DNA from: a bacterium
Lineage (GTDB): Bacteria > Bacteroidota > Ignavibacteria > UBA10030
NCBI GenBank assembly: GCA_007280275.1
Contig: QYQB01000072.1
Location: 1 to 33,889, forward strand
Direction: 5' to 3'
DNA: 33,889 nucleotides
Both the position numbers and the translations under genes were made by a program. Under the pieces are notes generated by a model, which saw only the letters and a list, made by a program, of their open reading frames with translations, was not told the origin of the DNA and ran no database searches. The first letter of the stretch is position 1; every line of letters starts with the position of its first letter. Of this stretch, positions 1 through 33,889 are shown one piece after another.

Positions 1-661
1 AAAAAAACACGGTCCACCCGGTCCCAGCAGAGAGGTTCGTGCCACTAGCGGCAATAGCGTAGAGATTCTTGTATATCAAGCCGTTGCTGGCCGGTGTCGA
101 GCTTGTGCGGTTTTGGGTGGAGAGAAAAACACCGGTCCCCGGAGTCCCGGGGAAGAGGTTCGTGCCGGACCCGCCACTGGCGGGGGAGACGGTGAGAGAC
201 AAGACATTGGGGTTCGTCAAGCCAGCATTGACAGCAGTCCAGCTTGTGCCGTTGTCGGTGGAAAGGAAGACACCGTAACCACCAGTCCCGGCAAAGAGAT
301 TCGTACCGGATACTGCAAGAGCATTGACATAAGGATACATCAAGCTAATACTAGTCCAGTTTGTTCCGTTATCGGTGGAACGAAGAACACCGTTGCCCTG
401 AGTCCCGGCAAAGAGATTGGTGCCAGAGACGGCAAGAGACAAGACCCAGGGGCCAGTTTTGAGAGCAGTCCAGCTTGTGCCATTGTTGCTCGAGAGAAAG
501 ACGCCGCCCTGAGCCCCGGCAAAGAGATTCGTACCGGTGAAGACAAGAGAGTTGACATTTCCTGCGTTCGGCCCACTGGTTTGGACCCATTGGGCAAGCA
601 ATGGATTCTGAGTAGTGAATAGGCAAAACACCACAAAGAGAAATCGGAAAGTGTTTTTCAT
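1..661 (-). CDS. Secreted repeat protein (BNR/Ycf48-like beta-propeller), partial
   Basis: An open minus-strand frame runs from ATG at 661-659 to the window edge with no stop, giving 220 codons of a longer protein. The start has a good ribosome site (AAGGAG, 7 nt before ATG). Residues 1-23 are a signal peptide (basic start, hydrophobic core, LLA|Q cleavage). The rest consists of tandem units of about 37-47 residues, each with GTNLFAG, then GVFLSTDNG and TSWT; GTN falls at residues 43, 80, 119, 166 and 207. This looks like the sortilin/BNR or photosystem-assembly-factor type of propeller blade common in secreted proteins of Ignavibacteria-like bacteria. A T9SS tail would be expected beyond the window, but that is inference. 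The cargo or ligand is unknown. Confidence 0.82.
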   Translation of the reverse strand, partial: MKNTFRFLFVVFCLFTTQNPLLAQWVQTSGPNAGNVNSLVFTGTNLFAGAQGGVFLSSNNGTSWTALKTGPWVLSLAVSGTNLFAGTQGNGVLRSTDNGTNWTSISLMYPYVNALAVSGTNLFAGTGGYGVFLSTDNGTSWTAVNAGLTNPNVLSLTVSPASGGSGTNLFPGTPGTGVFLSTQNRTSSTPASNGLIYKNLYAIAASGTNLSAGTGWTVFF

Positions 662-1007
662 CACGCTTCTCCTTCATTCCTGATGAAAACGCAACGGTGG
701 TGAACCAGAGTGCTACTGTAGTTAAGGATTTCGAAATCGCTGCCGATCAAGAGGTTGATCTGATGTGCTCCGTCCGTCGGACCGAAGTGCAGGTTGTCGC
801 AAGAGAAGAGCACGAGATCGTCTCTATGATCTACTCCACACAACCCCTCGAACAGCGAATCTGTCAGGTCAAAACGTAAAAAGCCGAATTGCCTTCTCAC
901 ATCTGGCAATTCGGCTTTCAACAATCTGAAACCGTTCGATATTTACTGGACTATGATCACCAAGTCCCCTTCCATACCGTTACATTTCCCCTACTTCACA
1001 GAATACG
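662..1007. other. Intergenic region with one terminator, no convincing gene
   Basis: This stretch separates the anti-sigma-like gene from the secreted repeat protein. It holds the minus-strand terminator described separately and the ribosome site of the repeat-protein gene. A short minus-strand frame (924-661) starts inside the terminator hairpin and has no recognisable features, so I do not call it. No clear promoter for the repeat-protein gene was seen. Confidence 0.6.
869..918 (-). terminator. Rho-independent terminator after the anti-sigma-like gene
   Basis: A perfect 14-bp stem (880-893 paired with 905-918, arm AAAGCCGAATTGCC) encloses an 11-nt loop. On the minus strand it is followed by a T-rich tract (TTTTTACGTTTT). 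It lies about 90 nt past the stop codon at 1008 and should end the 3333-1008 transcript before the secreted repeat-protein gene begins. Confidence 0.85.
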
Positions 1008-2234
1008 CTACCTCATTATTGAGGTTGGCGGGGTTCTCGCCGCCTGAGCTTTGATTTCTTCCGCAGATCTTGTGACGTTTGAGATGCGAAGTTCATCAAC
1101 GTAGCCAAGATCCCATACGCCCCAATTATTCAGATATGCATATGTGGGGGAACTCAAACAAGGGCAAAAATTCGCACTTGTGGACGCATCAACAACGCCG
1201 TTAACATATATTTTCGTTCCATCAGCCCCCCAAGTTACAGCTATATGGGTCCATTCATTTAGAGGGATCGTCGTTTTTCCATCAAAACTTTCATCTCTTT
1301 GTTCATCATTCCATACCCCCCATGCTACTTTACCTTTCTGAGTTAAACAGAGATTCCCAACGAAGCCCCATGGTGGAGAAGAGGTCACATCGAGCCATTG
1401 CAGGGCCAATATAGTAGAAGGTGGGCCCTGGCGTAGTCTTACCCACATTTCTACAGTGCCTTGACGCTCCCCCCAACCCAGAAGTGTATATTTGACATAA
1501 CTGTTCCTGACAATATTAATTGCTTGTCCGTAAGCCGGTAAACTACTTTCGAAAGTTGACGAGCCAAAGGCCATCCCCACTGTTGTTCCATTGAAATGGT
1601 CAAGGAGAGCAGTACTCGGATCCAGCTCGTACGGTGTCGCTGCCAAAGAAACGGCGGAGCCGCTTTTAGCTGGTGCAATAGCCTCCTTGCTTGTTGCGCT
1701 GCTAGCGAGTGGGATTTTGAGTACCCCTGCGTCAATTCCTGGTCCGATGTACTTTCTCCAGAGCTCCTCCCCATTCTTGTCTTGTACAATCAAGTACCCA
1801 TTCCATGCACGCACGTAGGCCGCATTCCTGTCAGTCGTGATGAGCTTGGGTACAAGGAGAATAGCTATCGTAAGGATCACGGCAAACGCAGCCGACCAAC
1901 GGATGGGGTACGCCTTGAATGATGTAACAAAGATCTGCACCGCCCGACGCCTCACCGGACTCAACGGGCCGCGTTCATCGACAAAAGGGAAGCGCACGAG
2001 ACGGGAGGACGCCTGCAGTGCTGGAAAGATGCTCTCAGCTTCCGTCTTTTGCAGCTCTTCGACCTCAGCATAGTACTCGCTAATCTCCTGGTGGCGCTTT
2101 GTACACCCGGCACACTGCTCAAGATGAGCGGCAATTTCGCCACGCCGTTCGTTTACCTCCGGCGCTCTCAGCACATAGAGGTCGAGAAGTCTCTCTTCCA
2201 GATGTTCCGTTGACGGTGTCACTTGCTCTTCCAT
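1008..2234 (-). CDS. Transmembrane anti-sigma-like protein with C-terminal LamG domain
   Basis: The protein has 408 residues. Near the N-terminus is a zinc-binding anti-sigma (zf-HC2) motif, H37-x3-C41-x2-C44, in a helical segment. One transmembrane helix lies at about 113-130. A linker follows, and residues 210-395 form a LamG/concanavalin-like jelly roll (DHFNGTT, GTVEMWVR, NEWTHIAVTWG, KIYVNGV, YVDELRIS). In the zf-HC2 family the cytoplasmic zinc domain holds a sigma factor inactive at the membrane; here the LamG part would face the periplasm and could bind a glycan or protein ligand. The gene follows the 2266-3333 gene after 31 bp, the usual sigma then anti-sigma order, and ends before a strong terminator. 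The regulatory role is inferred from the architecture. Confidence 0.78.
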   Translation of the reverse strand: MEEQVTPSTEHLEERLLDLYVLRAPEVNERRGEIAAHLEQCAGCTKRHQEISEYYAEVEELQKTEAESIFPALQASSRLVRFPFVDERGPLSPVRRRAVQIFVTSFKAYPIRWSAAFAVILTIAILLVPKLITTDRNAAYVRAWNGYLIVQDKNGEELWRKYIGPGIDAGVLKIPLASSATSKEAIAPAKSGSAVSLAATPYELDPSTALLDHFNGTTVGMAFGSSTFESSLPAYGQAINIVRNSYVKYTLLGWGERQGTVEMWVRLRQGPPSTILALQWLDVTSSPPWGFVGNLCLTQKGKVAWGVWNDEQRDESFDGKTTIPLNEWTHIAVTWGADGTKIYVNGVVDASTSANFCPCLSSPTYAYLNNWGVWDLGYVDELRISNVTRSAEEIKAQAARTPPTSIMR

Positions 2235-2265
2235 CCTAGTCCATGTAGTATGTACGTCACAATGA

Positions 2266-3333
2266 TCACAGCGCAGTCTCCTTGCGCCTAATTTTTTCGG
2301 ACAGCCCCTGTTTTGCAGCCCGGACGAAATGTTCCAGAATCGACTTATGGCGATTTATGTAGTCCTCCTTCGTCAACGCCGGCAAACTGCCAGACAGATA
2401 TTCAAAGTAAGGCTTACATTCATCGCGGCCATTCAGAACCAAATCCGAGAGGATGCCATTCGTCGCCTGAAGGTATGCCTCAAATACGTACTCCGTCATC
2501 TTACCGTTTCCCACATAGTGCGAAAACATGTCCTTACGAAGATTGGCGCACACAGCCCGTACCATCCGCGATGCATCCTCCTCTTGCAAGTCTTTCAGAG
2601 GTGAATCATCAGATTCCCGCTCAGGTTCCGCACCGAGCGCATACACTTCCTTCAGGAGGGTCGCTGCGCAAATAAGCGGAATGGTCCTCTGGTATTCTTG
2701 CTGATTCTGAAGAATATCGTGCAGTTTCTTCAGCATCGCTGGCATGGAATCATGAATGAGGATGATAAGCGAGAGTTGTTGCCTCAAGTACTCAAGGGGT
2801 GGATCAGGAAGGTGCAGGAGCAAATCTGACTCACAACATGCCAGCATTGTCTCGCCAAATTGGACATATTTTTCGAAGAGACGGGTTCTCGTCAGAGCAA
2901 TGTTGAGGTTGTGCAATATCTTGCCGAAGGTCGGGTCGGCTCCGCTGTGAATTCGGATCAGATTGACGTTCACGCTTCCAAAGACAATGCGTCGGAGCGT
3001 GCTGAGCAGGAGTGCATCAGAGCAGCAAGTGCTGTCTTCAATTTCCTTGTTGAAGAATCTTCTTATCTCGGTAAAGTTGCCGACGTTGTCTCGCACGAAA
3101 AGGTCTGCTATGCAGTCATAGACGACGTCGATTTGATTCAAACCCAACGATTCGAGGTTGATCTTGCCTTGAGCAATCCTTTTGCGAATCAATGGAAGGG
3201 CCAACGCGTAGCAAATACGTACAAGTTCCCGTACGTCATAGGGCGTATACACCCCTGAAAGGATGGATTGAAGAATTGTTCTGTGGGCAGAACTGAGGTT
3301 CACGGCGCTGTGCGATACACTTGGTATACCCAA
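2266..3333 (-). CDS. Unrecognised protein, possible divergent sigma-factor-like regulator
   Basis: A 355-codon frame with no family I can name with confidence. It is mostly helical, without signal peptide or membrane segment. Residues about 40-85 (IRKRIAQGKINLESLG, then DVVYDCIADLFVRD) loosely resemble sigma region 2, and LRRIVFGSVNVNLIRIH follows. Its position directly before a zf-HC2 anti-sigma-like gene supports a sigma-like role, but this is inference. There is no ATG near the start: TTG at 3333 is the outermost possible start (an in-frame TGA sits at 3360-3358), and GTG at 3303 is the next. A promoter-like TACGTTTG overlaps the TTG codon; if it is used, GTG at 3303 must be the real start (345 residues). 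Confidence 0.65.
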   Translation of the reverse strand: MGIPSVSHSAVNLSSAHRTILQSILSGVYTPYDVRELVRICYALALPLIRKRIAQGKINLESLGLNQIDVVYDCIADLFVRDNVGNFTEIRRFFNKEIEDSTCCSDALLLSTLRRIVFGSVNVNLIRIHSGADPTFGKILHNLNIALTRTRLFEKYVQFGETMLACCESDLLLHLPDPPLEYLRQQLSLIILIHDSMPAMLKKLHDILQNQQEYQRTIPLICAATLLKEVYALGAEPERESDDSPLKDLQEEDASRMVRAVCANLRKDMFSHYVGNGKMTEYVFEAYLQATNGILSDLVLNGRDECKPYFEYLSGSLPALTKEDYINRHKSILEHFVRAAKQGLSEKIRRKETAL

Positions 3334-3361
3334 ACGTAGGGATTTGCTTCCCGGGATTCAA
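3331..3361 (-). promoter_or_regulatory. Bacteroidota-type promoter candidate for the sigma-like gene
   Basis: On the minus strand TTG (3361-3359) is followed after 20 nt by TACGTTTG (3338-3331), an exact match to the TAnnTTTG element of Bacteroidota housekeeping promoters. Transcription would start near 3325. That would leave the TTG codon at 3333 outside the message and favour GTG at 3303 as start. It was found by eye only. Confidence 0.45.
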
Positions 3362-3657
3362 CACAAAGAAGCAGATACCGGTGGGACGAAAAAGCCCGGG
3401 GGGAATTTCACTCCGCAGAAACTTTCATCGCGAGATATACGTGGGACACGAGCCTTGGCTTTCTTCCTGATGCTCCAGGAACCGCTCCACGTCTATTGCG
3501 GCCATACAAACCACGAAAGTGGCTTGAAACCTAAGAACCAAGTCTCCATGCTGGAAGAAGATTCTCAAATAATTACAAGTTTGTCAGAAATGGAAAAACT
3601 CTGAAACTGACCCAGCTTCCCGAACGTCAAAATCGCGCCAGCTCTAACTCGATCATG

Positions 3658-3732
3658 AAGCACGAATTTTCAGGGTGCAGAAGATTCCCTTTAGGGCTAC
3701 ATGAAATTGCCAATCGATTTTTTGGAACCTTC
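3658..3732. repeat. Dispersed structured repeat, copy 1
   Basis: It shares its first 21 bases exactly with 8934-8954 and then remains about 80-85% identical through the TGCCAATCGA segment, in the same orientation. Flanking arms can pair: GAAGATTCC (3680-3688) with GGAACCTTC (3724-3732), 8 of 9 positions. The enclosed part contains CCCTTTAGGG and TGCCAATCGA. No transposase is adjacent. It may be a REP-like or other non-autonomous element. Confidence 0.65.
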
Positions 3733-3746
3733 GATTGGCAATTTCA
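3702..3746. repeat. Perfect 16-bp inverted repeat
   Basis: The arm TGAAATTGCCAATCGA (3702-3717) and its exact reverse complement (3731-3746) flank a 13-nt spacer that begins with six T. No T-run follows either arm, so it is not a standard terminator. It overlaps the end of repeat copy 1, whose right arm shares two bases with it. The second repeat copy does not have this perfect inverted extension. Confidence 0.7.
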
Positions 3747-3951
3747 ATCAATCCCCCTATTCGAAATGCTTCGTCGAACTTAGCCAACGCGTGGGGTCGG
3801 CCCCCCTCCGGCCACTCCTTGATCGATGTCGCATTCCGTCTCTCGACATCTTGCCTGCCAGCAGGTTCCCGCCGCACTCACCAACTTAAGCCTATCCTAC
3901 AATTGCCATCTGGCATTCCTACAAATTCGACATAGACCGTCGCGCGATGAA

Positions 3952-5040
3952 TCAACCGGGCGTGCCCCGCCCACTTTGCTGGATGCGTGAAACCTGAACC
4001 CAATAGTGAAAGGCTTCAAGTTGCCGAAGCTTCTTCAACCGATTCAGAATTTCGTACGCGCCGGAGAGTTCGGTCTTGAAAAGGCCCTCATCCTTCGACG
4101 ATTCATAACGCATCTCATCAAGAGAGAGACCAGCATCCCCTTTTTGCACTATGGCTGCCAGGAGTGCAATCTTCGAAGCTGCTACGCGGGCTTGATCGAT
4201 CCTAAAAGGAACTCCTAATAGATGATTCTCGATCTGCTTCAATCCAGCGGCGATTTCGGCCGTCTCGGTGTTCGACACGGATCCCTTCAAGAGACATTGA
4301 GACACGAGATAACTCGATTGAATGGTGTCCTGGAGTGAAGCCTCCGGGCTATATTTTGGCCTGCGAAATCCGCTTTCCTGCGCTTGTGTGGCATTGTAGG
4401 CGTCGATCATGATCCTGACGTCACTGCAGTTATCGAACAACTCGCCTATGTCGAAGAGTTGCTTGATAATCTCCATCGATTTGCCAACACCAAAAGGAAT
4501 CCCCACTGTGTGCGGGGCGAACACGGTCAGCTTGTCGCCGAGGATTCCTTCACGTGACGGCGTTTGGACGGCCAAATCACCATCTGTCTCGAATAGCTTG
4601 CTGGCTATGGATCGCTTCTCCAGTTTGGGGTATGTATGGCTCAGTTCCAGAGTGTCCAAGAGAACATAGCTTTCTCGGCGATCGACTGTAGAAGGATAAA
4701 AGAACTTGAAATGCCTTTTCGGAATGGCCCTTCTCTTGCGGATATTTTCCTCGACTCGTACAAATCGTGACTTCTCAATGAGGTTTGAGAGCTCATCCAG
4801 GGAAAAAGCACCAACGACATCGAGATCGGTGGAAAGGCGTCGATGGTCAGGCAGAATGAGGTGAAGCGATGTGCCGCCTTTGAAGACGAATTCTTTTCCG
4901 CTTTCTGCGAGGTGGTGCAGCAATTCGAACACATAGATCTGCTTTTCTATCAGACCAGGATCCACGCCTTTATAGGCCTTGCGCTTTTCCTGAATCCACT
5001 CTCTCGAAAACGATTTGTCAATGATCACAGTTGCCCCCAT
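3952..5040 (-). CDS. abiEii: AbiEii-type nucleotidyltransferase toxin
   Basis: About 362 residues. The nucleotidyltransferase core is visible: F-K-G-G-T-S-L at about 53-59 and R-R-L-S-T-D-L-D at about 67-74 (the metal-binding DxD), followed by a GDKL motif and the DIGELFD segment typical of AbiEii/AbiGii toxins. Proteins of this family form type IV-like toxin-antitoxin pairs; the related mycobacterial MenT enzymes add nucleotides to tRNA acceptor ends. The ATG at 5040-5038 overlaps the upstream stop as TGATG, which implies translational coupling and favours it over the GTG one codon earlier. Roles in phage abortive infection or in plasmid or island maintenance are known for the family and not shown here. 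Confidence 0.88.
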   Translation of the reverse strand: MGATVIIDKSFSREWIQEKRKAYKGVDPGLIEKQIYVFELLHHLAESGKEFVFKGGTSLHLILPDHRRLSTDLDVVGAFSLDELSNLIEKSRFVRVEENIRKRRAIPKRHFKFFYPSTVDRRESYVLLDTLELSHTYPKLEKRSIASKLFETDGDLAVQTPSREGILGDKLTVFAPHTVGIPFGVGKSMEIIKQLFDIGELFDNCSDVRIMIDAYNATQAQESGFRRPKYSPEASLQDTIQSSYLVSQCLLKGSVSNTETAEIAAGLKQIENHLLGVPFRIDQARVAASKIALLAAIVQKGDAGLSLDEMRYESSKDEGLFKTELSGAYEILNRLKKLRQLEAFHYWVQVSRIQQSGRGTPG

Positions 5041-5756
5041 CACATGATGATCAGGTCTTTGTGCTCGGAAAACAGGTTCACCATGGAAGCCTTGACCTTC
5101 CGGCGCTCAGCATAGCGGAGCAACCTCCCCATGTTGATGCGATGGGCTAAGACGATGTTTTCGAATATCCGCTTAAATTCCGCGAGATCCATGAGGAACA
5201 GCCGATCTTTTTCCAGATACAGGTCGATAAGGATTTTTTCGATTTTCGCGTAGTGAGCGTCGACCGGTTCTTCCGTAATAAGTTGACGGACAATGATCCG
5301 CCGCCCGGAGGCGGAAACGTACCTCTCGACTTCCGTCTGCTTGGGATTGGCATAGGCTGAATGCTTCGAATCCTGCAGATAGTCTGTCACAGGCACGATG
5401 GCGTCCATTTCAGTATAGATAAACGTCGTAAAACGGCCCATGAGGTGATGTGCAAACGGCTGAAGCTGCTGGGTGCTCCAGACGGAAAACTGCAATTGAG
5501 GAAATTGTTTTTCAACCTGCCGGGCAAGGGCTTTTATGGGATCATAGCGTGGTTCGAACGCTGTCGCGATCGTGGAGTACCATCTCCTTCCAGCATCGAA
5601 GAGCATTTCAGCCTCTACAAGACGGTAGAGCGTTGTGTGCAGGGATGCCGGCGGAATCTTTCGGTCGCTTCGAAGCCTGTTTCTCAATCCTTGGACGCTT
5701 GCGTATTTTGCATGATTGAGAGCCTGGAGGATTGCGTTTTTGAGCGTCTTTGTGAT
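5040..5756 (-). CDS. abiEi: AbiEi-type antitoxin (DUF6577-like), probable non-ATG start
   Basis: This is the first gene of the toxin-antitoxin operon. From TTG at 5687 the frame gives 215 residues, but it stays open upstream and encodes convincing helix-turn-helix sequence (LKNAILQALNHAKYASVQGL) before that codon. No ATG, GTG or TTG occurs in frame there. The best ribosome site, GAGGT at 5765-5761, lies 4 nt before an ATC codon at 5756-5754, which would give 238 residues. The N-terminal winged helix would bind the operator; the C-terminal part should neutralise the partner toxin, as in other AbiEi proteins. The ATC start could be real, a recent mutation or a consensus error. Confidence 0.78.
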   Translation of the reverse strand: MTKTLKNAILQALNHAKYASVQGLRNRLRSDRKIPPASLHTTLYRLVEAEMLFDAGRRWYSTIATAFEPRYDPIKALARQVEKQFPQLQFSVWSTQQLQPFAHHLMGRFTTFIYTEMDAIVPVTDYLQDSKHSAYANPKQTEVERYVSASGRRIIVRQLITEEPVDAHYAKIEKILIDLYLEKDRLFLMDLAEFKRIFENIVLAHRINMGRLLRYAERRKVKASMVNLFSEHKDLIIM

Positions 5757-6201
5757 GGTTACCTCATGTATGATTAAGGCACATTCGAATATATGTGCCG
5801 TAATTATACAACAATTATTGGATTGTTACAACTACCAGGCAGACGGGGTGCGGCGTATCAATGGTCCGTTCGCGGTCGACATTTTGATCCGACAAATCAG
5901 GGAAATGCCGGAATAAGTGTCATCGGCCAAGCGTCAACTCAAGCAGTATGCACGCATTTACATGGTGCTCGAGGATCCCGTTAGCGCTACTGCACTCCTC
6001 CCTGAATTTCTCACTTCACTAACCGGCGTTCGTTAGTCGTCACTCACAACGCCTGCCAATTGCCTTCCTCCGCCTTTCAAACCGCTGTAAGAAATCTGTC
6101 GCATGTATGATCCTCGCGGGTCACACGACTCATCGCGGGAAGCCCGTAGGTTAGTGACCAAGTTCGAGCTTCAAAACCATTCTCATAGAAATCACCTTTC
6201 C
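5757..6201. other. Intergenic region between xpf-like gene and AbiE operon
   Basis: About 445 bp. The part nearest the AbiE operon carries its promoter and dyad (5778-5831). The rest shows no coding frame with a ribosome site, only a weak 6-bp dyad at 6018-6037. No terminator for the nuclease gene was found. Confidence 0.5.
5778..5831 (-). promoter_or_regulatory. AbiE operon promoter with dyad operator candidate
   Basis: On the minus strand TTGTAA (5831-5826) is followed after exactly 17 nt by TATAAT (5808-5803), close to the sigma-70 consensus. Directly downstream, over the predicted start point, lies the inverted repeat GGCACAT-N8-ATGTGCC (5799-5793 and 5784-5778). A second, shorter dyad, ACAAT-N6-ATTGT (5826-5811), lies between the two promoter boxes. 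AbiEi antitoxins are known to repress their own operon through inverted repeats, so these are the likely sites. Confidence 0.7.
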
Positions 6202-6861
6202 TTACGGAGTAACTGACCAGCGGATTGATTGAGCCGTTTTAATTCCGATTCCATGAACTTCTGCCAATCGGGCGGTCGTTGCCGTCACCACGGCTTCAAC
6301 ACTGTCAAAGGTCTCCAGGAGTCGGTTGGCGCGCCCCGGTCCCACCCCGGGCAACCCTTGAAGGATATATAGTTGGAGTTTCCGTTTTCCTCGGGGCCGC
6401 TTTCCTCTTCGAGGGAAACTTTGGCGTGGAACGGCGCCCGTCTGCCGCGCTGCATAAAGCATGAGGCGAGCGCTCTCAAGCGGATCCTTCGATCTCAAAA
6501 CCGGTATGCCAAGAATTATCGTCAAGGTGATGAGCGCGCCTTGAATCGCTTCACGCCGCATGCGGCTGCGTATCAAATCGTCAGCCGTTCCTTCAAGAAT
6601 CACCGCACTTCGCGTCGGGCAAGACGCAAGCCGGGATGCCTGCTGAAACAACCGACCGTCTTTGATTGAGCTGGCGAGGTCTCCAAACGTTTTCCTCTCG
6701 ATCAGAAGATTTCCGTTTATGTAGTAGTCACCAAGTTTAAGCCGCCGAACTTCGACCACCAGACCATCTATCTCTCTGAGTGCGTGAACGACTTCAGAAC
6801 CGGCCTCGCGATCGTCAACAACGACTGGGATCATTGGAGAAATCTTCTTCTCTTCCTTCAT
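6202..6861 (-). CDS. xpf: Short XPF/ERCC4-type structure-specific nuclease
   Basis: 219 residues. The ERCC4 nuclease domain covers about 11-140 with its hallmark residues: D16-D17-R-E, G44-D45-Y, and E55-R56-K57 followed by DLASSI. A basic linker (about 148-165) leads to a tandem helix-hairpin-helix region at about 168-215 (LPGVGPGRANRLL, VHGIGIKTAQSI). This is the compact form without helicase, as in crenarchaeal XPF, which cuts 3'-flap and branched DNA. XPF-type enzymes are uncommon in bacteria, so gene transfer is possible. ATG at 6861 has AAGGA almost touching it; ATG at 6834 (MIPVVVDD) is an alternative start. It stands alone between long gaps, beside a toxin-antitoxin pair. Confidence 0.85.
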   Translation of the reverse strand: MKEEKKISPMIPVVVDDREAGSEVVHALREIDGLVVEVRRLKLGDYYINGNLLIERKTFGDLASSIKDGRLFQQASRLASCPTRSAVILEGTADDLIRSRMRREAIQGALITLTIILGIPVLRSKDPLESARLMLYAARQTGAVPRQSFPRRGKRPRGKRKLQLYILQGLPGVGPGRANRLLETFDSVEAVVTATTARLAEVHGIGIKTAQSIRWSVTP

Positions 6862-7268
6862 ATCCTTGGAAGACCGGTGATCTTAAGTTGAGTGGGAAAC
6901 CGCGATAAGGGGCGATGAGGGACTTGGCTGAGGGGGTTGCATCATATGCGGTGCAACATACGCTTTGCCTAGTTACATGTCAAGTTCGTCCAATTGGCAG
7001 AATCAATGCTTCCTATCGTCAAACGCTGCTTGCTCTGCCGGAGCTCTGTGAACGCGGAAGGCGTCATGACACCTTAGAGGATATGCCGAGACGCGTTCAG
7101 TGCAATCCATCTCGATCATGAGCGCGCTACGAACGCCCTCTTTCGCGCATTTGCCACCTGATCAGATGGAACTGCCAACGCAAGTATGGATTCGGGTCAA
7201 TCAGGACAGGTTCAAGGATCTACCTTTTCGTGCGTGAATTCGATCGTAGGGGGTGAAGCGGAAGATGA
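6862..7268. other. Intergenic region without a convincing gene
   Basis: About 400 bp between the AAA+ ATPase gene and the nuclease gene. A 39-codon plus-strand frame (7118-7237) has a protein-like composition but no ribosome site or known relative, so I do not call it. No terminator, repeat or promoter of note was seen. Confidence 0.45.
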
Positions 7269-8594
7269 TTAGAGGATTGGTTCTCCCCGTAATAGCCACT
7301 CATATACAGTCTGGACACTGACCTCCGGCAGTTGCATTTGTAACGTCTGCTCGTGGTCCAACAGAAGCAGTCGTTTGAGGGCTCGCGGGTGCTCAAGGGA
7401 CGCTTCCCGCAAGGCCCTAAGCTCTCTCTCGCGTGTCTGCGCGGAAGAGAGATCGGCGCAGACTTGAATCAGCTCTTCTTTGCCGTCGAGGAAGCGCGCA
7501 TGGAAGTCTACTTCAAATCCGGAAGTGGACTTGACGTATCCGACGTCTGCTTTGCGTCTCTCGAGTTCACCCAGCACGACGGTTTCCAGGGCGTGGCCTT
7601 CGTTCGATCTGCCGGCGACATCGAACGCGTGGATGAGCGCCGTGTCGACGGGATAGATCTTGCGCGGATTGGAATTGCGCTTCCGTTCCGAGTCAGTGGA
7701 GAGAGGCACAGCGCTGATGAGAAAAGCGTCCGAGAGGTGGCCAAACATTGCGTGGAGCGCGTCCTTCGATATTCCGTGTCCTTGCGCTCTCAGATCTTGA
7801 TATAGCCGATGCACGCTCATTGCACCGGCGGGATTACGCAGACACTGTCGCACAAGCCAGCGTAGCGCCGCCACCTGGGTGATGTGATAGCGCTCCAGGA
7901 TATCGCGGAAGAGCACAGTGTTCACATATCCCTGCAGAAGTTCTGTCCGCAAGCCTGCCGGAAGCCGCTGAGCTTCCGGGAACCCGCCTTGCTGCAAATA
8001 TTCACGAAACCGTTTTTCAATGAGAGAGCGCTCATTCGCTGTCAAGCGTTCAGCGGACGTCGCTGGCTCTTCGCCACGATGCCGCAGGAATTCCCGAAAG
8101 CTGAATGGACGGATGATAGTTTCCACACTTCGACCGCGCAGTGAGGTGTGGATTTCCCGACTTAGAAGCCGGGCCGATGAGCCGGACACAGCCACATCGA
8201 CCCGCTCGGAATCAAGTACCCTGCGGAGGAACCGCTCCCAGCCGTTGACCAGTTGAATCTCATCGAGATACCAAGAGACGGTCTCTTTGCCACGAAGCTC
8301 CGGATATCGTCGATAGTACTCCTCGAGGAGTTGGCTCAGTTGTCCCGATGGCAGGTCCATCAGCCGGTCATCATCGAAGCTTACGTAGAGAGCCCTCTCG
8401 GGAGGAAATGTTTTACGACGCTCACTTTGCAGTTGACGAAGGAACGTGGTTTTGCCCGCGCGACGCATGCCGATGACTGCGTGGACCTTGCCTGGGATTG
8501 CTGGCAACCGGGCATCTCGCTGTGTGAAGGGCTGTCCCTCGCCTGCTGAGACTGCTTCATTCAGCTTTTCCAGGAGAATTGGGTGAAGTGCCAT
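7269..8594 (-). CDS. AAA+ ATPase with DUF4143-like C-terminal domain
   Basis: 441 residues. The N-terminal AAA_14-type domain has a Walker A motif at 42-50 (GMRRAGKTT), Walker B near 105 (VSWYLDEIQ) and a sensor stretch (VAVSGSSARLL). The C-terminal half ends in a nuclease-like DUF4143 signature (FEVDFHAR). Such proteins are widespread, often laterally transferred, and their exact role is unsettled; links to toxin-antitoxin systems or defence are suspected. The ATG at 8594-8592 has no ribosome site and lies only 6 nt from a good -10 box, so the message is probably leaderless. The gene stands alone with about 400 bp on one side and 700 bp on the other. Confidence 0.85.
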   Translation of the reverse strand: MALHPILLEKLNEAVSAGEGQPFTQRDARLPAIPGKVHAVIGMRRAGKTTFLRQLQSERRKTFPPERALYVSFDDDRLMDLPSGQLSQLLEEYYRRYPELRGKETVSWYLDEIQLVNGWERFLRRVLDSERVDVAVSGSSARLLSREIHTSLRGRSVETIIRPFSFREFLRHRGEEPATSAERLTANERSLIEKRFREYLQQGGFPEAQRLPAGLRTELLQGYVNTVLFRDILERYHITQVAALRWLVRQCLRNPAGAMSVHRLYQDLRAQGHGISKDALHAMFGHLSDAFLISAVPLSTDSERKRNSNPRKIYPVDTALIHAFDVAGRSNEGHALETVVLGELERRKADVGYVKSTSGFEVDFHARFLDGKEELIQVCADLSSAQTRERELRALREASLEHPRALKRLLLLDHEQTLQMQLPEVSVQTVYEWLLRGEPIL

Positions 8595-8668
8595 AGCTAA
8601 AATCTATGAAAATTGTGTCATTTTGTCAAGGACACATTATCCAGAAACTGTCCTTTTTCGAGGGACAC
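8595..8668 (-). promoter_or_regulatory. Leaderless promoter with dyads for the AAA+ gene
   Basis: TTGACA (8629-8624), a 17-nt spacer and TAGATT (8606-8601) form a near-consensus promoter; the -10 also reads TAGATTTT, 7 of 8 bases of the Bacteroidota TAnnTTTG element. The predicted start point coincides with the ATG at 8594. Two related dyads overlap or precede it: GTGTC-N11-GACAC (8615-8635), covering the -35 box, and TGTCC-N9-GGACA (8649-8667). They may be operator sites, possibly for autoregulation. Confidence 0.6.
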
Positions 8669-9295
8669 GCATACTCTTTGATTTTCTGGTATTTGGAGAG
8701 ATTCAGCCTCTGCCCGTCACCCAGAGAAATAGTAGTTTCGTTCCTTTTGGTGAGGTGCCGAGCAACGCAACGGCCGTTCGACGGCCCACAGTGTCATAAG
8801 TTACATAGGCGCACGAGGGCAATCCCAGTCGGTCAAGAAGAGGACGATGGCCGCCAGAATGAGCACAAAGTGCAAGATGTGAGCTTCGTGGTCTTCATGC
8901 TTGGCTGCTCAATCTAGGTCCAGTGAGAGTACCAAGCACGAATTTTCAGGGTGCTCGAGAATCCCTTTAGGGCTACGACAAATGCCAATCGAATTCTCGG
9001 GTTCTCCAGCCGAGGCCTTCGTACAATGTTAGTTTTGCCGATATCGCCGGTGCGAGTTGGCATCCCACCTTCTCTCCTATCACTTCACCGATTCAACAAG
9101 AGTCGCACCCTGTCCTCTCGGCGGTTTCCTCTCCTCGATCTCGGGCGAATCACGAGATCGACTCTGAGTAAACTGATGTAACTTCACGGTTATTCCGCCG
9201 GATTTGCTTTGGAGGCCTGATCAATGTGACGGGAACGCCCTCGGCAATTGAGGATATCGTCACTGCAAATGATGGTTGAGTTCACCTCAATCCTT
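8669..9295. other. Intergenic region with repeat copy 2, no convincing gene
   Basis: Over 600 bp between the GH130 gene and the AAA+ promoter. It contains copy 2 of the dispersed repeat (8934-9007). A minus-strand open segment (8908-8801) encodes a hydrophobic helix but lacks a start codon and may be a gene remnant. No terminator was found after the GH130 stop at 9296. Confidence 0.5.
8934..9007. repeat. Dispersed structured repeat, copy 2
   Basis: This direct copy of the 3658-3732 element lies about 5.3 kb away. The first 21 bases are identical, and the CCCTTTAGGGCTAC and TGCCAATCGA blocks are also kept. Its flanking arms CGAGAATCC (8956-8964) and GGGTTCTCC (8999-9007) pair at 8 of 9 positions, counting one G-T pair. 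Where the arms differ from copy 1, two pairs change on both sides, so pairing is preserved. Confidence 0.65.
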
Positions 9296-10756
9296 TTACT
9301 CCATTCCCTCAAGCAGCTCGTCGACACCAATACTTGCGACGCGTGTCATGGTGTCTGACACCGCATAGGGAATAACCAACGTTCGATCATGCAGAATCGC
9401 GCCGCATGTATAGACGACATTTGGCACATACCCTTCCCTCTCGGATTCATCCGGGGCAATCAACGGTTGCCGGAGTTGTCCAATCACCTTGGCCGGATTG
9501 TCACGATCGAGCAAGATAGCGCCAATGCAGTATTTCCTGACCGGACCAACACCATGCGTAAGGAGAACCCAGCCTTTCTCCGTTTCCAGGGGTGAGCCGC
9601 AATTACCGATTTGTGTCAACTCCCACTCGTGGGTTGGTACAAGCAGTTTCACCGGTTTGTTCCAGCGCGAGACGTCGTCCGAGAGTGCGAAATAGAGAAC
9701 TTCCGCGTCTTGTCTCGTTATCATCGCGAATTTGCCGCCGATCTTTCTTGGAAAGAGTGCCATCCCTTTGTTCTTTGCAGCTGCTCCACTGAGTGATCGA
9801 ATGCGGAAATGCGTGAAATCGGTTGTCTGAAGCAATTGAGGTCTGATCTCCTTGCCATCGTAGGCGGTATATGTCGAGTAGTAGGTGACAGATCCGTCCT
9901 CGTCGATGAATCTCACAAAACGCGCATCCTCGATGCCGTTCCTCTCATGATAGGAAACCGGGAAAATCACACGCTCCGAGAGCTGTAGGGATTTCGAAAA
10001 CCTGATCTCGTAGTTCAGATCAGCCAGCACTTCGGCCTGCTCGATCGATCGGCGCTGAACGGCAGTTAGCTTTGCGTGCCCCTTTTTGTATCGGGCAATT
10101 TGGACAACAAGCTGCGATCTCTTGAATTTGTTAGCGAGTGGGCGAAGGATTTCCTTTGTCGCGGGCGTCAGAGCCTGCTCATCGAGAAGCTTCAATGTAA
10201 ACTCAGGTTTTGTGTACTCCAGATCAGGATACTCTTCCGGAGAAGAGACATAGCGACTGGGCGGATCGACCGAGACTTTGTCATTCTTGTTGATTGTGCC
10301 CGTACGAAACTCAATCGACGAGATGTGTCCTTCTCCCGTGGCGCGAAGACTCATAACGAACCGGATTGAGCCGGGTTCCAGCCGGCTTTGGTCCGGATGG
10401 GGAACAATCGAAGGATTGAACAGTGCTGCAGACTCGAGTGAATACTCGAATGAGAAATATGAACCGATCAGGAGACGCTTCGTTTCTGACGGTTTGAACC
10501 TGGGCGGCAGTAATGGTTTCAACTGATTGAACCGCTGCTCAAAGAAAGCCTTCACGTCCCGATGGCGATCCTGGAATTCCGGCAAAACGTCTTCAAATAC
10601 CTTCTCGGCTTGTCCATCGGTAAGTTGCATGATCCGGCGCAGGATGCTCTTCATTCTATCCGCTTTTCCGGGGACAAGCGGCCTCAGGAGAACCCTTGCC
10701 TTGTCCGGTATAATGGATGTACCCAGCCGCCGCGCTTGATGCTGTGACGAGTTCAT
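9296..10756 (-). CDS. GH130 family beta-mannoside phosphorylase or beta-mannosidase
   Basis: 486 residues, no signal peptide, so cytoplasmic. GH130 five-bladed propeller motifs are visible: LFNPSIVPH near 113, NGIEDARFVRF with the likely catalytic D277, TDFTHF near 312, MALFPRKIGGKFAMI near 332, NCGSPLETEKGWVLLTHGV near 385 and EGYVPNVVYTCG near 441. The family splits or hydrolyses beta-1,4- or beta-1,2-mannosides; phosphorylases carry extra phosphate-binding basic residues, which I cannot confirm here. A roughly 90-residue helical N-terminal extension makes it longer than the classic phosphorylases of about 320-390 residues. It follows the GH2 beta-mannosidase by 54 bp and would finish intracellular breakdown of imported mannosides. 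A GGGGG stretch lies 9 nt before the ATG. Confidence 0.85.
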   Translation of the reverse strand: MNSSQHQARRLGTSIIPDKARVLLRPLVPGKADRMKSILRRIMQLTDGQAEKVFEDVLPEFQDRHRDVKAFFEQRFNQLKPLLPPRFKPSETKRLLIGSYFSFEYSLESAALFNPSIVPHPDQSRLEPGSIRFVMSLRATGEGHISSIEFRTGTINKNDKVSVDPPSRYVSSPEEYPDLEYTKPEFTLKLLDEQALTPATKEILRPLANKFKRSQLVVQIARYKKGHAKLTAVQRRSIEQAEVLADLNYEIRFSKSLQLSERVIFPVSYHERNGIEDARFVRFIDEDGSVTYYSTYTAYDGKEIRPQLLQTTDFTHFRIRSLSGAAAKNKGMALFPRKIGGKFAMITRQDAEVLYFALSDDVSRWNKPVKLLVPTHEWELTQIGNCGSPLETEKGWVLLTHGVGPVRKYCIGAILLDRDNPAKVIGQLRQPLIAPDESEREGYVPNVVYTCGAILHDRTLVIPYAVSDTMTRVASIGVDELLEGME

Positions 10757-10784
10757 CTACACGTACCCCCTTGTCGAATGATTG

Positions 10785-10814
10785 ATAATACTTTTCGTTA
10801 TCTCTTCAATTCAA
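10785..10814 (-). promoter_or_regulatory. Internal promoter candidate before the GH130 gene
   Basis: TTGAAT (10814-10809) overlaps the end of the GH2 gene and is followed after 18 nt by TATTAT (10790-10785), about 30 nt before the GH130 start. It could give the last gene extra expression independent of the long operon. Confidence 0.35.
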
Positions 10815-13264
10815 CTCCACAACGACCGCAAAACAATTCCTTTTGTGTCCAATTCTTTCGGAGACTTGGAAACAAGTGCGATCGTTCTTGAAATCCCCGC
10901 ATCGATATCGAAATAATTGTCGTCCACCTCAACATCTGGGCCTTCAGTATCCAAGCATACGCCTTTGAGAAAAGTAGCCGAGCTGATGGTCATCAAATAT
11001 GCATTGCTCCCGGTCTTGACCAGTTCAGTAGAGAGAACCGGCGTTTGACTGCGCATGTGTTTTGGTTCACAGAAAAAGAACCTGTTCTCGGAGCAAACCT
11101 CTCCCCGCACAATCAACTGCGCCAGAAGATAGGTTTGGCTCTTGTCACACGTTTCGTACTCCTGAGCATCGAGATGCGTCAGTGTTCTCGAAGAGTTGCG
11201 GGCAATGGGCACTACTAGTTTCTTCGACCAACTTACCGATCCGTCGAACGAACGGAGGCTGACCGCGAGCTCTCCATCGACAGCCGAAAGGAGATCGTTT
11301 GTAACCCATACATCCAGGGCGGCTCCTCTCTGACCGAAGCTCACAAGAAGTGGAGCGAAGAACTTCTTTGCGTAGAAGTAAGCGGCCTTCGGTCGCAACG
11401 CGCTGTCTATGACGGCCCAACTACTCACAGGCCAGCAATCATTGAGCTGCCAGAACAGCGATCCGGCAGTCTTGAATTTGCGGCGGCGCCAATGCTCCAC
11501 GGCTGTTTTCAAGGCCTCAGCCTGAACCAGTTGGCCCTTGCAGATGAAATCATTGAAATCCGTTCCCACTTTGTAATGGGCAGCCTGAAACCGGAAGAGC
11601 CGCTCCGTACCCTCAGGCAATTTGTTATAGTGCTCCAGCACCCGGCTTTGTGGAGTCCGGTCGGAAGGTACGGTCACCGGTTCAAATGTCACGGCATGGG
11701 CAGGCGACTGGAAACCGAACTCTGCCACGAATCGTGCATTGTTGGTTTCATATTCCTTGTAGTCTTTCCATTGGCCCCAGACAGCCCACTGATGATGGTT
11801 TCCGCTGGACTCCGCATTGGGGAATCCGGTGCCAAACGGAGAGCTGCGCCAGTAGGGACGCGTCCCGTCGAGTGAACGACAAAGCCTAGGAAGAAGCTCA
11901 CGGAAAATCCGCGCGCCCGTCATGTCATCCGGTGTTTTGTCGGGATTCTCCTTACAGAAGTTCCATTCACACTCGTTATTGCCACACCAAATGGTAACCG
12001 ACGGATGATTGCGCAAGCGCGCGATTGCTTCGGAAGCTTCGTCCTTCACTAACCGAAGGAACCAAGGCCGCTCGGGATATTCTCCGCACGCGAACATAAA
12101 ATCCTGCCACACCATCAATCCCAGTCGGTCGCAGAGCTCATAGAAAATATCCTGCTCATAGATCCCGCCCCCCCAGACTCGTATCATGGTCATGTGGGCG
12201 TCCCGCGCAAGTGTCAGCAGTCGTTCATACGTTGAGGTCGGGATCCTCGGAATGAAGGAATCGCACGGAATCCAGTCGGCTCCTTTGCAATACACCTTCA
12301 CATCGTTGACCTCAATGACAAACGAGCGACCTTCTTCGTCCTTTTCCTGCAGCAGGCGAACCGATCGGATCCCAAACGGTACGACTTTCGAGTCGCAGAC
12401 AGCACCGTTGGCGGAGGCTGTTACACGAACCTGATAAAGGGGGTGTTCTCCGTATCCGTTCGGCCACCAAATGCGCGGCTTTGGGACATTGATGACCAGC
12501 GATTTCGACTTGCCGCGCATTGCGAACGACTGCCTGTGTTCAAATCCCTCGCCCAGGATTTCCAGGGTGATATCAAGAGGGGATCTGGCGATTCGATCAA
12601 GCTCAATCGTCGCCCGGACTACGGCGTTGTTCTTGGTGATCCTTTCAGCCCTTGCGAATACGCTGGCAATTCGGCAGCCTGAGACGCCTTCCAGATAAAT
12701 GTTCCGCCAAATGCCCGAGGTTGTGAGCTTCGGACCCCAGTCCCAGCCGAATGAATACTGCGCCTTGCGCACATAGACGCGATGCGGTTCGAGAGCAACC
12801 TCCAGCGCACCGTATTTTTGCTCGAGCTTCTTCGAATGAACCACCGGAGAATCAAAGAGCACCTCGAGTACATTCGGTCCTGCCTTCAGGAAGCGCTTCA
12901 CATCAAATCGATGTTCCACGAACATATTATCCGTCCGGCCAACGATGTGTCCATTAAGCGACAGACTGGCATACGTATCGAGTCCTTCGGCAACAAGAGA
13001 GAGTGAATCCGCACGAAGGAAGTCACCATCCACATCGAACCCCCTCCTGTAGAGCCATTGCCGGGAATCGACCCATTGCACGTCAAGTTCGTTCATGCGA
13101 ACGAAGGGATCAGGTATGCGACCGGCCGCCATCAGATCGGTGTGTACTGTTCCGGGGACAGTCGCTTTCATCCACTGCAGTGCATCGGCATGTTCCGGAG
13201 GAAAACTCCTTTTTGGGCCGACCCCTTTGAACGCCCACTCGCCGTTGAGATCAATCGTTTTCAT
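10811..13264 (-). CDS. GH2 family beta-mannosidase
   Basis: 817 residues from the ATG at 13264, which has AAGGA overlapping the preceding gene's stop codon (TAAGGACAATG); an upstream extension of the frame runs inside that gene and is rejected. Domain order is GH2 sugar-binding (about 1-190, TIDLNGEWAF), Ig-like (about 195-300) and TIM barrel (about 300-620), then C-terminal Ig-like domains. WCGNNE places the acid/base at E431 and VAEFGFQS the nucleophile at E515, both as in bacterial beta-mannosidases such as BtMan2A; the IRVWGGGIYE motif also fits. There is no signal peptide, so it should release mannose from the non-reducing end of imported oligosaccharides in the cytoplasm, working with GH130. 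Confidence 0.93.
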   Translation of the reverse strand: MKTIDLNGEWAFKGVGPKRSFPPEHADALQWMKATVPGTVHTDLMAAGRIPDPFVRMNELDVQWVDSRQWLYRRGFDVDGDFLRADSLSLVAEGLDTYASLSLNGHIVGRTDNMFVEHRFDVKRFLKAGPNVLEVLFDSPVVHSKKLEQKYGALEVALEPHRVYVRKAQYSFGWDWGPKLTTSGIWRNIYLEGVSGCRIASVFARAERITKNNAVVRATIELDRIARSPLDITLEILGEGFEHRQSFAMRGKSKSLVINVPKPRIWWPNGYGEHPLYQVRVTASANGAVCDSKVVPFGIRSVRLLQEKDEEGRSFVIEVNDVKVYCKGADWIPCDSFIPRIPTSTYERLLTLARDAHMTMIRVWGGGIYEQDIFYELCDRLGLMVWQDFMFACGEYPERPWFLRLVKDEASEAIARLRNHPSVTIWCGNNECEWNFCKENPDKTPDDMTGARIFRELLPRLCRSLDGTRPYWRSSPFGTGFPNAESSGNHHQWAVWGQWKDYKEYETNNARFVAEFGFQSPAHAVTFEPVTVPSDRTPQSRVLEHYNKLPEGTERLFRFQAAHYKVGTDFNDFICKGQLVQAEALKTAVEHWRRRKFKTAGSLFWQLNDCWPVSSWAVIDSALRPKAAYFYAKKFFAPLLVSFGQRGAALDVWVTNDLLSAVDGELAVSLRSFDGSVSWSKKLVVPIARNSSRTLTHLDAQEYETCDKSQTYLLAQLIVRGEVCSENRFFFCEPKHMRSQTPVLSTELVKTGSNAYLMTISSATFLKGVCLDTEGPDVEVDDNYFDIDAGISRTIALVSKSPKELDTKGIVLRSLWS

Positions 13265-13269
13265 TGTCC

Positions 13270-16200
13270 TTATTTCACGAGCACCATTTTCCGGGTTTGA
13301 GTGAAAGCAGAAGTTGTCAAGCGATAGTAATACACTCCGCTGGGAAACGCCGAGCCATCCCATCGAATGCTATAGACTCCGGGTTGCTCTCGTTCGTCGA
13401 TGAGTGTGGACAATTCTCTCCCGAGAACGTCATACACTTTGAGCGTTACAACGCTGACCGCCGAGAGCTGAAAGCTGATCGCTGTGCTCGGATTGAACGG
13501 GTTCGGGTAGTTTTGATATAGTGCAAAACTCTTGAGTGTTCCCTCGTCATTCGCTACCATGATGGCGGTATTGATGTCGAACAGACTGGCGATCTGCTGA
13601 ACAGAGGCCGCATAATCAAAGATGCGGATATCATCCAGCACCCCTTTGAAATTGTACTTGTTATCCCCCGGCAGATCCTGACCGATCGTCAGATCGTATG
13701 ATGTTGTCGCCATCGGCCCCGACAAGGAAGTAAATGCATCGAGAGCCCCGTTGAGATAGATCTCCATATCTGCGCCGTTGTAGCAGACGGTAACATTATA
13801 CAGGCTGTCCAACGATAGCTGCGTTTCGGAATCGAGATCCTTGATTCCGCCCGATGTCTTGACCGTCCAGCGGACGTGTTTGTTCGAGATCGAGACCTTC
13901 CACCGGTTTTGCCAGTTGCCGTGTGATATCGGATATTGTTCGCGATCATAGAAGGATCGTATAGTCATCCAGAAATTCAGCGTGATGCCATTCTGAAAAT
14001 TCAAACCGGAGTCATTCGGTACGACGACAGAAACCGTTGTTCCATCCAGGGCAAATGCGCTCAATGGGCGACCGAACCGATCGCCGACAAATGTCCCGCC
14101 ATTGATGCGGCCATCACGATGAAAGCCGCTCCCATCCTTTGCATCGCCGGTGAAGGGGTAGAATGCAACCAACCTGCCAGACTGCCCCTTCGAAAAATCC
14201 CTTACTTCGAGGCCGATGCTGTCTGTCGTTATCCCACCAACACCATCATTCACTGTGCAACGGACAAAATAGTTGCCTTCTGCCACAGGAGCTTGCCATG
14301 ATATAATCGAGCCTCCTCCACTCAACGAACCGCTCCGTGCAGACCATTGATAGGAAAGTGCATTGCTATCAGGATCAACTGCCAGGCAGCCAAGCGTCGT
14401 CCGTGCACCGACATTGATTTTTCTCGGTACCGCATTCAGCTTGAGAATCACCGGAAGGTGATTAACGAACCGAACAACCGTAATTGTATCCGATGAAACA
14501 GCCTTCGCCCCCGGCTTATCAGTCACCGTGCACGTCACGACATAGGTCCCGGCGGAGTCCGGTGCAATCCAACTTACCGATGCACCGCTGCCAAGAAATG
14601 TTCCCCCTGAACTGCTCCAGGAATACGCGAGGCTGTCATTGTTTGGATCGATGGCCGTACAATAAATCCGGACTGCACGATTGGCGAGGATTGTGGCGCT
14701 GTCCGGCACCAGGCTTTTGATTCTGGGTGGGTAGTTCTGGATCGCGCGACCTGCATGATAGTCCACAACGATTCCGATTGCGACGAGCCGGTCAAGATCA
14801 TAACCAATCGTTCCTGATGAGGGGACAAGAACGGTAAGGATGGCCGTGTTGGCGCTGATGGAAATCGAACTTACTCCACTCACATTCCTGGCAAGAAATG
14901 AGTGGCTCACAGCATCGTAAATGTCATGCAGTCCTAACCCGGCATCGACGTTGACGGCGTGCTGGATCGAATCCGGATTGAAATAGAGATAGGATGGATA
15001 TGCGGGTGCGTGAAAGTAGTCAGTCTTCAGCACGTCGAGTCGTAGAATCATCGGCACATTGGTCGTGTCAATGATGCCGCCCAGGATGCCCACGTGAGAT
15101 GAGCTGTAGAGCGAAAGGTTGGTTGCAGCCCAACCGCCCGAAATCGCATCCCCCGTCGCGTATGGACCAGGCGTGTTACTGGAAGGACTGACGTATGATT
15201 TATACTGGCGAAGTGCCTCGTGAGCAACGTACGAATTCGGGTCGTACGCAGCCGACCATGACCGGCTGTCCTGGTTTTCATCGGGCAAATAGTTCGGATA
15301 GAACAGCCGTGCCGCGTTTGTCGCATTCAGTGCCCACTTCGCGATCGCGCGTGCAAACCGGGTGTCGTAGCGGACCAGGGGCACAATCGCTCCAAGCTGT
15401 TCAAACGTGTTCATCGCGAAGGCGTAATTATTGACTCCGTTCACTTCGCCAATCAGTCCGGCGCAATCATATCCAAACCAACGCCCGTCTTTGGCCATGA
15501 CTCCCCAATTCCGCAATGGGCCGATGTCAAAACACCAGTTCAGCATCTTCGCGATGTCGTATGAGGTCCCCAGCTCTGCGTTCATCCGTGCGGCGATGGA
15601 GGCACCATATGCCAATTGAAGTTCATACGCCGGATTTGACTGCTGACTATTGAGATATTCCAGCGCCCACTCTGCACCTATGCGATACTTCGCCTGGCCG
15701 GTCTTCACGTATGCAGTGTACAGCATCCAACCAATCGCTCCCGCCGCTTCCGGCTCGTGGACGCCTGCATCGTTCGGGGTCATCGTTGAAAGTGACCATG
15801 CGCGATGGTTCATGTTTGGAACATTCCATGGTGCGGCGCTCCCCCCCATCGCACGAAGCGAACCGAGCCACCGATCTGCCACCGTTGTGAATTGAAACGA
15901 AAAGTCGCCCGTCGCAGGATAGAGATCATTGAGTTGATAGAAAAAGATGTTCGGCATCGTTTCGTACCACCAGTCGCTTCCACTGCTGGCGCTCGGCTGG
16001 TTGAGATACACGTATTCAGCCGGTCGGTTGTTGAACCACTCCTTGCACATCGCCACCCAGTTGAGCCCCTGCTGATTACTTTTGTCGATACCCACCAGGC
16101 TGGCTCCGACAACGGCCGGCAGGCAATTGATCCCCTCTCCTCCGGAAGAGACGGCTCCGACGTAACTCGGTTGCCTGAAGCTTTGCTGTCCGGGATAGTT

Positions 16201-16452
16201 TACCGTGTTCGAGATGAGCGAAAGGAATGGCAAGTGATCTCCGGCCGCGTTTGAACTGAACGTGAGCGAATCGTATCCCCTCGCCACCTTTTTCCAATCC
16301 CTCATCTCGTACGGGAATGGCTTGTTGGGCATCGATTCAATTCGATTGATCGTGATTTGCTGGCCGGTGCAAACGGTCACGACGGCGAACAGTGCCAGGA
16401 CAAGGATGCCCCCCCTGGATTTCCTGACCGGATATTTTTGGCATCGCCTCAT
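13270..16452 (-). CDS. Secreted multidomain protein: helical-toroid-like domain, Ig/PKD, LamG, T9SS tail
   Basis: 1060 residues. Signal peptide at about 14-30 (ILVLALFAVVTVCTGQ). Residues 35-565 form a Trp/Tyr-rich helical domain resembling six-hairpin glycosidases or lyases (DWWYETMPNIFFYQL, HEPEAAGAIGWMLYTAYVKTG, WFGYDCAGLIGEVNG), but I recognise no family. Two Ig/PKD-like modules follow at about 575-660 and 667-750, a LamG jelly roll at 758-950 and a T9SS sorting domain at 970-1060 (YPNPFNPST, GVYYYRLTT). It is therefore likely to be an exported, surface-anchored or released polysaccharide-acting enzyme, with LamG as a binding module. Its ATG overlaps the preceding gene's stop (ATGA) and the GH2 gene follows after 5 bp, which links it to beta-mannoside use. 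Confidence 0.82.
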   Translation of the reverse strand: MRRCQKYPVRKSRGGILVLALFAVVTVCTGQQITINRIESMPNKPFPYEMRDWKKVARGYDSLTFSSNAAGDHLPFLSLISNTVNYPGQQSFRQPSYVGAVSSGGEGINCLPAVVGASLVGIDKSNQQGLNWVAMCKEWFNNRPAEYVYLNQPSASSGSDWWYETMPNIFFYQLNDLYPATGDFSFQFTTVADRWLGSLRAMGGSAAPWNVPNMNHRAWSLSTMTPNDAGVHEPEAAGAIGWMLYTAYVKTGQAKYRIGAEWALEYLNSQQSNPAYELQLAYGASIAARMNAELGTSYDIAKMLNWCFDIGPLRNWGVMAKDGRWFGYDCAGLIGEVNGVNNYAFAMNTFEQLGAIVPLVRYDTRFARAIAKWALNATNAARLFYPNYLPDENQDSRSWSAAYDPNSYVAHEALRQYKSYVSPSSNTPGPYATGDAISGGWAATNLSLYSSSHVGILGGIIDTTNVPMILRLDVLKTDYFHAPAYPSYLYFNPDSIQHAVNVDAGLGLHDIYDAVSHSFLARNVSGVSSISISANTAILTVLVPSSGTIGYDLDRLVAIGIVVDYHAGRAIQNYPPRIKSLVPDSATILANRAVRIYCTAIDPNNDSLAYSWSSSGGTFLGSGASVSWIAPDSAGTYVVTCTVTDKPGAKAVSSDTITVVRFVNHLPVILKLNAVPRKINVGARTTLGCLAVDPDSNALSYQWSARSGSLSGGGSIISWQAPVAEGNYFVRCTVNDGVGGITTDSIGLEVRDFSKGQSGRLVAFYPFTGDAKDGSGFHRDGRINGGTFVGDRFGRPLSAFALDGTTVSVVVPNDSGLNFQNGITLNFWMTIRSFYDREQYPISHGNWQNRWKVSISNKHVRWTVKTSGGIKDLDSETQLSLDSLYNVTVCYNGADMEIYLNGALDAFTSLSGPMATTSYDLTIGQDLPGDNKYNFKGVLDDIRIFDYAASVQQIASLFDINTAIMVANDEGTLKSFALYQNYPNPFNPSTAISFQLSAVSVVTLKVYDVLGRELSTLIDEREQPGVYSIRWDGSAFPSGVYYYRLTTSAFTQTRKMVLVK

Positions 16453-17813
16453 CGCCCTTGGGCCTGCACGATCCCACGCTTGAGATTCATCGTCAAGACC
16501 AGCGTATCACCGGCATCATTCTGAAATGTGGCGGACAGAATCTCCTTTGTCGATCGGTTCGATGTCTTCCTGTATGACAAGTACTTGCGTGCCAGCGGGT
16601 ACTGCTCAATCTCAAGGAGCGTGTACAATGCCTCGATAGTCGACTCAGCCCCGGAATTGCGGTTGAGCCGGGTCCGGTCGCTGATCCCATCAAAGCACCG
16701 GCCGGTCGTGGAGTCATACATTGTTTGCTGCAATACGTTATTACCAAAGAGCCACGAAGCCGCCAACCCCGCCATTTTCAAATAGATTTCGTTCTTTGTC
16801 GCATCGTACAGGCGCAGCAATCCAAGAGTCATCGGGCGAATGCCGTACGCGATCTGTTCGAACTCGGATTTCTTCTTTGGCTCGGCAAAGTTCCATTCCT
16901 TTATCATCCCGTCAATCAACAGGCGGGTATAGAACCCACTGGCTTCCTTCTCCGCCGATGCAATCATCTTCTTGTCCCCAAGAACACGCCCCGCATAGGC
17001 AAGGACGAAGGACTGGCTGTTGCCCCATGAGTGCCACATCGTTTCCCAGGAGCGATGTGCCCCAAATGGAAAACTCTTCATATCCCCGTCCTGCATTATC
17101 ATCAAACCATCTGCCAGCTTCTCAACAGATGTCTTAACACGTTTGTCATGGGTGGCTTGGTAATATTCGATAAGTCCAAGCATCAGTTCAGTTGTCGCAT
17201 CTGAAGCCGACTCATACAGAAGCCATGAGGGAAGCTTGAATCCCGATACCGTCTTCGTTTGTCCATAATGGCCAAGTACCTGCTCAACATGCGACAGCGA
17301 GCGCTCGATGCACCGTTTCAATTCACCCGCGAACTTCACATCAGAGTCTTTTGTGAGCCGGTAACCAAGCGACAGCGCCCACACTCCACGCCCGGCCCAC
17401 CATCCGAACGATTTGAAACTCGTTTTCCCGTCACGATTGATCGAGTGGTCACGCCGGATGAAGTTGTAGAAGTTCCCATCCTCTGCCTCCATCGACATCA
17501 CGAACCGAAGAAGTGATCGGGCGCTGATAAGGCTGGAGGTGTCATGCTGAAGTTCAAAGCTCCGCAAATACACCACGGCGGCACGTGCAGCATCGTCCAC
17601 ACACGCGATTCCTTCCTGCCCTGAATCGGCTGCCTCCACCCATTCATAATCCGGATAGTTCGCATACACGTGCACGATGCTGACGGGACCACCATTCAGG
17701 ACGATTTCCTGCGTGAGATGCCGGAGGTGCGCGAAGTTGACCGGTGAACTCTTCTGCGGTTGACTGAAAGCGGTCGCAATCGCGAGCAGGAGAATTAGGA
17801 CGGTTTTCTTCAT
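16449..17813 (-). CDS. Secreted helical-toroid (six-hairpin glycosidase-like) protein
   Basis: 454 residues with a clear signal peptide (MKKTVLILLLAIATAFSQ). The mature part is a single helical domain with repeated WW/GxxALSLGYRL, SDATTELMLGLIEYYQAT and WGNSQSFVLAYAGRVLG helices, the look of an (alpha/alpha)6 barrel. Conserved-looking acidic and aromatic clusters (NYPDYEWVEAADSGQEGIACVDDAARA near 53-79, EAEDGNFYNFI near 110) could form an active site. I cannot name the family; a glycosidase or lyase is inferred from fold and context. It has no T9SS tail, so it probably stays periplasmic. It is coupled by ATGA overlap to the 1060-residue gene. Confidence 0.75.
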   Translation of the reverse strand: MKKTVLILLLAIATAFSQPQKSSPVNFAHLRHLTQEIVLNGGPVSIVHVYANYPDYEWVEAADSGQEGIACVDDAARAAVVYLRSFELQHDTSSLISARSLLRFVMSMEAEDGNFYNFIRRDHSINRDGKTSFKSFGWWAGRGVWALSLGYRLTKDSDVKFAGELKRCIERSLSHVEQVLGHYGQTKTVSGFKLPSWLLYESASDATTELMLGLIEYYQATHDKRVKTSVEKLADGLMIMQDGDMKSFPFGAHRSWETMWHSWGNSQSFVLAYAGRVLGDKKMIASAEKEASGFYTRLLIDGMIKEWNFAEPKKKSEFEQIAYGIRPMTLGLLRLYDATKNEIYLKMAGLAASWLFGNNVLQQTMYDSTTGRCFDGISDRTRLNRNSGAESTIEALYTLLEIEQYPLARKYLSYRKTSNRSTKEILSATFQNDAGDTLVLTMNLKRGIVQAQGR

Positions 17814-17815
17814 AT

Positions 17816-17827
17816 CAACCCGGGTTG
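17816..17827. promoter_or_regulatory. Perfect 12-bp palindrome before a gene start
   Basis: CAACCCGGGTTG lies 3 nt from the ATG at 17813, in the 80-bp gap after the dehydrogenase gene, the largest break in the distal half of the locus. It could be a regulator site or a small hairpin that affects translation. It may also be chance. Confidence 0.3.
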
Positions 17828-17893
17828 TTAGCTAGATACATTTTCAGCGCGAAGTTGCCGCGTGGAGCATTAAGTTGTCGTGCCACCTTCATA

Positions 17894-18910
17894 TTAGAGC
17901 GTCGGCACAATGAGGCTCTTGATCGTCTTCCCTTCAGCCAGTGATTTCAGCGCTTCGTGGACACGATCCAGGGGAAACTTGTCAATGACAAAGTCCCTGA
18001 ACGAAATCTTGTTTGCCGCGATCAACGCAATCGACCGGTCGAACGTGTGCGGATTCACGTACGAACCGACAATCGTGAGTTCTTTGAAGTACACGCTGTT
18101 CGGTTCCACCTGTACTGTCGCCCCAAGCGGACACACTCCGAACCATTCGACTGTACCCCCTCGACGTGCCAGTGTCAATGAAAGCGAGGTTGTCTCTGGT
18201 CGGCCGGCACACTCAATTACGACATCAGCCCCCTCGCCTGTCAGATCCATTATGCATTCGAAGACCTTTACGACGGTGGGATCGAGAACTTCAAAGGCAC
18301 CGATGCGAGTCGCAATCCCCCTTTTCCACTCCACAGGCTCAACGACAATGACCCGCGAAGCTCCCGAGATGGTTGCAAGTTGCAGCATCAGAAGTCCGAC
18401 CGTCCCCCCTCCAAGTATCACGACAGTATCACCTGCACGAATCTGAGCGCGGTCGATCCCGTGCACTGCGCACGAAAGCGGCTCGATGAAGGCAGCCTGT
18501 TCCAGTGTCAGCGTGCTCGGCAGGCGATAGAGTTGCGATGACGGGACAATACAGAATTCCGCCATTCCGCCGTCGATATCAACACCGAGGGCCCGGAGAT
18601 TTTTACAGAGGTGCACATCGCCGCGTCGGCAATAGAAGCATGTCCCGCAGGCGATATTCGGATCGACGGCAACGTGATCCCCGGGAGCAAACCCATTCGG
18701 CTCGTTGCCGACGTCGGTAATGATGCCCGCATATTCATGCCCGAGAACCACCGGCGGGCTGGAGCGTGAGCTACCTTCGACGATATGCAGATCGGTGCCG
18801 CAGACTCCGCATGCGGTGACCTTCACCAGCACTTCATCTTCATTCAGCTTGCGAAGGTCTTTGTGGGTGACTTTGAGCTGATGGGGTTTCTCAAAGAGTG
18901 CGACTTTCAT
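17894..18910 (-). CDS. Zinc-dependent alcohol/polyol dehydrogenase (MDR family)
   Basis: 338 residues, cytoplasmic. Catalytic zinc ligands C37 (CGVCGTD), H58-E59 (GHEYAG) and the E of FIEPLSCAVHG are present, as are the four structural-zinc cysteines C88, C91, C94 and C102. The Rossmann motif is VILGGGTVGLL, followed by VVEPVEWKR at the end of the second strand. Overall it resembles sorbitol/threonine dehydrogenase-type enzymes. In this locus it probably oxidises a sugar, polyol or sugar-derived alcohol released from the imported glycan; the substrate is unknown. It starts 6 bp after the stop of the secreted six-hairpin gene. Confidence 0.9.
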   Translation of the reverse strand: MKVALFEKPHQLKVTHKDLRKLNEDEVLVKVTACGVCGTDLHIVEGSSRSSPPVVLGHEYAGIITDVGNEPNGFAPGDHVAVDPNIACGTCFYCRRGDVHLCKNLRALGVDIDGGMAEFCIVPSSQLYRLPSTLTLEQAAFIEPLSCAVHGIDRAQIRAGDTVVILGGGTVGLLMLQLATISGASRVIVVEPVEWKRGIATRIGAFEVLDPTVVKVFECIMDLTGEGADVVIECAGRPETTSLSLTLARRGGTVEWFGVCPLGATVQVEPNSVYFKELTIVGSYVNPHTFDRSIALIAANKISFRDFVIDKFPLDRVHEALKSLAEGKTIKSLIVPTL

Positions 18911-18916
18911 ATGCGC

Positions 18917-21487
18917 TCAGAACTGAATAATGACCTGTTGATGGTTATCTGATCCAGCGAACTCCACCGCAGTTCTACGTACTGAACCCGGTGCCGGCGA
19001 AATCTCCGTGCCGTGAGCTGTGGTTCCATCGATCATGATGCGTGCGGGGGCGTTTTCACTGTCGATTACAAGCTGTGTCAGATGGCCGTTGAAGGACGAC
19101 AGGTCACAACGGATCTGCTTCTTCGCGCCGTCATAGAGTACAGAATGAATGATCGCGGTCGCACTGACCAGGACAGGAATTCGCGACGTAGTAGGCGTGA
19201 GCTCCCAGCGTTTCTTTGACCGGAGTTCCAACGGGATGATACGTGAGGGAATCACAACGCCATCGGCTGCCAATGCACATAATCCGCCCGGGAACCGGCG
19301 AACGTTGAGTTCCTTGAGGCCTGCGAATGAAAATGAACAGGCAATCGAATCGCATTGCGGCGGCAGAGCGTCCCTGATTCCGATATTCCATTCATTCTCG
19401 TCTGTTGCGAGAAGCCGGTAAAGGACCTGCAGATACATGCCCCCTGCCCACAGAAACGATGGCTTGTCAATTGTCCCAAATGAGGGGGAACCCGGATCGG
19501 AGCTGCGGTACTCATACATCGCAGGCAATCCGTTCGGGCTGCCGGCAACACCACCGATCGTCATCGTACGTTGGACGAAATCAAATGATTCTTTCAGCTT
19601 GTTGACATTCTTCAGCGCCATTGCATACCAGGCATTCCCGTGCGGCCACACTCCCCCGTTTGCATACGAGTATGCCGGTCCGGCCTCGGCGCCTGCGAAT
19701 TTGAAAGTCCGAACGACGGAGTCGGTGGCAAAATCAACCGGCACCGCAATGCGCGTTCCGATCTGCGGATCGACCAATCGCCTCGCGGCAGTAGCCACGA
19801 GCTTCTGCGCGTGCTCATCATCCAGCAGCCCATACACAGGAGCGATGAGTGATCCCGCGTAGAAATGATAGTCTTTTGTTCCCCCATTGAAATTTGTAAG
19901 ATATTCATCCTTGCGATCCCAGAGTTTCCCGACGAGTGCGTGCTGCATCGCATCAGCCGTCCGCTCATACTCCAGGAGCTCCGGACCGATCTTATGAAGG
20001 AAGGAAGAGATGAAGACATATTCTCTCAGGGCGCGGATTGCCAGGGCGGTAAGGTACGCCCGCGAGCCCTCAAGATGACCAATATCCCACCAATCGGGGC
20101 GGAAGGCGTACATAAGACCATCCGGATGAAGACGTGTCAACAATTCGTGGACGCTTTTCCTGAGATTCGGGTAAAGCGCCCGACCGGTCGAATCATCGAG
20201 TGAATGCCTCAGATAGCTTCCGGTGACCAGGATGAACCAGAGATGATTCCAGTTCTCCGGTTCACAGTATTCCGTCTTGAATCCATCGTCGCGCCAGTAG
20301 TATGCATGCGGTATCACGCTGTCCCTAGACAGCAACACGACATAGAGAAGGTTCTCCTTAACCCTGGGAAGATCAAAATTCACGGCGCCGAGATTCGTTA
20401 ACAAGAGGTCGTGGGTGAAAAAGAAATTGTATTCCGCCGGGCACGGCATCGGAACAATTCTCCCGCGCAGGTAATGGGCATTCGCTGCAATGAGGGCACG
20501 AGCCCAGACAGCGGAGCGGTCGATCTCTTTGTTCCCTGTGATGAACCGGGCTTCCCTCTGTGCCTTCATCCTGATGTAGGTATCATACGCCAGGGTTTCA
20601 TCTCTCCACTGAGCGCGGAGTCGCGCACTGCGCTGTTCGATCTCGGCTCCCCTGCAGCTACCGACAATCTGAACGACCTTCATCGAATCGGACGAATTGA
20701 GCGTCTTCTTGTACGTGAACGCTGCCACTCCGCGGCCACGACCCGATGATATTCCAGCGCGCGAATCCAGATTCATAGGCCACCGGGAGCTTCCGCTGTC
20801 CGTTGCCCCAAGCAGCTCGGCGTCAGACGTCCATCCGGCCGGACGTTCACCGACGTTTTGCACAAAGAGTGCAGCACTATCAGTATCAACATAGTTGAAC
20901 CGTGCAGAAAGCGTCTGCGTATCGGAATTGAAGGCAATCTCTGACGTGTCCCTGCGCCTGTAGGTCTGGCACGTTCTGAGGCTCATCAACAAATGTGTAT
21001 AGAGCTCAATTGCCACAGGTTGGCCGCTGACGTTCCTCACCACAATAGATGCGACCGCTGCCGGCTCGTTCAAACAGAATTCATACGAGACAGACCATTG
21101 AAGACCACCGGCGTTCTTCACAAATGTCACCTTGTGAGGGCTGAGGTGATACGACCAGGATTGGTTGTTGATCCATTCGGCTTTGCCGGTGCCAATCCGG
21201 AACCCAATCGCCCACGGGAGCGAGTTGTCCCGCTTCCAGTAGTCAGTGCTGACATCGATGCTGTTGGCTACCGGGTAGAAGAAGCTGATACGGGAAGGGA
21301 CCGGCCTGCTGTGATGAAATTCGAATCCCGCATACCTCCCCCCCACTTCAACCTGGCCCCGCTGACCATCGAAGAAATACGAGAGAGGGTCCTCTTTTGA
21401 ACGTTCTTCTTGTGCCTGAAGCGCGGTAACGTTCACGCTCCACATCAAAACCACGGCCACCCAACATGTCACACCATGCTTTTTCAT
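18917..21487 (-). CDS. Secreted six-hairpin glycosidase-like protein (debranching-enzyme/GH94-like fold)
   Basis: 856 residues with signal peptide (cleavage near LQAQ, 23-26). Three parts are visible: an N-terminal beta-sandwich (about 35-290), an (alpha/alpha)6 barrel (about 310-700) and a beta-rich C-terminus (about 715-856). Barrel motifs include FFFTHDLLLTNLG (354-366), FRPDWWDIGHLEGSRAYL (462-479), NGGVWPHGNAWYAMAL (610-625) and PSFLWAGGMYLQVLYRLL, in the style of GH15/GH63/GH94-type enzymes. D359, D465 and D468 are candidate catalytic acids. The exact family and linkage are not recognised. Its position between the importer permeases and the catabolic genes points to periplasmic trimming of oligosaccharides before ABC uptake. 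Confidence 0.78.
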   Translation of the reverse strand: MKKHGVTCWVAVVLMWSVNVTALQAQEERSKEDPLSYFFDGQRGQVEVGGRYAGFEFHHSRPVPSRISFFYPVANSIDVSTDYWKRDNSLPWAIGFRIGTGKAEWINNQSWSYHLSPHKVTFVKNAGGLQWSVSYEFCLNEPAAVASIVVRNVSGQPVAIELYTHLLMSLRTCQTYRRRDTSEIAFNSDTQTLSARFNYVDTDSAALFVQNVGERPAGWTSDAELLGATDSGSSRWPMNLDSRAGISSGRGRGVAAFTYKKTLNSSDSMKVVQIVGSCRGAEIEQRSARLRAQWRDETLAYDTYIRMKAQREARFITGNKEIDRSAVWARALIAANAHYLRGRIVPMPCPAEYNFFFTHDLLLTNLGAVNFDLPRVKENLLYVVLLSRDSVIPHAYYWRDDGFKTEYCEPENWNHLWFILVTGSYLRHSLDDSTGRALYPNLRKSVHELLTRLHPDGLMYAFRPDWWDIGHLEGSRAYLTALAIRALREYVFISSFLHKIGPELLEYERTADAMQHALVGKLWDRKDEYLTNFNGGTKDYHFYAGSLIAPVYGLLDDEHAQKLVATAARRLVDPQIGTRIAVPVDFATDSVVRTFKFAGAEAGPAYSYANGGVWPHGNAWYAMALKNVNKLKESFDFVQRTMTIGGVAGSPNGLPAMYEYRSSDPGSPSFGTIDKPSFLWAGGMYLQVLYRLLATDENEWNIGIRDALPPQCDSIACSFSFAGLKELNVRRFPGGLCALAADGVVIPSRIIPLELRSKKRWELTPTTSRIPVLVSATAIIHSVLYDGAKKQIRCDLSSFNGHLTQLVIDSENAPARIMIDGTTAHGTEISPAPGSVRRTAVEFAGSDNHQQVIIQF

Positions 21488-21510
21488 TGGAAGACAATTC
21501 CAGATTTGAG

Positions 21511-22320
21511 TTACCCCTTGATCCCCGCGGACGCCATGCTTTCGATGAAATATCTCTGGAAGAACGAGTAGGCGATGATGATTGGCAGGGCCAGCAGCGT
21601 TGCGGCCGCCAGCTGCAACCCAAGCAGAGACTCCGCTTCGCCTCCGATTGTGAAGAGCGTGACGAGTTGCGGCATCGTCATCAACGAGCGGTTACGCACC
21701 ACGATCAACGGCCACAGGACTTCATTCCAGCTTGACATAAACGTAAGCAATGACACGGTAATAACAACCGGCCGAGAAAGGGGCCATATCACCCGGAAGA
21801 GAATCCGGAGCTCCGAGCACCCATCGATCCGCGCAGCATCGATCAAAGCCTGGGGGATATAGATGAAGAACTGACGGAAGAGTATGATACTGAACGCCGT
21901 CATCAGCGTCGGCGCCACCAACGCTAAATACGTGTCCGTGATCCCGAGCTTGACCATCAGGATATACTGCGGTATGAGCGTTATCTGAAACGGTAATGTC
22001 ATCGTGAACACGACGACCGCGTAGAGAGCACCCCGTCCTTTGAACTGCAGGCGCGCAAGCGCGTAGCCCACCATGGACCCGAACACAATCACCGAGACTG
22101 TTGAAGAGAGGGAGACGATGATGCTGTTCAGGAAGGCCCTGCCGAGAGGAATACGCTCGAAAACCTGCGCATAGTTTGAAAGCGTAAAATGTGTGGACCA
22201 CAATCCGAACCCGCCGATGTCAGCCTCGGGCTTCAATGACGAAGTAATCATCCAAAGAAAGGGATACGCGAAAACGATGGCACCGAGACCCAGAGCGAGA
22301 TATTTGGCGGTCGCCTTCAT
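21511..22320 (-). CDS. Carbohydrate ABC transporter permease, MalG type
   Basis: 269 residues with six predicted membrane helices. The EAA loop that contacts the ATPase is present (PQALIDAARIDGCSELRILF), as are typical MalG-family segments (YPFLWMITSSLKP near the start and FMSSWNEVLWPLIVV). Its ATG overlaps the stop of the MalF-type gene by 4 nt (ATGA). It forms the inner-membrane channel with the 22317-23210 product. No ATP-binding subunit is encoded in the window, so a shared MsmX/UgpC-like ATPase elsewhere is expected. Confidence 0.93.
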   Translation of the reverse strand: MKATAKYLALGLGAIVFAYPFLWMITSSLKPEADIGGFGLWSTHFTLSNYAQVFERIPLGRAFLNSIIVSLSSTVSVIVFGSMVGYALARLQFKGRGALYAVVVFTMTLPFQITLIPQYILMVKLGITDTYLALVAPTLMTAFSIILFRQFFIYIPQALIDAARIDGCSELRILFRVIWPLSRPVVITVSLLTFMSSWNEVLWPLIVVRNRSLMTMPQLVTLFTIGGEAESLLGLQLAAATLLALPIIIAYSFFQRYFIESMASAGIKG

Positions 22321-23210
22321 GTCGTCGGCTCCGTCTCGATGACTTTTCGCTGCAGCAAGACCACCCCGAGGATGATCAGCGCGAAGACGAATCCAAGCGT
22401 CGCGGCATATCCCATGTGGTTGAAATAGAATGCCTGGTTATAAATATACAGGACTGCGGAAAGCGTGCTTTCCATCGGGCCGCCGCCGGTGAGGACATAC
22501 GGCTCCACGAACAGGGAGAATCCACCAATGGTTGAGAGCACCACAACGACCACGAAGGTCGGGCGCAACATTGGCAGCGTGATTCGGAAAAACTGACGGG
22601 CCCGCGTGGCTCCGTCGATGCTGGCAGATTCATACAGTTCACGGGGGACATCCTGCAATCCGACAAGGAACAGGATGATGTAGATTCCCACATTCTTCCA
22701 TGTCGCCATAAGCGCGATCGACAACATCGCCATATCGGGATCGATGAGCCACGGCACTCTGCCGATACCGACGGCTGAGAGCATACGGTTCAGCAAGCCC
22801 GAGTCGAACGCATACAACTGCTGCCATAAAATCGTCACTACGACGCCGGAAACAACAACGGGCAGGAAGAAGACCGCACGAAAGAATCCGCGACATTTCA
22901 GTTTTGAATTCAATAATACCGCGAGCCCCAGTGCAACGACCATCTGCAGCGGTATATGGATGAGCAGGAACTTCAGCGTATTGATAATCGCTTTGAAGAA
23001 GAGGGGATCGCTGAACAACCGCTCGAAGTTCTTGAGCCCGATCCACTCCATCGGTGTCACGACATTCCAGCGGTGAAACAGAAGCACGAACGAAAAGATA
23101 AGAGGATAGGCAACAAATCCTCCAAAGAAGACGGCGTACGGAAGGACAAACCAGTAGCCGGTTTTTGACTGCCGATGTCGTGGTGAATCGAACTTCCAGA
23201 GAGATGTCAT
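22317..23210 (-). CDS. Carbohydrate ABC transporter permease, MalF type
   Basis: 297 residues from the ATG at 23210, chosen because it overlaps the binding-protein stop as ATGA; a longer frame to 23294 would lie inside that gene and reads as non-native sequence. Six membrane helices are predicted, starting with YWFVLPYAVFFGGFVAYPL. The EAA loop is ELYESASIDGATRARQFF. It is the partner of the MalG-type permease and belongs to the CUT1 group, which imports oligosaccharides. Confidence 0.93.
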   Translation of the reverse strand: MTSLWKFDSPRHRQSKTGYWFVLPYAVFFGGFVAYPLIFSFVLLFHRWNVVTPMEWIGLKNFERLFSDPLFFKAIINTLKFLLIHIPLQMVVALGLAVLLNSKLKCRGFFRAVFFLPVVVSGVVVTILWQQLYAFDSGLLNRMLSAVGIGRVPWLIDPDMAMLSIALMATWKNVGIYIILFLVGLQDVPRELYESASIDGATRARQFFRITLPMLRPTFVVVVVLSTIGGFSLFVEPYVLTGGGPMESTLSAVLYIYNQAFYFNHMGYAATLGFVFALIILGVVLLQRKVIETEPTT

Positions 23211-24529
23211 TTGTTCCACTTGACAATCATCTGCGTTCTGCGGAACGCGCCATCGACCGCTTCGGCAGGCGTCACTTTTCCGTACACTGCGCACGATTCG
23301 TATACCTGTGAGATTGCATCGAGGATTTCTTTCAAGTCCGGCGCAGCATCCACGCCGCGGGTGGAGATGGCCTGTTCTGCGAACCGGACCATCTTCGGAT
23401 TCTGCCGGAAGTACTCCGAGAACAGATGATTCGTCAGCAAGTCCCCGCGGACAGGAACCTGATTTGTAATCGTCAACAACAAGAGATCGTGTTCCGCAAG
23501 CATAAGATACTTGACAAACTCCCAGGCCTCATGTGGATGCTTTGTCGTCCCGAAAACCCCGATGTTTTTGTAATCCCCGTAGGTGTATACCGGACCCGTA
23601 TGCCGATCGGGCACGGGCAACGGTGCAACATCGAAGCGGATGTGAGGCGCAAGCGAATGAAGCGTTGCAACTTCCCACGGTCCGGCAAAATGAGTTGCTT
23701 TCTTTTCAAGGAGGAACGGATCCCCCCCCTGGAAATACGTGTGAGGAAAGTAGTTCTCCATGTAACATTCCTGAAAGAACATGAATACACTTTTTGCATC
23801 CTCATCGTTGAAATCCGGCTCTCCAGCTTTGAAGAGGGTCTTCCCTCCGGATGCGGCGATATAGAACGGGTAAAAGTCGAACAATCGTTGCCACCAGATG
23901 GGACGTATATCCCGCTCGCCGGCCCACACATCGGTCTGTCCGTCGCCGTCGAGATCACGCGTCAGTTTCTTCGCGGCGGCAAAGAACTCGCTGTAGGTGC
24001 GTGGAGCCTTCGTTATACCCACTTCCTCGAACATGCGGACGTTGTAGAACATCATGACCGGATTCGTTTTCCACGGGATCTGATAAAAACGCCCGTTTTC
24101 GGACCGAAACGGTTCGAGAAGGTCATGAGGCGTTCGTGCAAGCGCAATGGAATCGAAGTCGGAGAACTGATCAAGGGCAATCAGTCCACCGGCACGCGTG
24201 TATTCATGCAAAGCCCCCGGCCAGATGTTCGAACAGACATCCGGCGTGGTCTTCCCCGCAATCGCAGCAAGCAGAACTTCTTCGGTCGACTGACTGACCG
24301 GAATGGACTGCATGCGAACCTGAATTCCGGGATGGGTCCTGTTCCATCGCCGGACCAGCGTGTCCGCAAGCTGCATCTCCTGAGGATTCGGGGCAGGCCA
24401 ATACGTCAACTCAACGACCTCACCGCTGCCGGAGCCTTGCGGGCTTTTTTGATTCGAGCAACCAGTCCACCACAAGAGCGTGCAGACAGAGATGACGAGC
24501 ATAATGCTTCTCACGATTCCGCGGCTCAT
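23207..24529 (-). CDS. Extracellular sugar-binding lipoprotein (ABC, family 1)
   Basis: 440 residues. A lipobox (LWWTGC, lipidated C24) ends the signal peptide. The mature protein is a family 1 solute-binding protein: VELTYWPAPNPQE, the RRWNRTHPGIQVRMQ helix, GKTTPDVCSNIWPG, and later HFAGPWEVATLHSLAP and KNIGVFGTTKHPHEAWEFVKYLM. It should capture an oligosaccharide in the periplasm and deliver it to the permeases encoded directly downstream. Ligand specificity cannot be read from the sequence, but gene context suggests mannose-containing oligosaccharides. Confidence 0.92.
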   Translation of the reverse strand: MSRGIVRSIMLVISVCTLLWWTGCSNQKSPQGSGSGEVVELTYWPAPNPQEMQLADTLVRRWNRTHPGIQVRMQSIPVSQSTEEVLLAAIAGKTTPDVCSNIWPGALHEYTRAGGLIALDQFSDFDSIALARTPHDLLEPFRSENGRFYQIPWKTNPVMMFYNVRMFEEVGITKAPRTYSEFFAAAKKLTRDLDGDGQTDVWAGERDIRPIWWQRLFDFYPFYIAASGGKTLFKAGEPDFNDEDAKSVFMFFQECYMENYFPHTYFQGGDPFLLEKKATHFAGPWEVATLHSLAPHIRFDVAPLPVPDRHTGPVYTYGDYKNIGVFGTTKHPHEAWEFVKYLMLAEHDLLLLTITNQVPVRGDLLTNHLFSEYFRQNPKMVRFAEQAISTRGVDAAPDLKEILDAISQVYESCAVYGKVTPAEAVDGAFRRTQMIVKWNK

Positions 24530-24559
24530 CGTAAGCTGTCCCCCTCAGGATGGGTCACG

Positions 24560-26173
24560 TCAGTTCCACGATTGCCAGTCATAATCGATTGTCGGAAAAG
24601 CGGTGCGCGGATAGATACCCCCTTTTTTGATTGTATACACATCGATGGCTTTCGGATCATTTTCGATGTCAATCACGACTTTCTTCAACGCGTCTTCATT
24701 GATCGCCACACCATAGTTCTGTTTCAGGCGAAGTATTTCATGAAGCAGTTTCTTTGTCAATTCGAATGACGAGTACTCTCTCCAAACGTCTTCGCGCACT
24801 TCATCAAACGGTTTAACTACCCCCGCAGTGTCGCAGAAGTTGCGGGCGTTCTCTTCGTAGTATTTTCGCAGAAGCGGAAGCGAGTCCTGGATGGTATCAG
24901 CGATGCGACCCTTGTTCGCAAGATAGAGAAATTTCTCTTTCCACCATTCCTTTTGCCGCCTGACACTCGTGCGATTCTGGAGTTTTCGCTCGAATGCCCG
25001 GTCCGTCAGCAACCGATCACGGACCATGCGCCAGATGATTCCTTCAACGGATTGGAAAAACCCTTGCTGCGATGTCAACGACAGCTTGATGTACGGTTCA
25101 CGCATCCGGTACCAATCGAGGAATGTCCGCAGATTCAGATTCTTGTTCTTCAACTGAACGAGTGCACGGGACTCGATCGTGTCCAGCCGCGAAACGTCCT
25201 TCAGTTCCCTGGCTCCTTTGCGGCCTGCCAGTTCCCACTCATCAAACTTCTCTTTACTCAGGAATTTTCTTCCAAGATACGCCTGAATGGCATTGAAGGT
25301 CTCGCGCACGATAACCGGATGCTGATCAACGATCATTCGTTGCACGTAATCATCGGAAAGTGAGTCAGCGAGGTGCTGACTCAGGCTACGCTTCACGTCC
25401 TCCCGCATTTTCACTTCCTCTGATTGCGTGACGATGGGGTTTTTCCAGGCGTCAGCCATCTTGACGATGTACCAACCGTCGGGACCATGAACAGGGAGCG
25501 ACACGGCGCCCGGTTGCATCGTGTCAATGATGGAAGCGAACATGGGATTCTGCATGCGAAGTTTGAATTTGGTGGTCTTGAGCGACCGGTCGTCGGGCTT
25601 TACTTCGCCCCGTAGCTGGGCGGCGTACAATGAGTCAAAGGACACTCCGGTTTTCATCATTCTCACTTGGGCATCAATCGCGGGAGCCGTCGGGGTGAAA
25701 ATCCATCGAACCGTGAGATGGACACGTTCCTGCTCAGTGCCGCGCGCAATCTGTCCGTCTCCCACCTTCACGTGAGGCAGGACATCCTCCTTGTAGAGTT
25801 CCTCAGTGGCAAGGTCGGCTTCAATTTCTTTAACCTGCCTCTGAAGGTCGGGCCATGAACCGAGGCCCCGGTCACGTCCATCCAAAGCGAGGAGCTTTTC
25901 ATAGGCCATGAAGGTCAGGTAGTGCTGCCTGGAGTCTCGTTCCCGCTTGACGAACGCAGGTCCGTATTCATAACTCAACATGAACTCGCCCGCGGAGATC
26001 GTCCAGGGACCAACCGTGGCCACCGTGATTCGGTCCAACCTCGGATCGAGGAGGGAAGAGTAAGAGGAGTATTCGCGGATGCGCTGGGAACGAGCGGGAG
26101 GAGCAAGTGCCACAATCAAGAGTACGAGAAGATAGGCACCTTGCCTCATTGAAGTGGCATTTCGACTCTTCAT
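24560..26173 (-). CDS. Periplasmic SurA/PpiC-like peptidyl-prolyl isomerase or chaperone
   Basis: 537 residues from the ATG at 26173, 4 bp after the PorV-family stop; the frame extends to 26242 but that part overlaps the previous gene. A second possible start is at 26149. A signal peptide follows (GAYLLVLLIVALAPPARSQ). A SurA-like N-terminal helical region leads to a parvulin-like segment (about 150-245: VRWIFTPT, GVSFDSLYAAQL, QPGAVSLPVHGPDGWYIVKMADAW), then a long helical C-terminus. Such proteins escort outer-membrane proteins across the periplasm. Lying between the outer-membrane genes and the importer genes, it may serve the local TonB receptor and secreted cargo. Isomerase activity is uncertain. 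Confidence 0.72.
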   Translation of the reverse strand: MKSRNATSMRQGAYLLVLLIVALAPPARSQRIREYSSYSSLLDPRLDRITVATVGPWTISAGEFMLSYEYGPAFVKRERDSRQHYLTFMAYEKLLALDGRDRGLGSWPDLQRQVKEIEADLATEELYKEDVLPHVKVGDGQIARGTEQERVHLTVRWIFTPTAPAIDAQVRMMKTGVSFDSLYAAQLRGEVKPDDRSLKTTKFKLRMQNPMFASIIDTMQPGAVSLPVHGPDGWYIVKMADAWKNPIVTQSEEVKMREDVKRSLSQHLADSLSDDYVQRMIVDQHPVIVRETFNAIQAYLGRKFLSKEKFDEWELAGRKGARELKDVSRLDTIESRALVQLKNKNLNLRTFLDWYRMREPYIKLSLTSQQGFFQSVEGIIWRMVRDRLLTDRAFERKLQNRTSVRRQKEWWKEKFLYLANKGRIADTIQDSLPLLRKYYEENARNFCDTAGVVKPFDEVREDVWREYSSFELTKKLLHEILRLKQNYGVAINEDALKKVVIDIENDPKAIDVYTIKKGGIYPRTAFPTIDYDWQSWN

Positions 26174-26177
26174 GATA

Positions 26178-27212
26178 TCAGAATCGGAGACCGACAGTGA
26201 ATACATGGACGCCCTGGAGACGCCCCATATCCTGGTAGGCATAGTCGACTCCTACCCGAATACTGCCGAGGAGATCAGCGGAGGACACTCCAAACCCGAA
26301 CGACATACCACCTTCGGCCTGATCAAGGAAGAGCGATTGATACCCGGCACGGAGAAACAGGTAATTTGAATAGACAAATTCCGTTCCGATGTTGAGACTT
26401 TCGTAGTTGTCGTTTGGATGGAGAGCGTCCACAGCAACGCTCCAGCGGTACTGGTTATTGTCAAAGATCCGCGTCGATACGCCAAATTGAAAAAGCAAGG
26501 GAAGGTCCCACGAATCAAGCTCAATGTTCGTGGCTATCTGGTCACTCGATCCCTGCTTGTTCGGGTCAAGGCGGATGAACTGACGTGTATCCCTTCCGGA
26601 CATTTTCATGGTTGTCCCGAAGTTCGAGAGCGACGCGCCAATCGTCATTCCGCCGAACAGATCCGTCTTGAACGTGGTCCCCAGATCGACGGCAAATGCG
26701 CTTGCGCTTTCGTGCCAGATCGATTGTTGAACGTACTTCGCCGTAACTCCAATTGCAAACCGTTCTGTAAGTTGCCGTGCGTAGGAAATACTGGCGGCGA
26801 GGTCACCAGCGCTGAAGAACTCGCCTGTCCCCTCCGGGAATTCGACCGTCCGGACCGCCATGTCTCCCATCGAGAGTGAGGTCAGGCTGAACCCAAGTGT
26901 GCCTGCGCTTCCCAGGGGTAATACTGCTCCGGCAAAATCGAACTTCGTATCAGCGATCCATCTGGTATGGACAACATCGATGGTCAACTCCGGAAGCGAT
27001 GCCACACCTGCCGGATTCCAATGAAGCGCTGTCGCGTTGTTGGCAACGCTTACGTAAGCGCCTCCCATCCCCATCGCCTGCGCTCCAACCCCAATCTCGA
27101 GGAATGTGGCCGCAGTTGTGCCGGACTTGGAAACGTTCTGGCTCCCGGTCTGACCATAAGCTGCGAGAACAGCCGAACCGTATACGAGGACGACAATGAG
27201 AAGTCTCTTCAT
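26178..27212 (-). CDS. PorV/PorQ-family outer-membrane beta-barrel protein
   Basis: 344 residues with signal peptide (about 1-20, cleavage at AAYGQ). The N-terminus of the mature protein carries the family hallmark GAQAMGMGGAYVSVANNATALHWNPAGVA (in part at residues 43-71), and the remainder alternates as beta strands ending in F (VHVFTVGLRF), as in FadL/PorV-like barrels. PorV is the T9SS shuttle that takes cargo from the translocon to the attachment complex. A copy in this locus, right after a large T9SS cargo gene, suggests a dedicated helper or a paralogue of the core PorV. Confidence 0.85.
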   Translation of the reverse strand: MKRLLIVVLVYGSAVLAAYGQTGSQNVSKSGTTAATFLEIGVGAQAMGMGGAYVSVANNATALHWNPAGVASLPELTIDVVHTRWIADTKFDFAGAVLPLGSAGTLGFSLTSLSMGDMAVRTVEFPEGTGEFFSAGDLAASISYARQLTERFAIGVTAKYVQQSIWHESASAFAVDLGTTFKTDLFGGMTIGASLSNFGTTMKMSGRDTRQFIRLDPNKQGSSDQIATNIELDSWDLPLLFQFGVSTRIFDNNQYRWSVAVDALHPNDNYESLNIGTEFVYSNYLFLRAGYQSLFLDQAEGGMSFGFGVSSADLLGSIRVGVDYAYQDMGRLQGVHVFTVGLRF

Positions 27213-27255
27213 ACCTTTCGACTCCGGGTCGATTTGCCTGAGGTCAACATGGATC

Positions 27256-30200
27256 TTATTTCAAGACAGCGAATTTACCAACTTGCGTTCCAAGGCCTGG
27301 AGCTTCGACATGGATGACATACACGCCAAACGCAATATTCATCCCATCGCGGGAAACCAGGTTCCACGGCTCTTGCCCATCATCGATCGTGCTGCTGTGC
27401 GTCAGCGTTTGAACGAGATGGCCGCTAATTGTATAGATCCGAATCGTGCATGACTGCGGCAAATGAATGAAGAACACTCGCCGCTCACCTCTGCCGACCG
27501 ATGTCGTTTGCGGTTCCCACGAAGCTGCTCCGACGTACGGGTTGGGAACCACCGCGACCTTGCTCAAATCATTTTGAGCCTTGGACAGGTCGAGCGTTCG
27601 CGCCTTCGAAGTAAATTCGAAGTACTCGCCGGTGCGGAACGGTTTCTTCGTCGAAATGCGGAACACATCACCTGGCTGAGGCTGTCGCTGCAACGGCGCC
27701 GGGATGAGTGTGTCCTGAAGAAGTGTCAACGACCAGCTCTTGCGCGCACTGAAGAACTGCGTCGCCGACTGCCCGGCGGAGTCTCCGGCCACAATGAAGA
27801 GCGCATCACCCGCGTCGAATACCGAGTTTCCGTTGATGTCCTGGAAAATGAACTGAACGTGGTCGATGTTTTCCGTCAGGTTCTTGATTATGATGTTCGA
27901 CGGCACCCCGGAGCTGAAACTCGATCCCGGAAATGAAGTGTCGCCTTGGTTCTTGGCAGTGAAACGAATCTCGAAATCTGCCGGATAATTGACACGGCGT
28001 GGTTGATATGCCGGAGCAAAACGTGAATCGAACCCGACCTGGGTTACGTAATTGCTGGTCCCTTTCGTCCATCCGGTCTTCGACGGATTGATAATGACGT
28101 CAGGATCATTCTTGATTGACGCGACGAATCCCCGGATTACCGGCGACTGGACCTGTGTGGAGAGAAGTCGCGTGAGCGAGACCAGCGTATCTTTCGCTGT
28201 CTTGTCCACGAGCCGGTACCATGGATACGAATTCGTATGGAAGGCCGTCGAATCAACGAACTCCATTCGATACGTGTGATTGTCCCTGATCGAATCGGCA
28301 TCGAGGACTGTCATATTCATTGATCCGGTCCCGGGACCGGTTGCTGTCAGGCTGCCGATCTCAGGCGGAATGTATCCCGCTGCTGCCGCGCGCGGCGTAA
28401 CGACAGCGGTATTGATGTCGGTCTTCACGCGGCCATTGATGTCGATCTTGATGATGCTCGTTGTCTCTGAAGGCGGTATTCCGACGAACTCTCCCGTCAC
28501 GGTGGTCGTCGTGAAGCCCTGGTCATAAGCGACAACCGCGTAATAGTACGTTTGTCCATTTGCGACGGTGCTATCGACAAACGAATGCTGCAACCCCGTA
28601 TCATCGCCAAGGTTGAAGTAGGCACCATTGACGCCGATGGGATGGAGTCCCTTGACCCCATCAATCAAGTCAAACTGGGCGATCGGCAGCCGATAGGTCG
28701 GCCGGCCGAATGCATCCGTGATGATCTTGTTCTCCAGGAAATTGGCTTCGGTGCTCCGGTAGATCCGGTATCCTTCAAAGTTGAATTTCTGATAGAATGC
28801 GTCGAACGTCAGTTCCGAACGCTTGTCCCAGTAGAGTGTGACACGATGGTCGCCCGGGATTACTTTCACGGTTGGTTTTTCTGGAGGTTTCGCGAAATGA
28901 TAGTTCGCGTTATAGATCTGCTGGACGGTCCGTTTGCGGCGGAAGAGATCGTCGGCGTTCATGCCGAAAATCAACGCCATCGAGAAGCGCTCAGTCTCCC
29001 CCGTTTGCTGAATCTGACCTGAGCGAACACTGTACGTGTTCCTTCCGAGCAAATGGAAGAGATAGCTCGAAAAATGATTAGCCAGGTTTACTCCGACCAG
29101 CGATTGCCCGTGCGGTTGGGGAAGGGCCGAAAGCGCTGACCAGTTTCGCTCGTCGTTATTCAAATCGTATGTGTGCACCGCGGAAATGACGAATCCCGTG
29201 AGGCCGAGCTGATCGGATTCATCCTTGTCAAGAATCCCGAAATTGGGTTCTCCCTGATCGGGCTTGCCGTTCCCTTCTGTACCGTCGGGATCGGGTCCGG
29301 GATACCCTTCATCGAATGGTCCGAGTCCATCCGTTCCTACATCGTCATTGAGGGGCTCGCCTGCATCCCATTTACCGTTGCCGTCTAGATCGGTGAAAGG
29401 ACGCCAGTTGCAATTCTCATCGGCATCCCAATGTGGCCTCCATGCGTATCCATAGAACTTTCTGAAGCGGGCCGTGTCTTGTTGTACATCCCGAAGGAAT
29501 GGATCTTTGAACGGATCCGTGATGAAGGTATGCACAATATTGTCTCGACGTTCATCGGTCAAACCATCGTGATCGTTGTCGAAATTGTCGTCGGCAATGC
29601 CCGGGCTTTCAAGAAAGGCGTAGCCGGCATAGCCAACGGGACTCCAGTTGCCGGGACTTCCAAATGCCACGGCGGACCACGCATAGGAAAGGTTCAGCTC
29701 TTCATTGTAGTCACCGGCATTGTTGGAAGAATTATCGTGTCCCCCGATGCCCCAATCGACGTATTGAGCAAACAGCGTCTTCGTATAGTCCGTCGTTCCC
29801 ATGCTCGTAATCTCGTACAACCAGAAAATCACGTCCTCTGCAAGAACCTGCGACCACTGGAATCCCCTTGCATGGACTTGCATCCCCAGTCCGCCCCGCG
29901 TTGTATCATCCGCGTCCGGATGGAAATTGTTCTTGAGCATGTATTCACGGTCTTCATTGTCATCGAAAACAAAGTATGTTTCGAGATCGGCATTCTGGAC
30001 ACCGTTACCGAAGAACCCATTCCATCGCTGGTTCCAGTCGGCCGGGCGATCGGGCCAGGTAGGAGGCCATGTATTGGGATCCGTGCTTTGTGCGGGGCTC
30101 GATTGAAAACGATTCGCGTAATTTGGCAGCGACCACCAGCCGTACGTCACTCCGGTGCCGACATCATGGCGTGTGTATTCATAGTAGTTTGTTTCGAGCG

Positions 30201-30507
30201 GGTGAAAAATGTTCCCCTTGGCATCCTTTGTCTCTGCCTGCACGATCACTGCCACACCATCTACGTAGGTGTGATTCGTTCCCTTTGGCCAGACGCCGCT
30301 CCGGCTCGGATCGTTCTGCCAATCCGCGATCTCACCGAAATTGTAGTACACCGTGGAAACGAGGTTGCCATCCATGAGTCCTTTCTTTGTCTCGTTGTGG
30401 TTCCCTTTGCCCTTGTCTATGAGTCGTTGAGCGGAAAGAAAACCAGTCGACGCGACAAGAAGACTCGCTGCCAGGAGGAAACGCACGTGAAGCGATGTTC
30501 GGATCAT
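27256..30507 (-). CDS. Large T9SS-exported surface protein, possible partner of the TonB receptor
   Basis: 1083 residues from the ATG at 30507 (GGAG 7 nt upstream); the frame extends to 30549 but that overlaps the receptor gene. Signal peptide 1-26. Residues 30-540 are aromatic- and Asp-rich with no family I recognise; they include calcium-binding-like acidic repeats (DDNFDNDHDGLTDE near 306 and DLDGNGKWDAGEP near 373, then further D/G/E-rich turns to 428). A fibronectin III-like region covers about 543-690 (FEGYRIYRSTEANF). The last 90 residues are a T9SS-like sorting domain (VVPNPYVG, then FGVYVIHV and GKFAVLK). It sits where SusD would normally be, directly after the TonB receptor, so a surface glycan-binding role is plausible. 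Confidence 0.8.
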   Translation of the reverse strand: MIRTSLHVRFLLAASLLVASTGFLSAQRLIDKGKGNHNETKKGLMDGNLVSTVYYNFGEIADWQNDPSRSGVWPKGTNHTYVDGVAVIVQAETKDAKGNIFHPLETNYYEYTRHDVGTGVTYGWWSLPNYANRFQSSPAQSTDPNTWPPTWPDRPADWNQRWNGFFGNGVQNADLETYFVFDDNEDREYMLKNNFHPDADDTTRGGLGMQVHARGFQWSQVLAEDVIFWLYEITSMGTTDYTKTLFAQYVDWGIGGHDNSSNNAGDYNEELNLSYAWSAVAFGSPGNWSPVGYAGYAFLESPGIADDNFDNDHDGLTDERRDNIVHTFITDPFKDPFLRDVQQDTARFRKFYGYAWRPHWDADENCNWRPFTDLDGNGKWDAGEPLNDDVGTDGLGPFDEGYPGPDPDGTEGNGKPDQGEPNFGILDKDESDQLGLTGFVISAVHTYDLNNDERNWSALSALPQPHGQSLVGVNLANHFSSYLFHLLGRNTYSVRSGQIQQTGETERFSMALIFGMNADDLFRRKRTVQQIYNANYHFAKPPEKPTVKVIPGDHRVTLYWDKRSELTFDAFYQKFNFEGYRIYRSTEANFLENKIITDAFGRPTYRLPIAQFDLIDGVKGLHPIGVNGAYFNLGDDTGLQHSFVDSTVANGQTYYYAVVAYDQGFTTTTVTGEFVGIPPSETTSIIKIDINGRVKTDINTAVVTPRAAAAGYIPPEIGSLTATGPGTGSMNMTVLDADSIRDNHTYRMEFVDSTAFHTNSYPWYRLVDKTAKDTLVSLTRLLSTQVQSPVIRGFVASIKNDPDVIINPSKTGWTKGTSNYVTQVGFDSRFAPAYQPRRVNYPADFEIRFTAKNQGDTSFPGSSFSSGVPSNIIIKNLTENIDHVQFIFQDINGNSVFDAGDALFIVAGDSAGQSATQFFSARKSWSLTLLQDTLIPAPLQRQPQPGDVFRISTKKPFRTGEYFEFTSKARTLDLSKAQNDLSKVAVVPNPYVGAASWEPQTTSVGRGERRVFFIHLPQSCTIRIYTISGHLVQTLTHSSTIDDGQEPWNLVSRDGMNIAFGVYVIHVEAPGLGTQVGKFAVLK

Positions 30508-30529
30508 TGCGAGGCTCCGTTGTTGAATC

Positions 30530-33211
30530 CTAGAAGGATACCAATGCACCGAAAACGACCTGTCGGGGCGAAGAGTAAAAGTCAGGTCTCATAAAGAACT
30601 CCTGCAATGTGTTCACGCCTCTGGGCGCCTGCTGCGCCCGTGTGAGTTCAAGCGAATAGCCTGCGCGGCCTGTGTCAGTGAAAATGTTGACTTCGGCAGG
30701 AGTGTCGAAAACATTGTAGATTTTCAGGAATAAAGAAAATTGGTGATCAAGCCACCGGACGTACTTCGTCAGATAGAAATCGGCGTTGAAAAACATAGGC
30801 CGGTTGTCGCTGTTCTCCAATCCTGTGCGTTGGTTCTGGAAGGAAGGCGAGTACGGCAGGCCGGATCCGAGACGTGCGATGAGGCTGCCGATAATATTAT
30901 CCGGTTCGCCGGCCGTCAATGTCAGGTTCAGAGAATGGCGACGGTCCCAGTCCAGCGGGACAAGCTCCTTGTTGATTTCGATCGGCGGACTCGCCTGCTG
31001 CTTGTTGAAGTTGTCGTTGGGATCCGAAGCGTTCCCGAATGCGGTCTGGTATGTATAATCCACCGTGCCACCGAAACCGCCGCTGAATCGCTTGTCGAGC
31101 GACACTGTGAACCCTTTCACAGCGCCATAATCCCGGTTGATGTACTGTCCAAACTTCTTGAAATCATTCTTGATGTACAGTTCCATACCGAGGAGGTTGC
31201 GGATATCCTTGTAGTAGGTGGTGACAGTGATGCCGAGGAACGGAGTGAGTTCCTGTTGAAGGCCGAGTTCGTACATCGTCGTTCGTTGGGGCTGAAGATC
31301 TGCATTGCCAATTGCGTTCCCGACGAACTCCGGGAAGTTGCCGGTGAGCGGGATACGGAAATTCGGATTCTTGTAAAGGAACTCAAACGGGGGAACCTGA
31401 AAGAAATGGCCGTAAGAGAAGTGAATCGCGCCGCGATCGGTTATCGGGTACGAGATGCCGATACGGGGACTCAGCTGATATTTGCCGCTCGCTTGTGAAG
31501 TAAGCGAATCGGGAAAAGGAGGCACCAATTGATCGAGGGCAGCAATGTTGTTCGGATTCTTCAACACCCTTCCGTCGGGTTGAAAGTAGTCGAACCTCAT
31601 TCCAACGTTGACAATCAAATAATCGAGCTCGATCTTGTCCTGTGCGTATGCGGCGAACTGATACGGATGGTTTGTATAGACGTTGTAATCGAAATCTCCC
31701 ACATTCGGCAAGGCCGGTTTGAATCCGCTGCTCGCATCGACATGGATCTGGTAGTCCTCGTAATTGAGCCTGTGGTATTGCACCTCAACGCCGGTCTTGA
31801 CGAGGTGCGCAGAAGTTAATTGCGACGTGAAGTCGATTTTTCCCGTGTAGCTGTTGGATTGATGAGCGAAATGCCAGTTCTGTGTTCCTCCCGTGAGAAA
31901 CGCGTTACCGCTGACATCCTGCATCCTTTGCGGATTCACATAGCGCGGATCGAGCGGGTTCTCGTATACATATTGCTTGTAGCTCGATACGATCGTTGAA
32001 GCGTTGAAATCGACAAACGAGGAAGGACCGAACACATAATTGTAACTTACGATTCCAAGGAAGCTCTTCTGAAATCTTGTATAGTCTCCATCAGGATCGA
32101 GCTGGAATTGGTGATCGTAGGTCTTATACTGATGGTCCTGGTACAATCCCTCGAGCACAATCCCCTTTGAAGAGCCGACATTGATTGAGAGCTTTCCTTG
32201 CGCGCTCCATCTCGTATCATAATTCATCGGAACATATTTCCCGTCGCCTGTTGCGCCGATATGCCACTGCGATGGATCGTTCGCGGAGAAATTCGACGAG
32301 TCAGATGGATTGAACACGCGTTTGCCGTAGAGGTAACCGTCATCATGGAAGTACCTGCCTGATACGAAGAACTTCACCAACGACGGAATTCCAGGCATGG
32401 GACCGCTGAGCGATCCCTCGTAATTGCGCAAATAGGTGGGTGAAATATGATTGAGATTTTGGTAGAGATCCGTGCGAGCTGTAAGATAGCCGCCGGTATA
32501 AGCAGAGACCTGTCCTGTGTACCTGTCACCGGCAATCTTGGTGACCTGATTGACAACACCCGAGAGCGCTTCGCCGAATTCAGCATTGAACGTGCCGCTG
32601 AGAACCTGAATCTCCTGAATGCTGTTCACCTCAGGCTCCAACGCAGAGGACCCCGAAAATACATCGTTCACGGAGAGACCGTCTACAAGATACTTGACCT
32701 CGCCTGTCCGGCCTCCTCGAAAGTGCCCTTCCACTACCCCTGCCTGCAGGTTGACAACAGACGAGACAGTTTCGAGCGGAAGTTTCGAAATCTGATCGCT
32801 GTTGACCGTCGATGTGGTCGATGTAAGGTCTTTTTGGACAATCGGGCGGGATGCAATGACCGTCACCGCCGTCATCTCGACCGCCTGGTCCCGCAACTCG
32901 ATATCTACTTTGGTCGTCTTGTCAACAGACACCGAGACGTCCTCCACCACGGAAGCTACATAGCCGACCATCGTCGCTTTGAGTTGATACTTCCCCGGTG
33001 GGACATTGATGATGAAGTATGTGCCACTTTCGTCAGCCGAGGCACCCATCATCGTGCCAACAATGACAACATTGACACCGATCAGCGGTTCTTTCGTCCT
33101 CGCGTCAACGATTTTCCCCGCAATTTTGCCCGTCGTGCCTGCATACCCATCGCACACGAGCAGCCCCAGCCCAACAAGCAAGCACAACAATGGACGTCGA
33201 AAGACGTTCAT
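30530..33211 (-). CDS. TonB-dependent outer-membrane receptor with carboxypeptidase-regulatory-like domain
   Basis: 893 residues from the ATG at 33211, which has GGAG 7 nt upstream; the frame extends to 33292 only through the terminator. Signal peptide about 1-24. A CarboxypepD_reg-like Ig domain follows (about 25-110: GKIAGKIVDARTKEPLIGVNV, GTYFIINVPPGKYQL), then the TonB plug (about 115-235: GGRTGEVKYLVDGLSVND, FNAEFGEALSGVVNQVTK) and a 22-strand-type barrel ending in VVFGALVSF. The plug and the extra N-terminal domain resemble SusC-like receptors. It is likely to take up oligosaccharides across the outer membrane and is the first gene of the locus after the terminator. No SusD gene follows. 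Confidence 0.92.
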   Translation of the reverse strand: MNVFRRPLLCLLVGLGLLVCDGYAGTTGKIAGKIVDARTKEPLIGVNVVIVGTMMGASADESGTYFIINVPPGKYQLKATMVGYVASVVEDVSVSVDKTTKVDIELRDQAVEMTAVTVIASRPIVQKDLTSTTSTVNSDQISKLPLETVSSVVNLQAGVVEGHFRGGRTGEVKYLVDGLSVNDVFSGSSALEPEVNSIQEIQVLSGTFNAEFGEALSGVVNQVTKIAGDRYTGQVSAYTGGYLTARTDLYQNLNHISPTYLRNYEGSLSGPMPGIPSLVKFFVSGRYFHDDGYLYGKRVFNPSDSSNFSANDPSQWHIGATGDGKYVPMNYDTRWSAQGKLSINVGSSKGIVLEGLYQDHQYKTYDHQFQLDPDGDYTRFQKSFLGIVSYNYVFGPSSFVDFNASTIVSSYKQYVYENPLDPRYVNPQRMQDVSGNAFLTGGTQNWHFAHQSNSYTGKIDFTSQLTSAHLVKTGVEVQYHRLNYEDYQIHVDASSGFKPALPNVGDFDYNVYTNHPYQFAAYAQDKIELDYLIVNVGMRFDYFQPDGRVLKNPNNIAALDQLVPPFPDSLTSQASGKYQLSPRIGISYPITDRGAIHFSYGHFFQVPPFEFLYKNPNFRIPLTGNFPEFVGNAIGNADLQPQRTTMYELGLQQELTPFLGITVTTYYKDIRNLLGMELYIKNDFKKFGQYINRDYGAVKGFTVSLDKRFSGGFGGTVDYTYQTAFGNASDPNDNFNKQQASPPIEINKELVPLDWDRRHSLNLTLTAGEPDNIIGSLIARLGSGLPYSPSFQNQRTGLENSDNRPMFFNADFYLTKYVRWLDHQFSLFLKIYNVFDTPAEVNIFTDTGRAGYSLELTRAQQAPRGVNTLQEFFMRPDFYSSPRQVVFGALVSF

Positions 33212-33239
33212 CGATATTCTCCGTTGGCTTGGTTCGCGA

Positions 33240-33279
33240 TAAAAGAAACGGGGTGCAGCCGATATGCCGCACCCCGTTT
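33240..33279 (-). terminator. Rho-independent terminator before the TonB receptor gene
   Basis: An 11-bp perfect stem (AAACGGGGTGC, 33246-33256, with 33269-33279) and 12-nt loop are followed on the minus strand by TTTCTTTT. It lies 10 nt past the stop of the partial T9SS protein and ends that transcript. It leaves under 40 nt before the receptor ATG, so a promoter for the locus must overlap it, or some read-through feeds the locus. Confidence 0.82.
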
Positions 33280-33288
33280 GGGTTGACA

Positions 33289-33889
33289 TCACTTCAACAT
33301 GAGCATCTTCTTTACGAGTGCAATCGATCCGGTTTCCAGGCGGTAGATATAGACACCGGATTCGACCGTACGCCCTGCTTCATCCTTTCCATCCCATGTC
33401 ACGGTGTATTGACCCGCAGCATGGACACCCTGCACGAGTGTACGAACGCTCTGGCCCAGTATGTTGTAAACGACGAGCGAGATGTTCTGCTCGTGAGGCA
33501 CGGCGAATTGTATCTTCGTTGAAGGATTGAATGGGTTTGGATAGTTGTACGAAAGGTCAAAGACGTTCGGAATATTACTGTTATTGCCGCTCACAGCAGT
33601 AGTCGTCCCGACTTTTTGCACGGTGAGATCGTCAAAGTAGACTGTTCCCACAAACGTCGAATACACATGCAACCGTGTCTCAAGCGCCTTTACCCCCACT
33701 CCCGTCGGCACTTGCACATCGAGTGTATACTCTGTCCAGTCAAATGACGTCACCTTCGGGAATGTAAACGTGTAGTCATTCCCGGGTCCAACAGTGTTAT
33801 ACCCGTCATTGTTGCCAAACTTCGCAAACCACAACGGCGTAAATCCGACCGACCATGTCCCCGGATACTTTGCAGCTGAGTCTGGAACC
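33289..33889 (-). CDS. C-terminal part of a secreted T9SS cargo protein
   Basis: The frame is open to the window edge, so only the last 199 residues are seen. Residues to about 105 form a carbohydrate-binding-module-like jelly-roll piece (EYTLDVQVPTGVGVKALETR, then TVYFDDLTVQ), a type often attached to secreted glycosidases. The end is a T9SS sorting domain (YNYPNPFNPSTKIQF, LVVYNILGQSVRTL, SGVYIYRLETG). It may be another extracellular enzyme of the same locus, lying just upstream of the terminator. Confidence 0.85.
   Translation of the reverse strand, partial: VPDSAAKYPGTWSVGFTPLWFAKFGNNDGYNTVGPGNDYTFTFPKVTSFDWTEYTLDVQVPTGVGVKALETRLHVYSTFVGTVYFDDLTVQKVGTTTAVSGNNSNIPNVFDLSYNYPNPFNPSTKIQFAVPHEQNISLVVYNILGQSVRTLVQGVHAAGQYTVTWDGKDEAGRTVESGVYIYRLETGSIALVKKMLMLK

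Follow-up and report, generated by a model that had tools for sequence, protein, structure and literature searches.

In the 33,889-nucleotide stretch of bacterial DNA analyzed here (the window), a protein of 1083 residues is encoded between a TonB-dependent receptor and a barrel of the PorV/PorQ family. The best reading of these genes is a three-gene uptake module, composed of a TonB receptor, a protein exported by the type IX secretion system (T9SS), and a dedicated PorV paralog. We consider it fairly probable that the 1083-residue protein is a T9SS-exported ligand-capture partner of the receptor that is held by the PorV paralog; the complex, the ligand, and the retention are what we infer. 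The PorV paralog belongs to the unit and probably serves as its anchor. Support from sequences and models covers the gene order, the class of the C-terminal tail, the fold of the N-domain, the SusD-free loci, and the receptor and PorV clades, and the conserved gene order indicates shared function rather than contact. The position between a TonB transporter and a PorV-like barrel, often amid sugar-degrading genes, points to a probable role in nutrient capture, mostly of glycans, comparable to that of SusD in gut Bacteroides but with T9SS delivery to the surface in place of a lipid tail.

Under this reading, a large family now annotated as “hypothetical protein,” including the Rhodothermus marinus member WP_144295523.1, acquires a likely function. 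The family is widespread and is accessible in the cultivated Rhodothermus marinus DSM 4252. The module also suggests a polymer import route for bacteria in which SusD genes are scarce or absent and makes the use of T9SS-exported lids by TonB receptors directly testable.

The 1083-residue protein and its neighbors

The gene (27256-30507, minus strand) is an open reading frame of a conserved family and encodes a putative T9SS-type surface partner protein. Its start codon, an ATG served by a GGAG ribosome-binding site, lies 22 nt past the stop of the TonB receptor, and the gene ends 43 nt before the PorV/PorQ-family gene. The encoded Sec signal peptide (30430-30507, minus strand) has a predicted cleavage between FLSA and QRLI. 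Its signal region contains no cysteine, so the protein is not a lipoprotein and lacks the lipidated N-terminal Cys of the SusD type; a lipobox scan of 80 homologs returned three lipobox-like strings, all within signal peptides. No Pfam family matched the protein at E<=0.1, and a sequence search of the PDB gave no match for the protein or its family.

AlphaFold2 produced a confident model of the whole mature protein (pLDDT 87). As Foldseek matches to this whole model were mainly to FN3 domains and of little use, the N-domain was folded separately (pLDDT 89.8, pTM 0.87). When the Foldseek candidates for the N-domain were re-compared, nearly all of the matches listed were carbohydrate-active enzymes, among them dextran dextrinase (Z 20.1), a bacterial glucoamylase (18.9), laminaribiose phosphorylase (18.1), and GH116 and GH94 enzymes (about 17 each); overall, the comparison with the GH94/GH15/GH116 supersandwich gave Z of 14-20 across about 210-270 residues. 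In these models, the N-terminal half (mature residues 1-516; 28882-30429, minus strand) appears to have the beta-supersandwich fold of GH94/GH15/GH116 enzymes minus their catalytic barrel. The N-terminal supersandwich is common to those enzymes and our protein, whereas the (alpha/alpha)6 catalytic barrel is absent from the model, in which just FN3-like and other beta regions lie past residue 514; an acidic insert, an FN3-like region, and a T9SS tail are in turn extra in our protein.

The acidic insert, an Asp-rich, Ca-loop-like insertion in the N-domain (mature residues about 276-410; 29200-29604, minus strand), was delimited from alignments, in which many family-invariant residues fall within it. 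It looks like calcium-binding loops and may bind calcium. The FN3-like region has approximate boundaries (28450-28881, minus strand) drawn from the strand pattern of the model and the whole-model Foldseek matches. The sequence-only reading of this DNA had described an aromatic-rich N-terminal half, calcium-binding-like acidic repeats, and a fibronectin-like region, and all of these were found in the protein, the first half of which is rich in Trp and Tyr. It had also assigned a T9SS tail. A C-terminal domain (CTD) resembling that of PorZ is indeed present (27259-27564, minus strand; Z 12.0 over 87 residues, 29% identity), but it is a divergent, type-A-like CTD of what we call the module class: TIGR04183 scores 13.4 bits on the tail, under the type A cut-off of 23, and the tail profile PF18962 has no match in the protein, which places it outside type A cargo. 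With a Sec signal and an Ig-like CTD, in a genome that encodes both SprA and PorU, the protein is, on sequence grounds, a candidate T9SS cargo in the wide sense, for which T9SS-dependent secretion is predicted.

The placement of the gene after a TonB receptor and before a PorV-family gene was confirmed. The receptor (30530-33211, minus strand) has CarboxypepD_reg, Plug, and barrel domains and belongs to a module clade rather than to SusC. The PorV/PorQ-family barrel paralog, the proposed dedicated shuttle and anchor (26178-27212, minus strand), scores 210 bits on NF033709 (cut-off 90) and 79 bits on the PorV equivalog NF033710, below its cut-off of 250, and falls in our tree outside the PorU-linked housekeeping PorV clade. 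On the other side of the receptor, the contig end cuts a T9SS cargo gene of which the C-terminal part remains, including a canonical type A tail (33289-33888, minus strand; TIGR04183 40.6 bits).

Beyond the PorV gene, and overlapping it, lies a gene for a PPIC-type peptidyl-prolyl isomerase-like protein (24560-26242, minus strand; PF13145). The T9SS translocon also includes a PPI subunit. The isomerase-like gene comes after PorV in most close orthologous loci, and we left it out of the core module because it is present behind PorV in many loci, not all. Further genes on the minus strand encode the extracellular solute-binding protein of a sugar-type ABC transporter (23207-24529; PF01547), two sugar-type ABC permeases (22317-23294 and 21511-22320; PF00528, GlcT/UgpA-like), and an 856-aa GH94/GDE_C-like protein (18917-21487). 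The last is a probable glycoside phosphorylase or hydrolase with weak matches (24 bits on PF17167, below its cut-off of 27, and 24 bits on PF06202, above its cut-off of 21), possibly of a divergent glycoside phosphorylase family.

Gene order, tail class, and genomic setting

Relatives of the protein are abundant: of 61 genomes surveyed from within the same order or closer, 59 have matches, some of them tail-only, and many have multiple full-length paralogs. In 60 regions that we read, receptor, cargo, and PorV are encoded in this order and on the same strand in all but a few cases, as far as the contigs extend. Across 80 named loci in Ignavibacteriota, Kryptonia, KSB1, Calditrichota, Neomarinimicrobiota, WOR-3, Rhodothermota, and Gemmatimonadota, the receptor is directly upstream in 78/82 and PorV directly downstream in 76/82, the remainder being mostly contig ends. 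Since both sets were ranked by similarity, we took a wider sample: 118 genomes of the phylum were searched with an N-domain profile, 47 of them giving a match, and 40 regions were read, weak members included. Both neighbors were present in 35/41; two of the other cases were at a contig end, two had an extra ORF between receptor and cargo, and two were true exceptions. A homolog survey, as the sequence-only reading had proposed, thus found relatives consistently beside TonB receptors in loci without SusD; neither a match to an unrelated known family nor a pattern of homologs away from receptors was seen.

The association follows the class of the tail. Where a single next gene was visible, PorV came directly after 172/177 proteins with a module tail and after 0/210 with a canonical type A tail, and a TonB receptor was directly upstream of 170/181 and 0/185, respectively, in loci chosen around the family and with a motif-seeded canonical set, so that these counts are not population frequencies. 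The contrast between tail classes is too large for chance, and chance adjacency was rejected on the PorV counts. The class of the tail predicts PorV. A tree of the tails parts module from canonical ones fully (support 100/99), again for family-centered loci and a motif-seeded canonical set.

The two true exceptions of the wider sample are a natural tail swap. They are encoded in tandem at L303 (6464-8479 and 8481-10547, minus strand), have the same supersandwich N-domain and no receptor or PorV nearby, and carry ordinary type A tails (PF18962, 41 and 47 bits). A full-length homolog with a module tail at L125 (10004-13258, plus strand) adjoins neither receptor nor PorV; module receptors lie on other contigs of that genome. 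At L299, the genes are ordered PorV, 946-aa cargo, PorV, 1325-aa cargo, receptor, i.e., two cargo-PorV pairs and one receptor, which suggests that one receptor can have two partners.

Among 44 genes scanned directly upstream of the receptor, 33 encode a T9SS tail, 16 a CBM9, and 5 a CBM4_9. Genes downstream include GH16, GH3, GH9, GH94, a putative glucoamylase (PF10091), and sugar-binding proteins; in the window, the sugar-type ABC transporter and the GH94-like protein come after the module. These carbohydrate-binding, glycoside hydrolase, and sugar-transport neighbors indicate that glycan uptake is the commonest setting. On plasmid pRMAR01 of Rhodothermus marinus DSM 4252, the neighbors of a module (L321, 5612-15286; RMAR_RS14120-RS14110) are a peptidoglycan recognition protein and a serine hydrolase; plant or algal glycans are thus not the target of every module.

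Relation to SusC-SusD and alternative roles

The sequence-only reading took the receptor to be of the SusC type, paired with a possible non-homologous replacement of SusD. It did not bring out that the PorV paralog belongs to the unit as its probable anchor, or the carbohydrate-enzyme fold modeled for the N-domain. The first part did not hold. On TIGR04056 the receptor scores 50 bits, at the N-terminus only, against a cut-off of 368, and in a quick receptor tree the module receptors group together (support 94; 98 for those paired with the family of our protein), with SusC (100) and the genome’s remaining receptors (99) in separate groups. On this score and tree, a SusC-type receptor was ruled out. 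A non-SusD, non-lipidated T9SS-type surface protein does consistently occupy the receptor’s partner position across many phyla in SusD-free loci, but replacement of SusD is not supported: the genome of the window also encodes a true SusC-SusD pair at another place, which makes the TonB-cargo-PorV unit a parallel module. SusCD and the T9SS-partner module coexist in genomes. A SusCDE starch operon has been described in Melioribacter roseus (PMC3534657). SusD (PF07980) was detected in 18 of the 61 genomes, typically adjoining true SusC genes, and the other 43 were without it; none of the 27 SusD matches in these genomes shares a contig with a listed full-length family member. A SusD profile of our own, small and with the positive control as part of it, found none in the module loci.

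The shared gene position next to a TonB receptor could also mean that the protein is itself a remote SusD homolog whose sequence has drifted. SusD has a helical TPR fold, while our confident models show a beta-rich supersandwich with few helices; there is, moreover, no SusD profile match and no lipobox, and the receptor is not SusC. The fold model already contradicts SusD homology, and together with the profile and lipobox results it leads us to reject this reading, the probability of which is negligible.

The chief rival reading is that the protein works as an enzyme at the surface, where, as a new glycoside hydrolase or lyase of the supersandwich type, it would cut glycans by the receptor instead of acting as a binding lid. 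We regard it as unlikely, though with points in its favor: a supersandwich-type hydrolase, GH174 (9k1g, Z 14.5), is among the N-domain matches, polysaccharide lyases are among the structure matches, and the family has invariant acidic and Arg residues (E150, D157, R188). However, the closest matches listed are the N-domains of enzymes that carry out catalysis in a distinct helical barrel, which our protein lacks. Strict pairing with a TonB-dependent receptor and a private PorV would be unusual for an enzyme, and the glycoside hydrolases of the same loci have ordinary tails and no PorV. Rather improbable, in our view, is an arrangement in which PorV is an export shuttle only, the receptor is a co-regulated neighbor, and the cargo is an LPS-attached autonomous adhesin or glycan-binding protein. 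PorV does hand known type A cargo over to the attachment complex (PMC9143113), and gene order is explicable by shared regulation; yet no canonical cargo in these loci comes with a PorV of its own (0/210), and a module-clade receptor is adjacent in 170/181 cases across phyla.

Proposed mechanism, precedents, and PorV expansion

For a ligand-capture partner held by its own PorV paralog, we propose that the cargo would be made with a Sec signal and cross the outer membrane via the T9SS translocon, its divergent CTD being collected on the cognate PorV-like barrel encoded alongside. It would presumably stay there uncleaved, like PorZ on PorQ, with the supersandwich N-domain positioned over or beside the TonB receptor, where it may form a physical complex and act like a lid. 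The N-domain could capture oligosaccharide, the likely substrate, freed by neighboring surface glycosidases and CBM proteins, and pass it on to the receptor, which would import it in a TonB-driven manner; the remaining steps would fall to the ABC transporter and the GH94-like enzyme.

Published precedents cover each of these steps separately; the parts are of known kinds, and the combination is not known from the open literature searched. PorZ is a T9SS component and is not known to be a partner of a TonB receptor. It keeps its CTD and stays attached to PorQ (PMC10202324) and is likewise a CTD-bearing surface protein on a PorV-like barrel, with a CTD that the tail of our protein matches. Type B CTD proteins have cognate PorP/SprF barrels, private FadL-type shuttles on which they are anchored (PMC12618676, PMC9143113); as in the module, these barrels are often encoded beside the cargo, whereas the module tail is type-A-like and its barrel PorV/PorQ-like. 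The structure of the T9SS includes a CTD-PorV contact in the translocon (PMC10994853), and BamG, a FadL-family barrel, supports an extracellular canopy (PMC12611786). BtuG on BtuB demonstrates that a non-SusD protein can be the lid of a TonB receptor (PMC10404256); unlike our protein, BtuG is a lipidated beta-propeller and has neither a T9SS tail nor a PorV. The SusC-SusD/RagAB pedal-bin likewise combines a TonB receptor with an extracellular partner encoded beside it, in glycan loci that also contain glycoside hydrolases and CBMs, but the module receptor belongs to another clade, and its partner is a T9SS-type, non-lipidated beta-supersandwich protein with a private PorV. For the phyla considered here, searches of open literature yielded no description of multiple PorV paralogs, of PorV with TonB receptors, or of T9SS with SusD.

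Type A CTDs are described as all being recognized by a single PorV (PMC12618676), and the many tail-PorV pairs reported here suggest that the arrangement outside Flavobacterium differs from this one-PorV rule. Genomes of the order hold about 9-36 PorV-family matches each, numbers that one-PorV secretion leaves unexplained and that the module would account for. A wider proposal, to which we give even chances, is that much of the FCB group outside the classical Bacteroidia has an additional class of TonB-dependent nutrient import, with an extracellular lid that T9SS exports and its own PorV paralog fixes in place, that type A-like CTDs diversified along with many private PorVs, and that PorV expansion marks substrate-specific uptake modules, not general secretion.

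The genome of the window has 14 PorV-family genes above the cut-off and nine complete modules (on contigs C244, C70, C103, C129, C171, C245, C32, C327, and C52), with partial modules on C251, C5, C336, and C219. Profile comparisons show that this genome includes module cargos with clearly shorter and different N-terminal parts but the same tail class, each lying between receptor and PorV. The PorV adjacent to the sortase PorU forms its own clade (support 99), apart from module PorVs, in a tree in which some deep forks are weak. Two of the genome’s modules have an extra PorV-like protein, a second, longer one with weak scores (29-36 bits) encoded directly behind the module PorV (L246, 7380-8909, plus strand; L249, 144-1760, minus strand).
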